A DNA stretch of 64,000 nt from contig NZ_CAMVTE010000003.1 in the NCBI RefSeq assembly GCF_947170395.1, positions 1-64,000 of the forward strand, written 5' to 3'. Positions 1 to 64,000 of this stretch are shown piece by piece; within the stretch, counting starts at the first letter, position 1; every line of letters starts with the position of its first letter. Source of the stretch: an uncultured Methanobrevibacter sp. GTDB taxonomy: Archaea > Methanobacteriota > Methanobacteria > Methanobacteriales > Methanobacteriaceae. The notes below the pieces were generated by a model that worked only from the letters and a program-made list of their open reading frames with translations, was not told where the DNA came from and searched no databases. The position numbers and the translations under genes were made by a program.

Positions 1-485
1 CCGCTGGAGAAATCGCAGATGGTGTATTAATTAACGCATCTAACCCTAAAGATTATGAAGCAGCTATGCCTATGATCAAAAAAGGTATTGAAGCAGCTGG
101 TGGAGACAAAGCATTTGATGTAGGTGCATACACTGCAACTTCCATCGGACCTGACTCAGACGCAGCTAAAAACGCAGCTAAAATTGTAGTTGCATTTATT
201 GCAGCAGGTTCCCCACCTCCAGTTATCGAAAGACACGGATTACCTGAAGGATTCAACACCCAAATGGGTGAATTCTTAGCTAAAGGTGACTTCGGTGGAG
301 CTATCGGTGCTGTAACTGACGAAGCATTAGACGCATTCTCAGTATGTGGTACTCCTGATGAGTTCATTCCAAAAATTGAAGGCTTAGCTGAAATGGGTGT
401 AACTCAATACGTAGCAGGTTCCCCTGTTGGTAAAAACGTAGAAGAATCCATTAAATTATTAGGAGACGTAATTGCAAGTTTCTAA
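1..485 (+). CDS. mer: F420-dependent methylenetetrahydromethanopterin reductase, C-terminal half (cut by window edge)
   Basis: Mer reduces methylene-H4MPT to methyl-H4MPT with F420H2 in the cytoplasmic CO2-reduction pathway of methanogenesis. Only about the last 160 residues are visible. The frame is open to base 3, so the ATG used by the ORF track at 66 is internal. The stretch [15 protein letters not shown] and the end [21 protein letters not shown] are typical of the C-terminal part of this luciferase-like TIM-barrel family, whose members are about 320 residues long. Family assignment is by recognition of the sequence. A T-rich terminator follows directly, so the transcript probably ends here. 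Confidence 0.95.
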
Positions 486-496
486 ACTTGCTTACT

Positions 497-516
497 CTTT
501 CTTTTTTTATTTTTTT
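497..516 (+). terminator. oligo-T terminator of mer
   Basis: Three closely spaced T runs follow the mer stop codon. Oligo-T stretches without an obligatory hairpin are the usual archaeal terminator, and a highly expressed methanogenesis gene is expected to have one. Confidence 0.6.
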
Positions 517-623
517 AAACCATTATACACAACTTAACAACAAAACTATTTTTCAACAACAATTTTAATTATAAAAAAATCCTAATTATATAATATTATA
601 ATTATTATATTGCAGGTATTATA

Positions 624-1706
624 ATGGAAATTGAAAATTTATGTAAAGACATTAGACAAAGAGCTTTTGAGAGAAAAGATCCAAAAACTCCAGAACAGGT
701 TGGGGCAAGTTGGTATAATGATGACTTGACTTATGATGGTGTTTCAAAAACATTATTTATCATATTGCCTACACCAGGATGTGCTTGGGCACTTGGTGAC
801 AGTGGCGGATGCACAATGTGCAGTTACGTTTCAGACTGTACATTAGAGCCAATAGATACCGAAACAATTTTAAGGATTTTCAACCAGCATCTCGAAAGGC
901 ATCCAATAGCTGAAGAGGATAAGATTTCAGTGAAACTGTTTGCTTCAGGAAGTTTTTTAAACCCATATGAACTTCCAAAGGATGCTCGTGATGAAATTCT
1001 AAAAACATTGGTTAATTTAGGTAATGTGACTGAAATCATTGTCGAGTCAAGACCGGAATATGTTAAAGAGGATGTTCTGGATGAGATTTTTGAAATTATC
1101 GGAGATACACTGTTTGAAGTAAGCATTGGCCTTGAAACATCCAATGACTATACTCGTCTTAAAAAAATCAACAAAGGTTTTACCCGCCAGGACTTTGAAG
1201 ATGCAGTGAAACTAATGCAGAATCTAAAGGAGACTAAAGGATACAATTTAAAATCAAAAGCATATATCTTTGTAAAACCAATTTTGGTATCTGAAAAGCA
1301 AGCCATTGAAGAAGCAATAGAAACTGCAAGATATTGCGATTCAATTGGAGTAAACCGACTTTCATTTTGCCCTGCAACAATACATGGAGGAACTGTAATT
1401 GAAAGGTTCTGGAGAAAGGGTGCATATCAGCCACCATGGATCTGGTCATGTATTGAAATAATTAATACCGTTAGGGATGAACTAGACATACCCGCCCTTT
1501 TAGATACTTCCGGATTTGGATCTAGACGTGGTCCATACAATTGTAAAAAATGTAATAAAGATTTAAAACATATGATAATAGCTAACAATTTAACTCAAAG
1601 TAAAATAGAGCATGATTGTGAATGTAAAAGAGAATGGTTAGCTGAAATAGAAAATTGCGATATGAATAATTCAACTGTTGAAATAAAGCATATCCCATTA
1701 TATTAA
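624..1706 (+). CDS. archaeosine biosynthesis radical SAM protein (RaSEA)
   Basis: RaSEA works with ArcS on tRNA position 15, turning the lysine-adduct of preQ0 into archaeosine. The protein has a radical-SAM core with the family's unusual spacing: C53-x9-C-x2-C (PGCAWALGDSGGCTMCSY) instead of CxxxCxxC. The segments EVSIGLETSNDYTR and FCPATIHGGTVIERFW fit the same family, and a cysteine pair (CKKC) sits near residue 310. Length (360 aa) is normal. The ATG is preceded by AGGTATT. It stands alone between mer and a peptidase gene. The archaeosine role is established for the family; assignment here is from motif and overall likeness. Confidence 0.85.
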   Translation: MEIENLCKDIRQRAFERKDPKTPEQVGASWYNDDLTYDGVSKTLFIILPTPGCAWALGDSGGCTMCSYVSDCTLEPIDTETILRIFNQHLERHPIAEEDKISVKLFASGSFLNPYELPKDARDEILKTLVNLGNVTEIIVESRPEYVKEDVLDEIFEIIGDTLFEVSIGLETSNDYTRLKKINKGFTRQDFEDAVKLMQNLKETKGYNLKSKAYIFVKPILVSEKQAIEEAIETARYCDSIGVNRLSFCPATIHGGTVIERFWRKGAYQPPWIWSCIEIINTVRDELDIPALLDTSGFGSRRGPYNCKKCNKDLKHMIIANNLTQSKIEHDCECKREWLAEIENCDMNNSTVEIKHIPLY

Positions 1707-1737
1707 TTGATTTCTAGATTACTTAAGGAGAAATTCA

Positions 1738-3558
1738 ATGTTGGAGTTAAAATATTCATCAAAAAAATTGATATTTTTAGTTTTATGCGTGCTGTTAATG
1801 TGTAGCATGCAGGCCTGTGCAGCATGTACTGCAGTATATGTGGGTCCAGAAGTTAGCGATGACGGTTCAATAATTGTTGCCAGAACAAATGATTATCCTC
1901 AAACTTGGGGAAATCATGTCACAGTGACTCCTAGAGTAGAGAATGAATCTGGTCGACTTATGCCCGTAAGTGTGGATGGAACCGTAAAAACAGAACTTCC
2001 TGAAACCACCTATCAATACACCGCAACACCATATATGAATAGTACAATAGCGTCCAACAAAGAGGCAGTTTATGATGCGGCTGCATGCACTAATGAATAC
2101 GGTGTAGCCATGACCATGTCTGTTACAGCATTTCCAATCGATAATGCATTGGAAGCTGACCCATTAGTAGAAGATGGGCTTTGTGAAGATGCCGCTACAG
2201 ATCTTGTGATTTGTCAGAGCAAAACGGCTAGAGAAGCTGTAGAGGTTCTTTTGGGAATCATTGATAAATATGGCAGTAGCGAGTCAAATATTGCTCTCAT
2301 TGCTGATCAGAGTGAAGCGTGGTATGTGGAGATGTATACTGGACATCAGTATGCTGCAGTAAAATTGCCGGCAGACAAAGTATCCGTTTTTGGTAATGAG
2401 TATTGTTTAGAGTACTTATCTGATTTTGATGAATTTATTATATCTAAAGGATTAATTAGTCTTGCAGAGGAAAATGGTTTTGCCATATATGGTAAAAATG
2501 GTGAAATCAATCTGTTTGAAACATATTCCGGATTTACTCTAGATTACGGGCATCTGAGGACTTGGATTGGACACCAACTTCTAGCACCTTCAAAATTCAG
2601 TGCAGATTACAATCCTTACACCATATATCCGCTCTGTTTTACACCAGATAAGAAGGTTTCAGTGCAAGACGTCTGTCAAATTTTACGTAATAGATACGAA
2701 GGAACCGAATATTCTCCTGATGAGACCGGTAGAACCGATGTATATGCAATTGGAAATGATGTTACTCTAAGTGCCCATGTAATACAGGTGTTTCCAGACC
2801 TTCCAGCAGAAATGTCATGCGTTAGCTGGGTTAGTTCTGGTCCAGAACTTTATGGAGTGTTTGTACCAATATCCAATGCTTGTATAAATGTCAGTGAAGC
2901 TTATGGAGCTAATCAACCTGCAGAGGATATGGGAGTGTTTGATACAGATAAATACCCATATTATGTCTTTAAAGAACTTTGCACTCGCTGTATAGGACCC
3001 GACCGCTACAATATTTATGGTCAACCTGTGCAAGAGTACTGGTATAATTTTGAAAGTAATATGTTTGCTGGAATGAGTGAAGTACTCGCACAAGCGGCAG
3101 AAATGGAGGATAGCAATGCCCGAGCAATTTATATTACTTCATACTGTAATGATATGCAGACCAAAGCATTCAAAGAAGCAAAACAACTACTGAAAGTCAT
3201 CCCCCCACTCGCACCTCCTGAAAAAACAATTGCTGAAAATTTAACCAGCAATTCTACTGAAATTGAATACGCTACTGCATTAAAAGACAATAATGGAATT
3301 GCGACAGCTAATGAAAGTACTACAACTGCAATTAATGATGCCAATGCCAACAGCAAAATCTATGATAAGCCGGCTAATGAAAGTACTATAACTGCAATTA
3401 ATGGAGAAAATAACACACACAACCACGATGAAAATACGACTATTGCAATGAACATTAACTTAAACAATGTTGAATATATTATAGCCATGATTTCAATTAT
3501 TACAATGATTATCATTGCGGCAATATTTCTTAAAAAATACAAATATTCAAGCAGTTAA
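1738..3558 (+). CDS. surface-anchored C69-family (U34) dipeptidase
   Basis: An N-terminal hydrophobic signal (LIFLVLCVLLMCSMQACA) ends just before C30, which begins CTAVYVGPEVSDDGS. This is the N-terminal nucleophile motif of family C69 dipeptidases, where cleavage exposes the catalytic cysteine. ARTNDY follows near residue 48, as in the family. After the catalytic domain come about 80 residues rich in Asn, Thr and Glu with an imprecise internal repeat (ANESTTTAIND / ANESTITAING). A C-terminal membrane helix (IIAMISIITMIIIAAIF) and a basic tail complete the protein. It should hydrolyse small peptides outside the cell while anchored to the membrane. An AAGGAG site precedes the start. Confidence 0.8.
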   Translation: MLELKYSSKKLIFLVLCVLLMCSMQACAACTAVYVGPEVSDDGSIIVARTNDYPQTWGNHVTVTPRVENESGRLMPVSVDGTVKTELPETTYQYTATPYMNSTIASNKEAVYDAAACTNEYGVAMTMSVTAFPIDNALEADPLVEDGLCEDAATDLVICQSKTAREAVEVLLGIIDKYGSSESNIALIADQSEAWYVEMYTGHQYAAVKLPADKVSVFGNEYCLEYLSDFDEFIISKGLISLAEENGFAIYGKNGEINLFETYSGFTLDYGHLRTWIGHQLLAPSKFSADYNPYTIYPLCFTPDKKVSVQDVCQILRNRYEGTEYSPDETGRTDVYAIGNDVTLSAHVIQVFPDLPAEMSCVSWVSSGPELYGVFVPISNACINVSEAYGANQPAEDMGVFDTDKYPYYVFKELCTRCIGPDRYNIYGQPVQEYWYNFESNMFAGMSEVLAQAAEMEDSNARAIYITSYCNDMQTKAFKEAKQLLKVIPPLAPPEKTIAENLTSNSTEIEYATALKDNNGIATANESTTTAINDANANSKIYDKPANESTITAINGENNTHNHDENTTIAMNINLNNVEYIIAMISIITMIIIAAIFLKKYKYSSS

Positions 3559-3683
3559 TGTCAATGTTTTGCCCATTTATATTGGTAAATCATTAAGAAC
3601 GGATTTCATTGCAGAATTATGTTAGATTAATTTTATATAATTAAAAAATGAAATAATAAATTAAATACTTTGGAGAGAATTAC

Positions 3684-4166
3684 ATGAAAACTAAATTCAT
3701 TAGTTTACTGGCAATACTATTAGGAATGGTAATTATCATATTTCCAGTGCTCGGAGTTATTGGGGTAAGTTCGTTAATTGGATTATCCGTATTGTTAGTA
3801 TCCATTTATTTACTTGTATTAGGAGTATCCATAATAGACTATAATACAAGTGGTGCCATAATTGATTTGATTTTAGGTTTGCTGCTATTATTCTTAAGTA
3901 TCGGTTTAATATTCAATCCAACACTCCTTGGATTTTTAACTGAAATCTCATTATACTTTGCAGGAATAATGTTAATAATCGTTGGACTAGCTTCCCTTAT
4001 TAACAACCGCAGCAGCAGATATGGATTTTACATTGGCATATCAGGAATAATTCTTGGCGTATTATACATAATTATTGGAACCTACCTCGCAAATCCAATT
4101 ATTCTCGGCTCATTAATTGGAATATGGTTGGTAATAAGCGGTATATTAAAATTAATGGATAGATAA
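3684..4166 (+). CDS. DUF308/HdeD-like integral membrane protein
   Basis: The 160 residues are almost entirely hydrophobic and form about six short membrane segments separated by Gly/Asn turns (for example GVIGVSSLIGLSVLLVSIYLLVLG). This internally repetitive pattern is typical of the DUF308 (HdeD-like) family, whose biochemical function is unknown. GGAGAG precedes the ATG. It stands between the peptidase and the nucleotidyltransferase gene with a short T-rich gap downstream, so it could be its own unit. Confidence 0.6.
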   Translation: MKTKFISLLAILLGMVIIIFPVLGVIGVSSLIGLSVLLVSIYLLVLGVSIIDYNTSGAIIDLILGLLLLFLSIGLIFNPTLLGFLTEISLYFAGIMLIIVGLASLINNRSSRYGFYIGISGIILGVLYIIIGTYLANPIILGSLIGIWLVISGILKLMDR

Positions 4167-4200
4167 ACTATCCTTCTCTTTTTATTTTTTGGTGTTAATA

Positions 4201-5463
4201 TTGATTGGAATTAGTGCAGATTTTGACCCCGTGCATAAGGGTCATGAAAGATTAATCAGAGAAGCTCAAAAAATTGCGGCTAAAGAAGATAAAAAAGTTG
4301 TTGTGTATTTGAACAAGGGCTATAGTGCAAATCATGCTCCATTTTTTGTTGATTATGAAGCTCGTCGTGAAATGGTGCTGGCTTTAGGTGTTGATGAAGT
4401 CAGGTCTTTTGAAGGCCTTCACCACAGGCTTGTTTTGTCATATAGCGTTCCAATCAGACTTAAACAAATGATTGATGATGGAGTTACTGACTACATCACC
4501 TCAGCAAGCATATCTCTAGATGAAATCAAATCAAAGGCCCAGAAGTTTATTGATGAGGGAAATTTTGTCGGAATGCCTAAGCACTACACAAATAGAAATG
4601 AAATTCGTTGGTATGCATTAAATGAATTTTTAGGCTCTAAACTAAAGTTTCACATTGTCACGGAACTTGACAAATCCAAATACTCCGGAAGGCTAATCAG
4701 GCAATCAATCATAGATAATGGAATGGCAATCCCCTCAAATGTTTATAAGCTAGTTCCAAAAACTACCATCGAAATTCTCGAACGCGAAATTGCTTTAGGA
4801 AATATTCCCGGCCAGAGGAACTGGAACGAGATTTACAAAAGAATGAATACCTACTCAAGAGGAAATCTCGAAAAGATAGCTTACCTTAATGGAAAAACGA
4901 TTAATGAGATTATTAAAAGAAGAGTATATAGAGACCCCGAATCCATTTGGGCTGTTTTTAGAAGATCTGATTACGGACCAGTAATGACCCGTCTTGCAAT
5001 CAGTGCAATTGAAGAAAATGTTACAAAAAGGGAAGTAATGGATTTGATGAAAAGCTATGAGGATAAAGGAGTAATTCCAGATAATCAAAAAGTTCAAAGG
5101 GTAATCGATAGAGCCTGGTATGTCTCAAACAGTGAGCTTCCAGCCAAAGAAGCAAATGAAAAATTTAGAAGTGAAAGTATTGTTGTTGATAATGCCCCTA
5201 CAAGAATCGAGGCTGGATTGAATCTGACAAAATTTGAAACCAAAATTACAAAAGAAGGCATTGCTACCGATCTTTATGTTGATAAAAATGGTAAAATTTC
5301 CGTCCAGTTTAAAAGTGAGGGTAAAAAAATTAAAACTAACCTAAGATTGCCTGCAAAAGAAGTTACTTATTTAAGGTATATTATGGATTCCCATTTCATT
5401 CCGGTTAGCGGATTGATAAAACAAGCAAAAAGAGGATTTAAAGTTGAAGTTACAATTGGTTGA
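4201..5463 (+). CDS. HIGH-motif nucleotidyltransferase, TmcAL-like
   Basis: The N-terminus (MIGISADFDPVHKGHERLI) carries the HxGH motif of cytidylyltransferase-like enzymes that activate a substrate with a nucleotide. The general plan resembles tRNA(Met) cytidine acetate ligase (TmcAL) and related archaeal proteins. The C-terminal 200 residues are charged and unassigned. The ORF track starts at a TTG (4189); I prefer the TTG at 4201 because GGTGTT lies six bases upstream and the strand-1 motif then begins at once. The 3' end overlaps the convergent dehydrogenase gene by 14 bp. The substrate cannot be told from sequence; archaea mostly acetylate this tRNA base by other means. Confidence 0.6.
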   Translation: MIGISADFDPVHKGHERLIREAQKIAAKEDKKVVVYLNKGYSANHAPFFVDYEARREMVLALGVDEVRSFEGLHHRLVLSYSVPIRLKQMIDDGVTDYITSASISLDEIKSKAQKFIDEGNFVGMPKHYTNRNEIRWYALNEFLGSKLKFHIVTELDKSKYSGRLIRQSIIDNGMAIPSNVYKLVPKTTIEILEREIALGNIPGQRNWNEIYKRMNTYSRGNLEKIAYLNGKTINEIIKRRVYRDPESIWAVFRRSDYGPVMTRLAISAIEENVTKREVMDLMKSYEDKGVIPDNQKVQRVIDRAWYVSNSELPAKEANEKFRSESIVVDNAPTRIEAGLNLTKFETKITKEGIATDLYVDKNGKISVQFKSEGKKIKTNLRLPAKEVTYLRYIMDSHFIPVSGLIKQAKRGFKVEVTIG

Positions 5464-6187
5464 ATTTTTCCAATGCGGCTTTAACCATTACCAAATTTTC
5501 ATCATCAAAATAGTTAATTAACTCTTCTAATTCTTCAGACTTTCTTTTTGGATTATCTAAAGTGTTTTTAATCCTTGATAGGGAGTCATCTTTAAAATTA
5601 TCTCCTTCAGTTATAGAAACTATATCGAAAAATTCATTTTCCAGATTATTATTTTTAGCAATGTCAAAGCTTTCGATTAAAAGTGCAGTAAGTGTTTTCG
5701 TATAGCTGCTTCTAAGTAATTTTAAAAAGGCTGCATCACCAACATTCTCACTGATTATATTTACATTTAAAAACTCATTCAAAAATAGCAATTTCGAAGC
5801 AGAAACTCCAGAAATATATAATGTAGGATTATCCGAATCTATTTTACCGATTATGGCCCCATCCACCAAATCATCAACATATTCATTGATTTCCAATGTG
5901 GTTTCAGGAGAAATGTTATTCAAATCCAAATATATTCCATTTGAGAATTTCCCATATCTTTTAGCTATGCTTAATGCTGTTTTGGGTGATGCTGCTGAAA
6001 TTAAAATATCCGATATTTTGGCAACTTCTTCAAAGGTAGGCGCCACTCCAATATTGAAATCATCGATAGCTTCAATTGTTGATTTTGATCTATTCTCCGT
6101 AGAAGTGACAAATCTTATATCATTGGATTTTATTAATTGTACAATATTTTGAGAAACTTTTCCAAATCCAATCAACCCTATAATCAT
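5450..6187 (-). CDS. NAD(P)-binding 6-phosphogluconate-dehydrogenase-like protein
   Basis: A Rossmann fold opens the protein (MIIGLIGFGKVSQNIVQLI, GxGxxS at residues 7-12). A C-terminal helical domain of the DUF1932 type follows (FLKLLRSSYTKTLTALLIES). The architecture is that of beta-hydroxyacid dehydrogenases and prephenate-dehydrogenase-like reductases, but the substrate is not deducible. It is the last gene of the leftward MoxR - VWA - NcsA - ThiS - DUF89 run, 9 bp behind DUF89. GTGAT precedes the ATG. Confidence 0.6.
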   Translation of the reverse strand: MIIGLIGFGKVSQNIVQLIKSNDIRFVTSTENRSKSTIEAIDDFNIGVAPTFEEVAKISDILISAASPKTALSIAKRYGKFSNGIYLDLNNISPETTLEINEYVDDLVDGAIIGKIDSDNPTLYISGVSASKLLFLNEFLNVNIISENVGDAAFLKLLRSSYTKTLTALLIESFDIAKNNNLENEFFDIVSITEGDNFKDDSLSRIKNTLDNPKRKSEELEELINYFDDENLVMVKAALEKFNQL

Positions 6188-6196
6188 AAAATCACT

Positions 6197-7057
6197 TTAT
6201 TTTTTAAAAAGAAGCATATCTTTTAAATCAACACCAATATCACGGGCAATAGTATTGCATTTTGCACATAACAAGAAATAAACATCCTTATCAGATAAAT
6301 CAATTTCTGTTAATCCTTCATAATTTCCCATGCCTTTTGAAATTATGAATTCATGGGATTTGAAGATTTCTCTAAATTCATCTGAAATCTCACTATCAAC
6401 ATAACCTACAGTTCCGGCACCAATTTCAACAATTTCACCAAGCTCGTCAAGCCCGGCTTCCAATGCTTCAGCCATGCAGGCATCATTTAAAATCGGTTCT
6501 GATTTAACTGCAATTGTAATGTCCAAATCATATTCCTTGATTTTTGCCATTAATAACTTATCAAAAACGATCTCCCCAGTATTATCAACTAAATATAATA
6601 CCTTATCATGTTTTTTAAGTGAATTTTCAAACTCTTCAATATCCTTAACAGCTAAATCATTGCCTAAAGATTCATTAATAATTGAATCGATATCATCATC
6701 AAGAGTAAATGCTCCGAAGTCCAGAATATTTCCAATAATAGCTATTTTTACATAATTTTCCAAACTGTCGTTTTCTTTTAAAATCTCCTTGACGTGAGGT
6801 AAATATTTTAGAGCTATTTCGTTTCCTTGAATCTTTTCTTTATAATACGGGTCTTCGCAACCAGTTTTGGTTTTGATAATATTGTGCATTATGGAACCTG
6901 TTTTATTAGAATTAGTGTCCTTTGAAAAATTATCCGCCAGAAAATCAAAAATATCATTCATGATTTCAATTTTAAGCAGATCATCGTCACAAGCCAAATC
7001 CATTGCCTCACGGGCCTGTCTTAAAAAGCATGCCCCACATTCATAACTAATTTTCAA
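6197..7057 (-). CDS. DUF89 damage-control phosphatase (ARMT1-like), archaeal stand-alone type
   Basis: DUF89 enzymes are metal-dependent phosphatases thought to remove damaged or excess sugar phosphates and related metabolites. The N-terminal CxxC (YECGACFLRQ) marks the stand-alone archaeal subfamily. The metal/phosphate motif VDNTGEIVFDKLL is present near residue 158, followed by the acidic SKGMGNYEGLTE region. The start is a TTG two bases after the stop of the ThiS-like gene, whose GGGGGC end could act as ribosome-binding site, so translation is probably coupled. The exact substrate is unknown. Confidence 0.75.
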   Translation of the reverse strand: MKISYECGACFLRQAREAMDLACDDDLLKIEIMNDIFDFLADNFSKDTNSNKTGSIMHNIIKTKTGCEDPYYKEKIQGNEIALKYLPHVKEILKENDSLENYVKIAIIGNILDFGAFTLDDDIDSIINESLGNDLAVKDIEEFENSLKKHDKVLYLVDNTGEIVFDKLLMAKIKEYDLDITIAVKSEPILNDACMAEALEAGLDELGEIVEIGAGTVGYVDSEISDEFREIFKSHEFIISKGMGNYEGLTEIDLSDKDVYFLLCAKCNTIARDIGVDLKDMLLFKK

Positions 7058-7059
7058 AA

Positions 7060-7263
7060 TTAGCCCCCATAAATAATTTGAACTAACTGAATTTCATCAT
7101 CCTCATCGATTACAGTATCTTCAATTACAAGTTCCCCATTCTGTTTAGAGACAATTGTCTGAGCGGATAACTCCAAATCATTGAGCAAATCTTTAATAGT
7201 ATAATTTTCACTGGGAATTTCCCTTTCTTCATTAATGTTTTTATATTTTAAAGTAAATGACAT
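7060..7263 (-). CDS. ThiS/MoaD-family ubiquitin-like sulfur carrier (SAMP-like)
   Basis: This 67-residue beta-grasp protein ends in the diglycine IIYGG required for adenylation and thiocarboxylation. The pattern NYTIKDLLNDLELSAQTIVSKQNG is typical of ThiS/MoaD/SAMP2 proteins. It lies 4 bp after an NcsA-type tRNA thiolase. In Haloferax, SAMP2 supplies sulfur to NcsA for 2-thiouridine in tRNA, so the natural inference is that this is the sulfur carrier for the next-door enzyme. Roles in protein tagging or thiamine/molybdopterin synthesis are alternatives. Confidence 0.8.
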   Translation of the reverse strand: MSFTLKYKNINEEREIPSENYTIKDLLNDLELSAQTIVSKQNGELVIEDTVIDEDDEIQLVQIIYGG

Positions 7264-7267
7264 ATAA

Positions 7268-8185
7268 TCACAATCCTAATTCTTCTAAAAAGGAACATGC
7301 CTTGCAAAGCTCATTGGCTGAAGGTTCACCGCATATTGCGCATCTTCCATGGGCATAATCCTTTTTAAGTTCCTTTTTCAGAATGTTTTTAATTTTATCA
7401 TAACCCCTAAGGGTTGAGTATTTAATTGTAGGATGTTTTTCTGAAAGCTGATTGATTAGTTCAGAAACCTCTCCTCTAAAAGACTGCATTGCATATGGGC
7501 AGCTGTCAAAGTGAACTTCCAACTCCTTTGCAACAACGTAAAGTCCGATTTCACGTTCAGGAATTTCTCTTAAAGGTTTGATTTTAACTGTGAACTCCTC
7601 TGCTTTTGACTCCGTTTTGGCACCAAGTTTAGTCAGATTATCAGTATTTCCTTCAAGATAATTCATCATGATTGCCTGGACTTCGTCATCAAGGTTATGG
7701 CCTGTTGCAATCTTTGTAGCTCCCATCTCACGGGCTGCCTTGTTAATGATGGTGCGTCTGAATACTCCGCAGTATGTGCAGGATCCCTTATGGTTATCTT
7801 TCTGCATTATCTCATCTAGAGTGATTCCATATTCGTCCTTAAGGGATACCACCTTATGTTCAATGCCCAGCCTTTCGGCATGCCTGAGAGCAATATCCAC
7901 ACCGTCCTGGCGGTAATTGTCAATTCCTTCATCAACAGTTACAGCGCAAATATCTATGATGTTTCGCTTTCTGTAGGAGTTTAAAATTTCCAAAACTGTC
8001 ACGCTGTCTTTTCCGCCTGAAAGCGCTACCAAAACCTTATCTCCTCTGTTAAGCAACTTTTCTTTTTTGATTGTTTTTATAACTTTTTTTTCAATAGATT
8101 CAATGAAACAGTCTTTGCATAACAATTGCCCTGACTGCTGCTTTTTGATAATGACTTTAGGATTTCCACATTTACTGCACTGCAT
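7268..8185 (-). CDS. ncsA: tRNA 2-thiolation enzyme NcsA/Ncs6 type (TIGR00269 family)
   Basis: The enzyme adenylates U34 of tRNA and replaces the oxygen with sulfur. Domains in order: N-terminal zinc finger (CSKCG...CKDC), PP-loop ATPase with LSGGKDS near residue 55, a cysteine pair ([11 protein letters not shown]) and a third cysteine (DSCPYA) expected to hold a catalytic Fe-S cluster, and a C-terminal zinc finger ([16 protein letters not shown]). All key residues are present and the length is normal. It is embedded in a MoxR - VWA - NcsA - ThiS - DUF89 operon. The ThiS-like protein downstream is the probable sulfur donor. Confidence 0.85.
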
Positions 8186-8193
8186 AATAATAC

Positions 8194-9348
8194 CTACATC
8201 TGTTCTACAAATCTTGCCAACTGGTTTAGGGTGTTGACTTCAAAAACCTGTGCTCCCGCATCCCTATACAATGAAACACAACTGTCAACTACATCCCATT
8301 TATTTCTGTCTTCAGGGTTTAGAATAATAAGCTTTTTGGAATCTCTCACCATTTCCTCAACGAGTTCCACACTGGCAGGAACACCATGGACCTTCGGACC
8401 TGCCCAGTCCCTGCAGTCAGATAAAATAATTATATAAGACTTATTGTTAATATTTGCAACCTCCTGAAACTGCTTGAATGCGGAATACATATCGGAGGTA
8501 CCATGAACCATCATGTTTTTTACACGCATATCCTTAACTTTTACAAATGAATCAATCAAGTATTCTTCCTTTAAGGCTTTGGTAGTTTCAATTACCTTAT
8601 TGTCAAATTCGAATGTTCTTGAACGCTTAAAAGCAGTTTGCGCTGAAAACATCAGCATGAAAAACCAGCTACTGATCCATTCGCATGACCCGCTGATGTC
8701 ATTTAAAAACAAATGCTCATTTTTATGAGGTCTAGGTTTCGCCTTTACAAGCTCCAACGGCACTCCACCATATTTTAAGTTAGCTCGGATGGTTCTTCGA
8801 ATATCAATCTTGTTGGAATGGGTTTGAGTTTTTCTTCTTGAACGTTTATTTGCTATTTTTTTACCCAACCTTTGACATATTTCAAGCATTCTCGGGTCGA
8901 ATCTATTCAGCTTTGTCAAATCCTTATTCATCAGCTCGCCGTCACGTTCAAGCTGCTTGACTTCATCCAAAAGAGGCTGGCCGGAAAGCATTTTTAATTT
9001 TTCATTTTCTGCCTTTTCCTTATTGATTTTTTGAAAAGTATTATTTTGCTTTTTGATAATATATTTATTTGATTTAGGGCCTCTTCCCCTATATGCTTTA
9101 CCCATCTCCAGTTGCTGGTCAGATTCTTTTTTAACTTCCTTTTTAAAAATTTCTTCAAAAACCTTATTGAATTTAGGGATGTCATATCTGTCTTTAACAT
9201 ATATTGCCATCAAAGCTGTTTTTAACAGCTGCCTGTCATCTTCACCTAAATCCATATAAATCCTAACAGCTGATTGTGTGCTTCTAACACTTACTGGCAA
9301 ACCTTCACTTCTAAGCTGAGAGGACAAATTTGCAATTTTTGAAATCAT
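8194..9348 (-). CDS. VWA-domain protein, CoxE-like MoxR partner
   Basis: The C-terminal half is a von Willebrand factor A domain. The MIDAS metal site DISGS is visible near residue 217 and the later [11 protein letters not shown] strand fits the fold. The N-terminal half (about 170 residues) is charged, partly coiled and very basic ([14 protein letters not shown]). It starts one base after the MoxR ATPase stop. MoxR-VWA pairs are known as metal-chelatase-like chaperones that remodel or insert cofactors into client proteins. The client is not evident; the genes that follow concern tRNA thiolation and metabolite repair. Confidence 0.75.
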
Positions 9349-9349
9349 C

Positions 9350-10219
9350 TTATCGTTTATTTAAAATGTCCTTAATGACTCTTTTTTTATCACTTTCGGT
9401 TTTAATTGCCACACCAATACTGCTTTCCAGTGATTCATCCATGTTTTTAGTTCCCAAATTAGAAACTGATTTAACCCAATCAACAGTTCCTCTTACAGAA
9501 GGTTTTTTCATTAAATTAAGATTACGTATATCATGAACCAATCTAACAATCTTTGAGACAACTTCATCATCCGCTTCAGGTATTTTAGATTTGACAATTT
9601 CAATTTCCCGCTCAACAGTAGGATAAGGAATATATAAAAATAAACATCTGTCTTTGGTTTCATCAAGAAGAGACCTTTGTGAATTTGAAGTTAAAATCAC
9701 TATCAAATCATTTTGAAGCTGGAATGTTCCGAGGTCATTGATAGTAATTTCCTGCTCACCCAATGCCTGAAGTAAAAAGCTTTCCACTTCCTCATCAGCC
9801 TTATCAATTTCATCTATCAACAATACTGAATCAGCATCATTTAAAAACGCATTAAGCAAAGGCCTTCTTATAAAGTATTCCTCATCAAATATTTTTTCTT
9901 CAGTGTTTGATTCATTTCTAGCGGCTTCAAGATGCAGCAATTGCTTTTGGTAATTCCACTCCCCTACAATCTGCTCAAATGTAATTCCCTCATAACATTG
10001 AATCCTGAAGAAATCTCTTTCAAATGCTTTAGCAATTACTTTTGCAAGTTCAGTTTTTCCAACACCCGGAGGCCCTTCAATAAGCATAGGTTTTCCTAAA
10101 AGAAAAGATAAATAAACTGTAGTTGATATCTCATTATTTGAGACATAATCTGAGTTTAAAAGTAATTTATCTATGTCTTTTATTGTCATGTTTTCTGTCT
10201 GCAAGATTTTACCTTCCAT
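9350..10219 (-). CDS. MoxR-type AAA+ ATPase
   Basis: Walker A ([12 protein letters not shown], about residue 57), Walker B ([12 protein letters not shown]), sensor 1 (ILTSNS) and the MoxR-specific spacing are present, followed by the small helical lid domain. MoxR ATPases act with VWA proteins as chaperones for maturation of specific complexes. It heads a six-gene leftward operon and is separated from the divergent small membrane protein gene by an AT-rich region. Length (289 aa) is typical of the family. Confidence 0.85.
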
Positions 10220-10328
10220 AATTTTATTGTTAAAATATAATTTAACACAGTTAAATATAAGATTTATGTAATTAGTTATATATTAGTTAATGATTAATAT
10301 ATTATTAATTCAAGGAGGTTAAAAATAT

Positions 10329-10694
10329 ATGGAAACTGATAATGCAATCATAATAATATTATTAATTCTTATTGTATTAGCATTAGGAGCATATTTAGTT
10401 ATAAGTGGAACCGGATTAACATTAGTGCATAATGATGATCCTGTTGTAAATAATACCACCTATACAAATCATACTTCAATAAACAATAGTTCAACAAATT
10501 CAACTCAAACCCACGATACCGGAGCCACTGCACCAACTTCATCCGAAAGTAGCAGCAGTTCAAGTTCCAGCGCATCTGTTTCCCAGAGCAGTTCTCAGAG
10601 CAGCCAATCCAGCGTTGACACTTCAAGCCAATCCCAAGGCGCACAACAAGCCGGACAGGCCGAAGGAACTTATGACCCAAGTGACTTTGATTAG
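10329..10694 (+). CDS. small single-pass membrane protein with Ser/Asn/Gln-rich tail
   Basis: An N-terminal membrane helix (AIIIILLILIVLALGAYLVISG, residues 6-27) is followed by a low-complexity tail. The tail has four N-x-T/S sites near residues 41-58 and then long Ser and Ser/Gln runs, ending TYDPSDFD. It starts behind a strong AAGGAGG site, so expression is credible. It is probably an exported, possibly glycosylated, cell-surface stalk. I recognise no family and assign no function. It ends two bases before the convergent DHPS-like gene. Confidence 0.65.
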   Translation: METDNAIIIILLILIVLALGAYLVISGTGLTLVHNDDPVVNNTTYTNHTSINNSSTNSTQTHDTGATAPTSSESSSSSSSSASVSQSSSQSSQSSVDTSSQSQGAQQAGQAEGTYDPSDFD

Positions 10695-10696
10695 AA

Positions 10697-12298
10697 CTAA
10701 TTTTTAAACTCATCAGGATTTTTGAACAAATCAAAATCCTGAACATATTCTTTACCTGTAATCATTGCAATTTCTGCTTTTTGTAGTTCGGAACCAAGAT
10801 AGGCGGCATGCTCCATTCTGGTTACCAACTCTTTTATTATTATTTCTTCATAAACTTCTTTTGCAGATTGCCCTACAATAACCAAATCCGCTTTATTTTT
10901 CTTGAAATGAGTTGCAATAATCCTACTGTCTTTTACAGTAGTTCCATAATCAACACTTATCTTAAAACTACCTGCCTTATCCCTTATGAACTTCAAAGGT
11001 TTTTGAAGCCTTGTTTCCTCAACACCATCCGTTTCATTTAAAATAATATCATTCCGTTTGTGCTTATCTTTAAATGCAACTAAATTTATTCCCAAATCTT
11101 TCGGAATTGATTTTCTGTGTTTTGCTAAAAACATCATTTTTGATGCTGTGGATAACTCATAAACACTGCCCCTTGTTTTACCACTTTCTTCAGGAGTAAA
11201 TAATATGCTGACTCCCAATTCCATACCAATTCCAGCTAAAAGCACATTAACACCACCAGAATCAGCATCCATCAATTCTGTTACATTTCCAACGCCAAAA
11301 AACATCGGTGCAGGATTAACTTTATGAAAATCATGGCATGCTATAATTGACTCGACTATGCTGGAACTGTTCACCGGATCCAAAATCAAATCTGCAACAT
11401 ATCTCAATCCTTCGGTATCCTTAATTAGCTGATGCATTGATTCGACTCTCTGAGCAGGAGTTTCCGGAGAAATTCCCTGGGAAAAATTTGTTGGAAGCAA
11501 AACTGCAGGAATGTCTTTTTCTTTTAGAATTTCCTGAACTTCACCATTGTTACCCAAATCCAAACTTAAAACAAAATCAATTCCATTTTCTGCTGCGACT
11601 TTAATTTCCTTGGCATTTAACGTGTCTATGCTTAATGGCCTATCTCCAACAATAGGCCTCAATGTTTCGATTAACTCGGGAATTTTATCTGAAAAATCTT
11701 CACCTGCAGCCATACCTATATCAATCATGTCTGCTCCGGAGTCAACAAAATATTGGCATTTGTTAATCAGAGCTTCCTTTGATAAGAATGGTGCATTGGC
11801 AATTTCAGAAAGAACTCTCATTGGAAAATCTTCACCTACCGGGAGATTTCTTATTAGGATGTTATTAGGTTTTTTAAGAAGTTCTTTGATATGTTCTTCA
11901 TCGTTTTCAAACTCTTCAATAAACTTGAATGCTTCTTTTCTTTTTTCTTCTTCAATCAATTTATCTGCAGGCTTGTCTTCCGACAGGGTTATGTCTTCTA
12001 TTAAATTCAAAACCATTGCAAGGTCAGCACCGTCAGTGGATCCCTTGAATGTAGGAATTCCCAATTCTTTTGTGATTTCCCTTGTGCCTTTTTTAATTAA
12101 ACCCGGAACCAAAATCAAATCGATTTCATCCAGTTTATCTTGAAAATGAGTTTTCACTTCTTTTATAATTTGTCTAGGAGTTAAAAATGCGGCAACCTGT
12201 GTTTCTGCAACATGTACAATAATGTTTTCTTTGGAATCTGCAACCACATCCTTTATTAAAGGATAAGCCAAGTTACCGGTAATAATCAAAACATTCAT
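10697..12298 (-). CDS. dihydropteroate-synthase-like protein (TIGR00284 / DUF6513)
   Basis: An archaeal N-terminal domain ([21 protein letters not shown]6513 type) is followed by a pterin-binding TIM-barrel region ([28 protein letters not shown]) and a C-terminal extension. The family is widespread in methanogens. Its relation to methanopterin synthesis is suspected, but it is not canonical folate DHPS, since methanogens use a ribofuranosyl-aminobenzene route. The track starts at a TTG; I take the ATG at 12298 because MNVLIITG begins the first beta strand. It stands alone and is divergent from the por operon. Confidence 0.7.
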
Positions 12299-12509
12299 AA
12301 TAACCATCAATTAAAGTCAATATATTAATTATTATATGAATTAATTAATATTTAATCTTTTTAGAAAAATTTGATTAAAAAAACATCTATTAAATCTTAT
12401 TAATTGTTATTAATTAATCTGAATGCTCCGTTGAAAAAATAAACAAAAAACAATCAACTTAAACAAAATAATTTAAACAAATTTCTCAAATAATTAAAAT
12501 TTAACATAA

Positions 12510-12520
12510 GATTTATATAT
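12510..12520 (+). promoter_or_regulatory. TATA promoter of the por operon
   Basis: ATTTATATAT lies about 50 bp upstream of the porC start. This places initiation near 12540 and gives a short leader that carries the GGAGG site. It is the only good TATA element in the divergent spacer in this direction. Confidence 0.6.
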
Positions 12521-12569
12521 TTTGTAATTTATAATGATTATACATGATAAATATATGGAGGAAAAATTA

Positions 12570-13091
12570 ATGATTGAAATTCGTTTTCATGGAAGAGGCG
12601 GACAAGGTGCTGTAACTGCTGCTGAAATTTTAGCAAAAGCAGCATTCAAAGACGGCAACTATTCCCAAGCTTTTCCATTCTTTGGAGTTGAACGTAGAGG
12701 AGCTCCAGTTATGGCTTTCACAAGAATTGATGACAAGCCAATTGATTTAAGATATCAAGTCTATAATCCAGATTATGTACTTGTTTTAGATGATGGGTTA
12801 TTAAATGTAGTAGATGTATTTGCAGGTATTAAAGACAATACTGAAGTAACAATAAACACCCAAAGCTTTGAAGGCAGTGGAGAACATGAAGTCTACAGTA
12901 TTGACGCAACCGGAATTGCATTAGACATGTTAGGACGTAACATTGTTAATACTATTATTTTAGGATATTTCGCTAAGAAAACCCAAGCCGTGACAATCGA
13001 TTCACTTCTTGAAGTGATTAAAGAAACATTCCCAGGCAAAGTAGGAGAACTAAACGTCGAAGCTACTAAAAAAGCTTACGAAATGGGATGA
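12570..13091 (+). CDS. porC: pyruvate:ferredoxin oxidoreductase gamma subunit
   Basis: The gamma subunit of the archaeal four-subunit enzyme ([18 protein letters not shown] at the N-terminus, [14 protein letters not shown]) takes part in CoA-dependent oxidation of pyruvate, or its reductive synthesis from acetyl-CoA and CO2. In methanogens the direction is biosynthetic. The ORF track starts 12 codons early; the true ATG is 12570, set by GGAGG seven bases upstream and by the family start [13 protein letters not shown]. It is first in porCDABEF. Confidence 0.92.
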
Positions 13092-13102
13092 GGGTGATTA
13101 TA

Positions 13103-13345
13103 ATGGTAAGTATAGGATGTGTAATTAAAAACCCAGGCAATAGTAGAAATAACAAAACTGGAAGCTGGAGAACATTCAAACCTATCCTAGATAAGGAAAA
13201 ATGTATTGATTGTGACAACTGTATTCTGTTTTGTCCAGATGCCAGTGTAAACAAACAACACGATATTGATTACGATTACTGTAAAGGATGCGGAATTTGT
13301 GCATACGAATGTCCTTCCGATGCAATCGAAATGGTAAAAGAATAG
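13103..13345 (+). CDS. porD: pyruvate:ferredoxin oxidoreductase delta subunit (2[4Fe-4S] ferredoxin-like)
   Basis: Two CxxCxxCxxxCP motifs ([12 protein letters not shown] and [12 protein letters not shown]) bind the two [4Fe-4S] clusters that pass electrons from the TPP site to ferredoxin. I take the ATG at 13103 ([14 protein letters not shown]), with GGGTGAT just upstream, rather than the track start five codons earlier. It is 80 residues long, as usual, and lies between porC and porA. Confidence 0.92.
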
Positions 13346-13358
13346 AGAGAGTGATGAA

Positions 13359-14504
13359 ATGGTAAAAGAAGTAATGACCTCAAACAAAGCAGTTGCAGAA
13401 GCTGTAAGATTAGCTAAACCACAAGTTATTCCTGTTTATCCAATTACTCCACAGACTACAATCTCTGAATACTTAGCACAGTATGTTGCTGATGAAAAAA
13501 TTGATGCTAAATATGTTAAAGTAGAATCCGAACACAGTGCAATAAGTGCTGCTGTCGGAGCCAGTGGCGCTGGAGTAAGAGTATTTACAGCAACATCTTC
13601 ACAAGGATTAATGTTAATGCACGAAATTTTATTTGCAGCAGCAGGTATGAGAACCCCATTCGTATTGGCTGATGCAAACAGAGCAATTTCTGCACCATTA
13701 AATATTTGGAACGATCAACAAGACTCAATCGCACAAAGAGATGCTGGATGGTTACAGATTTATGTTGAAAATGCTCAGGAAGCATTGGATACCACATTAA
13801 TGGCTTATAAAATTTCAGAAAATCCAAATGTTTTACTTCCATCAATGGTCTGTTTAGATGGATTTATTTTAACTCACACCGTTGAACCTGTGGAAATTCC
13901 AGATCAAGAAAGTGTAGACAAGTTCTTACCTCCATATGTACCAGAACACGCCTACCTTGATCCGAAAGAACCTATGTCAATCGGTAACTTCGCTGATCCG
14001 GATTACTATACTGAAGCAAGATATGCAATGGAAGTTGCAATGAACAATTCCATTGACGTCATCCAAAAAACCTGCGATGAATTTGCAGAAATATTCGGAA
14101 GACAATATGGTCTTGTGGATGCATACAAAACAGAAGATGCTGAAATAATATTCGTTGCAATGGGATCACTTTGCAGTACAATCAGAGTTATTGTAGACCA
14201 GCTAAGAGAAAAAGGTGAAAAAGTAGGTTTACTTAAAATCAGAGCTTACAGGCCTTTCCCTGTAGAAGCAATTAAGGAAGCTGTTGCAAATTGTGATAAA
14301 ATAGCTGTAATCGATAAAAACTTCTCATTCGGAATTGGCGGAGCGCTTTATTCAGACATGAAAGTTAAAATCGATAAGGAAATCTATGGATTTATTGCAG
14401 GTTTAGGTGGAAGAGACATCACACCGGAATATATCCTGGAAGCTTACGAAAAAACCAAAGTGCCAGAAAAAGATGTCACATGGATTGGACTTAAGGAGGA
14501 ATAG
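13359..14504 (+). CDS. porA: pyruvate:ferredoxin oxidoreductase alpha subunit
   Basis: The alpha subunit carries the pyrimidine-binding domain of the TPP enzyme ([16 protein letters not shown] near residue 27, [15 protein letters not shown]) and a C-terminal transketolase-like domain ([19 protein letters not shown]). Length is typical. It follows porD by 13 bp and precedes porB by 2 bp. A GAGAGTGATGA ribosome-binding site precedes the ATG. Confidence 0.93.
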
Positions 14505-14506
14505 AT

Positions 14507-15376
14507 ATGGTAGATATACCTGATAAAGATTTATTAGCACCGGGACACAGAGGCTGTGCTGGTTGTGGAGCATCCATTGCTGTAAAATTAGCTCTTAATG
14601 CTTTAGGCGAAAACACTGTAGCTATTTCTGCTACCGGTTGTCTTGAAGTTATGACCACCCCATACCCAGAATCTTCATGGGAAGTCCCATTTATACACGT
14701 TGCATTTGAAAACTCAGGAGCAGTAGCATCCGGTGTTGAAAGTGCATTAAGAATTCAAGGAAAAGACGATGTTAATGTTGTCGCATTCGGTGGTGACGGA
14801 GGTACTGTAGATATCGGTTTACAATCATTATCCGGAGCTATGGAAAGAGGACACAACATGCTTTACATCTGTTACGATAACGAAGCTTACATGAACACAG
14901 GTATCCAAAGAAGTGGAGCAACACCATATGGTGCAAGTACAACCACTTCACCGCAAGGTAGTGCAAGTTTTGGAGAAGACAAACCTAAGAAAAACATGCC
15001 TATGATTATGGCAGCCCACGGAATTCCATATGTGGCTACAGCATCAATCGCATATCCTGAAGATTATGTCAACAAAGTGAAAAAGGCAGCTTCAATCAAA
15101 GGACCTGCATACATTCACTTGCAACAACCATGTACTACAGGTTGGGGATATCCTTCCGAAAGAACTATCGAAATGGGCAGATTAGCTGTTGAAACTGGAT
15201 CTTGGATTTTGTATGAAATCGAAAATGGTGAATTTGAAATTACATACAGGCCTGAAGAAAGAAAACCTGTAAAAGAATACTTGGCACCACAAAAAAGATT
15301 CAGACACCTAGACGAAGAGCACATTGAAAAAATCCAAAAATATGTTGATGCAGAGTGTAAAGAACTAGGTTTATAG
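14507..15376 (+). CDS. porB: pyruvate:ferredoxin oxidoreductase beta subunit
   Basis: The beta subunit binds TPP diphosphate and Mg through [11 protein letters not shown] with the downstream Asn of [11 protein letters not shown]. It carries the proximal [4Fe-4S] cluster using cysteines in GCAGCG, ATGCLEV and QQPCTTGW, and all four are present. Length is 289 residues. It lies two bases after porA with an AAGGAGGAA site overlapping the porA end, which indicates tight coupling. Confidence 0.93.
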
Positions 15377-15386
15377 GAGGAGAACA

Positions 15387-15887
15387 ATGGAAAGTATTCT
15401 TGTAAACAGCAATTTATGTGACGGATGTCTTAACTGTGAAAACATGTGTGCATCAGTCCATAGTGCTAGTAGGATAAAAATAATAGAACATGATTCTTCC
15501 TTTTATGCCATTGTATGTCAACACTGTGAAAGCGCACCATGTATAAAAATCTGTCCGACTGACGCTATTACCGACGAAGGTGTCGATAAAGAAAAATGTA
15601 TCGGTTGCGGATTGTGTGTAATGGTATGTCCATTCGGTGCAATGACTTTCCAGTCAAAAATTGCTGAAAAATGTGATCTTTGTGCTGACAGAGAAGAAGG
15701 TCCTGCTTGTATAAAAGCATGTACCAAAAGAGCCATCAGCGTTGCCGACCCTGAAAAGGTCCGCGCTAAAAATCAGGAAAAATATCTTGCCAAAATGGCG
15801 GGATTATACGAACCTAGTGGTGGCAAAGGTGGATTTGTTCATGTCATTACAGGTCAAGCAAGAGCAAGACTCGTTTTAGACGAATAA
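15387..15887 (+). CDS. porE: polyferredoxin-like protein PorE
   Basis: The order of cysteines (CDGCLNCENMC, CQHCESAPCIKICP, CIGCGLCVMVCP, CDLCADREEGPACIKAC) is that of a DMSO-reductase-B-like ferredoxin carrying about four [4Fe-4S] clusters. In Methanothermobacter, porE follows porB and is thought to be an accessory electron-transfer subunit. AGGAGGAG precedes the ATG. The short, basic C-terminal tail has no cysteines. Confidence 0.85.
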   Translation: MESILVNSNLCDGCLNCENMCASVHSASRIKIIEHDSSFYAIVCQHCESAPCIKICPTDAITDEGVDKEKCIGCGLCVMVCPFGAMTFQSKIAEKCDLCADREEGPACIKACTKRAISVADPEKVRAKNQEKYLAKMAGLYEPSGGKGGFVHVITGQARARLVLDE

Positions 15888-15898
15888 AAAAAAGAATT

Positions 15899-16141
15899 AT
15901 GTATAATATTAAAGGAAGTTGTACTGACTGTACAACCTGTGGAAGCTGTCAACAAACACCAGATGTTGACACTCCTATTTTATTTTGTATGCACTGCCAA
16001 CCATCAGATGCCCCATGCATAAAAGTTTGCGGGGAAAATGCTATTTTTGTATTGGGCGGTGCAGTCACACTAGATTATGAAAAATGCACTAAATGTAGGG
16101 AATGTGTAGAAGTCTGCCCAATTGAAATAATCAAAATTTAA
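15899..16141 (+). CDS. porF: small ferredoxin-like protein PorF
   Basis: This 80-residue protein has cysteine sets CTDCTTCGSC, CMHCQPSDAPCIKVC and CTKCRECVEVCP, enough for two to three Fe-S clusters. It is the last gene of the por operon, 11 bp after porE, and matches porF of other Methanobacteriales in position and size. It is probably an electron carrier between the oxidoreductase and its partners; the exact partner is unknown. Confidence 0.82.
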   Translation: MYNIKGSCTDCTTCGSCQQTPDVDTPILFCMHCQPSDAPCIKVCGENAIFVLGGAVTLDYEKCTKCRECVEVCPIEIIKI

Positions 16142-16196
16142 ATATGAATAAAACCATATAAATATATTAAATATGTGAATAAAATGGGATGTTTAG

Positions 16197-18062
16197 ATGA
16201 GAGTTGAAAAAGAATATAGGCATTTGGAAGGTATTGATGAAGTTCGAATTTTTAATGCTGCAAAAAAAGATTTCTACAAACCAACTCCAAAAGAGTTTGA
16301 TCTAGAAGACATTACAGTACAAAATCTCATAAACAATATCCCTGTCGAAATTCATACATTGATTCCATATGAGGACGGGAAAGATTTTATTATTAACGGC
16401 ATAGGCAATTTTACCCTTGAAAGATATGGTAAAACTCAAGAAGACGCGAAAGGCAGATTGTTAAGCAAACTTTCCCCATTATACTTTAACATATTATATG
16501 ATTATTTATTTGATGTCTATACAAGCCACAACACCAAAAATATAAGATTTGTTTATTATAACAACAACAAAGTAACAAAAGTAAATACTACAAAAATAAT
16601 TTATGATGCGAAAAGAATATTTATAACTGTCCATAATGTTGATGCAACAGTGAGTAAACGTATCGATGCAAATCATAGGACTTTTGATGAAGATAAAACT
16701 AATGTAATGGAAAGTTTTTCTCAAACCGGAAGTTATTACACAGTAAATGGAAAATATACCTGGTCACAAGGAATATATAATATCATCAACCGTGCAAAAG
16801 AAGAAGCCGATGAATACTACAATATCGTTTTTGATTTGGTGATACCGGAAGATAAACATATAGTCGATAAAATTTTCAATATTACCAACAACGAAACTGC
16901 AGAATGCGAAGAGGTTATTCGTATTCAAACTATGAATGGTGTTTTAAAAGTAATAGAAGTAAATATATATTCTTATTTTGATGAAAGCGGAATCATTATT
17001 CGTCAAGGATTAATAAATGACATTACAAAGTACTCCGATGATGATACTACCAAACCGGTTGATTTTTTATTGAAAGGGTTTAAAAACAGTAAAAAAATTG
17101 CTTTGTTAATTGAACCCCTAAACAGAAGACAATATGAATACTCCAAAGGATTTTATGATATACTTGAAACAGACCGCGAAACATATTATAATTCCCCAGG
17201 CATTATAACCAATATTGTTGAAAAAGACTCCTCTAAAATACTTAAAGATTTAATCGACAGAAAATCAACAAAAATCGATGAAACATTTACATATGCAGTC
17301 AATGGAAATCCGCATAATAAAAAAATTCTCAACTTGTACATTGAAAGCTTTGAATATAATAAAAGAAGACACAGTCTTGGATTTTTAACAGACCTTACCG
17401 ATGATATGAAAAAACAAGATGAATTGGTTGAGTCAAATGAGCAAAAACTGATTTTAATTAAAGAAATACACCACAGAGTTAAAAACAATTTGCAAGTCCT
17501 TAACAGCTTTTTAAATCTTGAAAAGAAAGCTTATAAAAATAATCCTGAGTTAATTATTGAACATATGCAAACACGCTTAAGTTCACTTGCATTGCTTCAT
17601 GAAAAAACATACAGAGCCAGGGATTTCAAAAATATTAATCTAAGTGAATATCTGATTGACCATGACAGGCAAACAAAAAATCTGGTTGATTTGCCTGTGG
17701 AAGTCGAGTTTGAAACATACGTGGATAAGGATTTAAATTTAAGTGTGGAAGTTATGACCCCATTACTTTTAATTATAGATGAATTAACCATGAATGCCGT
17801 CAAACATGCATTCCCAGACAAGACAGCACCAAATAAAAAAATAACTAAAGAAATAAAGAAATTAGATAATAATACTGCTCAGTTAATAGTTAAAGACAAT
17901 GGTGTTGGAATTAAAGATACTTCAAAAATTACTAAAAATCTGGGATGTGAAATAATTAAAAGCCTAAGCAGGCAGTTAGGCGGAAACATCAGCTTAATTG
18001 AAACTGATAATGGAACCGCTTATAAACTAATTTTCCCAATTGAAATGGTACACACAATATAA
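16197..18062 (+). CDS. PAS-type sensor histidine kinase (HisKA_2 / HWE-like)
   Basis: The first 400 residues look like two or three PAS-like sensor domains without membrane helices, so sensing should be cytoplasmic. The phospho-acceptor motif KEIHHRVKNNLQVLNSFLNLE (about residue 423) is of the HisKA_2 type. The ATP-binding domain has the N box (IDELTMNAVKHAFP) and G1 box (VKDNGVGIKD). No response regulator is adjacent, which is common for methanogen kinases. A TATA-like CATATAAATATAT lies about 35 bp upstream, giving a very short leader. Confidence 0.8.
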   Translation: MRVEKEYRHLEGIDEVRIFNAAKKDFYKPTPKEFDLEDITVQNLINNIPVEIHTLIPYEDGKDFIINGIGNFTLERYGKTQEDAKGRLLSKLSPLYFNILYDYLFDVYTSHNTKNIRFVYYNNNKVTKVNTTKIIYDAKRIFITVHNVDATVSKRIDANHRTFDEDKTNVMESFSQTGSYYTVNGKYTWSQGIYNIINRAKEEADEYYNIVFDLVIPEDKHIVDKIFNITNNETAECEEVIRIQTMNGVLKVIEVNIYSYFDESGIIIRQGLINDITKYSDDDTTKPVDFLLKGFKNSKKIALLIEPLNRRQYEYSKGFYDILETDRETYYNSPGIITNIVEKDSSKILKDLIDRKSTKIDETFTYAVNGNPHNKKILNLYIESFEYNKRRHSLGFLTDLTDDMKKQDELVESNEQKLILIKEIHHRVKNNLQVLNSFLNLEKKAYKNNPELIIEHMQTRLSSLALLHEKTYRARDFKNINLSEYLIDHDRQTKNLVDLPVEVEFETYVDKDLNLSVEVMTPLLLIIDELTMNAVKHAFPDKTAPNKKITKEIKKLDNNTAQLIVKDNGVGIKDTSKITKNLGCEIIKSLSRQLGGNISLIETDNGTAYKLIFPIEMVHTI

Positions 18063-18145
18063 TCAGCCCAGACTTTAACATTTAATCAAAATTTAAATAT
18101 TTTGAAATCAAAAATAAAATTAATTAAATTTTAAAGGGTTTTATT

Positions 18146-18988
18146 TTGATTACTAAAGATGTTATTAAAGATAGTGTTTATGAACTTTACAAACAGGCGG
18201 CTATCGTTTTAGGCAGTGACGTAAGAAACGCGCTTGAAGATGCATTAAAAATAGAAGAACATGACCTTGCAAGACTAAATCTTGAAGCTATTTTAAAAAA
18301 TATTGAACTTGCAGAAGAAAAAGGCATTCCGATGTGTCAGGATACCGGTCTGCCAGTAGTTTTTGTTAAATTAGGGAATGTCGAAGTTGAAGATCTGCGC
18401 GGTGGAATCGAAGAAGGAATTAAAAAAGCTACAAAAGAAATTCCAATAAGACCAAATATTGTAGATCCAATAACCAGGGAAAATACAAACATTAACATTG
18501 GAGATTACATTCCACCAATCGACATTGAGCTAATTGATGAAGATTATATCGAAATAACAATATTACCAAAAGGATTCGGTTCTGAAAACAACAATGCTTT
18601 AAAAATGGCTTTGCCTGCTGAAGGAATCGAAGGAATAAAAGAGTTTGTTGTCGAATCCGTTCTTAAAGCCAAAGGCAAACCATGTCCTCCAACAGTAATC
18701 GGCGTGGGAATTGGCGGAACATCAGACCTATGTCTAAAACTCGGTAAAAAAGCATTGCTTGGAAAAGTGGGTGAGAGAAACCCCGATCCGGAAATAGCTA
18801 AACTAGAAACAGAAATATTGGAAGAAATCAATGCCTCCGGAATCGGCCCTATGGGATTGGGCGGGAAAACCACCGCACTTGATGTGAAAATCCTAAAGGC
18901 ACATACACACACTGCAGGCCTTCCGATTGGCGTTTGTGTCCAATGCTGGGCTGACAGGCATGCCACAACAAAAATCTATGACAACTAA
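18146..18988 (+). CDS. class I fumarate hydratase, alpha (N-terminal) subunit
   Basis: This two-subunit, [4Fe-4S] class I enzyme hydrates fumarate to malate in the reductive partial TCA pathway. The three cluster cysteines are in [27 protein letters not shown] and [18 protein letters not shown] and [13 protein letters not shown] are family signatures. The start is a TTG at 18146 with AAGGG upstream; [19 protein letters not shown] is a normal family N-terminus. The beta subunit is not in this window. The 3' end overlaps the convergent PhoU-like gene by 4 bp. Confidence 0.88.
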
Positions 18989-19875
18989 TATCTGAAAGTC
19001 CTTGGAGTTGTTGGTCTTGGAATATTGTCATGAAACTCAATGGCCACATCCATCATTTCAACAGAAATATCTCCAATTCTTTCAAATGCCTTGATTACCC
19101 TAAACAGATATATGAAATAGTTTGACCTTTCCTTTTCATCAAATGAAGTTTCAGCCATTTGGGTTGCAATCAAATTAATTGCCTTTGATTGAAGAATATG
19201 AATTGAATCTTCAAGCTCCATCAAATCATCCTTAAGTTCAGTCCTGTTTTCAATGAAAGCATTCATTGACAGACGAATCATGTTTTGAGCTGTTTTATAC
19301 ATCTTTTTTAATTTTTTTAAGACATTCTCATCAATCTCATAAACATCATTTATAACAAATTTTGCAATATGGCCACAATAATCCCCAATACGCTCCAAAT
19401 CATATGCCATTTCACTATAGAGCATTGATTTTGAAAATTCAGAATGCTTATTGATGCTTAAGATGGTTTCAACAGATGTCCTGATTTTTTCAACCATATT
19501 GTTTGTTGCAAAATCCATTTCCAAAGCCTTGTTTGCCTTGTCTTCGTCATATTCCAAAATGGCATCAAAGGAAGTTTCAAGCTGAGAGTGAACGTGCTTG
19601 GCCATATTGGCAAGCATGTCATTAACCAAAACATTGCCGGAACTGTTTCTAGACCGGGAGTAGTTACTGTCTAAAGACTCATTGAATTTTTCATAGCTTT
19701 TCAAATCAATCATGTATGCCCTTTTTACAGTACCGTCCTTAACCAGAGGCTGTAACAGTTGAGTTACATATCTGCGAGATATTCCTAATTTTTCTGCTAT
19801 TTCCTCCTGAGTGGAGGGGTTTTCGTACAAAATGAAATCCAATATGTCCTTTAATGTCTTGTCCTTTTTACTCAT
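18985..19875 (-). CDS. HTH-PhoU phosphate-responsive regulator
   Basis: An N-terminal winged-helix ([31 protein letters not shown]) is fused to a PhoU-type double helical bundle ([17 protein letters not shown] and [15 protein letters not shown] are the two metal-binding E/DxxxD repeats). This fusion is known in archaea and presumably lets a phosphate or metal signal act directly on transcription. It lies 8 bp downstream of a membrane protein gene and is probably co-transcribed with it. No pst genes are adjacent. Confidence 0.8.
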
Positions 19876-19883
19876 TTTATCAA

Positions 19884-20762
19884 CTATTTCCTATATTCAT
19901 CCAAAAGATCATTGGATTCGAATTGGATATTTTGTGAAGATTCATTTATTTTGGCTGAACCGTTACCAACGTCAGACCTGAATTTTACGTTATGCTGTTC
20001 ATGATTATTTACACGTTGAGGATTTCTGTTGTTACTCTTGCGGACAACCCTCCTAGGCTTTTTAACCCTCATGGATTGTCTGAATCTGTCATAATTTCCA
20101 TCATCATTGTGACGATGAATTCTAGGATTTATTTCCTCATTTGATGACATCCTAACAACTTTCGGTTCAGTTTCATTCTTATTGGCTGACATTAAAATTC
20201 TAATTATGACGAATATCAATAATAACAATGCAATTATCGCTATCGGCAAATCAAAATTGGCAAATATCGTATCATATATGTTTGTAATTCTGTTTCCCAA
20301 ATCTACAAAACCTCTTGCCAAAAAGATTAATGCAACAAATACCAGTATTACCCCATGTTCCTTTTTTACGAAATCCGGTTTTAAAACCAAAGGATATGCA
20401 CTGATTACCAGCAAAGCCAATCCCAAAATCCTATATAAGTTATTGTTGGCCAAATCCTGAATTGAAAGGTAAACATTTACAAATGTGCCCGGCAAAAATC
20501 CTGATTCTGACAATAATGCAAAAATCAGCAATAATTGAATTAAAGCTATTACTGCCAACGGAAACACATATGCAATGTCCCACTCAAAATCGTGACTGAA
20601 TGTTGCTTCAGATACTGGCTTTTCCAATGCTTCAGAAAGCATATTATAAAGAACAGATGAAATAACTGAACCTATAATAGTACCTGCCACTCCTAAAACA
20701 GAGGTTAAAACTGCAACAAAAGCAGAGATGAATCCGACTAGTATTAGCTTTTTATAATTCAT
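19884..20762 (-). CDS. uncharacterised membrane protein with basic cytoplasmic tail
   Basis: About five membrane helices occupy residues 5-200 (first: LILVGFISAFVAVLTSVLGVAG). A 90-residue, Arg/Asn-rich, probably disordered tail follows (RVKKPRRVVRKSNNRNPQRVNNHE). AAGGTGAAAAA precedes the ATG. It is the promoter-proximal partner of the HTH-PhoU gene. I do not recognise a family; a role in sensing or membrane organisation would be a guess. Confidence 0.6.
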   Translation of the reverse strand: MNYKKLILVGFISAFVAVLTSVLGVAGTIIGSVISSVLYNMLSEALEKPVSEATFSHDFEWDIAYVFPLAVIALIQLLLIFALLSESGFLPGTFVNVYLSIQDLANNNLYRILGLALLVISAYPLVLKPDFVKKEHGVILVFVALIFLARGFVDLGNRITNIYDTIFANFDLPIAIIALLLLIFVIIRILMSANKNETEPKVVRMSSNEEINPRIHRHNDDGNYDRFRQSMRVKKPRRVVRKSNNRNPQRVNNHEQHNVKFRSDVGNGSAKINESSQNIQFESNDLLDEYRK

Positions 20763-20853
20763 TTTTTCACCTTCAAAAATAATTTTTTATTTTCTAATTA
20801 ATATTATATTTTCAAATATTTAAAATTAGCAGTTGTTAAAAAAAATAGTTAAG

Positions 20854-20926
20854 AGCTTTAGGGGGGATTCGAACCCCCGACTTCCACCTTACCAAGGTGG
20901 CGCTCTACCGGCTGAGCCACTAAAGC
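20854..20926 (-). tRNA. tRNA-Thr (anticodon GGT)
   Basis: The reverse complement folds into a full cloverleaf: acceptor GCTTTAG/CTAAAGC, D arm GCTC..GAGC, anticodon stem CCACC/GGTGG with loop TTGGTAA (anticodon GGT), T arm GGGGG-TTCGAAT-CCCCC. The discriminator is U, as usual for archaeal tRNA-Thr. There is no intron and no encoded CCA. Confidence 0.95.
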
Positions 20927-20966
20927 TAAAATAGAGATTATAAAAATTTGATAGATACATAAAAAG

Positions 20967-21049
<83 letters not shown>

Positions 21050-21074
21050 ATACAATAGTAATGTTTGATAACAT

Positions 21075-21088
21075 AATATATAAATGTT
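21075..21088 (-). promoter_or_regulatory. TATA promoter of the tRNA-Leu/tRNA-Thr unit
   Basis: On the reverse strand, ACATTTATATATT lies about 27 bp upstream of the mature 5' end of tRNA-Leu, the expected archaeal distance. The same ACATTTATATA form recurs at other strong promoters in the window, such as the two small-RNA candidates. Confidence 0.65.
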
Positions 21089-21213
21089 ACCCTTTTTCAA
21101 ATATTTTTCGCAAATATGAAAAAACTATATTGTAATATTATTTAACAAACTATATAAATATTTAAGGTTATAAATAATCATATTCTATAAATTGATTTTT
21201 AATGGTGAATTAA

Positions 21214-21381
21214 TTGCAAGTTGATATGGAAGAATGCGGAGTTTGTGAAGACTGTATTGATGTATGTATGGAAGAGGCAATTGTTAAGAAAGCCTATACA
21301 ATTGTAATAGACAATGATAAATGTGATTCCTGCGGCGAATGTGTTGACGTTTGTCCGGTAGGTGCTATTTACGAAGATTAA
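21214..21381 (+). CDS. 55-residue 2[4Fe-4S] ferredoxin (too short for the ORF track)
   Basis: A TTG start (GGTGAAT just upstream) opens a 55-codon frame with two cluster motifs, CGVCEDCIDVCME and CDSCGECVDVCPVGAI. It is an ordinary bacterial-type ferredoxin except that the residue after the fourth cysteine of the first motif is Met instead of Pro. The spacing of both motifs is intact, so it should bind two clusters. The next gene starts one base after its stop, but that gene encodes a surface protein, so a shared function is unclear. Confidence 0.85.
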   Translation: MQVDMEECGVCEDCIDVCMEEAIVKKAYTIVIDNDKCDSCGECVDVCPVGAIYED

Positions 21382-21382
21382 A

Positions 21383-22150
21383 ATGAAAATTAAATTTACT
21401 TTAATAGATTACATCATAATAATTTTAGTGATTTGTACTGTTGCATTTGCGTTTATCCACATCACAAGTGATGATTCATCAAATATTCAAAAAACTGCTT
21501 TTGATGCTTCCACAATAAATAAACTTCCCGAAACATATCTAAACTACTACAAAGATGGGCAGATAGTTAAGGCAACAGTGAACGGATTCAACTCCAGTAC
21601 AGGCGAAGAGATTACAGTAAACGGTACTGTGAAGTGGGTTGATGAAGGATCATCGGTCAAGGTTTTGCTTGAAACCGAAAACGGAACATATTTAACCGGA
21701 TTATATAAGAATACTCCTAATGCAGACATCTACCTGAAAACAATATCTATTGAAACAGATGGAAGCACTTATGACAATTCCGTTGAGTTTAAAATCAAAC
21801 CTATGAATATTACATCCATTAATGATTTGAACAAAAATCTGACAGATGTTGACTATGAGATTTCCACTACTATTTCTCTTGATTCATTTGATACTAAACT
21901 ACTCCAAGAGATAGAAAACAAGATTTTATCAAACAACAAAAGATTATCCGTTAAAGGGTCAAATAGTGAACTTGCAAATCAGATAGTTATTTCAAAGGCC
22001 AACAATCAAAACTTAATTGATGCTGATGCAATTTTAGGTTCAATTAATGGAATTACTGATGAAATCACCCTCAGGATTTATAATTGTAGCGATACGGAAT
22101 TGAATAACATTAAAAATAACTACGAAGTTACAAATATCAGAAATTTTTAA
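21383..22150 (+). CDS. DUF4330-like membrane-anchored protein
   Basis: One N-terminal membrane helix (IDYIIIILVICTVAFAFIHI) is followed by about 220 extracellular residues rich in Asn/Thr/Ile. The plan resembles DUF4330 proteins. The track start is seven codons early and would overlap the ferredoxin; ATG 21383 follows the ferredoxin stop directly. It is 12 bp before a predicted polysaccharide polymerase, so a role in envelope glycan export or assembly is inferred from context only. Confidence 0.55.
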   Translation: MKIKFTLIDYIIIILVICTVAFAFIHITSDDSSNIQKTAFDASTINKLPETYLNYYKDGQIVKATVNGFNSSTGEEITVNGTVKWVDEGSSVKVLLETENGTYLTGLYKNTPNADIYLKTISIETDGSTYDNSVEFKIKPMNITSINDLNKNLTDVDYEISTTISLDSFDTKLLQEIENKILSNNKRLSVKGSNSELANQIVISKANNQNLIDADAILGSINGITDEITLRIYNCSDTELNNIKNNYEVTNIRNF

Positions 22151-22162
22151 GTTGGGCAATCT

Positions 22163-23443
22163 ATGAGCGTAATTTATTCAACAATAACTTCTCTTGTAAA
22201 CAGGATAAGTGATGAATTCCACAAATCCTTTTTATTTACAATAATTTTTACCATTCTTGCATTTATAGAGGACCAATGGGTCAATGGCTTTTTTAAAAAA
22301 TTATATCCCGGCGAAAATTTTTTAAGCTTTTTGAATAAAAATGAGATTTTAAAAAGCCATATCTTTAATCCGTTGATTGTGCTGTTCCTGTTTGCGGCTT
22401 TTCTGTTGTTATCCCTGAACACACTTTCAGCCAGCCTGACTATAACACTTCTTATTGCATTTGCTGCATTTTTTATTGGAAGTACAGTTCTGCCAAGGTT
22501 TTTTCTAAACAAATCAACCGATAAAATCCTCAAATTTCCGGATGATGACATTTATTCACTTGGTTTCTGTTTGATATTGATAAGCATTGTATTTTTCTTC
22601 ATAAGCATTGCAACCGTTGGTGGAATTCCTCTTTTAAAACCATCAATCAGATATCTGCTAAAACCAGTATTTACAATGCCTGTATTTTTAATAATACCTG
22701 GAACATGTCTGCTTGCAAGCGCATATCTGAAGGATTTTCAGGGCGAAAAAATCACCCGTTCACAGGCAAGATTCAGATTCCTATTTTTACTTGCAATGGA
22801 CTGTGCATTTTTATTGCTTCTAGGTTATAGGACACCACTACTTGCAGCATTTCTCATCATAATTATCATAGGTTTCTATGGAAATATTGTTTCTCTATGG
22901 GAAGTTGTAATTGGTGCTCTGATTGGTATAGGTGCAATCATTGGAATTGGATATTTTCGATCACTTGGTGAGCTGACAATCACATCAGCAACAAATCCAT
23001 TCTACACGCTCCAGTCCAGAGCTGATTTTACACTGCATGTTCTCGATTTGCTTGACTTCATTGGAGGAAACTTCGGCCTGACCCACGGCAAACTGCTGGC
23101 AAGCTCAATTCCGGGAAGTGATTTAGGTCCAAGAATGATGGTTGGAAAACTCATCGCATGGAGAACCGAAGTTACTGTCACACCGACACTGATAGGTCAG
23201 ATGGTGGTTGATTTCGGAAAAGTCGGTGTTGCAGTCGAGATGTGCATTCTAGGTTTCATCTTAGGAATCGGATTTAAATTAATGAGAATTACCAAAGATT
23301 ATTTCTATACTGGAATTTACTCCCTGATTTTAACATACTCCATTTTAGGCATTGAAACAGGAATATTGGACATTCAAGTTCTTCTATACTTCGCAATAGC
23401 CATTATCATCTATTTAACAATACTTGTAAAATCAAGAAATTAG
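22163..23443 (+). CDS. oligosaccharide repeat-unit polymerase-like membrane protein
   Basis: The protein has about ten to twelve membrane helices with a large loop near residues 265-330 (YFRSLGELTITSATNPFYTLQSRADF, PRMMVGKLIAWRTEVTVTPTLIGQM). This is the layout of the O-antigen/EPS polymerase-like family found in Methanobacteriales. It would join lipid-linked glycan units at the outer face of the membrane. The start at 22163 is ATG and follows the DUF4330-like gene closely. No glycosyltransferases are next to it, so the assignment rests on topology and the family-typical RTP(L)LAAF segment. Confidence 0.65.
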   Translation: MSVIYSTITSLVNRISDEFHKSFLFTIIFTILAFIEDQWVNGFFKKLYPGENFLSFLNKNEILKSHIFNPLIVLFLFAAFLLLSLNTLSASLTITLLIAFAAFFIGSTVLPRFFLNKSTDKILKFPDDDIYSLGFCLILISIVFFFISIATVGGIPLLKPSIRYLLKPVFTMPVFLIIPGTCLLASAYLKDFQGEKITRSQARFRFLFLLAMDCAFLLLLGYRTPLLAAFLIIIIIGFYGNIVSLWEVVIGALIGIGAIIGIGYFRSLGELTITSATNPFYTLQSRADFTLHVLDLLDFIGGNFGLTHGKLLASSIPGSDLGPRMMVGKLIAWRTEVTVTPTLIGQMVVDFGKVGVAVEMCILGFILGIGFKLMRITKDYFYTGIYSLILTYSILGIETGILDIQVLLYFAIAIIIYLTILVKSRN

Positions 23444-23460
23444 CTGCTTTTTTTGACAAT

Positions 23461-23501
23461 AAGTATTACAATAAACCTTGAATAATACTAATTTGTATTA
23501 C
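23461..23501 (+). promoter_or_regulatory. distal GTATTAC pair upstream of nikM
   Basis: Two GTATTAC cores lie at 23463 and 23495, 32 bp apart (three helical turns), directly before a TATA element (TTTATATATAAATA, 23512-23525). The same core spaced by 32-33 bp recurs nearer nikM and upstream of nicotianamine synthase. These are inferred operators for a metal-responsive regulator such as NikR. Confidence 0.45.
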
Positions 23502-23638
23502 TTTAATAACCTTTATATATAAATATACATTTAAAATATTAAATGTCAAGGAAAATCTCGGATTTATTAACCATTAAACTTAATAAAACTCCAAATTAAC
23601 TTGATATTACTAAAAATAAACTAAAATAATACAATAAA

Positions 23639-23682
23639 GTAATACCTAGTTTATAAATAAAAACTAAAAAAGTATTACTTTT
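23639..23682 (+). promoter_or_regulatory. proximal nikM operator pair around a TATA box
   Basis: GTAATAC at 23639 and the 15-bp palindrome AAAAGTATTACTTTT at 23668-23682 flank TTTATAAATA (23650-23659). The same 15-mer, in one orientation or the other, occurs upstream of nicotianamine synthase and in the following convergent gap. Initiation near 23680 would give a leader of about 20 nt with GGAGGAA. Binding here would block the promoter, as expected for nickel repression. Confidence 0.6.
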
Positions 23683-23702
23683 AGGAAAATGGAGGAATTT
23701 AA

Positions 23703-24338
23703 TTGCATATACCTGATGGATTTATACCTATTGCACAGTGCCTCATTTACTATGTAATCTTAATAGTTGCATTGTATTTCTCTGTGAAATGGGCAAGATC
23801 TAACTTAGATGAAAAACGTATCCCTCTTTTAGCTGTGCTCGCTGCAGGTATCTTCGCAATCATGTCCATGAACATGCCTATCCCATTCGGTACAAGTGGA
23901 CACATGGTTGGTGGAGCACTCGTAGCAATAGTATTCCTAGCTCCTGAAGCCGCTGTTTTAGTATTTACAGTAGTATTGCTAATCCAAGCATTAATATTTG
24001 GAGACGGAGGAATTACCGCTCTTGGAGCAAACGTATTGAACATGGCTATTGTTGGAGGATTTGTAGGATTATACACCTTTAAAGCACTACAAGGAATAGT
24101 TGGCAAATACCCTGCAGCAGGTATTGCAGCATGGTTGGCAACTGTTATCGCAGCTCTCGCCTGTGCTATCGAAATGGCAATTGCAGGAACTTTCCCAGTA
24201 AATGTGGGTATCCCTTCAATGGTATTATACCACTTCTTTATTGGAATAATCGAAGCAGTTTTAACTGTAATCGTCCTTGTAGCATTAGACAAATTTAGAC
24301 CAGACTTACTGGCATGGAACAGTGAAGGAGATGCATAA
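23703..24338 (+). CDS. nikM: nickel ECF transporter substrate-binding membrane subunit
   Basis: The start is a TTG, fixed by GGAGGAATT and by the strictly conserved N-terminus MHIPDG, in which Met1 and His2 bind the metal. Six to seven membrane helices follow ([20 protein letters not shown] is the conserved core). NikM/CbiM proteins take up Ni or Co. Assignment to nickel rests on the separate NikN partner with a PDGLE domain. The gene is first of nikMN-QO and is preceded by paired operators. Confidence 0.88.
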
Positions 24339-24339
24339 T

Positions 24340-24645
24340 ATGGATAAAAAAGATACTTATTTAATCGCAGTAGCAGTAATCATTTGTGTCGTAATTTGCT
24401 GTCTTTCACCATATATTGCATCTGGTGACCCAGACGGTCTTGAAAAATCTGCAGAAGACTCCGGATTAGCTGAAGATTTTGCTGTTGAAGAAATCAATGG
24501 AATTCCCGAAGCAATCTTCCCTGATTATGCATTTGCAAATGACCCTGATAATCAAGTATTACAAATTGTAGCGCTGATTCTCGGAGCTATAATTACTTTA
24601 GGATTAGGATATGGAGTTGCTGCAATTTTAAGAAGTAGAAATTAA
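24340..24645 (+). CDS. nikN: nickel transporter accessory subunit (PDGLE domain)
   Basis: A membrane helix at each end (LIAVAVIICVVICCLSPYIA and VLQIVALILGAIITLGLGYGV) flanks an outer loop with the signature SGDPDGLEKSAEDSG. NikN/CbiN-type subunits help the M subunit release or capture the metal ion. The track start is six codons early; ATG 24340 sits one base after the nikM stop and is served by GGAGATG inside the nikM end. Confidence 0.85.
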   Translation: MDKKDTYLIAVAVIICVVICCLSPYIASGDPDGLEKSAEDSGLAEDFAVEEINGIPEAIFPDYAFANDPDNQVLQIVALILGAIITLGLGYGVAAILRSRN

Positions 24646-24667
24646 ATCTTTTTAATTTCTACAACCC

Positions 24668-24674
24668 TTTTTTT
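24668..24674 (+). terminator. oligo-T terminator after nikN
   Basis: A run of seven T follows nikN and is separated from nikQ by about 80 bp with TATA-like AT-rich DNA. It may end part of the transcripts and set nikMN levels above nikQO. Confidence 0.35.
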
Positions 24675-24756
24675 AAAAAGAAATTGAAATTAGATTAAAA
24701 TTAAATGAGCAAATAATAATATAGTACTATTTTTAATATTAAATTAGTGAATTGAC

Positions 24757-25587
24757 ATGGCAGACATAACACAGATAATGAGATTTGATGATTTGGCATC
24801 AAAAGACAGTCCCATCCACAACCTGGAAGGGAGAATTAAACTGATTTCAACATTGCTAGTCATTATTGTCTGTGTAGTATCAAAAGAACTTTTTATACCA
24901 ATAGCATTGGAAATAATGCTGTTAATCATATTGAAAATAGCAAAATTATCTTATTTTGATTCATTCAAACGATTATTAATGCTTTTGCCTTTCGGTGGAG
25001 CAATCATTATATTTCAGCCTTTCATCCAACCAGGAAATATAATCTGGAGCTATTCCTGGCTGCACATTACCGATTTTGGACTTAACTGGGCAATTCTTTT
25101 GCTAGTCCGCTTAATCGTATCCCTTACTGCAATCATCATTTACTCATCAACAACACCCCTTCAGGAAATGGCAAGTTCATTTAGAAAACTGAAAATGCCA
25201 AGGGATCTGGCAATGATACTGTCGATTATGGTGAGATTTTTATTTTTATTCGTTGATGAGCTTGCTGCAATCAGGAAATCCCAAAAATCAAGAAATTTCA
25301 ACATACACTCCAAAAAGGTTCCCTACAAATGGGTGGTAAAGCAGGTAGGATATACAATAGGAATGATGTTTCTAAAAGCATATGAACAGGGAGAGCGAGT
25401 CCACAGAAGTATGGTAAGTCGTGGATTTTCAGATGCTTCGGAAATGTTTAACGAGAAAAAATCACCTGCAAAAAGTGATTATCTCTACATAATTACAATC
25501 ATAATCATCATAATAATACTTGAAATCATAATATTTAAATATTCAGGACAGTTAGGCTATTTCGGTCAAAACTTTTCAATTAATTAG
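24757..25587 (+). CDS. nikQ: energy-coupling factor transmembrane (T) subunit
   Basis: It has five to six membrane helices and the coupling-helix region [11 protein letters not shown] (ARG-like motif, residues about 227-231) that contacts the ATPase. [30 protein letters not shown] is typical of the CbiQ/NikQ family. It converts ATP-driven motion into toppling of NikM. It is 8 bp before the ATPase gene. Confidence 0.85.
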
Positions 25588-25595
25588 GTGGGAAA

Positions 25596-26435
25596 ATGAC
25601 AGACATACATTTAGAGACAAAAAACTTATCTTTCACATATCATGACGGTACTCAAGCTTTAAAAAACGTGAATATCCAAATCAAAAAAGGAGAAAAAATA
25701 GCTATAATGGGGCCTAATGGTGCAGGAAAATCAACATTGTTTTCCCATTTCAACGGACTCTCCGAGCCAACATCAGGCCATGTTGAGATTGACGGTGAAA
25801 AAATCATATTTGAAAGGGAAGAACTGCTTAAGGTAAGGCAAAAAGTAGGAATAGTATTTCAGGATCCCAATGACCAGCTATTTGCACCTACCGTTAAAGA
25901 TGACGTTGCCTTCGGACCAATGAATCTTGGTCTGGACTATGATGAAGTTGAAAGAAGAATCGCTGAATCGTTAGAGATGGTGGGAATGAGCGGCTTTGAA
26001 GATAAAACACCGCATCATCTAAGTGGAGGTCAGCAAAAAAGAGTGGCCATTGCAGGTATTGTTGCTATGAGACCTGACATAATGATTCTTGATGAGCCAA
26101 CAGCAGGCCTTGACCCTGAAGGTGTTGATAAAGTTTTAGACATCTTAAATAAACTCAACAGTGAAGGAATGAGCATAGTAATTTCATCACACGACATAGA
26201 AATGGTAAATGAGTTTGCTGATAAGATATTTGTTTTATATAATGGAGAAATAATAGCTCAGGGAGACAAACACCAGATTTTTTCCGACAAGGAACTGTTA
26301 AAAAAAGCTCACTTAAAAGCACCGGTTACAACCGAAATACTGTATAAACTAAAAGAAAACGGATTAAATGTTGATACTGAAAAATTAAGCATTGAAGAAA
26401 CAGTTGAAGAAATATTAAAAGCAACAAAAAATTAA
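25596..26435 (+). CDS. nikO: energy-coupling factor ATPase
   Basis: Walker [10 protein letters not shown] (about residue 41), Q-loop FQDPNDQLF, signature LSGGQQKR, Walker [14 protein letters not shown] and switch His (SSHD) are all intact. The C-terminal 50 residues form the usual CbiO/NikO extension. It powers the NikMNQ transporter from the cytoplasmic face. Its stop overlaps the convergent zinc-ribbon gene by 4 bp. Confidence 0.88.
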
Positions 26436-26632
26436 TTTGTAGCTTTTTTTCTATTTTTTAATTTTTCCTTGAGTTTTACAATAAACTCAAACTCATCGTC
26501 CAACTCAGGAGAGTTTGCAAATCCGCAGTTCGGACAATGTACGCTGTTACAGCCATGTTTACCACAACTGGAACATCCACGATTTTCCAATGCGGTTTCG
26601 TCAAATTCAAAACCACACATACGACATTTCAT
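26432..26632 (-). CDS. small multi-zinc-ribbon protein
   Basis: Within 66 residues there are four cysteine pairs or clusters: [17 protein letters not shown] and CPNCGFANS, plus a basic, helical tail ([14 protein letters not shown]). It should bind two zinc (or iron) ions. It lies between nikO and feoA, on the feo strand, about 50 bp after feoA, so co-transcription with feoA is likely. A FeoC-like accessory role is possible by position only; no known FeoC motif is visible. Confidence 0.6.
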
Positions 26633-26683
26633 AATAACACCGCAAAAAAATTAGTTTAAAAAAAATAATAAAAACATTGAAGC

Positions 26684-26911
26684 TTATTCCACTTCAATAT
26701 TTTTAGCTTCTTCTTTACGAAGACAAATATCATACCCTTTTACACTCATTTCAATAGGATCACCTAAAGTTGCAACCTTTTTGACTTTGATTTCTGCGCC
26801 TTTAACGAATCCCATGCCCAATAAGTGTCTTCTTAAACCTACATCACCTGAATCATGGTATTTTACCAATGTGACTGTTTCACCAGGTTTTACATCATTT
26901 AAGGTTTTCAT
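26684..26911 (-). CDS. feoA: ferrous iron transport protein A
   Basis: This 75-residue SH3-like protein (VTLVKYHDSGDVGLRRHLLGMGFVKGAEI, then GDPIEMSVKGYDICLRKEEAKNIEV) supports FeoB in Fe(II) uptake. The start at 26911 is set by GGTGATATT; the track start is 12 codons early. FeoA is encoded downstream of feoB with its own promoter flanked by two palindromes. Confidence 0.88.
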   Translation of the reverse strand: MKTLNDVKPGETVTLVKYHDSGDVGLRRHLLGMGFVKGAEIKVKKVATLGDPIEMSVKGYDICLRKEEAKNIEVE

Positions 26912-26936
26912 AATATCACCATATATTAAAAATAAA

Positions 26937-27010
26937 TTTTTAGGCATGCTAAAAATTATGTAATTAACATTATGTCAATACTCATATATAAATATTTAGT
27001 CATGACTAAA
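26937..27010 (-). promoter_or_regulatory. feoA promoter with flanking metal-box palindromes
   Basis: The perfect palindrome TTTAGTCATGACTAAA (26995-27010), a TATA box (TTTATATATG on the reverse strand, 26983-26993) and TTTTTAGGCATGCTAAAAA (26937-26955, a palindrome apart from one extra G) follow in order toward feoA. The second site falls at the predicted transcription start. The layout operator-TATA-operator is shared with feoB and both RNA candidates, although these two boxes differ from the TTAGG..CCTAA consensus. Confidence 0.6.
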
Positions 27011-27067
27011 AAAAATTGATAAAATGAAGATTTTTCAAAAATCCCCATTTTCTGAATTGAATTTCAA

Positions 27068-29122
27068 CTATCCGAATCCTGCTAAAAGACCAATGTTGTA
27101 TACAAGGAATGATACAATGTAAGCAGTGACCAATGTTATTGCAGACATTATCAAAGGCCATTTGAAACCGTTGGTTTCCTGTTTGATTGCACCTATTGCT
27201 GCGAAACATGGGATGTAGAGAAGTGTGAACACCATGAATGCAAATGAAGATAATGGAGTGAATAAATCATGAACCATTGCATTCATTCCAGCTTCGTCAT
27301 CCTCTTCAACACCAGCCAATGCACCGAATGTGGATACAACGACTTCTTTTGCAACCAAACCTGTGAGAATTGCAATACCCGCTTGCCATACGCCGAAACC
27401 GAGCGGTGCAAATATTGGTGAAATAGCAGTACCTATCATTCCTAAAACACTGTCGGCGGATCCGTATTCAACACCGAACGGCAAAATACTTAAAATCCAA
27501 ATGACGATAGATGCACCGAGAATAATGGTTCCCGCTTTTCTAAGGAATCCTTTGGTTTTCTCCCAGGTATGCAATAACACACCTTTTACAGATGGTATTT
27601 TATATGTTGGAAGTTCCATAACAAATGGAGCTGACATTCCCTTAAACATTGTTCTTTTAAGAATCGCAGCTACAATTAAAGCAACGATAATACCAATTAC
27701 ATACATTGAAGTTGTTACAAGAGACTGTTGGGTTACAACAATCGGTCCGAGTACAAATACAGGAATTGCTGCGAAAAACACAGCTGTAAACATGGAATAA
27801 ATAGGCATTCTTGCAGTACAGGACATGAAAGGAATGAGCATCATTGCAAGAATACGGTCTGATTCATTTTCCATTGTCCTTGTTGCCATGATTGCAGGCA
27901 CACCACATCCGAATCCTAAAATCATTGGAATGAATGCCTTACCGTGAAGACCTACAAGCTTGTGCATGATGATATCCAATGTAAATGCTGCTCTTGCCAA
28001 GTATCCGCTGTCTTCCAAAATACTTAATAACAGGAACATGATGATAATCTGAGGCAAGAATACAAGTACTCCACCTACACCACCAATGAGCCCATTACAA
28101 ACAAATGAAGCTAATGTCGGATCAGAAATTGCTGTTTCCGCCCATTCAGATAACATTCCAAATCCTACATCAATTGCATCACAGAACGGTGCTGAAATTG
28201 TGAATGTCAACTGGAACAATAAGAATATTACAAATAAGAATATAAATGGTGCTAAAAGCCTATTGGTTACAATCTTATCTATTTTATCAGTAGTTGTTTC
28301 TTTTTCTACAGCAGGCCTTTTGACAGCTTCAGCCATCAATCCGCCAATAAATGCATATCTTGCATTAGCAATAACTTCTTCTGCACCTTCTTTATAAACA
28401 TCATGAAGGTGTTTTGCTACTTTATCGACTTCAATCATAATTTTAGAACCATTGCTGGATTTTTGAACTTTTTCTATTACGATTGAATCTTTCTCTAATA
28501 ATTTGACTGCAGTCCAGACTGACGGAACGTCCAATAAATTTTTATCCTTTTCTATTTCTGCTTGAATTTCAGACAAATGACCTTTGATGTCATTTCCGTA
28601 GGACAATTTTTCACTGGAATCAACCGGTTTTTTGGATTGCTTTTCGACGGTTGTCAATAATTCGTCAAAACCTTCTTTGGTTTTTGCGTTTACTTCAACA
28701 ACCGGAAATCCTAAAAGTTCACTCATTAAATTTATATCTATTATATGATCCTTTTTCTTTGCAAAATCATTCATGTTGAGAGCCATTACCAAATTGGCAC
28801 CGAGCTCCATCATTTGAACTGTTAAATACAAGTTACGTTCTAAATTAGCAGCATCAACTACATTAATAATCACATCAGAGTCATCATCCACAATGAAATC
28901 CCTTGAAACGATTTCTTCCATAGAATGAGCACTTAATGCATAATTACCCGGCAAGTCCACAACGTCATATTCATAGCTGCCATGCTTGAAACTACCTTCT
29001 GCCCTTTCAACAGTTTTTCCAGGCCAGTTTCCTACATGTTGGCGCATCCCGGTTAATTGATTGAATACAGTAGTTTTCCCTACATTAGGGTTTCCTGCTA
29101 ATCCTACAATTAATTTTGTCAT
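27068..29122 (-). CDS. feoB: ferrous iron transporter B (GTPase-permease)
   Basis: An N-terminal G domain ([11 protein letters not shown] at residues 11-21, [22 protein letters not shown]) is followed by the GDI helical domain to about residue 270. A membrane part with two Gate motifs follows ([12 protein letters not shown] is the first; the second lies near [12 protein letters not shown]). It imports Fe(II) across the membrane. The start is ATG with GGGAGAA. Length (684 aa) is normal. It has its own promoter with iron-box-like palindromes and is transcribed away from the first small-RNA candidate. Confidence 0.92.
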
Positions 29123-29218
29123 TAACCATTCTCCCGTTTTTATTTAACTTTAATAGACCATTTTTAAAATGATCGAATACTAAAAAAATTTTTAGTTTAA
29201 GTTTATCAATTACCAAAA

Positions 29219-29286
29219 ATTAGGTTAACCTAAACATGAATATTATTTTAAATTTTATATTATTTAAAGATTTAGGCATACCAAAT
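29219..29286 (-). promoter_or_regulatory. feoB promoter with iron-box-like palindromes
   Basis: Reading toward feoB: an imperfect box TTTAGGCATACCAAAT (29271-29286), an AT-rich TATA region (AATATAAAATTTAAAA reversed, about 29247-29262), and the perfect palindrome TTAGGTTAACCTAA (29220-29233) at the expected start site. The palindrome matches the inner part of the IdeR/DtxR iron-box consensus. The leader would be about 110 nt. Confidence 0.6.
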
Positions 29287-29362
29287 AATAACATTTATAT
29301 ATTAAAATATACCAACTGTTATATAACAATAGTTATTTTTTCATGGATAATGATTCTAAAAA

Positions 29363-29450
29363 TTTAGGTGTGCCTAAAAATTTAGAAACATTTATATACT
29401 ATGACAACCAACTTTAATACAAGTGACATATATTTAGGCACGCCTAAATA
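29363..29450 (+). promoter_or_regulatory. promoter A of the small-RNA candidate: operator-TATA-operator
   Basis: TTTAGGTGTGCCTAAA (29363-29378), the TATA element ACATTTATATA (29388-29398) and TATTTAGGCACGCCTAAATA (29431-29450) are arranged so that the second operator lies just after the predicted start (about 29420). A 32-nt stretch across the TATA box (29373-29404) is identical in promoter B at 38.7 kb. Confidence 0.7.
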
Positions 29451-29639
29451 TTTCACTTCAACAAAACATATTATTAGTCAATAATAATACAATCTCCAAA
29501 ACAAAACACACATATTAAATTAGCTTTCACAATTTTCTAATTTAATATCGGAAAATTATTCTGCCAAAAAATTTTCCAAAAAAACAATTCAGGTGTTTAT
29601 AACTCTCTAAAAAGCATAAACACCTAAATCTCTCTTTTT
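29420..29639 (+). ncRNA. candidate iron-responsive small RNA, copy A
   Basis: A predicted transcript of about 220 nt holds three hairpins. Hairpin I is ATATTAAATTAG/CTAATTTAATAT (29512-29523 with 29537-29548, 12 perfect pairs). Hairpin II is GGAAAATT/AATTTTCC (29550-29557 with 29570-29577). The terminator hairpin is AGGTGTTTAT/ATAAACACCT (29591-29600 with 29616-29625), followed by a T tract. No ATG-led frame is shared with copy B, so it appears non-coding. AATCTCC (29491-29497) and the terminator loop (ACTCTCT) keep C/U-rich single strands able to pair with Shine-Dalgarno sites. Existence and role are inferred. Confidence 0.6.
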
Positions 29640-29675
29640 AAATGATTTTATTTCTATAACATCTGGAATCTATCT

Positions 29676-30179
29676 TCAATATCCCTCGCCATCATAATTA
29701 GAGGCGTCATCGTAGATTTCTTCATCCCAATAGTTATATTCAATGTAATCATCGATTTTTTGATTCAAACCCCAATTGTTGCTGTCATAATAATTATATG
29801 CATCAAAACCTGAACTGGTGCTTGTAAGGGTTACGTATTTGCTCGCTGAAGCAGATTTGTACTTGCTGTCCCCTTTAAATTTGACTACGACATTATAACT
29901 GCCAGTATCATATTTTATGCGCAGCCCCTTGCTGTTATATGATTTATATTCCCATTTATAGTTGCCCTGCGAGTCGGTAATGGTGCAGTTAACCTTTCCG
30001 TTGCTTTTTATTTCATGACCCTTGCTGTCAACTATCTTTATTATGATTACACCCTTATTGTTCATCCACTTATCTGTGGATATTTTAATCTTTACGCTTT
30101 CCTTTGCAAAAACAGGACCTGAAAGCATAAGCAGACAAATTCCCATTATTGCCAAAATGATGATGATTCTTCTTTTCAT
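29676..30179 (-). CDS. secreted Ig-like protein with Tyr/Asp-rich tail
   Basis: A signal peptide (RRIIIILAIMGICLLMLSGPVFA) is followed by one bacterial Ig-like domain (SVKIKISTDKWMNNKG to GDSKYKSASASKYVTLT) of the type repeated in methanobacterial adhesins. The last 45 residues are rich in Tyr, Asp, Asn and Glu and end in DGEGY. The track start is 15 codons early; ATG 30179 has GGTGGATT upstream. It is divergent from a MarR regulator. Function is unknown; a cell-surface or metal-binding role is conceivable because of the acidic/tyrosine tail. Confidence 0.65.
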   Translation of the reverse strand: MKRRIIIILAIMGICLLMLSGPVFAKESVKIKISTDKWMNNKGVIIIKIVDSKGHEIKSNGKVNCTITDSQGNYKWEYKSYNSKGLRIKYDTGSYNVVVKFKGDSKYKSASASKYVTLTSTSSGFDAYNYYDSNNWGLNQKIDDYIEYNYWDEEIYDDASNYDGEGY

Positions 30180-30248
30180 GATAAATCCACCTAAGGTCTG
30201 ATGTGTATAATTTGTTACAACCAATATTTAAATATTAATTTTTATAAA

Positions 30249-30719
30249 ATGATTAGTATGATTGAATATGACGATATAATCAAGGATTCCCCCTTTTTGG
30301 CAAATCATTTAATTACATTAATTAAAACCCATGACTTTTTCATCAACAAACACATAAAAAAAGAAACGGAAATCCTTCCCAGCCAGTATTACATGCTGCT
30401 GTTTTTATATTATGAAATGGGAACCAACCAATCAGACATTGCAAAGGCCTGTCTGATGGATAGAAGTGGCGTTTCAAGAGCATTCAAAGACTTTGAGGAA
30501 AAGGGATTGATTACAAGAGAAGTTGATGAAAACAACAAACGTGCATATAAAATCACATTAACCCAAAAAGGAATCGAAACATCCGAATTTTTAATTGAAA
30601 AGGAAAAGGAATGGGATGACATGATTTGCGAGCAGTTAGACATCTCCCGTGATGATCTGCTTGAACTGTTAACTAAAATATCTCTCAAATCACTTGAATT
30701 CAACAGAAATCAGTTCTAG
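30249..30719 (+). CDS. MarR-family transcriptional regulator
   Basis: A winged helix-turn-helix occupies the middle (NQSDIAKACLMDRSGVSRAFKDFEEKGLITREVDENNKRAYKITLT), flanked by helices for dimerisation. Length (156 aa) is normal. Start codons at 30249 or 30258 (MIEYDD) are possible; neither has a clear ribosome-binding site, so the mRNA may be leaderless. Its stop overlaps the convergent tail-protein gene by 4 bp. It sits between two genes for exported proteins with alike acidic tails and is their most likely regulator. Confidence 0.8.
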   Translation: MISMIEYDDIIKDSPFLANHLITLIKTHDFFINKHIKKETEILPSQYYMLLFLYYEMGTNQSDIAKACLMDRSGVSRAFKDFEEKGLITREVDENNKRAYKITLTQKGIETSEFLIEKEKEWDDMICEQLDISRDDLLELLTKISLKSLEFNRNQF

Positions 30720-31414
30720 TCATATCCCTCGACTTCCAGATAATCGTCAATATCATAATCATCACCGTATTCATAATGGTCATAATATGAACCCGGATCG
30801 GTTCTTGACAACGTGTATCTGTCGGGAACTACAGTATGATAATTACTTTGAGAGCCGGAATAGCTTGAGGATGCTCCTGTATAAACCAAATCAAAGCCGG
30901 ACCGGTTAAGACCCAGAACATCATACATCAAATCGGATTCGCTGTAATGGATATTGTCCGTCGAGAGGATAATGCCGTAGACACAATTGTTTTCCCAGGA
31001 ATACTCTATGAAACATTTTGCGCCAATCCCAGTCAGATAAGCGGAAATATAAAGATTAACCTTTTCATGAGTGTTGAAACTGTATTTATCAGGTGTTGTC
31101 TTCCAAACAATCATATATCCTTTTCTGCCATAGCTGTCAACATATGTTATGTTTTTGGCATCATACCAACCGAATTTTCCGTCAGATGTCTTAAACGAAC
31201 CGTCAGGAATCTTTTCCTCGCCTATTTTTAGACAGCCTTTCAGTGTAGCCACCAGAAAATCATCACCGCCAATGTCTTCAACCACCTCATCAGTCAAACT
31301 TGCTTTTGATGGTGGAAAAATAACGTTGGCTATTGAAGCTGTCGCAAATGTAATAATGAAATATGCAATAATTATACCCGCCAATATTAATGCTATTTTT
31401 TTGAGCTTTTCCAT
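30716..31414 (-). CDS. membrane-anchored protein with Tyr/Asp-rich C-terminal tail
   Basis: One N-terminal helix (IALILAGIIIAYFIITFATASIA) anchors about 200 outer residues. The core (FGWYDAKNITYVDSYGRKGYMIVWKT) is of no family I recognise. The last 30 residues (YYDHYEYGDDYDIDDYLEVEGYD) are acidic and tyrosine-rich, like the tail of the Ig-like protein on the other side of MarR. The two may share a partner or act on the same surface structure. Two cysteines in the core (GCLKIGE; KCFIEYSWENNC has two more) could form disulfides. Confidence 0.55.
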   Translation of the reverse strand: MEKLKKIALILAGIIIAYFIITFATASIANVIFPPSKASLTDEVVEDIGGDDFLVATLKGCLKIGEEKIPDGSFKTSDGKFGWYDAKNITYVDSYGRKGYMIVWKTTPDKYSFNTHEKVNLYISAYLTGIGAKCFIEYSWENNCVYGIILSTDNIHYSESDLMYDVLGLNRSGFDLVYTGASSSYSGSQSNYHTVVPDRYTLSRTDPGSYYDHYEYGDDYDIDDYLEVEGYD

Positions 31415-31533
31415 AATATTATATTAACACTTTATATACATTAACATTTCTGCTTCAGAACAATTTTTCAGTCCCCAAGCAATTTTACATAATCACTGCA
31501 ATTTTACTAAATCAAGTAAATATTACTCTATGG

Positions 31534-31563
31534 CTTAAACAAAGTTTAAATTAAAGTTTAAAC
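31534..31563 (+). promoter_or_regulatory. inverted/direct repeat before the TctA-type gene
   Basis: TTAAACAAAGTTTAA is a hyphenated palindrome, followed at once by AAAGTTTAAAC repeating one arm. The repeats end 12 bp before the start codon. Such placement suits an operator, but no matching site is seen elsewhere in the window. Confidence 0.3.
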
Positions 31564-31574
31564 AATTAATAGGT

Positions 31575-32828
31575 ATGATAGAATTAGTTATTGCTTGTTT
31601 TATAGGCATATTAATAGGAACAACTACAGGAATGATACCTGGAATACATGTCAATACCGCCGGAGCAATACTGTTTGCTTCATCAACCTTCCTTTTGGGT
31701 TTCCTAACACCCGAATTCCTATGCATAATAATGGTTTCGATGTCAATAGCACATGCACTCATTGAATTCGTACCGTCAATGCTTCTGGGAGTTCCTCAGG
31801 AAGGAACGGCCACATCCATACTTCCGGGCCATAGGATGGTTCTTCAGGGAAGATCAAAAGAAGTGATAAGGATTGTGTCAGTGGGAGGTTTTGGAGGGAT
31901 TATCACAACAATATTAATGCTTCCGATATTTGCACTAGCTCTTCCGATGCTTCATGACATCTCAAAGCCGTTTACGTGGATTATACTTCTTGTTGCATCA
32001 ATATATCTGACATATCGCCTGACTTCAAACTTTAGGGATTTTTTATGGTCGCTGCTTTTGTTTGTACTGTCGGGAGCGCTGGGATGGATTATTTTCCAGA
32101 CCCCAATTTCATCCGGAGTTTCTTTGATGTGCACATTTTCAGGCCTGTTTGGAATAAGCACCATACTTTTCAGTTTAAACGACTCATCTACAATCCCCCA
32201 TCAAAATCCATTCTACGAGCTTGATTTGGATTTCAACAAGTTCAAAAGCATTTTTGCAGGAGGAATAACAGGAGCGATACTGGGTTTCCTGCCCGGTTTT
32301 GGACCTGCACAGGGAACCGTTATTGCACAGGCCGCAAGCGGTACAAACGACAATGACGATGATGATACAGTGAACTTTCTTCTTGCAACCTCTGGGCTGA
32401 ACGTCTCCGACTGTCTGTTTTCACTGATTGCAATCTACATTATTGGAAATCCGAGAAGCGGAATAGCGGTTTACATGTCTTATCTTATCTCCGAAATGAC
32501 CCTAAACCATCTGGCAATATTCATTTTTGCATCGCTGATAGCAGTTTCGGTTTCATTAGTGCTGTCCTTAAAACTTGGCGATTCCTTTTCTAGACTGATG
32601 AGTGGTGTTGACTATAAGAAATTATCGATTGGAGTGATTTTACTTCAGATACTGATACTTTACATCTTTATTTTCTATTATAAGGCACCATTCGGTTATA
32701 TGACATTGGCACTGATTACATCAACGGCCATGGGAATGCTTCCCCACTACATCGGCGTTGGAAAATCCCATCTGATGGGCGTTTTGATAATTCCCGCCAT
32801 TGTCATTTACATGCAGATGTTTATTTAG
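31575..32828 (+). CDS. TctA/DUF112-family membrane permease
   Basis: Ten or more membrane helices are present. The two halves each carry the TctA glycine-proline motif (GTTTGMIPGIHVNTAGA near residue 16 and GAILGFLPGFGPAQGTV near residue 236), showing the internal duplication of the family. Bacterial members are the large permease of tripartite tricarboxylate transporters. Archaeal members occur without the TctC binding protein, as here, so the substrate is unknown. It is 8 bp before the ATPase/STAS-like pair, suggesting one operon. Confidence 0.75.
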   Translation: MIELVIACFIGILIGTTTGMIPGIHVNTAGAILFASSTFLLGFLTPEFLCIIMVSMSIAHALIEFVPSMLLGVPQEGTATSILPGHRMVLQGRSKEVIRIVSVGGFGGIITTILMLPIFALALPMLHDISKPFTWIILLVASIYLTYRLTSNFRDFLWSLLLFVLSGALGWIIFQTPISSGVSLMCTFSGLFGISTILFSLNDSSTIPHQNPFYELDLDFNKFKSIFAGGITGAILGFLPGFGPAQGTVIAQAASGTNDNDDDDTVNFLLATSGLNVSDCLFSLIAIYIIGNPRSGIAVYMSYLISEMTLNHLAIFIFASLIAVSVSLVLSLKLGDSFSRLMSGVDYKKLSIGVILLQILILYIFIFYYKAPFGYMTLALITSTAMGMLPHYIGVGKSHLMGVLIIPAIVIYMQMFI

Positions 32829-32836
32829 GTGGAAAA

Positions 32837-33601
32837 ATGACAAATACATTAAAAAAACATATTGACAAATTAAATACTGAAATTGAAAATAAAGAATTTC
32901 ACAATCCTGATAAAACAACAATATTACCATTAATACAAAGTAATATTCAGGAAAATGAGTTTGATTTAGAAAAATTACTTGAAGATAATTGTACAGAGAT
33001 TAAAAAATTAAAATTTTTTGAAATGAGCGATTTTTTAATTGAAAGTGAAAAAATTGAAGAATATCTGTCTAAGTTAACAGATGAAATTTTTAATATTCTT
33101 CCTGAAGATGCAGACCTACAAAGCATCAATTATCTTCTATATGAAATTTTAATAAATATATATAAACATTCCAGATTTGGAAATGCATATATTCAATTGG
33201 ATATTTCAAAAAACAATGATAATATCGACATGTGTGTAATTGATGACGGCATTGGAATTTCCGGAAGTTTCAAAGAGGCATCATTATCTTATATAAACGA
33301 TTGTGAATCTCTTTTTGAAGCAATTAATGGAAAAACTAGTGACAAAGAAAAATATAAATTACATGGAAGAGGTTTAAATTCCTGTGCAAGAATTACCACT
33401 CACGGATTTGATGGAGAAATGTTAATTGCATCCGGAAAAGGCATATGTGTAGTTACAACAAAAGGAGCGCAACTATATAAAAACAAATATGGAATAAATG
33501 GAACTTTTATAGTATTAAGAATAAATAATAACAAAATAGATAATATTTACGAATATTTGAAATATGAAAGAATTAATAAAATTCAAGAGGCAAAACAATG
33601 A
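32837..33601 (+). CDS. GHKL-type ATP-binding protein (anti-sigma-kinase-like)
   Basis: The C-terminal half is a histidine-kinase-like ATPase domain: N box YEILINIYKHSRFG (about residue 105), G1 box VIDDGIGISG and G2-like HGRGLNS. There is no phospho-acceptor His domain. The N-terminal 90 residues are helical and charged. It overlaps the following STAS-like gene by 4 bp (ATGA). ATPase plus STAS-like pairs recall partner-switching modules, where the ATPase controls the STAS protein, but no sigma factor exists in archaea, so the output is unknown. Confidence 0.75.
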   Translation: MTNTLKKHIDKLNTEIENKEFHNPDKTTILPLIQSNIQENEFDLEKLLEDNCTEIKKLKFFEMSDFLIESEKIEEYLSKLTDEIFNILPEDADLQSINYLLYEILINIYKHSRFGNAYIQLDISKNNDNIDMCVIDDGIGISGSFKEASLSYINDCESLFEAINGKTSDKEKYKLHGRGLNSCARITTHGFDGEMLIASGKGICVVTTKGAQLYKNKYGINGTFIVLRINNNKIDNIYEYLKYERINKIQEAKQ

Positions 33602-33870
33602 CTAAATTAGAAATTAATCTTGAAGAAAAATATTCAAAAAAATTAGGTGTTGGCCCAACAGCTGAAAAACTCTTCGATGAAATAAAAAATGAAGAAACTG
33701 TTGTGATTAATTTTAAAAACATTGAATTTATGAGCAGATCCTTTGCTCAGGAATATGTATTTCAAAAACACAACACACATGCAAAAATAGAAGAAACAAA
33801 TATGGTCGACTCAATCCGTAATCTATTAGAAGTCGTTGAAGAGGATTTTAAAAGAAGTTGTTTAAAATAG
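33598..33870 (+). CDS. STAS-like protein (DUF4325)
   Basis: This 90-residue protein fits the DUF4325 STAS-like pattern: a strand VVINFKNIEFMSRSFAQEYVF, with the conserved S-R-S-F-A instead of the phosphorylatable Ser loop of SpoIIAA, then a helix. It is translationally coupled to the GHKL ATPase upstream. Together they probably form a small switch complex. Its stop abuts the convergent methyltransferase gene. Confidence 0.7.
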   Translation: MTKLEINLEEKYSKKLGVGPTAEKLFDEIKNEETVVINFKNIEFMSRSFAQEYVFQKHNTHAKIEETNMVDSIRNLLEVVEEDFKRSCLK

Positions 33871-34758
33871 CTAGATAATTACCACATTATCTGCTATTTC
33901 ATCAGCTTTTTGCCTAATTTGTGAGATGTCCACACCAGGAAATGCATCAATTACGCACAAATCGGCGTGTTCCACATCCAAATCTTCAAAGGCACCCTGA
34001 TGTATTTCATAGCCATCATCAATGCCGTTAATTTCCAGATTGTTTTTCAACGCTTCAATCATTTCGGGATTGATGTCATTGAATATTACCTTTTCAAACC
34101 CTAATTTTAGCAGATAGATTCCAAGAGCTCCCAAACCGCACATTGAATCAATTACAACCCCTTTTTTAATATCGTTATTGTTAATGTGGTTGTGCAGTCT
34201 GACCAGCTTGTCTTCGGTTGTTACAGCCACTTCAATATGGTGAACTGACTGGTTTTTGACAATTACCAACTTTTCACCGAGAAGCGTTCTCATCACATTG
34301 ATTTGAGTGTCATCTCCCGCAAGAATTTCAAAGTGATTGATGGATGAATCCTTATCAAGTTGGCCTGCAACGTTTTGAGGACTTCCCTTAAGAACGCATT
34401 TGACTTCCGGAACTTCCCCAATCAATTTCAATGCCACCTCTTCGGTAAAGTCCGGATGGAGCAATATCAATGTATCTTCACCAATGAACTGAGGATTTAA
34501 GCTGCTGAAATAAAATTCAGACAACGGAACCGGCGAATTGCGTCTTAGTGTTGCCTTTTCAGGAACGATTTCAGATTCAATCATTATCTTCAGTATATGA
34601 CTCATCACAACATCCAACGGCCTTTTGCCGCAACTGCATCTCATGTAGTCCCCATCATAATCATCAAAATTTATCAAATCCCTAAGAGGGGAAAATTTCT
34701 TTATCTGAACGTCCCGGCAGTTTTCACATTCATGCAGCGAGTTAATTTTTTCATCCAA
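33871..34758 (-). CDS. class I SAM-dependent methyltransferase with N-terminal zinc site
   Basis: A cysteine-rich N-terminus (CENCRDV...MRCSCGKRPLDVVMSH) precedes a 90-residue linker domain and a Rossmann methyltransferase domain (VVIDSMCGLGALGIYLLKLGFEKVIFNDINPEMI). The post-I acidic residue and following motif resemble Trm5/TYW2-like tRNA or small-molecule methyltransferases. The start is a TTG at 34758 because an upstream TAG closes the frame. GGGTGAT lies about 14 bases upstream, rather far. The substrate is unknown. Confidence 0.6.
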   Translation of the reverse strand: MDEKINSLHECENCRDVQIKKFSPLRDLINFDDYDGDYMRCSCGKRPLDVVMSHILKIMIESEIVPEKATLRRNSPVPLSEFYFSSLNPQFIGEDTLILLHPDFTEEVALKLIGEVPEVKCVLKGSPQNVAGQLDKDSSINHFEILAGDDTQINVMRTLLGEKLVIVKNQSVHHIEVAVTTEDKLVRLHNHINNNDIKKGVVIDSMCGLGALGIYLLKLGFEKVIFNDINPEMIEALKNNLEINGIDDGYEIHQGAFEDLDVEHADLCVIDAFPGVDISQIRQKADEIADNVVII

Positions 34759-34901
34759 ATCAATGATAATATCACCCTAAAATTCTTCTTACAATACAAT
34801 ATTGATTTTGGAGTGTTATTATGCTTTCGCAAGTAATAAAAAATATATAAATTAGTAATACTAATCTAAAAACACCTAAAAAATTCTTAAAGGTGAAAAA
34901 C

Positions 34902-36323
34902 GTGAACAATAATGAGATTATACCGCAATATGACGTTGTCAGACAAGATTACACTCAAAAGGAAAAAGTTCTCTTAGGAGAACTTCGTGAAAATTTGGTT
35001 GATTTGGCCATATCATCAGGTGAAAACTTCCAGCCCGATGAAGAAAAACTTCTAAACGACATCAAAAACTTCCTGTTTGCAAGGTTTACAGGCGACGGTG
35101 AAAAGATATCTGCCGAATATCTCGACAAGCTATCCAACAAAATCCTAAGGGATTTAATCGGATACGGTGAAATCGATTCACTGATACATGATGACGATTT
35201 GGAAGAGATAATGATCAACGGCATTGACAAGCCAGTATTCGTATACCACAGGAAATACGGAATGATGAAGACAAATGTCAAATTCAGCGATGAAAAGGAG
35301 CTGATGGATCTGATAGATTCAATAGCCAGACAGATTAACAGAAGAATTGACCAGGAATCTCCGATATTGGACGGAAGACTGGCTGACGGCTCAAGAATCA
35401 ACGCAACAATACCCCCAGCATCAGCCGACGGCCCTTCACTTACAATCAGGAAATTCAAAAAAGACCCACTCACAATAATTGATTTGATAAAATCAAAAAC
35501 AATATCAGTTGAACTTGCAGCATTCCTGTGGCTGTGCTTTGACGGTTTAGGCGTTAAATCCGCAAATGCAATAATATCAGGAGGAACAAGTTCCGGCAAG
35601 ACAACAACACTGAACGCCCTTTGCGCATTTATTAATCCAAAGGAAAGAATCATAACCATTGAAGACACTTTAGAGCTTCAGATTCCTCACGAACACGTCA
35701 TCAGAATGGAAACAAAACCTGCAAATGTCGAAAACAAAGGAGAGCTTACAATGAATGACCTTGTAAAAAACTCCCTAAGGCAACGTCCGGACCGCATAAT
35801 TGTAGGTGAAGTTCGAGCGGGAGAGGCGATTACCCTTTTTACAGCATTGAATACCGGACACTCAGGATTTGGAACACTGCATTCAAATGATGCTCGTGAA
35901 ACAATTACACGACTAACCAATGAACCGATGTCCGTTCCTGAAATCATGATACAGGCAATTGACTTTATAATAATGCAAAACAGGATTTACACATCAACAG
36001 GAGTTTCATACAGAAGAATCAGCGAAGTTGCAGAGGTTGTCGGAATCGAAGAGGGAGTTGTACAGCTAAATAAGATCTTTGAATGGAATCCAGAAACAGA
36101 CAGGATTGAAAATGTCAGCATTTCAAGCAAATTCCTATCACAGATTGCAAACCTAAGCGGAAATACAATAAATGAGATTCACAGGGAAATTGAAAACCGG
36201 GAAACCGTGCTGAACCACATGGTAAAGCATGACATCCGTGATGTAGATGATGTCAAAACAATTCTGGATTTATATTTCAAGGACAGCCAGAAAGTGCTGA
36301 ACAGAATAATGCTTGGCAGGTGA
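34902..36323 (+). CDS. TadA/CpaF-type secretion ATPase
   Basis: An N-terminal all-alpha/PAS-like part precedes the VirB11-type ATPase: Walker [16 protein letters not shown] (about residue 230), Asp box [12 protein letters not shown], Walker [13 protein letters not shown] and His box [13 protein letters not shown]. It powers assembly of type IV pilus-like filaments or type II-like secretion. The track start is GTG 34893; I take GTG 34902 because AGGTGAA then lies at normal spacing. It is coupled to the TadC-like gene 4 bp downstream. No pilin or prepilin peptidase is adjacent. Confidence 0.85.
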
Positions 36324-36327
36324 AGAC

Positions 36328-37233
36328 ATGTTAAACAGGTTTTTCATATTGATTGGGACAATAGTATTGTCCACAATCACATTTTTTAAAAACATTTCAT
36401 TTAAAAGGCAATCTCCCAAAAAGGAGCAGGCAAATGAAACTGCAACATCAATCTTTTCTAGACTGAGCTTCGAAACAACACAACCAAAACATGATGACGA
36501 CAAACTGGATAAAATAAGGGAACGTTTAATGCCTGTAATGCTTAAAAAAACATCAATAAAAGTCATGATTGCAGTCTGCATCATATCCCTAATCATATTG
36601 CCGTTGGAAATAAGCGGAATATTTTTAACAGCACTTGGAATGTTTTATGTATTTCTGATTTATTATCCCAAAATAAAACAGCAAAAAAACTATTCCGACC
36701 TAAATCAGGAGCTGCCCTATGCTCTAAGACATATGGGAATTGAGCTTAAATCCGGAAAGGGACTTCATGATACACTGATAACAATAAAAGAAGCAAACTA
36801 TGGGACATTTTCCAAGGAAATCAACAGAGTCCTTGAGGAGGTTAAATTCGGAAAATCAACTGAGGATGCACTGCTTGAGATGTCAAAGCGGGTGAAATCC
36901 GAAGGGCTTCAAAGGGCAGTCCAGCAAATTGTAGGCACTTTAAGGGTTGGAGGAAATCTGGCCCGCAGCCTGGACATTATTGCAAATGACATTTCATTTG
37001 AGATGCAAATCAAACTGAAGGAATACGCGCAGAGATTAAATTCATTCATTTTAATATATACGTTCATAGCCATTTTAGCTCCTGTAATCGGTTTGATAAT
37101 TCTGATGGCCGGTTCTACCGTAATGGGAGATGTGATATCCTCAAGTTTACTGCTGGTGATATATTCACTCTTTTTCCCGATGATTGTGATGTTTATGGGA
37201 GTGTTTATTAAAAAATTAGAGCCTAAAGTGTGA
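36328..37233 (+). CDS. TadC/GspF-type secretion membrane protein
   Basis: A short N-terminal helix, a cytoplasmic stretch, a central helix pair (IKVMIAVCIISLIILPLEISGIFLTALGMF), the T2SSF domain (LNQELPYALRHMGIELKSGKGLHDTL... LRVGGNLARSLDIIA) and two C-terminal helices are seen. It is the platform protein for the ATPase upstream. ATG 36328 follows AGGTGAAGA; the track start (TTG) lies inside the upstream gene. Confidence 0.8.
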   Translation: MLNRFFILIGTIVLSTITFFKNISFKRQSPKKEQANETATSIFSRLSFETTQPKHDDDKLDKIRERLMPVMLKKTSIKVMIAVCIISLIILPLEISGIFLTALGMFYVFLIYYPKIKQQKNYSDLNQELPYALRHMGIELKSGKGLHDTLITIKEANYGTFSKEINRVLEEVKFGKSTEDALLEMSKRVKSEGLQRAVQQIVGTLRVGGNLARSLDIIANDISFEMQIKLKEYAQRLNSFILIYTFIAILAPVIGLIILMAGSTVMGDVISSSLLLVIYSLFFPMIVMFMGVFIKKLEPKV

Positions 37234-37256
37234 AAAAAAATAAAAAAAGGAAGGAA

Positions 37257-37976
37257 TTAACCGAAGAAGGTTTCAATTCCTTTTGATGCCAGCAATCCTA
37301 CGAAGGCACCTTGTTCATCCATTACAATATTTCCTTTGGAGTATTGGTCAATAGCCGCATTAATCATTCCTGATTTTACTGCAGGGTCTTTTGCAGCATT
37401 TGCAGCTGCCTTAACAATTTCAAGTACAGCGTCGCCTCTTGAAACACCGTTACCCCAATCCTCTTCACGTATGAAATCTATACCGCTTACCTGCATTTTG
37501 GATCCGTTTATTTCCAAAGGACCTGCAGCAGCAAGAACGGCATCCAATGCTTGGGTATTGACCGCTACAACAGAATCGATTTCAACATTGGTATTATATT
37601 GCACGATTTCCTTTGCATATCTCATTGCAACGGAATTGTCAGAGTCCCAGAATGCATCGTGAAGAAGCAGCCTTGATCCTGCTCCCTGAGACTGCGCTTC
37701 AGAAGGTTCTGATGCTGTAGGGTGAGTCATTCCACCAGGATAAATGGCTGTGTAATTTTTTAAAGTACCGTCTTCCAAGTGAACGATGAATGCCATGTCA
37801 CATGCCCCCATACCCGGCCTTGTTTCACTTTCATCGATGGCACATACCAAAATATTTTTGCTTCCTTCAGTAAGTTCACTGTTGGTTCCGATAAACAATG
37901 CACCACCAATTATGGCAACAAGACCTATGAGAACAACAATTAAAATAACAAGTATTAATTTTCTAGTCCTATCCAT
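37257..37976 (-). CDS. DUF4012 membrane-anchored protein
   Basis: An N-terminal helix (LILVILIVVLIGLVAIIGGALFIG) anchors an outer domain of the DUF4012 / LytR-like type (ILVCAIDESETRPGMGACDMAFIVHLEDGTLKNYTAIYPG; SVVAVNTQALDAVLAAAGPLEI). Related bacterial LytR-CpsA-Psr proteins attach glycopolymers to the cell wall, so a role at the pseudomurein envelope is possible but unproven. TAGGTAGGAATT precedes the ATG. It converges with the secretion pair. Confidence 0.65.
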   Translation of the reverse strand: MDRTRKLILVILIVVLIGLVAIIGGALFIGTNSELTEGSKNILVCAIDESETRPGMGACDMAFIVHLEDGTLKNYTAIYPGGMTHPTASEPSEAQSQGAGSRLLLHDAFWDSDNSVAMRYAKEIVQYNTNVEIDSVVAVNTQALDAVLAAAGPLEINGSKMQVSGIDFIREEDWGNGVSRGDAVLEIVKAAANAAKDPAVKSGMINAAIDQYSKGNIVMDEQGAFVGLLASKGIETFFG

Positions 37977-38077
37977 AATTCCTACCTACTATAAACTTAT
38001 TAAAATTAGTTGATAATATCTAGTTTATATTACTTAAATATTATTGGATTTCTAAAAGAAAAAAGAAAAGAATTTGA

Positions 38078-38191
38078 TTAGTGGCAGTTACATCCAAAAA
38101 AGAAACACCATAATTTTTTTAAAATGCTTTTTTTCTCTTTGGATTCCTCTTTGATTTCGCAGCATTTTGCTTTTTTTACATCGTTTGCCAT
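38078..38191 (-). CDS. 37-residue cysteine-rich peptide under an iron-box promoter
   Basis: MANDVKKAKCCEIKEESKEK opens a 37-aa frame that ends LWCFFFGCNCH. There are five cysteines (CC, C, CxC) in a short basic helix followed by an aromatic, hydrophobic end that could dip into the membrane. ATG 38191 has ACGGTGAT at ideal spacing. The longer 67-aa frame of the track begins at TTG inside a leader hairpin and is unlikely. Upstream lie a leader of about 200 nt and an operator-TATA-operator promoter like those of feoB and the small RNAs. Function unknown; a metal-handling or FeoC-like role is only a guess. Confidence 0.6.
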   Translation of the reverse strand: MANDVKKAKCCEIKEESKEKKSILKKLWCFFFGCNCH

Positions 38192-38224
38192 TAAAATCAC
38201 CGTTTTTAAATGAATAAGATAGGT

Positions 38225-38255
38225 GAAATTAAATATGGATTTCATATTTAATTTC
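38225..38255 (-). promoter_or_regulatory. 13-bp perfect leader hairpin before the cysteine-rich peptide
   Basis: GAAATTAAATATG and CATATTTAATTTC pair perfectly around a 5-nt loop. The hairpin ends about 20 nt before the ribosome-binding site of the 37-aa gene, inside its predicted leader. It might control RNA stability or access of the ribosome. Confidence 0.5.
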
Positions 38256-38365
38256 GTGAGAGTAGTTATATGCTTCACCAAATCAGAAAGAGAGTTAAAC
38301 TAATTCAGTGAATCGGAGTAAGTAATTTGGTTTAACCAAAATACATCAGCAATCAAAATTAGATT

Positions 38366-38439
38366 TTTAGGTAGACCTAATTTTTATCACTATACATAAT
38401 GTTATTGAAGGAAGTATATAAATGTTTAGGTTAACCTAA
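38366..38439 (-). promoter_or_regulatory. promoter of the cysteine-rich peptide: operator-TATA-operator
   Basis: Toward the peptide gene: TTTAGGTTAACCTAAA (38424-38439, perfect palindrome), TATA (TTTATATA reversed, 38415-38422), and TTTTTAGGTAGACCTAATTTTT (centred 38375) just past the predicted start near 38390. The order and spacing copy those of the two small-RNA promoters. Confidence 0.6.
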
Positions 38440-38447
38440 AAAAGGGA

Positions 38448-38474
38448 GGTGTTTAACATATTCTGTTAAACACC
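38448..38474 (-). terminator. hairpin terminator downstream of small-RNA copy B
   Basis: GGTGTTTAACA and TGTTAAACACC pair perfectly (11 bp, 5-nt loop), and on the reverse strand CCTCCCTTTTTT follows. This gives a second stop for transcripts from promoter B before the next promoter begins. Its stem start GGTGTTTA copies that of the small-RNA terminator. Confidence 0.55.
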
Positions 38475-38510
38475 AAATTTGAGGAAAAATATAGTATGTG
38501 ATCAAATTTT

Positions 38511-38720
38511 AAAAAAATAATGGAGAGGTGTTTATCTGGAGAGTCATAAACACCGAAATTCGTTTTGGAAAATTTTTGGCAGATAAGTTTCCCATATTAA
38601 ATTAGAAAATTGTGAAAAGCTAATTTAATATCTATATTTTTGGAGATTGTATTATTATCGACTAATAATGTATGTTTTGTTTGAAGTGAATATTTAGGTA
38701 AACCTAAATATATGACACTT
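38511..38720 (-). ncRNA. candidate iron-responsive small RNA, copy B
   Basis: On the reverse strand this region is about 84% identical to copy A by hand alignment. Hairpin I (38620-38631 with 38594-38605, 12 perfect pairs) is fully kept. Hairpin II keeps GGAAA/TTTCC with one mismatch further in. The terminator GGTGTTTAT/ATAAACACC (38546-38554 with 38527-38535) has a shorter loop, GACTCTCCAG, then TCTCCATTATTTTTTT. The single-stranded AATCTCCAAAA is identical in both copies. A frame from ATG in copy B (MGNLSAKNF) is not present in copy A. It lies tail-to-head with the peptide promoter. Confidence 0.6.
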
Positions 38721-38780
38721 GTATTAAAGTTTGTCATCATAGTATATAAATGTTTCTAAATTTTTAGGTATGCCTAAATT
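38691..38780 (-). promoter_or_regulatory. promoter B of the small-RNA candidate: operator-TATA-operator
   Basis: TTTTTAGGTATGCCTAAATT (38761-38780), TATATAAA (38743-38750) and the palindrome TATTTAGGTAAACCTAAATA (38691-38710) repeat the order of promoter A. The central bases of the operators differ between copies while the arms TTTAGG/CCTAAA stay, as expected for real binding sites. Confidence 0.7.
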
Positions 38781-38849
38781 AATTGCAAAATAATAAATTA
38801 ATGAAAAAATAAGTAAAAAATGATAAAAAAAGAAAAGAAATTGAAAGAT

Positions 38850-39119
38850 TTACATCAATCTTCCAACGCCAGTGATTTCAATACTTGCTACGCCTTCAAT
38901 AGCTTGAACCATTTCTTCAACAGCTTCAGATCCGCCTTCACCGTCTTCGGTGATGAAGTTTAAGATAATTGCAACTAAACCAAATGCAATTGGTTCTTCA
39001 GCAATATCATGGATTTCAGCGCCTTCAGGCATTGAATCTTTAATGGTTGCTTTAATAGCTTCTAAATCTACATCAGGACTGTCTGGCATAATTTTCATAG
39101 TTGTTAATACTTCACCCAT
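38850..39119 (-). CDS. archaeal elongation factor 1-beta
   Basis: This 89-residue ferredoxin-fold GDP/GTP exchange factor for aEF-1A has typical segments MGEVLTTMKIMPDSPDVDLEAIK and EEPIAFGLVAIILNFITEDGEGG. GGAGGAATTAGA precedes the ATG. It ends a three-gene unit with a zinc-ribbon gene and mfnE. This linkage of the zinc ribbon with aEF1B is common in archaea. Confidence 0.9.
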   Translation of the reverse strand: MGEVLTTMKIMPDSPDVDLEAIKATIKDSMPEGAEIHDIAEEPIAFGLVAIILNFITEDGEGGSEAVEEMVQAIEGVASIEITGVGRLM

Positions 39120-39142
39120 TCTAATTCCTCCATTTAATAAAC

Positions 39143-39304
39143 TTATGGTCCTTCAAATCCGCATTCACATTTGTAAGCGTGACCAAAAGTACGGCATTTT
39201 TCACATCTTGCTATTTTTGCTCCACATTCAGGACATTCGAATTCAACGAATGGTCCTGTTAATGGAATTTCTTGTTTACATGAAATACATTCTACAGTTT
39301 TCAT
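39143..39304 (-). CDS. 53-residue zinc-ribbon protein (HVO_2753/DUF1610 type; missed by ORF track)
   Basis: The frame MKTVECISCKQEIPLTGPF is followed by CPECGAKIARCEKCRTFGHAYKCECGF. It holds eight cysteines in four pairs and should bind two zinc ions. The ATG is two bases after the mfnE stop and uses the GGTGATTGA at the end of that gene. It is the predicted RNA-binding zinc ribbon usually found upstream of aEF1B. Confidence 0.85.
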   Translation of the reverse strand: MKTVECISCKQEIPLTGPFVEFECPECGAKIARCEKCRTFGHAYKCECGFEGP

Positions 39305-39306
39305 TT

Positions 39307-39975
39307 TCAATCACCTGTTATTTGTGTGTAATCGAAATTATAATCATTTACATTATCATCTATAAGAGATAAAACCCTTTCGGGATATTTTCCGTTCACA
39401 ACATAACAATTAGTCCCAAACCTTAATAAAAGACTAGGCAACATTACATCAATCGATGACTCCTGAAAAGTTAGTAATTTTGTTGCATCGATTTTACTTA
39501 TGAATGTTGAACCAGGCTCTTTCGGTTCTTGGGTATATATACCATTTACATTTGTTACTATTAAAAGGTTTGCATTTAAAAGGTGTGAAATGTATGCTGC
39601 AATCGAATCTGAAGTCACATCCCAGCTGCATTCAAAGGGATCTTCTGTTTTTAAAAACTTGGAAACTGCAAAAATAGGAGTTAAACCTTCATCTGAAATG
39701 TCATTAACCTCTTCAATCGTATAGGCTAGTTTTGCTGATTCCACCTTATCATTGACCAGCTTAGCTATTATGTCCATGCAATCAATGGCTGTCCAGTGGT
39801 TAACTTCCTCAGAAAAATTCTGTTCATCATTATATTTACGGATAAGATTTGCAAAATCGCCGCCCCCAAGAACAATGCATGAATTGGTGTTTTTTAGCTT
39901 TTTTGCCAAATCTATTGCATAATCCGGGAACAGACTTCCCCCAATTTTTACAACCTGTTTTATGATAATAATCAC
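39307..39975 (-). CDS. mfnE: amino-acid-kinase-fold enzyme of methanofuran synthesis (MfnE-like)
   Basis: VVKIGGSLFPDYAIDLAKKL and VLGGGDFANLIRKY are the nucleotide and substrate loops of the aspartokinase/UMP-kinase fold, in the form seen in archaeal MfnE. MfnE phosphorylates (aminomethyl)furanmethanol phosphate to the diphosphate used in furan-tyramine coupling. The only start codon that keeps the first strand is GTG 39975. It heads the mfnE - zinc ribbon - aEF1B unit. Isopentenyl-phosphate-kinase-like alternatives seem less likely. Confidence 0.75.
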   Translation of the reverse strand: MIIIIKQVVKIGGSLFPDYAIDLAKKLKNTNSCIVLGGGDFANLIRKYNDEQNFSEEVNHWTAIDCMDIIAKLVNDKVESAKLAYTIEEVNDISDEGLTPIFAVSKFLKTEDPFECSWDVTSDSIAAYISHLLNANLLIVTNVNGIYTQEPKEPGSTFISKIDATKLLTFQESSIDVMLPSLLLRFGTNCYVVNGKYPERVLSLIDDNVNDYNFDYTQITGD

Positions 39976-40020
39976 GACCCTGTTTAATTAAAAGTAGACC
40001 TCATCAAATGATAGTTTAGA

Positions 40021-40359
40021 CTATAAAAGTTTCAAATCCCCTGTCACTTCGTCAAGTATTTCATCCTCATCAGGACCAAGCGCCAAAACTGTAATGCTTG
40101 ATGTAGGTATCTGAGTGCGTCCAGCATCAACTACCAAATAATTGGCAATACCCTTTTCATCAGCCAACTTCTTAAGTTCAATCAGCTCCTCTTTGGTTTG
40201 AACCTTTAAAACAACTTTGGCATAAGCCTCATTTTCCCACTTTCGGATTTTACCTGCAGGTGATTTTTTATATGCTCCAATGGCTCCATGACAGCACTGT
40301 GCTGCAATTTTACCCTTGCGCATTTTTAAATCTGTTCTGACAATCATTACCTGTTTCAT
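40021..40359 (-). CDS. pth2: archaeal peptidyl-tRNA hydrolase Pth2
   Basis: MKQVMIVRTDLKMRKGKIAAQCCHGAIGAYKK is the Pth2 N-terminus with the conserved K-x-x-K-x-A-x-Q-x-x-H, and VVDAGRTQIPTSSITVLALGP holds the catalytic Asp/Thr region. It recycles tRNA from prematurely released peptidyl-tRNA. ATG 40359 is preferred to the track GTG; that GTGAG serves as ribosome-binding site. Confidence 0.92.
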   Translation of the reverse strand: MKQVMIVRTDLKMRKGKIAAQCCHGAIGAYKKSPAGKIRKWENEAYAKVVLKVQTKEELIELKKLADEKGIANYLVVDAGRTQIPTSSITVLALGPDEDEILDEVTGDLKLL

Positions 40360-40364
40360 AATAC

Positions 40365-41186
40365 TCACAAATTATGTCTTTCTTTAATTTCAAGGACTTT
40401 ATCTAAAGGAATACATGATTTTTCAGCAATTATTTCAGGCTCATCACCTGATTTTAAAAAATTAACAATAATCTGTTCCATACCCGCCCTGTATTTGTTT
40501 TCGCCATATTCATCAATTAAGCTCATTCTATCACCTAATCTATCACAAATATTATTACGTTCCAAATCATCTTCAACGAATTTATCGGTTGTTAACCACA
40601 AAATACCCAATGCCAATTCCAATTGAGAAATAGACAAATTTTTCAATTTATAAATTAATTTAACAACCTTATAAATATATTCAACAATATTCTTACCTTT
40701 TTTGCTTAATGGAACTAAAGATAATAATATCACATCTTTACTGGTTGGAATCTCTTTATTTTTAAGTTTAGTTTCAACATTATTAATTATTTCGCTACTG
40801 CTCAAATTATTCAAACCGATAACAGTATACTTGAAAGAATTTAATTTGTTGCATTTGTATTCAACAATCTTTGAATCCTCATCAGTGCTTAAAACCACCA
40901 AATTAACTTCCTTATCATTCTCCTTATGCTGGTCAGTTATTGCAACATATGAATGTGCTCTTCTTGAGAAATCATCACCGACTTTTGTACTTTGAAACTC
41001 GACAATTAAGTTTTCATCATCCAAGTCCAAAATCAAATCAGGTTTGTAGGTAGTTGGATCAATTTGTCTTAGCTCTTTAGTCCAGACTTTAACGTTTTGA
41101 GATTCAATGCCCATAATATCCAAAAGAATACGGGCATCCACATCCGCAACATTTTTAAATAACATATCTTCTTGGAACTCTGCCAT
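40365..41186 (-). CDS. Rpn/PD-(D/E)xK-like nuclease-fold protein
   Basis: KPDLILDLDDENLIVEFQS (residues about 48-66) has the D-x(n)-E-x-Q core of PD-(D/E)xK proteins such as the Rpn recombination-promoting nuclease and transposase-derived families. A helical middle and a C-terminal YGENKYRAGMEQIIVNFLKSGDEPEIIAEKS follow; the latter matches the helical end of Rpn-like proteins. ATG 41186 has GGAGGTG; the track start is five codons early. It is likely an expanded, mobile-element-derived family whose cellular role is unknown. It follows a long AT-rich spacer. Confidence 0.55.
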   Translation of the reverse strand: MAEFQEDMLFKNVADVDARILLDIMGIESQNVKVWTKELRQIDPTTYKPDLILDLDDENLIVEFQSTKVGDDFSRRAHSYVAITDQHKENDKEVNLVVLSTDEDSKIVEYKCNKLNSFKYTVIGLNNLSSSEIINNVETKLKNKEIPTSKDVILLSLVPLSKKGKNIVEYIYKVVKLIYKLKNLSISQLELALGILWLTTDKFVEDDLERNNICDRLGDRMSLIDEYGENKYRAGMEQIIVNFLKSGDEPEIIAEKSCIPLDKVLEIKERHNL

Positions 41187-41415
41187 ATATGACACCTCCA
41201 AAGTTAATTGATTATTATTAGTTAAAACTAGTTAAAATTAATTTATAATCAAATTAAAGCATATAATTTTAAATAAAATGGTTTTTAAAGAACAATTTTG
41301 CAGATTCAAAGCAATATTCCAAAATTAAAGCAATTTTGAAAACTAAATTCTTACAATAATTTAATTAAATAGAATTAACAAAATTATTTATGATTATATT
41401 TTTAAGGAGATTATA

Positions 41416-43194
41416 ATGACTCGTATTTCAATTTTAGATAAAGACAGATGTCAACCGAAAAAATGTGATTATGTCTGCATCAATTACTGTCCTGGCGTTA
41501 GAATGGATGAGGACACAATTGTAATTGATGAAGACACCAAAAAACCGTTGATATCAGAAGAATTATGTGAAGGGTGCGGAATATGTACAAACCGCTGCCC
41601 ATTTGACGCTATTACAATCATTAACTTACCTGAAGCGGCCGGTGAGCCAATCCACAGGTTCGGACAGAACCAGTTTGAACTGTTCGGCCTTCCATCTTTA
41701 GAAGAAGGAACTGTTTTAGGGCTTTTAGGTCAAAACGGTATCGGTAAATCCACAATCATGAATATTCTGGCCGGAAACCTGATACCTAACTTCGGAGACT
41801 ATGAAAATCCGGCAGATAACTGGGATAATGTTATTGAATATTATAAGGGATCCGCACTTCAGAAGTATTTCAAAGACCTCTCAGAAGGCAATGTGAAAAC
41901 CATATTAAAACCGCAGATGGTCGACAAGCTTCCGAAAGTCGTGAAAGGTAAAGTAAGAGACCTGCTTACAAACGTCAATGAACGTGACAAGCTGGACTAC
42001 GTCACCAAGGAACTTCAGCTTGAAAATGTCCTCGACAGGAAAATGGAAAACCTGAGTGGTGGGGAACTTCAAAGGGTTGCAATAGCCGCAACAGTGCTTA
42101 GGGAAGGGGATTTCTACTACTTCGACGAACCTACCTCCTGGCTTGACGTATCCCAAAGACTGAATGCAGTTAAGGTTATCAGATCCCTTGCCGAAGAAGG
42201 CAAAAGCGTTCTTGTAATTGAACACGACCTTGCAACTTTGGATGCTCTATCCGACAATATTCACATTTTATACGGTACTCCCGGAGGATACGGTGTAGTA
42301 TCCGGAAGAAAAGGAGTCAGATTAGGTATCAATGCATACATAAAAGGATTTTTAGCTGAAGAAAACGTGAGAATCAGAAGAAACCCGATTGAGTTTACAA
42401 TCAGACCTCCGACTCCTGAAGATGAAGGGGATGCACTTGCAAGCTATACTGACCTGAGCAAAGACTATGACGGATTCAAACTGACTGCAGATGCAGGTGA
42501 AATATTTTATGATGAAATCGTAACAGCATTCGGTTCAAACGGTATAGGTAAAACCACATTTGCTAAAATGCTTGCAGGAGTGGAAGATCCTACAACCGGA
42601 GAAGTTGATGAGGAAGTGACAATTGCATACAAGCCACAGTACATAGTTTCCAACTTTGAAGGAAGCGTCAGTGACTTTTTATACATGAATGCTCCAAGTT
42701 TCGGAAGCAAAATCTTTGAAAGCGAAATAATGAATCCACTAACTTTAAATGAACTTTTAGACAAACCTGTCAAAGGACTGAGTGGAGGAGAGCTTCAAAG
42801 ACTGGCAATTGCAGTAACACTTGCAAAGGATGCGGAAATATATCTTTTTGACGAACCTACAGCGTTTTTGGATGTTGAACAAAGACTTGTGGCTGCAAGA
42901 GTCATCAGAAAACTGGTTGAAAGCAGAAATGCAGCTTCACTTATTGTTGACCACGATATCGTATTTATCGATTATATCTCTGATAGAGCAATGGTATTTG
43001 ACGGAACACCTGGTTTGAACGGTCATGCGTCAAAGCCTACTGATTTGAGAAGTGCAATGAATGAATTTTTAGGAAATCTGAACATTACATTCAGAAGAGA
43101 TAAGGAAACAAAAAGGCCAAGGGTCAACAAACTCGACAGTTATAAAGACCGTGAACAAAAAGAAAAAGGAGAATATTACTACCTCTCCGATTAG
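41416..43194 (+). CDS. ABCE1/Rli1 ribosome-recycling ATPase
   Basis: Two N-terminal [4Fe-4S] motifs ([32 protein letters not shown]) precede two ABC domains. Walker A sites are GQNGIGKST and GSNGIGKTT; signatures are [15 protein letters not shown] and [15 protein letters not shown]; Walker B sites end in DEPTSWLD and DEPTAFLD. It splits ribosomes after termination. Length (592 aa) is normal. The ATG is preceded by AAGGAGATT. As a protein with two Fe-S clusters it is a natural reporter of iron state. Confidence 0.95.
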
Positions 43195-43228
43195 ATATTC
43201 CCTTATTTTCCATCACCACCCATTTATT

Positions 43229-43271
43229 AAAAGTATTACTTTTTATACTGATTTTAATGATTTAGTAATAC
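43229..43271 (+). promoter_or_regulatory. operator pair upstream of nicotianamine synthase
   Basis: AAAAGTATTACTTTT (43229-43243) is identical to the 15-mer at nikM. A second core, GTAATAC (43265-43271), lies 32 bp further, the same spacing as at nikM. A TATA-like TTTAATATAATTT (about 43291-43303) follows. This implies a shared metal-responsive regulator, probably nickel (NikR-like), though no regulator gene is in the window. Confidence 0.6.
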
Positions 43272-43347
43272 TTTATTTTTAATTTAAAAACTTTAATATA
43301 ATTTAACCCATAAACATTTATTCAACCACAATTTAAAAGTGATAAAG

Positions 43348-44169
43348 ATGAGTTGTTATAAATACTGGGGAACAATTGAAGAAATTGCAAATAAACTCTC
43401 AAGTTATGGGGACTTGGACAAATACGGAGACTCGGCACTTGATAATGTTAATATCGATGAAATCATTGAAATTTTAGACGAAGTTGAAATCATAGCTCAC
43501 GATAAAGAAATCGATTTTGACTCAGCAAAACACATTCTTGATGATGAAAAGATGAACAAGGCACTGAAGCTGATTCGTAAATTCTACGTTTATATTGGTG
43601 CAAGACTGGAAACCGAAAACGCATTAAAAATTCTGGAATCAGACAATCCTACAGAAACACTAGATTCATTTCATTTTTATGAAAGATACATCGGATTAAT
43701 CAATAACGAAAGCCAATTGGCAAAATTCAATGAAAACAAAACCTTCGTGTTTTTAGGAAGCGGACCACTTCCACTGACTTTAATTATGTTCAACAAGGTC
43801 TATGGATGTAAATGTATCGGAATAGAACAGCAGGAAGAAGTGGCGGACCTCTCAAGAAAAGTATTGAAAAGATTAGGTCTTGACAATGATATAAAAATCA
43901 TTACAGGTGATGAAAATTCAATAGCTGATCTTGAATATGATATCCTAATGGTTGCAGCACTTGCCGAGCCAAAAGAAAGAGTATTTGCAAACATCTGGGA
44001 GTTCATAGATGAAAAAACACCTCTGATTTACAGAACATATACCGGAATGAGAGCCATATTATATGCTCCTGTTTTGGAAAAGGACACACGAGGATTCCAC
44101 AAAGAGGTTATGGTGCTTCCAACCGGAAAAACAAATAACACCTCAGTTTTAATTAGAAAAATAGTATAG
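43348..44169 (+). CDS. archaeal nicotianamine synthase
   Basis: The Rossmann-like domain FVFLGSGPLPLTLIMFNKVYGCKCIGIE (from about residue 131) and the following MVAALAEPKERVFANIWEF and YRTYTGMRAILYAPV match archaeal nicotianamine synthase (the Methanothermobacter enzyme makes thermonicotianamine). The enzyme joins aminocarboxypropyl groups of SAM, with a glutamate start unit in the archaeal case, to give a nickel/iron chelator. ATG 43348 follows AGTGAT; the track starts at GTG three codons earlier. The promoter carries the 15-bp site shared with the nickel transporter. Confidence 0.85.
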   Translation: MSCYKYWGTIEEIANKLSSYGDLDKYGDSALDNVNIDEIIEILDEVEIIAHDKEIDFDSAKHILDDEKMNKALKLIRKFYVYIGARLETENALKILESDNPTETLDSFHFYERYIGLINNESQLAKFNENKTFVFLGSGPLPLTLIMFNKVYGCKCIGIEQQEEVADLSRKVLKRLGLDNDIKIITGDENSIADLEYDILMVAALAEPKERVFANIWEFIDEKTPLIYRTYTGMRAILYAPVLEKDTRGFHKEVMVLPTGKTNNTSVLIRKIV

Positions 44170-44171
44170 CA

Positions 44172-44450
44172 GTTATTAAAGTTTAGGAGAACAACTTTAA
44201 TAACCACTCAAAGAGAGTTCCAACCCTAATCTAAGATAGGTTCCTGAGGAGGGAAATATGGTTATGATTACTTTCATGACTTTACGAAAGATAATTCTTT
44301 AAATTATCTTTCTAACATTAGTAATTTTCATACTAATCTTAGAAAAACAACTGAAAGACAGAAAGTAAATAGTTATAATCTAACTATTTACTTGATTGTA
44401 TGGCATATAATAATTGAGTGTTCCATATAAATTATCAGTTACTGATAATC
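44172..44450. ncRNA. tandem array of perfect hairpins in a convergent gap (candidate structured RNA)
   Basis: Hairpins in order: GTTATTAAAGT/ACTTTAATAAC (44172-44204, 11 bp); ACTC/GAGT (44206-44218); AACCC..GGTT (44222-44242); GAAAGATAATT/AATTATCTTTC (44286-44312, 11 bp); TCTAACATTAGTA/TACTAATCTTAGA (44311-44343, one mismatch); AAGTAAATAGTT/AACTATTTACTT (44363-44393, 12 bp); ATTATCAGT-T-ACTGATAAT (44431-44449). No open frame of note runs through. On the reverse strand, CATTTATATGG near 44482 could be its TATA box and the leftmost hairpin its terminator. Direction and existence of the transcript are inferred. Confidence 0.4.
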
Positions 44451-44594
44451 TATACTATAATAACAAGTAATAACCATATAAATGTTATTAAATAAATATA
44501 CTCCTAAATGCTTGTTAAATAACTAATTAAAAGCGAATCAAGAGTTATAGTGAATACCTAGACAAATTAACAAAAAATAAGATAAATAAGAAAC

Positions 44595-44802
44595 GTATAA
44601 TACTTTATTTAAAAAAAGTAATACAAAGTAAAATTAATCAAAAGCAGTTAATTCAAACAAAAAAATCATTAAATAGCTGATTTATGTTATAAATAATAAA
44701 AAATTTTATATTTAATAATTAACCTTTTTCTATTGTGGAATTACTTAAAAAAAACTTAAAGTGATGAAAATAAAAAAGTAATACTTTTTATAAAAATAAT
44801 AC
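44595..44802. promoter_or_regulatory. cluster of GTAWTAC operators in the convergent gap
   Basis: AAAAGTAATACTTTT (44774-44788) is the exact reverse complement of the 15-mer at nikM and nicotianamine synthase. Further cores lie at 44618 (GTAATAC) and as variants at 44597 and 44796 (ATAATAC). The genes on both sides point into this gap, so these sites most probably serve a transcript inside it. Confidence 0.5.
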
Positions 44803-44824
44803 TACTTATTCCCATCTCACCAAC

Positions 44825-45202
44825 TTATAAATCTTCAAGTTCATTTAGAATATATTTTTTTAGGACTTCAACTGCCTTTTCGCCGTCATCATCCAGTCTT
44901 ACAGCATCAAGTGGATTTAAATCATAAGTTTTAACGACCGCATCGGCAGAAATATTTTTAACTGCATCCACATCTTTTTCCTTTAAAATTACAGACGCAC
45001 AGTCATCAGCGCAACCAGTTATTGTAACTATTTTTGCATCCTCCAAAATCGGTGCGCAATTGTTTGGCTGGGCAGAGTATTCAGTAATGCATGATGCAAC
45101 AATATTATCATTTTCCAGGGCCAGCTCAACACAGGCTGCCCTTACAACCAAACCAAGCGGACTCAATCCGCTACATGAAACTAAAGCTATTTTATCATTC
45201 AT
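44825..45202 (-). CDS. putative zinc-binding protein of the DGC type
   Basis: LVSCSGLSPLGLVVRAACVELA, IVASCITEYSAQPNNCAP and VTITGCADDCASVIL give the conserved cysteines of the small putative zinc-binding (DGC) family, where the last motif is normally DGC..CA. It is third in an operon after an aminotransferase and an Fe-S protein, each overlapping by 4 bp. Family function is unknown. Its position facing nicotianamine synthase suggests metal handling. Confidence 0.7.
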   Translation of the reverse strand: MNDKIALVSCSGLSPLGLVVRAACVELALENDNIVASCITEYSAQPNNCAPILEDAKIVTITGCADDCASVILKEKDVDAVKNISADAVVKTYDLNPLDAVRLDDDGEKAVEVLKKYILNELEDL

Positions 45203-45936
45203 TTTCTCACCATTCTATCATATCTTTTTTTAACTTTATCATGACCTCTTTTGTATAACGGACATTTTAAAATGCATTCACTACAGCCCTCCCTGTGGGC
45301 AGTACAGACTTTCCTTAAAACTTTTTCATCCTCATCAAAAGCGTTTTCAGGGCATCTTTCAATGCAGACCCCACATGTTCTGCAGAAATCTTTGACCCAC
45401 AGCATGTCATTTTCCTTTTTGAAAGGCAAATTGTCAATTGATGTATGAATCATGAAAAAGCTATTGTTTAAACCGTCTTTAAAATAACACATATTATTCC
45501 GGGTTATAACACAGTCATTTGACTGCATTGCAATTGATCTTAAACTCAAACTGTCATCCAATGGATGTATCAAATCTGCCTTAAAACCATTTTTTCTTAA
45601 AAAATCGGCAAATTCATAAATGTGCACGCCGTATTCCTGAAATTCCATATCCATCTTCTTTCCCTTTTCACGGGATGGTGGCATGTTCAATATATCCTCG
45701 CCCATTAAAAATTTAAATATCAACACATTATCAATATCAGTGTTAAATTCCTTTTTAAAATCATCAGATAATTTAGAATAGCTTATTCCCGTAAAATTAT
45801 GGCTGTGAACCAGTTGTATTAATTCATCAAGCAAGTCCTGAGCAATTTCTCTTTTGGGATTTTCAGGATTTTCTATTTTATAAAAATCAGGAAGAGGTTT
45901 ATGGTATCTAAACCCCTCAAAATTCACTTCAATCAT
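45199..45936 (-). CDS. 2[4Fe-4S] protein, QueG/reductive-dehalogenase-like fold
   Basis: The N-terminal 180 residues resemble the cofactor-binding part of epoxyqueuosine-reductase-like archaeal proteins. The C-terminus has CRTCGVCIERCPENAF and, after a spacer, CSECILKCP with an upstream Cys (KVCTAHREGCSEC). It thus carries two cluster motifs, the second with altered spacing. It may be an electron donor or a reductase; the substrate is unknown. It is the middle gene of the aminotransferase - Fe-S - DGC operon with 4-bp overlaps on both sides. Confidence 0.6.
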   Translation of the reverse strand: MIEVNFEGFRYHKPLPDFYKIENPENPKREIAQDLLDELIQLVHSHNFTGISYSKLSDDFKKEFNTDIDNVLIFKFLMGEDILNMPPSREKGKKMDMEFQEYGVHIYEFADFLRKNGFKADLIHPLDDSLSLRSIAMQSNDCVITRNNMCYFKDGLNNSFFMIHTSIDNLPFKKENDMLWVKDFCRTCGVCIERCPENAFDEDEKVLRKVCTAHREGCSECILKCPLYKRGHDKVKKRYDRMVRK

Positions 45937-47105
45937 TTTCTTAAAGCTTCAACAGCTTTTGGGAACTCCTGGCAGAATACTTTAATTTCTTCTGTTGGAA
46001 TGGAGAAACTTATACGCAAGTATCTGTCTCCAAAGTCTTCAGAAGTGTATTCACCTTCCCTTGTAAACAGTTTTTTCTCAATCAGATAATTTGACATCTC
46101 CTTCGGATTGATTCCGGCACCGGACAAGTCAATAACCATCATGTTTGCATCAGACGGATAAACCGGCAAAAACACACCTTCAATCGGTTCAATCATTTCG
46201 CTGATTAGCCTTTGGTTTTCAAAGCATGTTTCCCTCATATCTTCAAACCATTCAGGCTTTGATTTCAAACCTGCAATTGCACCATATTGGGATATGATAT
46301 TCACACCCAAGTCATTAACTACAGCATTTTTGATGGCATCAATTATAGGTTTTGATGAGATTACACCACCTATTCTTAAACCTGCCATTCCGAAAATCTT
46401 TGAAAAGCTGTAGATTGTCAATGTCTGGCCAGGAGCATAGTTTTCCACCAGGAAATGTTCGCGTGCGAAATCCTTGTAGGTAATGTCATGCAATAAGTAT
46501 AAGTCGTTTTCCTTTGCAATCTCTGCAAATTCTTTAAGCTCTTCTTCTGTGTATGAGGAACCGAGCGGGTTTAAAGGATCGATTAAAATAACCATACGAG
46601 TATTTTCATCCATGTTCTCACGCAACAGTTTTGGAGTCAGCTTATAGTCATTTTCTTCAAAGTATATCGGAACGTACCTTACTTCACCGGCGAAACGGTT
46701 TGCAAAGTCTCCGATGATGAAGTATCCCGGATCAGATAAGATTACATTATCTTCAGGCTCCAGAAGCGCCTGCATACATAAGTATAGGGATTCAGTTGCA
46801 CCTGATGTCAACAGAACTTCCAGATCTTTGAAGTCCAAATCATCCAAAATCAGCTGTTTTAACTCGGAAAATCCTTCAGGGGCAGGATATTTGCAATATG
46901 TCTTTTGTCTGATTGCATCAATCATAGCATCAGATATAATATCTCCATGTAAATGGTTGGTATTCTGACCCATCCAGATCATGTCTTCATCCATATACAT
47001 GTCTTCAAAAAAGTCATTTGCACATTCATAGCCTTCCGGAGGCACCCTTTCAGTTTTTTGAAACTTCTTTTTAGGGTTTTTAATATCAAAATCCTTATCC
47101 CTCAT
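45933..47105 (-). CDS. class I/II PLP-dependent aminotransferase
   Basis: The fold-type I pattern is complete: TSGATESLYLCMQALLEPEDNVILSDPGYF, LIDPLNPLGSSYT (substrate region), and the PLP lysine in TIYSFSKIFGMAGLRIGG (about residue 243). The C-terminal Arg (RYLRISFS) for the substrate carboxylate is present. ATG 47105 follows TGTGAT; the track TTG is six codons earlier. It heads an operon with the Fe-S and DGC proteins facing nicotianamine synthase. An amino-acid aminotransferase is the safe call; a nicotianamine-aminotransferase role is speculative. Confidence 0.8.
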   Translation of the reverse strand: MRDKDFDIKNPKKKFQKTERVPPEGYECANDFFEDMYMDEDMIWMGQNTNHLHGDIISDAMIDAIRQKTYCKYPAPEGFSELKQLILDDLDFKDLEVLLTSGATESLYLCMQALLEPEDNVILSDPGYFIIGDFANRFAGEVRYVPIYFEENDYKLTPKLLRENMDENTRMVILIDPLNPLGSSYTEEELKEFAEIAKENDLYLLHDITYKDFAREHFLVENYAPGQTLTIYSFSKIFGMAGLRIGGVISSKPIIDAIKNAVVNDLGVNIISQYGAIAGLKSKPEWFEDMRETCFENQRLISEMIEPIEGVFLPVYPSDANMMVIDLSGAGINPKEMSNYLIEKKLFTREGEYTSEDFGDRYLRISFSIPTEEIKVFCQEFPKAVEALRK

Positions 47106-47159
47106 AATATCACACAATTCCAAAGTAAATATTTATTATTAATTATTTATAAAAGTAAC

Positions 47160-47864
47160 CTAACTTATTCCCCTTGAAGTAATGGAAAACATTGCCTGCT
47201 TTCCTTCGGGAATGCTTCTGTGACGTATTAATGTGGCAACGCGCTTGTTTACCTCATCGCCACGTTCAAGCTGAATTATAACCTTGCTCCAGTACTGCAG
47301 GATTGTTCCGCCTACAGCCCTTATGTCATTGTTTCCCTCATCGTCAAAGGCGTTGTAAATCTGATTTGTCAAAACAACAGCAACATCATATCTGCGGGCA
47401 ATTTTGGAGAGGATTCCCATCTGCTTACCCAGTTCCTTGTTTAATTTTGATGATTTCATATCATCAACACGGTAGAGTGCAACAGCCGAATCCAGAACAA
47501 TCAAATCCACATCTGTGTGGTTTTTTCTAAGCCATACTTCAATTGCCTTCAGATTATCGTTCTGCTCTAAAAAATTAGTCGGTTCAAAAACTATAATGTT
47601 ATTAGCCACATTTGAAAAATCAGGTCCTGAAATCTGTTTGATTCTGTCAATGGATATTCCGCCTTCAGTGTCAATGTATATTGCTTTTCTGTTGTTTTTA
47701 GCAACATTGACAGCCAGAGTTAATGTTATATTACTCTTACCAGAACTTGGCGGTCCGAATATTTGAGTTATCACACCTTTTTCAAAACCTCCACCCAAAA
47801 GAGCATCCAGAGAAGAGTTGGATGGAATTTTATGATTATCCTCAAAATTAGCTAATACTTTCAT
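47160..47864 (-). CDS. radB: RadB recombinase paralogue
   Basis: Walker A GPPSSGKSNITLTL (about residue 37), Walker B LIVLDSAVALYR and the short RecA core without the N-terminal HhH domain of RadA identify RadB, an accessory to RadA in homologous recombination. The TATA element TTATATATTTTATA ends about 20 bases before the ATG, so the mRNA is likely leaderless. Confidence 0.9.
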   Translation of the reverse strand: MKVLANFEDNHKIPSNSSLDALLGGGFEKGVITQIFGPPSSGKSNITLTLAVNVAKNNRKAIYIDTEGGISIDRIKQISGPDFSNVANNIIVFEPTNFLEQNDNLKAIEVWLRKNHTDVDLIVLDSAVALYRVDDMKSSKLNKELGKQMGILSKIARRYDVAVVLTNQIYNAFDDEGNNDIRAVGGTILQYWSKVIIQLERGDEVNKRVATLIRHRSIPEGKQAMFSITSRGIS

Positions 47865-47926
47865 GATACAATATTGATTTTTATAAAATATATAAGTTAA
47901 TGGCGGAAATCAAATTTCCAATGGAA

Positions 47927-48508
47927 TTATTTCCTTATTATTTTAGGGTTTCTAGAAGTCAAATCAATTATTTTTGAAGGATGATTGGAATTCAGCTCAC
48001 CAACATCAATAACCAAATCCACACCACATCCCAGCTGATTTAAAATTTCTTCGGGAGTGGATAAAACCTCTTCATCTGAAAGATTTGCGCTGGTTGTGGT
48101 TATCGGAAAAATACTGGCCAATCTGCATGCAATCCGATTGTCGGGCACTCTTACCCCAACATAGCGAGACCCGCTTGTTACAGCCCTGGGAACTATTTTC
48201 CTTTTGTCCAAAATGAATGTGTAGGGACCCGGAAGATGGCTTTTAATGATTTGCTTTTGTGAAATTGACAGTTTTGCAACCAGACCGATAGCTTCGATGT
48301 CTGAAACCAGAATTGACAATGGCTTAAGCAAACTTCTATTTTTTATCTCAAAAACTCTTTTAACAGCCTTATTGTCAAATATATTGGCGCCTAACCCATA
48401 AACAGTATCGGTGGGATATAAAACAACACCTCCGCCAGCCAATACATCAATGGCTTCAGCAATTATCTTTTCATCAATTTCATCAGTTCTTGTTTTCAGC
48501 ACTTTCAT
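47927..48508 (-). CDS. threonylcarbamoyl-AMP synthase (Sua5/YrdC/TsaC)
   Basis: The YrdC fold is clear: GGGVVLYPTDTVYGLGANIFD, RSLLKPLSILV, LPGPYTFIL, VGVRVPDNRIACRLA and PITTTSANLSDEE. It makes the threonylcarbamoyl adenylate used for t6A37 of ANN-decoding tRNAs. At 193 residues it lacks the Sua5 C-terminal domain. It shares a 24-bp divergent promoter with the lipid synthase gene. Confidence 0.9.
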   Translation of the reverse strand: MKVLKTRTDEIDEKIIAEAIDVLAGGGVVLYPTDTVYGLGANIFDNKAVKRVFEIKNRSLLKPLSILVSDIEAIGLVAKLSISQKQIIKSHLPGPYTFILDKRKIVPRAVTSGSRYVGVRVPDNRIACRLASIFPITTTSANLSDEEVLSTPEEILNQLGCGVDLVIDVGELNSNHPSKIIDLTSRNPKIIRK

Positions 48509-48510
48509 TT

Positions 48511-48544
48511 AAATTTATATTGGATAAGATATCTAATATAAATT
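48511..48544. promoter_or_regulatory. overlapping divergent promoter with mirrored TATA boxes
   Basis: AATTTATATT (48512-48521) and AATATAAATT (48535-48544) are perfect inverted copies. Each lies 25-30 bp upstream of one start codon (48545 + and 48508 -) and inside the initiation zone of the other. Both genes would be leaderless, and the two transcription complexes should exclude each other. Confidence 0.5.
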
Positions 48545-49111
48545 ATGCTTCAAAGTTTAAGACCACTTTTAACAAAAATACTGAATCCGCTTGCAAAGCA
48601 TTTGAATATTAATCCGAACATTGTAACTGTAATATCTCCTTTTGTCGCCGTTCTTGCGGCCTATGGTTTTGCAAACCATATGCTGATTTTGGGAACTGCT
48701 GCAATACTGATGTCAGGATTTCTGGACGTTGTGGACGGAGCAGTTGCAAGATACCATGAAAGGTCATCCAAATTCGGAGCGTTTCTCGACTCAACAATGG
48801 ACCGCTTTGCCGATGCAATAATCTATATCGGAATAATATTTGGAGGATACTGCGACTGGTTTGTCGGAATTCTGGCGATTCACTCTGCAATTTGCGTCAG
48901 CTACGTTAGAGCAAGAGCCGAATCACAGGGAGTTGACTGCAGTATTGGAATAGCTGAAAGAGCTGTTCGGATGATTATCCTTATGATTGGAGCATTGATC
49001 GGATATTTCGCCGGAGACATTTACTTTACATATATAATTTACATCCTAGTTGTACTGTCATACTTTACCGTGGCTCAAAGAATATTACACGTTTGGAGGC
49101 AATTGAAATGA
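48545..49111 (+). CDS. CDP-alcohol phosphatidyltransferase, archaetidylinositol-phosphate synthase type
   Basis: The catalytic motif DVVDGAVARYHERSSKFGAFLDSTMDRFAD (residues about 61-90) has every conserved Asp and Gly of the CDP-alcohol family. Five to six membrane helices surround it. The gene context and family in Methanobacteriales point to synthesis of archaetidyl-myo-inositol phosphate, a polar lipid precursor, but glycerol-phosphate or serine as acceptor cannot be excluded. Its TGA overlaps the next ATG. Confidence 0.8.
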   Translation: MLQSLRPLLTKILNPLAKHLNINPNIVTVISPFVAVLAAYGFANHMLILGTAAILMSGFLDVVDGAVARYHERSSKFGAFLDSTMDRFADAIIYIGIIFGGYCDWFVGILAIHSAICVSYVRARAESQGVDCSIGIAERAVRMIILMIGALIGYFAGDIYFTYIIYILVVLSYFTVAQRILHVWRQLK

Positions 49112-49350
49112 GTGAACTTGAAAGTCCCGAAAAAATAGCAAAAGACATTGCAAAACTTGAAAGAAACCTGAATCAGGTAGCTGACATTACCTTTGAAGGA
49201 AAGGAAAAAGAGGTATATGACAGGGCCGTTGATTACTGGAACGATTCAAAATATTACCTTGAAAAAGGGGATATGAGGACTGCATTCGGATGTATCGAAT
49301 ACAGCCATGGACTTTTGGATGCTTTAAGGATGATTCATGGAATCATCTAA
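49108..49350 (+). CDS. DUF357 helical protein
   Basis: An 80-residue, all-helical protein (YDRAVDYWNDSKYYLEKGDMRTAFGCIEYSHGLLDALRMI) of the archaeal DUF357 family; the helix pair resembles HEPN/TPR-like bundles. ATG 49108 overlaps the stop of the lipid synthase (ATGA) and uses the GGAGG in its end; the track start is five codons early. Function unknown. Coupling to the lipid gene is conserved-looking but not explained. Confidence 0.75.
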   Translation: MSELESPEKIAKDIAKLERNLNQVADITFEGKEKEVYDRAVDYWNDSKYYLEKGDMRTAFGCIEYSHGLLDALRMIHGII

Positions 49351-49549
49351 TTTGCTCCCTCAACTCTTTTTATTTCAATGATTAATTTGTCGAATCGTAT
49401 GAGTTGTCAAAATTTTTTTGACAGCTGAATTTACCTTCAGCTTGAACTTATGTAATTTTTGCACAAGTTGAATCTTTAATTAAGTCACCACCATCAAAAA
49501 ATATTGCGAAAAAAAAGCTTAAAAAAAAATAGTAAAAGTAAAATTGAAA
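49351..49549. other. AT-rich gap between convergent genes
   Basis: I see no gene, tRNA or clear terminator hairpin here, only short palindromic words (such as TTGACAGCTGAATTTACCTTCAGC) and T tracts consistent with ends of transcripts from both sides. Confidence 0.5.
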
Positions 49550-50248
49550 TTATACATCAATTTTACTGTTTATCAAAGATTCATCACCGGCAGATATTAT
49601 CTCACCATCCAAAACTTCAATAACTCTGTCTGCAAGTTTGGCCACATCCATATCATGAGTTACAATTATCAAAGTTACATTTTTATCTTTGTGCAAATCG
49701 ATTAGAAGCTTAAGGATTTTGCTACTTGTCTTTGAATCCAGTGATCCTGTTGGTTCATCTGCCAATATTATTGATGGTTCATTGGCAAGTGCTCGGGCAA
49801 TTGCAACTCTCTGACGTTCACCGCCGGACAGTTTGTTGGGAAGGATATCTGCCTTGTCCTCAAGTCCGACATCACCGAGCAGTTTCAAGGCCTTGTCTTT
49901 CATCTCTCCTGATGACATCTTTTGAGTATACATCGGGATTTCAATGTTTTCACGAACGGAAATGTTTGGAATCAGGTTGTGCAGCTGGAAGATGAATCCA
50001 ATTTTTTCACCTCTAAACTCATTTAACTTTTTAGAAGTTCTTAAATCATGACCCGCAACATTAATTGAACCGGAATCCGGAACGTCAAGTGCACCGAGCA
50101 TATTCAGCAGTGTTGATTTACCGGATCCTGACGGTCCGATAATTGACACGAATTCTCCATCTTTGATTGTGAGGCTGACCCCGTTTAGAGCCTTGATTTT
50201 ACCGTCTTCATAGCTTTTATATAGATCTTTTATTTCCACAGCATTCAT
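49550..50248 (-). CDS. MacB/LolD-type ABC transporter ATPase
   Basis: Walker A GPSGSGKSTLLNMLG, signature LSGGERQRVAIARALANEP, Walker B IILADEPTGSLD and the switch HD are intact. The 232-residue length is that of LolD/MacB ATPases, which drive extraction or export without a substrate-translocating channel. It is 9 bp downstream of its FtsX-type permease partner. Confidence 0.9.
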   Translation of the reverse strand: MNAVEIKDLYKSYEDGKIKALNGVSLTIKDGEFVSIIGPSGSGKSTLLNMLGALDVPDSGSINVAGHDLRTSKKLNEFRGEKIGFIFQLHNLIPNISVRENIEIPMYTQKMSSGEMKDKALKLLGDVGLEDKADILPNKLSGGERQRVAIARALANEPSIILADEPTGSLDSKTSSKILKLLIDLHKDKNVTLIIVTHDMDVAKLADRVIEVLDGEIISAGDESLINSKIDV

Positions 50249-50257
50249 CTTCTCACC

Positions 50258-51367
50258 TCACTCGTACCTCAATGCTTCTGTCGGAGGCAATTTCATTGCC
50301 TTGATTGCAGGATAAAGACCTCCTATGATTCCAACCACAATAGCTATTGAAAATGCCTGGATAAATATCTTAGGTGTAAACAGCGGGCTGATTCCCATTT
50401 GCGGACCTAAAAGAGTGCATGCTGCAAATCCGATTACAGAACCTATGATTGCTGAGACGATTGTAATCACTAATGATTCGCCGACAATCATGGTTAAAAT
50501 TTTCTTATTTGACCATCCGACAGCTTTTAACACTCCGATTTCACGAGTTCTCTCAAACACTGACATCAGCATTGTGTTTATGATGCCGAGACCTCCAACA
50601 ACAATAGCAAGAAGGGATATTGCCCATGTGGATGCCTGAAGCATGTTCAGCATATCTCCCATCTGCTGCATTTCCATGACTGATGTTATTGTTGCAATAT
50701 CATCACCGTAAAGTTCATCAATCTTATCTGCAACTGCCTGAGGGTCTTCGCCTTTCTTGACTTTAACGTAGATGTTTGATATTGAATCCTCATCATCCAT
50801 CAGGTCCCCAACCTTGGAAATTGATGTGAAAACGCCGCCGGCCATGTTCTGGTCACCGGTTTCATAGATTCCCACGATTTCGAATTCCTCGCCGTCTATC
50901 TTGATGTTGTCTCCGACTTTATAGTTATTGTCTTCAGCATATATTTCACCTAAAATTGCTTCTGAAGCATTGTCCTTGAAGATTCTTCCTTCCTTCATGG
51001 AAATATCCGCCAGAGTAGTTCCTTCAGGATCAATTCCTATCAAAGTATTCATATAGTCATCACCGACCGAAGTCAGGACAACGTAAATAGGATATGCCTC
51101 CTCAACTCCTGAAACATTAGCAATTTTTTCTGTCCAGTTTGCATCGATGGTGTTGGTTCCGTAAGCCGAATCCCCAGTTTCCTTACCTGAAATTGAAAAG
51201 TCGGCACCTCCCGCATGAATTGTATCTTCAAAGGTATTGACTAACCCATCTGTGATTCCACCAAGAGCAACTATCACTATAATTCCAATTGCAATTCCTA
51301 CAATCGCCAGAATTGCACTGTTCTTTCTCCTGAATGGATTTTTAAGAATAAATTTTAAAAATGACAT
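50258..51367 (-). CDS. MacB/FtsX-type ABC permease
   Basis: The topology is one helix (SAILAIVGIAIGIIVIVALG), a 220-residue outer MacB-PCD domain and three C-terminal helices with FERTREIGVLKAVGWSNKKI between the first two. It forms a mechanotransmission exporter with the ATPase downstream; the substrate (peptide, lipoprotein-like or drug) is unknown. ATG 51367 is preferred: TTTATATATT lies about 23 bases upstream, so the mRNA is probably leaderless, and the ATT/TTG starts of the track lie before the promoter. Confidence 0.85.
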   Translation of the reverse strand: MSFLKFILKNPFRRKNSAILAIVGIAIGIIVIVALGGITDGLVNTFEDTIHAGGADFSISGKETGDSAYGTNTIDANWTEKIANVSGVEEAYPIYVVLTSVGDDYMNTLIGIDPEGTTLADISMKEGRIFKDNASEAILGEIYAEDNNYKVGDNIKIDGEEFEIVGIYETGDQNMAGGVFTSISKVGDLMDDEDSISNIYVKVKKGEDPQAVADKIDELYGDDIATITSVMEMQQMGDMLNMLQASTWAISLLAIVVGGLGIINTMLMSVFERTREIGVLKAVGWSNKKILTMIVGESLVITIVSAIIGSVIGFAACTLLGPQMGISPLFTPKIFIQAFSIAIVVGIIGGLYPAIKAMKLPPTEALRYE

Positions 51368-51440
51368 AATACTAAATAGTATTGTAATATATAAATAACT
51401 AATTACGCCATCTACCAAGATGCAAAAAACGGGTGTTGAA

Positions 51441-51680
51441 ATGCATAAGCAGACTTTGATTGAAAATATTGATAAGATACATACGACTGAAATGGGAATT
51501 GGAAGAATTCAGAAGAACCTGGAAATTACAGACGAGCCAGTGAGCTACTGCATTTCCAAATTAAAGCAGGAAAATTCTGTTGTTAGTAAAGAAGGCAAAA
51601 ATTACTATGTTGATGTTGATGACTGCATAATAACCATAAATTCAAGCAGTTTTACAATAATAACTGCTCATAAAAAATAA
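51441..51680 (+). CDS. DUF3781 protein
   Basis: Seventy-nine residues with the family pattern LIENIDKIHTTEMGIGRIQKNL and YYVDVDDCIITINSSSFTIITAHK. DUF3781 proteins are small, sporadic in bacteria and archaea, and of unknown function. ATG 51441 has GGTGTTGAA upstream; the track start is seven codons early. The patchy distribution of the family hints at transfer. Confidence 0.7.
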   Translation: MHKQTLIENIDKIHTTEMGIGRIQKNLEITDEPVSYCISKLKQENSVVSKEGKNYYVDVDDCIITINSSSFTIITAHKK

Positions 51681-51727
51681 TTTTAATAAAAAAAGTAAAA
51701 AAGAAGAGATTAAAAATCTCTTTAAAT

Positions 51728-52822
51728 CTAATCCATATCTTCAAATCTGGATTCTAATTTTTCCATTACACCAGGAAGTGAAGTGTATTCCATTTCTTCA
51801 GCAGGTAATCTGTGAGGTTCGAATGGACCGTGTCTTCTGATGTAAGTTGCGATTTTAGCAGCTTGTTCACGGGTTGGGTCGAATGCAGGATCATCGAATA
51901 AGTCGACTGGTCCGATTAATTCACCGTTAGCTACTTGGAAACCTAATCCTACTACTCTAGGTGGTCCGTCAAATCTGATTGGGTTTGCTTCCATTTCAGA
52001 TACAGGCATCATTGGACCGTTGTGGGATCCTCTCATCCATCCACTTACCATGTGTGGGAATGCAAATGGATCTACACATTCACCGTTTGCAGGGAAACCA
52101 GATTGTGCTCTTACGATACATACTGGGTCGTCTTTACCGACGTATTCTCCAGCCATTAAGTTTAATCTTTCGGTACTTATTGCAGCTGCGATTTCACCGT
52201 TTTTCTTCCATACTCTTTTGATTACGTATCTTCCGGTGGAACCGATTAATGCAAGCAAGTCGTACATTTCTTCAGGACAGTTTAAGATAACTTTTCTGTG
52301 TTCGATTACATCGAATACTTCAAATTTGAATCCATCGTGTAATGATGGGTCGATTACAAGACCTGCAGTGTTGAATGGATCTGCAAACATTCTGAATACT
52401 GGCAAGTTGAATGCACCAGGTTCGGTTTTGTCACAGCAGAATACTAAAACAGGATCAGATGGTCTTTCTTCGAATTCCATTTCTGCTACACCAGGACCCA
52501 TACCTTTGATGTTACCAGAGAAAGTATCAGATAATAAGTCTTGACCTGCACCGTATAATTTTAATTCACGTGCTCTTTCAGTAGCTTTCATGAATGCATC
52601 ATATGCGGTTTTGTGTACTTCTTCGTTTTCTTCCCCTTTATCGTGGGTCATGATTAAGTCTATGTCGTCTCCGCAACGGGAGATATAGTAATCTTTTAAG
52701 ATATCGGTTTCTAAAGCTTCGTTTAAAACTTCATCACAGATATCCATTAATTCAGGGTGTGCGACACAGTGTCCGGACACACTTCCAATATCAGCTTTAA
52801 TTACACTAACAGTAGTTTTCAT
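51728..52822 (-). CDS. fbp: bifunctional fructose-1,6-bisphosphate aldolase/phosphatase
   Basis: The archaeal type V FBPase/aldolase condenses triose phosphates and dephosphorylates the product, making gluconeogenesis one-way. MKTTVSVIKADIGSVSGHCVAHPELMD holds the first metal ligands; YISRCGDDIDLIMTH, KGMGPGVAEMEFEERPSDP and the lysines/tyrosine of GYLxKR-like region (TGRYVIKRVW) match the family. Length (364 aa) is normal. Its upstream region has a palindrome (TAGTAAATTAATATTTACTA, 52840-52859) that could be an operator. Confidence 0.93.
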   Translation of the reverse strand: MKTTVSVIKADIGSVSGHCVAHPELMDICDEVLNEALETDILKDYYISRCGDDIDLIMTHDKGEENEEVHKTAYDAFMKATERARELKLYGAGQDLLSDTFSGNIKGMGPGVAEMEFEERPSDPVLVFCCDKTEPGAFNLPVFRMFADPFNTAGLVIDPSLHDGFKFEVFDVIEHRKVILNCPEEMYDLLALIGSTGRYVIKRVWKKNGEIAAAISTERLNLMAGEYVGKDDPVCIVRAQSGFPANGECVDPFAFPHMVSGWMRGSHNGPMMPVSEMEANPIRFDGPPRVVGLGFQVANGELIGPVDLFDDPAFDPTREQAAKIATYIRRHGPFEPHRLPAEEMEYTSLPGVMEKLESRFEDMD

Positions 52823-53225
52823 TTTAATAACCTCAAAATAGTAAATTAATATTTACTAGACATTTGTTATTTTTGATTTGCATACTATTTAATTATTGTT
52901 GTCTTAAATATCATAATACTTAAAAAAAGGATACTTTTCATGCCCCCCCCATTATTTTATAGGATCATGGTTATGCCAACTTTCAATGTTTTAAGGCAAA
53001 AAACCGGAAAATATTATATTACATACTTGTCATGAAGCAGACAGTGAATTTGATAATGGAAATGGTATGCATTTTTCTTCATTAGCTGAAGTTTATATAA
53101 CTTGGAAATGTTTGAACCTCTCCGGCTTAAAGAAGCTGGAGAATTCTTGCACAAAAATGTTAAATACTTACAGACACATAAACATTTAGTGAAAGATTGG
53201 AAGGTAAAAACCTTTTAGAGGTTCA
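52823..53225. other. degenerate AT-rich spacer with a C8 tract
   Basis: No intact gene is seen. There is a TAGTAAAT..ATTTACTA palindrome next to fbp, a run of eight C (52943-52950), and short frames on the + strand that are broken by stops (about 53010-53215). It looks like a decayed insertion. Confidence 0.4.
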
Positions 53226-53296
53226 GCCTACAAGTCCTTGTCGCCGCAGGTGACGACTTTCCATAATTCATTATGGTCAATTAGGTGGCTGTAGGT
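53226..53296 (+). ncRNA. compact three-way-junction RNA-like element
   Basis: CCTACA (53227-53232) pairs with TGTAGG (53290-53295). Inside are hairpin 1, AAGTC-GTCGCC/GGTGAC-GACTT with a 3-nt bulge (53232-53259), and hairpin 2, CCATAA/TTATGG (53261-53276). It is clearly richer in G+C than its surroundings. It could be a structured RNA, or the terminal hairpin region of a lost IS200/IS605-type element; no transposase remains. Confidence 0.4.
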
Positions 53297-53452
53297 TCTT
53301 CATTCTTCATATACCCTTTTTATACTTTTGTTTTGAATTAAATCTATGAATTCGCTATTGTCTCGTTCTACACTTTGAAAAATGGACCCTGCCATTATAT
53401 CAGCCATTGGCAAACCGCTGTAATGAATTGAATTAGTCTGCCTAAAAACCTA

Positions 53453-53628
53453 ATTGGTAAAAATCTTATAAGGAAAGGTCGTAAATTCAGAATCATCAAA
53501 GTGAACTATTATGTCACAACCAACAAAAACGGAATTGTCCAAAAGATTTAGGTAAAAAAGGCAAAACCTACAAGGTCAAAGTGACTTTCGCCAAAGCCAC
53601 AATAAAAACAAATGTAAAAGTAAAGTAG
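53453..53628 (+). pseudogene. C-terminal remnant of an adhesin-like Ig-repeat protein
   Basis: One frame reads NYYVTTNKNGIVQKI and stops; a shift near 53550 continues GKKGKTYKVKVTFAKATIKTNVKVK to a stop at 53626-53628. The wording (GKTYKVKVTF, VKVK at the end) is that of the last Ig-like repeat of methanobacterial adhesin-like proteins. There is no start codon or signal peptide, so it is a fragment. Confidence 0.5.
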
Positions 53629-53655
53629 AAGAATCATCTCTTCTACTAAATTTTT

Positions 53656-54810
53656 TTAATATAATTTTCTAATATTTTCAAAAGCCTTTTGGACTTCCTC
53701 ATCCTGGTTCATATCTTCACAGGCGTGTTTTACACGGTCCAAATCAGCGCGGGTTTCCGGATATCTCGGAACGGCACTGCATCCACCATCGTCAATCTTG
53801 GAGATTTCGAATGTTCCTATTTTCTTGGCGATTTCGGTAATCTCTTCCTTGTCAAGGCCTATCAGAGGAGACAATATCGGCATGTCAACACCATATCTGG
53901 TGGCCAATATGTTGGATAAAGTCTGTGAAGCCACCTGACCGACACTGCTTCCGTCAACGATTGCATCCGCCCCCAGTTTAACAGCCAACTTTTCGGCTAT
54001 CTTATACATTCCTGATTTACATAAAACACAGGTCATCTTTTCGGGAGCCTTTTGTTTGGCAACTGTAAGATATTCCCCATAATCTATGACACGTTTCTTG
54101 ATTGGTGTACCCTTCGCATAAATATTAAGCTGATTTACTAACGCATTGAAGTTTTCAGTGACTTTCGGGCCTGAAAAAGGATCATTGTTACAGTGCAGAG
54201 CGACAACCTCACAACCCCTTTTCATCATCAGATATGCTGCTACAGGTGAGTCTATTCCGCTTGAAAGCAAAACAACAACTTTTCCTTGAGTTCCCAATGG
54301 CAATCCGCCAGGACCTTTAATCTTTTCATGGAAAATGAAGGTATCGTCTTCCCTGACTTCAACAAAAATGGTCAAATCGGGATTTGTCAGGTCAACCGGA
54401 GCTAGAACCTTATTTCTGACAACCCCTCCACAGTGCGCTGCCATTTCCTGTGAAGTGAAGTCATGTGTTCCCACACGGCGACATTTAATGGCAAATTTCG
54501 TATTCTCATCCAATATGTCTTCAGCCATCAGCTCTTCAACATATTCGCCTAAGGTTTTATCAATGTCCTCATAGGTTGTTTTTGTTGAGGTTGCCGGAGA
54601 GTATGAAACGACTCCGAATACCCTGTTTAACTTTTCAATTCCATCATCAAAGTCTTCAGGATGAATATAGATTCTTCCCTGATTTCTGTCAACTTCGCAT
54701 TCAAAAGTAGCTTGAATATTTTTAACTAGCTTTCTTTCAAAACGTGACCTTATTTTAGGACTTTTAAGACCTATTTCACCATATCTTGCAATAATTAAAT
54801 CATAATTCAT
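53656..54810 (-). CDS. thiI: tRNA sulfurtransferase ThiI (4-thiouridine synthase)
   Basis: Ferredoxin-like and THUMP domains (RYGEIGLKSPKIRSRFERKLVKNI to about residue 165) precede the PP-loop ATPase (VVLLSSGIDSPVAAYLMMKRG). The CVLCK pair can hold the Fe-S cluster used by archaeal ThiI without a rhodanese domain. It makes s4U8 in tRNA and may serve thiazole synthesis. Length (384 aa) is standard for the short form. Confidence 0.92.
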   Translation of the reverse strand: MNYDLIIARYGEIGLKSPKIRSRFERKLVKNIQATFECEVDRNQGRIYIHPEDFDDGIEKLNRVFGVVSYSPATSTKTTYEDIDKTLGEYVEELMAEDILDENTKFAIKCRRVGTHDFTSQEMAAHCGGVVRNKVLAPVDLTNPDLTIFVEVREDDTFIFHEKIKGPGGLPLGTQGKVVVLLSSGIDSPVAAYLMMKRGCEVVALHCNNDPFSGPKVTENFNALVNQLNIYAKGTPIKKRVIDYGEYLTVAKQKAPEKMTCVLCKSGMYKIAEKLAVKLGADAIVDGSSVGQVASQTLSNILATRYGVDMPILSPLIGLDKEEITEIAKKIGTFEISKIDDGGCSAVPRYPETRADLDRVKHACEDMNQDEEVQKAFENIRKLY

Positions 54811-54960
54811 TTAAACAACTCTCAAAATTTAAGTGCACGCTGAAAAAAATAGCAATCCCTTCTATACTAGTTTTTAAATATAACAGCAAGTATAATTTTA
54901 ATTTGACACACTAATAAATATTATGTTTGATTAATGAAAAAAATAAGAAAGGATAGAAAA

Positions 54961-57657
54961 TTATCCTTTGATAAAATCTATTGCTGTCTGGATTGCTTCA
55001 TCCATCTTGTCTGTGTTTTTACCTGCGCCCTGCGCTAATGTCAGACGGCCTCCGCCGCCTCCGCCCAATACGCCTGCTGCGGTTTTGATAATTTCATTGA
55101 TTTTGACTCCATTATCTATTGCGGTATCTGAAGCTGCACCGACAATGTTACCGTTATTGTTTCCCATGATAACGACATCTGCCTTTCCGTTGTCTGTGAA
55201 GTCTGTGGCCATCTTTTGAAGTTCCTTGAAGTCCGCTTCAATCAATTGGCTGACAACCTTCATGCCGTTGATTTCTTCAAACTCATCAGCCAATGAGTTC
55301 ATTTTCAGGCTGGCGATTTCTGATTTTAAGCGGTCGATTTCGTTTTTCTGTGATTTCCATTCTGTAAAGAACCTTTCACATGTTTTCGGCAATTGGTCAT
55401 TGTCGACGCTGAACACTGAAGCGCTTGACCTTAAAAGTTCGCTGTCATGCTGCATTGAATCGATTGCTGCAAGGCCTGCTGAAAAGTCAATCCTTTCAAC
55501 ACCGTCCTGAACCCTTTCTGTCTTGTTGATTTTGATAGGTCCGACGACACCTGTCCTCATGACGTGTGTACCTGCACATGCCTGCACGTCAACACCAGGT
55601 ATTTTGACTACACGAATCATCTTGCCCGGAACGATACCTCCCTGATAGAGCACGAATCCGTACAATTCCTGTGCCTCATCCCTTGTGTGGAACTGGATGT
55701 CCAAATCGATGTTGTCCATGACGTATTCGTTTGCAAGCTTTTCGATTTCGTTTAATTCCTCTTGAGTTATACGCTTGTAGTGTGACAAGTCTATACGTGC
55801 CCTTGTAAGGCCGTTTTGAGAACCTGCCTGCCAAATGTGCTGGCCCAGTACCTTCCTTGCAGCGGCGATTACAAGGTGTGTTCCTGTGTGGTGGCGCGCA
55901 AGGGTGATTCTTCTTTGCCAATCTATTTCGCCTGCGGCTTTCTTGCCGACCACATCGTTTTCAAGCTCGCCATCTACATGATGAAGGACAACATTGTCAA
56001 CCTTTTCAGCATGTTTTATTTTAATGACATTTCCGTCGATGGAAACTTCACCTATATCGGAAGGTTGACCTCCTCCTTCAGGGTAGAATGTTGTTTTATC
56101 GAAGATGAGACATTGGTCCCCGTCCTTTTCAACCATGCCCAAAACTTCAGCTTCAAAATCCTTCTGGTAGAAATCCTTATAGAACAGCAACTCTGTTTCT
56201 GGGAAGTCGACTTTGAATGTGGCTTTTTTATTGGTTGTATCCTTTTCGTGGGCTCCTGCAACCTGGGTGAAGAAATTGTCCGGAACATTGACGGTGAAAC
56301 CGTCACCTGCCATTTCAACAACTGTTTCCGGAGGAATTCCGTGTGCATCATACAAGTCTATTAAAATATCAAGAGGCATTTCTGATTTGCCCTCTTTTTT
56401 AAGCCTTTTGATTGTTCTTTTGACAATGCTTTTTCCTTTCTTGACTGTGTTTGCATACCTTTCCTCTTCAAGAGTGATGATGTTCATGATATGGCCTTCA
56501 CTGTCACGGATTTCAGGATAGAACTTTGAGAGGAAATCAAGCTGGATTGCCATGACATCGGCTAAGGACTCTTTCATGTTCAATTCTTTCATGAAGCGGA
56601 TGGTTCTTCTTAAAACCAGACGTGCGAGGTATCCTTCTTTAACGTTGGACGGAATGATTCCGTCTGCAAGCATGAAAGCAAGACATCTTGTGTGGTCTGC
56701 AATGATGTAAATAGCTTCCATCGGTTCTGCGGCTTTCAGGTATTCCTCCAAGGAGAGATTTAAAGATTCAGCCACTTGAGCTCTGAGCTCCTTTAAATCC
56801 CCAATATCTTCAATGTCCATCATACCTGCAATCTGAGCGTTTCTGCCCTGAATGTCCTCATTGATTTCGACTCCAGTGAGCTCTTTTAACTTGTCCACGA
56901 CCGGTGCGAAACATGCATCATACGCTGTCGGGGTTCCCTGTGAAATCCATGCTATCCTTTCAAGACCGTAACCGGTATCAACAACCTTGATAGGAATTTC
57001 CTTTTTGGTGCCGTCTTCCAGGGTTTCGTATTGTATAAATACTAAAGTTGCAAGCTCCACTCCCCTGCAGCACACCTCATAACACGGACCTTCATTACCT
57101 CCGCCTGCCCACCAGGACTTGATGAAGGTAATCTCTTCTGTGTTGATTCCAATGTGTGCAAAGAACTCATGACATAGCCTGATGGTTTCATCCTCCCAGT
57201 AGATGAAATCGTCCTCCTTGTTGATGACTGTGTGGGTTCCCATTGTAAAGCAAGTCATGTGACGGCCTGTTCTTCCGACATTGTCAACGTCGTTGAGTCT
57301 TATGGATGGTTGGGCCATCTCGATAGGGTTTGCCGGTGGCTTTACAAGGCCTGATGTAATCCAAGGCTGGAAACAGAAGATGGATGCGCCTACAAGGAAT
57401 ACGTCATCCCTCCATCTTTTAGCCAAAACGGGATATCTGTGGACATGAGTGTGCCCTTCGCTTTCTAAAAATTCTCTAAAAACTTGCTGGATTTCATATA
57501 AGTTGTATGAATTTTCAGTTGCAGGATTGTTGATGAATTCATACTCATCACACGGAGCGTCCCCACATGTGTCTCTGTCGACCTGTGAGTAGAACTCCTG
57601 ACCGCAAGTTTTGCAAGTCTGTTTTTTATAACCGAGTTCGTCAAAAATTTCTACCAT
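54961..57657 (-). CDS. alaS: alanyl-tRNA synthetase, archaeal type
   Basis: Domains in order: an archaeal N-terminal zinc-ribbon extension (CKTCGQEFYSQVDRDTCGDAPC), catalytic core (RFMKEL, GGGNEGPCYEV), editing domain with LARHHTGTHLVIAAAR and the zinc/editing motif DVQACAGTHVMRTG, and the C-Ala DHHA1 domain with LGGGGGGRLTLAQGAG. Length (898 aa) is normal. ATG 57657 is preferred to the track TTG three codons earlier. Confidence 0.95.
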   Translation of the reverse strand: MVEIFDELGYKKQTCKTCGQEFYSQVDRDTCGDAPCDEYEFINNPATENSYNLYEIQQVFREFLESEGHTHVHRYPVLAKRWRDDVFLVGASIFCFQPWITSGLVKPPANPIEMAQPSIRLNDVDNVGRTGRHMTCFTMGTHTVINKEDDFIYWEDETIRLCHEFFAHIGINTEEITFIKSWWAGGGNEGPCYEVCCRGVELATLVFIQYETLEDGTKKEIPIKVVDTGYGLERIAWISQGTPTAYDACFAPVVDKLKELTGVEINEDIQGRNAQIAGMMDIEDIGDLKELRAQVAESLNLSLEEYLKAAEPMEAIYIIADHTRCLAFMLADGIIPSNVKEGYLARLVLRRTIRFMKELNMKESLADVMAIQLDFLSKFYPEIRDSEGHIMNIITLEEERYANTVKKGKSIVKRTIKRLKKEGKSEMPLDILIDLYDAHGIPPETVVEMAGDGFTVNVPDNFFTQVAGAHEKDTTNKKATFKVDFPETELLFYKDFYQKDFEAEVLGMVEKDGDQCLIFDKTTFYPEGGGQPSDIGEVSIDGNVIKIKHAEKVDNVVLHHVDGELENDVVGKKAAGEIDWQRRITLARHHTGTHLVIAAARKVLGQHIWQAGSQNGLTRARIDLSHYKRITQEELNEIEKLANEYVMDNIDLDIQFHTRDEAQELYGFVLYQGGIVPGKMIRVVKIPGVDVQACAGTHVMRTGVVGPIKINKTERVQDGVERIDFSAGLAAIDSMQHDSELLRSSASVFSVDNDQLPKTCERFFTEWKSQKNEIDRLKSEIASLKMNSLADEFEEINGMKVVSQLIEADFKELQKMATDFTDNGKADVVIMGNNNGNIVGAASDTAIDNGVKINEIIKTAAGVLGGGGGGRLTLAQGAGKNTDKMDEAIQTAIDFIKG

Positions 57658-57749
57658 AATAATCAATCTAAATTGTTTATTAGTAGATATTATGTTTTTT
57701 GTGTAATAAATAAATTTATGAAATTTGCGAATTTGAAAAATATTCTAAA

Positions 57750-57818
57750 TTCAATTTATCAAATTGAAATCAATATTGGAATAAAAATTTATAAAAATTT
57801 ATATATAATTTATTCCAA
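57750..57818 (+). promoter_or_regulatory. XRE operon promoter with two inverted repeats
   Basis: TTCAATTT-ATC-AAATTGAA (57750-57768) and TTGGAATAAA/TTTATTCCAA (57776-57785 with 57809-57818, 10 perfect pairs) surround the TATA box TTTATATATAA (about 57798-57808). The second repeat encloses the TATA box, an arrangement suited to autorepression by the XRE protein. Confidence 0.55.
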
Positions 57819-57849
57819 AAATATAGACCATATTGTGAGGCTGGAAAAA

Positions 57850-58176
57850 ATGGTAAGTACAATTGGAGATAGAATTAAAAAACTACGAAATGAGAATAAT
57901 TTCACACAAAAACAAGTTGCAGATTATTTAGGATTTAAACAAACTCAAATTGCAAAGTTAGAAAGTAATGACCGTACATTAAAATCTTCATCATTAAATA
58001 AACTTTGTGAATTGTATGATTGCACTCCAGAATACATTTTAGATGGTGTTGGTGAATATTCCATAAAAAAATTTAAATTCAGATCAAATAAAAACAACCT
58101 TGATTTAAATACATTGGCTAACATGAATAGGATAATTAAAAATTTGAAACATTTAAATGAATTAAATGGTGATTAA
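57850..58176 (+). CDS. XRE-family helix-turn-helix regulator (antitoxin-like)
   Basis: IGDRIKKLRNENNFTQKQVADYLGFKQTQIAKLESNDRTLKSSSLNKLCELYD is a complete XRE helix-turn-helix. A short basic tail follows. The track frame begins 59 codons early in AT-rich DNA that contains the promoter; ATG 57850 gives a 108-residue protein. Its stop is followed directly by the ImmA/IrrE gene. XRE plus ImmA/IrrE (COG2856) pairs act in phage/ICE repression relief and in toxin-antitoxin systems. Confidence 0.8.
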   Translation: MVSTIGDRIKKLRNENNFTQKQVADYLGFKQTQIAKLESNDRTLKSSSLNKLCELYDCTPEYILDGVGEYSIKKFKFRSNKNNLDLNTLANMNRIIKNLKHLNELNGD

Positions 58177-58890
58177 ATGAATTTCTTCAAGCTTAATGAA
58201 CTAGCTATAGAATTCAGGTCAGATATCGGGATAAACCATAGCGACCCAATTGATTTTTTTCCATTGATTACAAATAAATTAAAAAATCTGACAATAGCCT
58301 TTCTAGAAATGGATGATGAAATCAGCGGAGCATGTTACAAATTTGACACACAAAAGATTATGTTTATCAACTCCAATCATTCAAAGGGACGGCAAAGATT
58401 TACTGCCGCACATGAAATATATCATTTATTCTATGACAATACTCCATTTACAATCTGCAACATCAACAGCGATGATGAAATCGAAAAAGATGCTGATAAT
58501 TTCGCATCCTTCCTATTAATGCCTATAAATGCATTATACAATTATAAAAAAGATAACAATATTGAAAAATGGGATTTGAATTTGATTATCGATTGCGAAC
58601 AATACTATCAGATATCACATGAATCCCTCATTTACAGATTAAAAAACAATGATGAAATAACATTTGAAGAATATATCTCATTCAAAGGGGATGTTAAACT
58701 CAATGCCCACCGCAGAGGATATGATTCCAGTTTATATGAGCCTTATATCTCAAAAAACTACACATTAGGAAATTATGTGCGTTTGGTTGAAGAGGCCTTT
58801 GAAAAGGAACTGATTTCAAATGCAAGAAAAGACGAATACCTCCTTGATGCATTTTTGGATGATTTAGTATACAATATGGAGGATTTATGA
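58177..58890 (+). CDS. ImmA/IrrE-family metallopeptidase
   Basis: The zinc motif HEIYHLFYD (HExxH, about residue 87) lies in FTAAHEIYHLFY, with a downstream acidic ligand region (EIEKDADNFASFLLMP, ExxxxAxxFA) as in COG2856. The C-terminal 90 residues are unassigned. It begins directly after the XRE stop and overlaps the PIN-like gene by 4 bp. Such peptidases usually cleave their partner repressor or act as the toxin-side protein. Confidence 0.8.
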   Translation: MNFFKLNELAIEFRSDIGINHSDPIDFFPLITNKLKNLTIAFLEMDDEISGACYKFDTQKIMFINSNHSKGRQRFTAAHEIYHLFYDNTPFTICNINSDDEIEKDADNFASFLLMPINALYNYKKDNNIEKWDLNLIIDCEQYYQISHESLIYRLKNNDEITFEEYISFKGDVKLNAHRRGYDSSLYEPYISKNYTLGNYVRLVEEAFEKELISNARKDEYLLDAFLDDLVYNMEDL

Positions 58891-59126
58891 GTAAAGACAT
58901 ATTTTATGATACGGACTGCTTAAGCTGTTTTATAAGTATTGATGATGTTTCGATTTTGAAGGAATTATTTGACAAAGTGATAATACCCTATGAAGTTTAT
59001 CGCGAATTTTCAAGAGTGACAATACTGAAAAATCGTGTTGATGAACTAATCAGTGAAAAATTCATAGAAGTAATCGATCTAAAAAATAGTATTAAAAGCA
59101 TTCAATCATTAACAAAATATGAGTAA
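58887..59126 (+). CDS. PIN-domain-like protein, probably truncated
   Basis: FYDTDCLSCFISIDDVSILKELFDKVIIPYEVYREF is the first half of a PIN nuclease fold, with the first metal Asp in YDTD. At 79 residues it is about half the usual length, and the later Asp/Asn ligands are missing. Its 3' end runs 25 bp into the opposite-strand helicase gene. The likely cause is that the right part was lost when the helicase block was joined here. It is probably inactive or a remnant of the toxin of this operon. Confidence 0.6.
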   Translation: MSKDIFYDTDCLSCFISIDDVSILKELFDKVIIPYEVYREFSRVTILKNRVDELISEKFIEVIDLKNSIKSIQSLTKYE

Positions 59127-62056
59127 AGCTCGTCCTTGACTTCGGTGTTGATTTTAAACTTGAAATTGACAATCGGGTGTTGCCTGCCATCGATTTCCCT
59201 GTAAACCTGCTTATACTTTAACGGAGTTAGCTTACCTATATAGTAAAATTCTATACCCTCATCATTGCTTTTCTGGATAAACAGTTCAATATCCAAACCG
59301 TTATAGTTAATAATCGGTTCAAGCTCTGGTGAAGAGGTTTTTCTGTTGTTTCTACTCATCCAGTTGAAAGTAACCTTATCAATGAAATGGTCTTCATAGT
59401 TGATGGTTTCTGAAATGTCCTCTTTTTTGTTGTAAGTTACAAAGATAGGGCAAGTGTCGTATTTGATTTTATACCCTCCGATGTTTTGACCGTTCATGAA
59501 GTGTTGCCAGTTCATTATTCTTAAGACATCTTCACGAGAGTACTTTTCATATAACTTGAATGGATTTAAATCACAATAGACATTGTCATATTTGTAAAAT
59601 CCGTATTTTATGCTATCTTCCAAATGATTCAGATAAGTAGGATTTGCTAAACAGTTTTTAAATAAACTTGAAGCTTCAAATTTATAGTCTCCATTGTTTT
59701 TGAGGTCATTGTAAACGTTTTTGTCAAAATCAAAGAACAGATTTTCAATGTCCAAATCCTCATCGGTTACAAACTGGATTGTGTTTGCCTGATAATCGTC
59801 GCTTGTCTCTTTTCGATAGAAATTCATGCTTAAAACGTTTATTGCACTTTTTATTGATTCAGACTGATTTTCAAGACCATATTTATCTTTTAAGTATGTT
59901 TCAACCTGACTTACTGTGAAGTATCTGTTATATTTAAGGCAGCTCAATATTGCAAGCTCATGAGGCCTTATTCCCTTGATTAGCTTTTTGGAAATGAATC
60001 TTAATGTTGCAAGTTCCTCTTGTGTTAATGTGCTTTCATAGTCTTTGTCAACATAATCCAAAAACGTGTGGTAACAGTCAAACTTATTGTGGTTGAGGAT
60101 AATTTCCGGGTTGAAGTCTCCGTTGATTGCAAAGTCATATAATGAAGGGATTTTACCGAGCTTGTACTTTAGATTGTTGTACTTTTCCTTAAATAAGGCG
60201 ACTTTGGAAAATGAGGTGTTGTTTATAGACTCATATATCCTCTTTTTGGAAATCTCATCGAAATTGATTGAAGATGCACCGGGAATGATTTTGTTTCCTT
60301 CAATCAGGTATTTTCTGATTTTATCCTTATCATATGATCTGTCGCCTGAAAGGGCAATTGGAATCATGAAATTGTTTTTATAATTGCCAATGAAATCCAA
60401 TATTACAACAAATTCCTTGTTTTTGTATTTTCTCAATCCCCTTCCCAGCTGTTGGATGAAGATAATCGGAGATTCTGTTGGTCTTACCAGAAGAACCTGA
60501 TTGATTTCGGGAATGTCAACACCCTCATTGAAGATATCCACTGTGAAAATGTATTCTAATTTATTTGGATTATCATCGTTTGTAAGTCTGTCAATAGCTT
60601 CCAGACGTTTTTCCTGTGAATCATCACCGGTAAGAACAATAGACGGATGGCCTCTTTTGCTAAATTCTTGTGAAAGCATTTGCGCTTCCCTTTTTCTTGA
60701 ACAGAATACCAATGCCTTGATTCTATCGCCGGAATAACCGTAAAACTCTGATTTTTCTAATAAATATTCAACACGTTTGTCTGAAGCCAGCAGGTTAAAG
60801 TCGCTGAAATCATCGTCAATTTCACCTGTGTCAAACTCAACATCTGTAATTCCAAAGTAATGGAACGGACATAATAAATCCTCTTCCAAGGCTTCCTGCA
60901 GTCTGATTTCGTGAGCAATGTTATTGTCAAAGAGATCATAGATGTTAAAGCCGTCTGTCCTCTCAGGTGAAGCGGTCATTCCAAGCCAGAATTTAGGTTC
61001 GAAATATCTGAAAATCTTTTGATAGCTCAATGCCCCTGCCTTGTGGACCTCATCGATGATGATATAGTCAAAATGATGTTTATCATATTTTGTGTAGACG
61101 TCATCCTTTGACATCGTTTGGATTGTTGAGAAAAGGTAGTTTTTATCATAGTCTTTGGAGTTTCCTGACAAAAGCCCGAAGTTATCGTGGTCCTTGAAGA
61201 CGTTTTTATAGGCATCAATTGACTGTTTTGCAATCTGTTCCCTGTGAACTAAAAATAAAAACCGTTTAGGTTTGAAATCCTTAACGGCGAAAGCTGAAGC
61301 GTAAGTCTTACCAGTACCTGTGGCGGAAACCAGAATGGCCCTATTTTCGCCCTGCTTGATTAAAGACCTTAAGTTCTTGATGAAATCCTCCTGCATGATA
61401 TTTGGAGTCAGATCTCTGATGTTTTGCTCCTTTAGCTCATCGGTGATTTTTCTGATGTTTTTGAAGTTTTTGTTATCGTTATATATTTTTTCATACTCTG
61501 GAAGGACATCATTTAGATTGTCCGCCTGCATCCACAAATCATTGAACTCTCTTTTGAGTTCACTTAACATTTCACCCTCTTCAAGAGATGTGAACTCGAC
61601 ATTCCATTCCTTGTTGACTGCAAGAGCATTCATTGTCAGATTGGAGCTTCCGACAATTCCTCTGTAGATATCGTCCTTTTTAAAAATGTAGCCTTTAGTG
61701 TGAAAACCTTCCTTTTCCTGGCTGTAAAGCTTGATTTCAAGGTTTTTGAACTCCTGAAGTTTTCTTAACGCCTTGGGTTCTGTGAAATACAGATAATCTG
61801 TTGTGAGTATTTTTCCTTTAATGTCGTTTTGCTCCAGATGCTTAAACTCTTCTAGAAGTTGTACAATACCGCCGTAAGTGATGAAAGCCGACGAGATAAT
61901 GAATTCGTCACAATCCCTGATTTCATCTCTGATTGAGTTTATGACCTTATTGTTTCTGTTGTTGTAAAGCAGTTTAGGTCTAAAATCAGCACTGGAGCTA
62001 AATTCTTCGTTTATGAATGCAGTCTTTGCTCCGTTGATAATGTCTTCAGGGTTCAT
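59102..62056 (-). CDS. PLD nuclease - superfamily 2 helicase - DUF3427 protein
   Basis: Residues about 30-190 form a phospholipase-D-like domain (GFHTKGYIFKKDD and IVGSSNLTMNAL give HxK and GSxN). Helicase motifs follow: SATGTGKTYASAF, IDEVHKAG, GMTASPER, FNEGVDIPEINQVLLVRPT and QQLGRGLRK. The C-terminal 400 residues match DUF3427, ending in a region that resembles a DNA-end or base-recognition module. Proteins of this build are scattered in bacteria and archaea, often in defence islands and next to a NUDIX gene, as here (20 bp upstream). Role in DNA restriction or repair is inferred. Confidence 0.8.
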   Translation of the reverse strand: MNPEDIINGAKTAFINEEFSSSADFRPKLLYNNRNNKVINSIRDEIRDCDEFIISSAFITYGGIVQLLEEFKHLEQNDIKGKILTTDYLYFTEPKALRKLQEFKNLEIKLYSQEKEGFHTKGYIFKKDDIYRGIVGSSNLTMNALAVNKEWNVEFTSLEEGEMLSELKREFNDLWMQADNLNDVLPEYEKIYNDNKNFKNIRKITDELKEQNIRDLTPNIMQEDFIKNLRSLIKQGENRAILVSATGTGKTYASAFAVKDFKPKRFLFLVHREQIAKQSIDAYKNVFKDHDNFGLLSGNSKDYDKNYLFSTIQTMSKDDVYTKYDKHHFDYIIIDEVHKAGALSYQKIFRYFEPKFWLGMTASPERTDGFNIYDLFDNNIAHEIRLQEALEEDLLCPFHYFGITDVEFDTGEIDDDFSDFNLLASDKRVEYLLEKSEFYGYSGDRIKALVFCSRKREAQMLSQEFSKRGHPSIVLTGDDSQEKRLEAIDRLTNDDNPNKLEYIFTVDIFNEGVDIPEINQVLLVRPTESPIIFIQQLGRGLRKYKNKEFVVILDFIGNYKNNFMIPIALSGDRSYDKDKIRKYLIEGNKIIPGASSINFDEISKKRIYESINNTSFSKVALFKEKYNNLKYKLGKIPSLYDFAINGDFNPEIILNHNKFDCYHTFLDYVDKDYESTLTQEELATLRFISKKLIKGIRPHELAILSCLKYNRYFTVSQVETYLKDKYGLENQSESIKSAINVLSMNFYRKETSDDYQANTIQFVTDEDLDIENLFFDFDKNVYNDLKNNGDYKFEASSLFKNCLANPTYLNHLEDSIKYGFYKYDNVYCDLNPFKLYEKYSREDVLRIMNWQHFMNGQNIGGYKIKYDTCPIFVTYNKKEDISETINYEDHFIDKVTFNWMSRNNRKTSSPELEPIINYNGLDIELFIQKSNDEGIEFYYIGKLTPLKYKQVYREIDGRQHPIVNFKFKINTEVKDELYSYFVND

Positions 62057-62075
62057 TTTTTATTCTCATTTTGAG

Positions 62076-62468
62076 TTAATCGTCCATGGTTTCCTTCAGA
62101 TAGTTTACAGCTTCGATGTCTGCAGGAATCCAGTCGACTTCATCAAGTTCGGCTTTTGTGAGCCATCTGGCGTCGTTGTGTTCTAGAAGCTTTGGAGTTC
62201 CTTTTGTTATTACTGCTTCAAAGCAGGACATTTTAAGATAAAAAGTAGGATATTGATATTCCAAGTCTAGTGCAAATTTGGTGGGTGTTATTGTACAGTC
62301 AAGTTCCTCTTGGATTTCTCTTACAAGAGCTTCTTCTTTGCTTTCGTTGGGTTCTATTTTACCGCCTGGAAACTCCCACATGTTAATAAACTCACCATAG
62401 CCCCTTTTGGTTGCTAGGATTTTATTGTCCTTTTTAATAATAGCTGCAACGACATTTAAAGTTTTCAT
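62076..62468 (-). CDS. NUDIX (deoxy)nucleoside triphosphate pyrophosphohydrolase (MutT-like)
   Basis: The NUDIX box GGKIEPNESKEEALVREIQEEL is complete, followed by CFEAVITKGTPKLLEHNDARWLTKAELDEVDWIPAD, typical of MutT/CTP-pyrophosphohydrolase types. It could cleanse modified nucleotides or work with the helicase downstream. The 20-bp gap and shared strand suggest an operon DUF2357 nuclease - NUDIX - helicase. Confidence 0.85.
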   Translation of the reverse strand: MKTLNVVAAIIKKDNKILATKRGYGEFINMWEFPGGKIEPNESKEEALVREIQEELDCTITPTKFALDLEYQYPTFYLKMSCFEAVITKGTPKLLEHNDARWLTKAELDEVDWIPADIEAVNYLKETMDD

Positions 62469-62515
62469 GTTGATAAATCTCCTGATTAAATATTTAGCAG
62501 CTTACGTTATATAGT

Positions 62516-64000
62516 TTAATGACTAGCACTATCCCAAGTATACATAATCAAACCATGATTAAATAAAAGTGTCTTTAACACTTCTTTAATGAAAATTTCA
62601 AGATTATCTTCCTCTACATCATCATTGCCCGGAGTTAAAGAAAATGCCCCCACAGATGGAATAATTAAATCAGATTCATAAAATCGTTTTGTTTTATTTC
62701 CCGGATACAAGACATAAGATCCCTCGGTTTTCAGAATTGAATCTTTATAAGTGTGCATTTTATAAATATCTCCATCTTTAAATTCACGATCTTTTTCTTC
62801 TAAAGAATCTCTTTCATCAATTTCTTTGTCCAAATCTTTATTGGACACTTCAATTTTATTGTAAAAATCAATGATTTCTAATTCTGAGCGATATTTTGCA
62901 TCAAAGTGAATATAATGTCTATGTTCACTAATTGAAATAAGTAAAGTGTAATCCGGTTTAAAAGCAAGAGAATATGACCTATATTTTGATTTATCTGAAA
63001 ATCTTAAATTATAAAACAGTTTAACATCAATTTCATTATCATAAATAAATAATTTGAACTTTTTAACCGATCTTTCTCCTTTTTTGATATTAATTGACCA
63101 GTTATCCTTGTTAATTTCAAATACATCCTCAAAGTTGATTTTATTAACACTTAAATCATTTAAAACTTTCAATATTTTGAAATAACACCAGTATTCATAT
63201 AATTCAGACAATTTTTTCTCAAATCCTTTAAATTGATTATTTACTTCATCCCAACTTAATCTAAATGAGAATTCAAACATTAAGAAGTACTGGAAAATTT
63301 CCCTATAACCTTCTTTTTTCTGTAAAATCTGTGAATTGAAAGGAACATAATCCATTGAAGATATGTGATTGAAAAACTTACTTGAGAGATAATATGAAAT
63401 TTCATCTCTAAAATACAATAGTTTATCTTTAATGTAACCTTCCTTTGAGCTTCCAAGTAATTTTTCGACCAAATTTTGTATTAATTCCAAGAAATATTTG
63501 AAAAATCTGTTTTCAGGAATATCAATAACATCCTCATGCTTGACTTGCTCTAATTCAGACGGAATATAACCATTTAATTTATCAACAATTAAAAAATCAG
63601 CACTTGACTTGGATAATTTATTTGGTTTTGAAACAATATTTTTTAAAGTATTCTGATTAACATTTGATGCGAATGAAACTGGAACAGTTTCAACATGATT
63701 TCTAAGCTGTGAATGAAGGTTTTTAGATAGATATTCAAAAATTGAAGGCAAATTATCTTCTCGGAAAAGATATTCTAAAAACATGAAATCTTCATAATAT
63801 GTTTCTTTTTCTCTTGAATCCAGCTCAAATTCTTGATATAATGGAGAATTTACTTCAAAGATTAAGCTTAATGCATGTTGTGATAAATCAGCTATCATTG
63901 CCGAATATTGATTAAAATAATCTATTTTTTTAGATCTTACTTCAATTGGGATTTTTTTGGAGTTAATGTTATCCTTTCGAACGTCTAAAAATGATTTTCC
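62516..64000 (-). CDS. DUF2357/PD-(D/E)xK nuclease, McrC-like (N-terminus beyond window)
   Basis: The frame stays open from the ATG at 63898 to the window edge (34 more codons, including PIEVRSKKIDYFNQYSAM), so the true start lies to the right. The DUF2357 helical part covers the visible N-terminal half. Near the C-terminus, FKPDYTLLI and HYIHFDAKYRSE give the PD...DxK nuclease core, followed by DIYKMHTYKDSI. Such proteins stand in for McrC beside McrB-like GTPases in type IV restriction. A McrB-like gene would be expected just beyond the right edge. Confidence 0.75.
   Translation of the reverse strand, partial: GKSFLDVRKDNINSKKIPIEVRSKKIDYFNQYSAMIADLSQHALSLIFEVNSPLYQEFELDSREKETYYEDFMFLEYLFREDNLPSIFEYLSKNLHSQLRNHVETVPVSFASNVNQNTLKNIVSKPNKLSKSSADFLIVDKLNGYIPSELEQVKHEDVIDIPENRFFKYFLELIQNLVEKLLGSSKEGYIKDKLLYFRDEISYYLSSKFFNHISSMDYVPFNSQILQKKEGYREIFQYFLMFEFSFRLSWDEVNNQFKGFEKKLSELYEYWCYFKILKVLNDLSVNKINFEDVFEINKDNWSINIKKGERSVKKFKLFIYDNEIDVKLFYNLRFSDKSKYRSYSLAFKPDYTLLISISEHRHYIHFDAKYRSELEIIDFYNKIEVSNKDLDKEIDERDSLEEKDREFKDGDIYKMHTYKDSILKTEGSYVLYPGNKTKRFYESDLIIPSVGAFSLTPGNDDVEEDNLEIFIKEVLKTLLFNHGLIMYTWDSASH

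Follow-up and report, generated by a model that had tools for sequence, protein, structure and literature searches.

An uncatalogued multi-copy small RNA of gut and rumen methanogens that probably saves iron under scarcity

We analyzed a 64,000-nt stretch of a contig from an uncultured Methanobrevibacter species, referred to here as the window. It contains feoA and feoB, a duplicated noncoding RNA gene with a terminator, which is strongly supported by the analyses below, and a related module that precedes a short open reading frame (ORF). Within the window, copy A of the RNA (29420 to 29639, plus strand) aligned to positions 38526 to 38778 of the minus strand with 84% identity (E = 6.6e-73), and the two paralogous copies of about 84% identity that a first-pass annotation of this DNA had reported were both found in place. 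The features are the following.

26684 to 26947: feoA (Pfam FeoA, 6.2e-21)
27068 to 29122, minus: feoB, the divergent neighbor of copy A (Pfam FeoB_N, 1.4e-62), with an operator of its own (core AGGTTAACCT at 29222 to 29231)
29363 to 29378, unstranded: operator 1 (DtxR type, TTTAGGTGTGCCTAAA) of copy A, placed ahead of the TATA box, from sequence comparison
29391 to 29399, plus: TATA box of copy A (TTTATATAC), with the predicted transcription start about 25 nt downstream, near 29418 to 29421
29420 to 29639, plus: small RNA (sRNA) copy A, about 220 nt with a predicted 5' end, from homology, folding, and covariation
29431 to 29450, unstranded: operator 2 (DtxR type, TATTTAGGCACGCCTAAATA) of copy A, just within the transcript and doubling as the first hairpin
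29469 to 29489, plus: hairpin 2 (AUUAUUA-GUC-AAUAAUAAU), from folding and covariation
29487 to 29501, plus: linker AUACAAUCUCCAAAA, unpaired and nearly invariant, proposed as the seed (anti-Shine-Dalgarno), from invariant alignment columns
29512 to 29548, plus: 12-bp stem with conserved loop CUUUCACAAUUUUC; 5 of 12 pairs compensatory, 99.2% of cells paired
29550 to 29577, plus: hairpin GGAAAA...UUUUCC with conserved loop motif UCUGCCAAA, from folding and the alignment
29592 to 29639, plus: terminator hairpin (GGUGUUUA...UAAACACC) with a CUCUC loop and U-rich tail, from folding and covariation
38078 to 38440, minus: module C, comprising an operator (38425 to 38440), a TATA box (38414 to 38422), an operator (38367 to 38380), an sRNA-like leader (38391 to 38276), and an ORF
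38191 to 38078, minus: the 37-aa Cys/Lys-rich ORF of module C (MANDVKKAKCC...FFFGCNCH)
38512 to 38721, minus: sRNA copy B, from homology to copy A, folding, covariance model, and promoter
38763 to 38778 and 38693 to 38708, minus: operators of copy B, with its TATA box at 38742 to 38750
38638 to 38650, 38594 to 38631, and 38527 to 38554, minus: linker, 12-bp stem, and terminator of copy B

The 12-bp stem, described earlier as fully kept, is identical in the two copies (29512 to 29523 and 29537 to 29548 in copy A). The first-pass annotation correctly recognized a duplication but counted only two copies. A partial extra module lies in the window at 38391 to 38276, within the leader of the 37-aa ORF, and a covariance model recovered a more distant, unlinked copy on another contig (G000 C20:10511-10713, equivalent to L140 7515-7708, minus strand), which keeps operator 2 and has neither a TATA box nor operator 1. 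That copy is placed after a small membrane-protein gene and may be a version derived from a 3'UTR. At 38448 to 38474 of the minus strand, immediately upstream of module C, a GGTGTTTAA...TTAAACACC hairpin is followed by CTCCCTTTTTT; this could be a second terminator or a remnant behind copy B.

The predicted fold of copy A has an energy of -39.7 kcal/mol, compared with -13.6 +/- 3.0 kcal/mol for shuffled sequences (z = -8.7), and the fold of copy B has a z of -3.5. Where three hairpins had been annotated we found five (the operator hairpin, a short hairpin, the 12-bp stem, a GGAAA...UUUCC hairpin, and the terminator), although the last was correctly taken for a terminator with a T tract: its stem (29592 to 29599 with 29617 to 29624) is followed by TCTCTCTTTTT. 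RNAalifold, applied to an alignment of 51 sequences (with a median of 71% identity between pairs in the chosen set), predicted 27 pairs, 8 of them with double-sided change. A 34-pair structure was kept paired in 97.7% of cells, and compensatory changes occurred at 10 of its pairs, compared with 3.8 in shuffles (0/500) and 2 to 4 in slid controls; the 12-bp stem supplied five of these pairs. The highest conservation was in unpaired stretches, namely, AUACAAUCUCCAAAA, CUUUUCACAAUUUUC, UCUGCCAAA, and the CUCUCC(UC) loop of the terminator. The computed unpaired probability was 0.91 to 0.98 for the linker core; across copies A and B, it was 0.86 to 0.98 for the first three stretches and 0.72 to 0.96 for the terminator loop.

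Could the element encode a small peptide, with the RNA as its mRNA? The paralogous module C does precede an ORF, but copy A has no ATG, the longest ORF per copy has a median length of 18 aa, and the copies have no frame in common, in agreement with the earlier statement that no coding frame is shared. Among the homologues, the changes follow base pairs. We consider a peptide-coding function to have next to no probability, and a micropeptide was ruled out by the absence of a shared frame. The noncoding reading, that of a duplicated regulatory RNA, has strong support from homologues, compensatory base pairs, and a kept promoter and terminator. The Rfam 15 covariance models, at their gathering cut-offs, found only two tRNAs in the window and no match to the element. 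No family passed the gathering cut-off at six related loci either, with sub-threshold matches that were miRNA-like or due to chance; a known Rfam family was thus rejected for the window and for the related loci.

A family-wide blastn search matched the element at E < 1e-10 in 62 of 67 congeneric genomes (G000 and G036 to G101), with 1 to 6 copies each. Among the remaining five, all 66 to 95% complete, two had a weak match and three had none. The covariance-model search over Methanobrevibacter genomes that the first-pass annotation had suggested (model R1) recovered homologues in 24 of 25 and 7 of 7 genus members tested, none in 33 genomes of other genera in the family, and none in 16 more distant genomes. 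The named records carrying the RNA are all Methanobrevibacter, hence archaeal, and include M. thaueri; we take the RNA-bearing group to be the smithii-millerae-thaueri lineage, which GTDB separates from M. ruminantium. In two genomes of other genera, short blastn matches (E of ∼1e-6) to the operator-hairpin part were found (G019 C1:469412-469459 and G114 C1:246011-246066); these are possibly diverged relatives that the covariance model rejects.

Because almost all genomes of the genus have homologues, the pairs covary, and the promoter is conserved, the element is beyond chance. Among 95 distinct copies, operator 1 was present in 90, the TATA box in 93, and operator 2 in 94, while the shuffled upstream regions used as a control for these 95 copies had operator 1 in 0 and a TATA box in 9. 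The complete layout of a DtxR box, a TATA box, and a second DtxR box near +10 was found in 89 copies; it is the arrangement, a TATA promoter between two DtxR-like palindromes, that had been described for copy A. This retention of promoter and structure, together with copy positions that are syntenic across species, argues against a repeat, a mobile element, or conserved terminator repeats with no regulatory role, a reading that the 1 to 6 copies per genome and the tandem arrays of sRNA copies in smithii-like genomes might otherwise favor. We regard it as very improbable. A search of a viral contig collection gave no match to the element, which led us to reject a viral origin.

The promoter, then, carries putative sites of an iron-dependent repressor. 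In a relative (G043; 2.0 of 2.27 Mb scanned), there are 12 instances of the perfect box TTTAGGNNNNCCTAAA, compared with ∼1 expected from a Markov control. Six of these boxes form three pairs, 68 to 71 bp apart, at sRNA promoters, and a fourth pair, with one mismatch in each box, belongs to module C. The rest lie near an ABC transporter, a methyltransferase-like gene, a DUF6110 gene, and an ABC ATPase and at two spots without a called gene. Boxes with one mismatch are found at feoB, at cbiM, and at a DtxR-FeoA gene (with DtxR DNA-binding, dimerization, and FeoA domains). A box upstream of both the DtxR-FeoA gene and feoB is the pattern expected of such an iron regulon. Because the sRNA boxes are almost invariant and a like box precedes feoB and the DtxR-FeoA regulator gene, comparative genomics lends good support to the iron control that had been proposed for the RNA, and repression of its transcription by a DtxR-type iron sensor is supported, not proven. 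Elsewhere in the same relative (C1:1172033, locus L218), a perfect DtxR box and a TATA box stand ahead of a possible 20-aa ORF (MIIGIENLKEKIKDEEKSDD) with a strong Shine-Dalgarno sequence.

The neighborhoods of the copies differ. Copy A is divergent from feoB in the window and in relatives, and another site of the RNA is EF-1beta/DUF4012. Other copies lie downstream of gatE, beyond which several genomes have a gene resembling thioredoxin reductase or glutathione peroxidase (names assigned by visual inspection of the protein sequence). At the gatE loci L141, L142, L145 to L148, and L152 to L154, the copies are on the same strand as gatE and mostly 90 to 220 bp away (870 to 980 bp in two genomes). 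In G038, G039, and G040, copies lie beside rubrerythrin; one to three copies are convergent with the adjoining rubrerythrin gene at L156 5752-7273, L040 5016-6301, and L046 4699-5522. The 37-aa ORF of module C is kept from the window to a smithii-like genome (MGVRPSCCE...FFFGCCKNKK), with the pattern CC...FFFGC(N/C), and its protein has no Pfam or NCBIfam match. The module C leader includes a very conserved hairpin (CUCACGAAAUUAAAUAUG...CAUAUUUAAUUUCACCUAU). With copies adjoining feoB and the 37-aa ORF, and with the leader of that ORF being a paralogue of the RNA that shares its fold, the RNA might activate or stabilize either iron-uptake mRNAs (feo and ABC transporters) or the transcript encoding the 37-aa Cys-rich protein and not repress iron users. 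However, the neighborhood varies, other copies being beside rubrerythrin or behind gatE, and feoB is absent from the top predicted targets. We find such activation improbable.

Targets were predicted by comparing each conserved unpaired motif with the start regions of 2,030 predicted G043 genes, the starts of which were called mechanically. Perfect complements of at least 11 nt to the linker that span the Shine-Dalgarno sequence were found at fdhA, fwdF, hypC, mmp3, and birA. Mmp3 is part of the MCR activation complex, which is rich in Fe-S (PMC12176620). The list also includes birA, which is not an iron gene. Lower-ranked linker matches included rubredoxin, rubrerythrin, a ferredoxin, and hdrA, and the target list of the terminator loop was headed by hdrB. 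Genes with long complements to the linker were in no more than mild excess over permutations, with 5 at 11 nt, against 2.0 (P = 0.095), and 3 at 12 nt, against 0.6 (P = 0.025). Fe-S genes (CxxCxxC) ranked higher for the linker than for its CUCC-preserving permutations (AUC, 0.60; P of ∼0.05), as they did for the terminator loop (AUC, 0.60; P of ∼0.05), these being overlapping anti-Shine-Dalgarno tests that are not independent.

The stronger argument rests on comparison between genomes. The extended site TTTTGGAG is present at fdhA in 13 of 15 and at fwdF in 11 of 11 sRNA-bearing genomes, compared with 0 of 11 and 0 of 8 in sister genera without the RNA. At fdhA, the leader reads TTTTGGAGATT in the same 13 of 15 and the extension is absent from all 11 genomes without the RNA, although the GGAGATT within the leader is kept by these sister genera as well. 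The two remaining RNA-bearing genomes, both smithii-like, have ATTTGGAG, also written as ATTTGGAGATT, and copy 2 of the smithii-like RNA carries CUCCAAAU as its linker alongside the ATTTGGAG leader. The exact TTTTGGAGAT was found at the fwdF start in 11 of 11 fully listed genus members and in 0 of 8 sister-genus starts, matched by coordinate. It is important to note that the Fisher values for fdhA and fwdF (∼2e-5 and 1e-5) overstate the evidence because they ignore shared ancestry; since one clade is compared with its sisters, the contrast may go back to one change in an ancestor, and fdhA and fwdF belong to the same gene cluster. For hypC, the extended site was found in only 3 of 11 listed genomes, and hypC was dropped as a general target. 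We also considered whether the UCUGCC loop could be antisense to AUGGCAGAU start codons. Its matches include an MvhG-like gene and rubrerythrin but also ATP synthase, MoaC, TrpRS, and a transporter, and its G043 targets had no Fe-S bias; because of these mixed matches and the missing bias, we do not rely on this pairing.

Our preferred reading, which we hold to be probable, is a family of multi-copy, trans-acting sRNAs, confined to one Methanobrevibacter lineage and under DtxR/IdeR-type iron control, that spare iron by pairing with the Shine-Dalgarno sequences of iron-enzyme mRNAs. Computation establishes the RNA family together with its structure, operators, and terminator. With iron present, DtxR would occupy both operators, one on either side of the TATA box and start site, and transcription would be blocked. 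We infer that the RNA accumulates without iron, as a product of 200 to 220 nt ending at the intrinsic terminator. Its hairpins would leave C-containing motifs unpaired and exposed; foremost among these are the linker AUACAAUCUCCAAAA and the terminator loop CUCUCC. Their pairing partners would be the Shine-Dalgarno and start regions of mRNAs that encode iron-rich enzymes acting in formate, hydrogen, and CO2 metabolism. The predicted target set comprises formate dehydrogenase fdhA, the formylmethanofuran dehydrogenase polyferredoxin fwdF, and, in some of the species, hypC, a hydrogenase maturation gene, with hdrA, hdrB, rubrerythrin, and rubredoxin as further possible targets. The sign of the regulation is presumed to be repression: pairing would halt translation of the target, and iron would be spared. 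An iron-controlled sRNA might instead have a protein or other RNAs as its main target, serving as a sponge or scaffold, with the CUUUUCACAAUUUUC loop and the UCUGCC motif as protein-binding sites. Both are conserved as strongly as the linker, UCUGCC has no Fe-S target signal, and multiple copies would suit a titrating decoy. The linker and terminator loop, however, are of an anti-Shine-Dalgarno type, and the fdhA and fwdF matches of the linker are clade specific; we judge the sponge or scaffold role rather unlikely.

Iron-sparing sRNAs arose separately in several bacterial groups. A close likeness to the RNA described here is one of working principle, with no relatedness of sequence apparent at the level of Rfam: in Staphylococcus, IsrR has two Fur boxes flanking its start, and its C-rich single strands pair with Shine-Dalgarno sequences (PMC9410917). 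The two RNAs share two metal-repressor boxes, one just past the start, as well as stem-loops, an intrinsic terminator, single-stranded C-rich anti-Shine-Dalgarno motifs, and an AT-rich host, and fdhA, a proven target of IsrR, is a predicted target here (PMC9410917). IsrR is bacterial and controlled by Fur, whereas the present RNA is archaeal with DtxR boxes, and its C motifs (CUCC and CUCUCC) are shorter than the C runs of IsrR. RyhB and PrrF1-PrrF2 are likewise iron repressed, sometimes duplicated, and directed at iron-enzyme mRNAs (PMC9410917). Those RNAs depend on Fur and Hfq; here, we find duplication, an archaeal TATA promoter, DtxR boxes, and no Rfam match, and the RyhB/PrrF-like logic that was originally suggested is backed by complementarity to the fdhA and fwdF start regions that is specific but not conclusive. 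FsrA of Bacillus subtilis, also iron repressed, pairs a C-rich motif with Shine-Dalgarno sequences and has the small protein partners FbpA/B/C (PMC9410917). The 37-aa Lys/Cys-rich ORF beside the RNA, with operators of the same kind, resembles this arrangement, although FsrA and Fbp are under Fur control and the 37-aa protein matches no known family. Among methanogens, sRNA154 of Methanosarcina mazei is a trans-acting RNA that responds to nutrient shortage and has an anti-RBS loop, but the nutrient is nitrogen instead of iron, the lineage is another, and several targets are stabilized (PMC5867862).

No archaeal iron-sparing sRNA was found in Rfam or in the literature searched, the coverage of which lacks many subscription papers and preprints; the archaeal sRNAs in that literature concern nitrogen, phosphate, zinc, and oxidative stress, and the iron-sparing RNAs in it are only bacterial. 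It is possible, though we advance it tentatively, that this is the first archaeal iron-sparing sRNA: DtxR controlled, multi-copy, shutting off the translation of iron-rich methanogenesis enzymes (Fdh, Fwd, and possibly Hdr/Mvh) in the methanogens that dominate gut and rumen, and partnered with a co-regulated 37-aa Cys-rich protein. If true, archaeal RNA biology would gain a rare system in which the copies are duplicated, the operators are clear, and targets have been predicted, and the reading yields a short list of testable base pairs. As the family occurs in smithii-like human-gut species and in rumen species, it would tie the iron supply of the gut to methane-making enzymes. In human-gut metatranscriptomes, M. 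smithii is reported to be highly active (PMC4555090).

A second site, TTTTGGAGATTATAAAATG, identical to the fdhA leader, recurs in several genomes, sometimes twice within ∼300 bp (G036 C2:164654; G045 C8:7947 and 8214; G057 C1:1229 and 1549; G042 C1:225949 and 761807; G043 C1:1681206).
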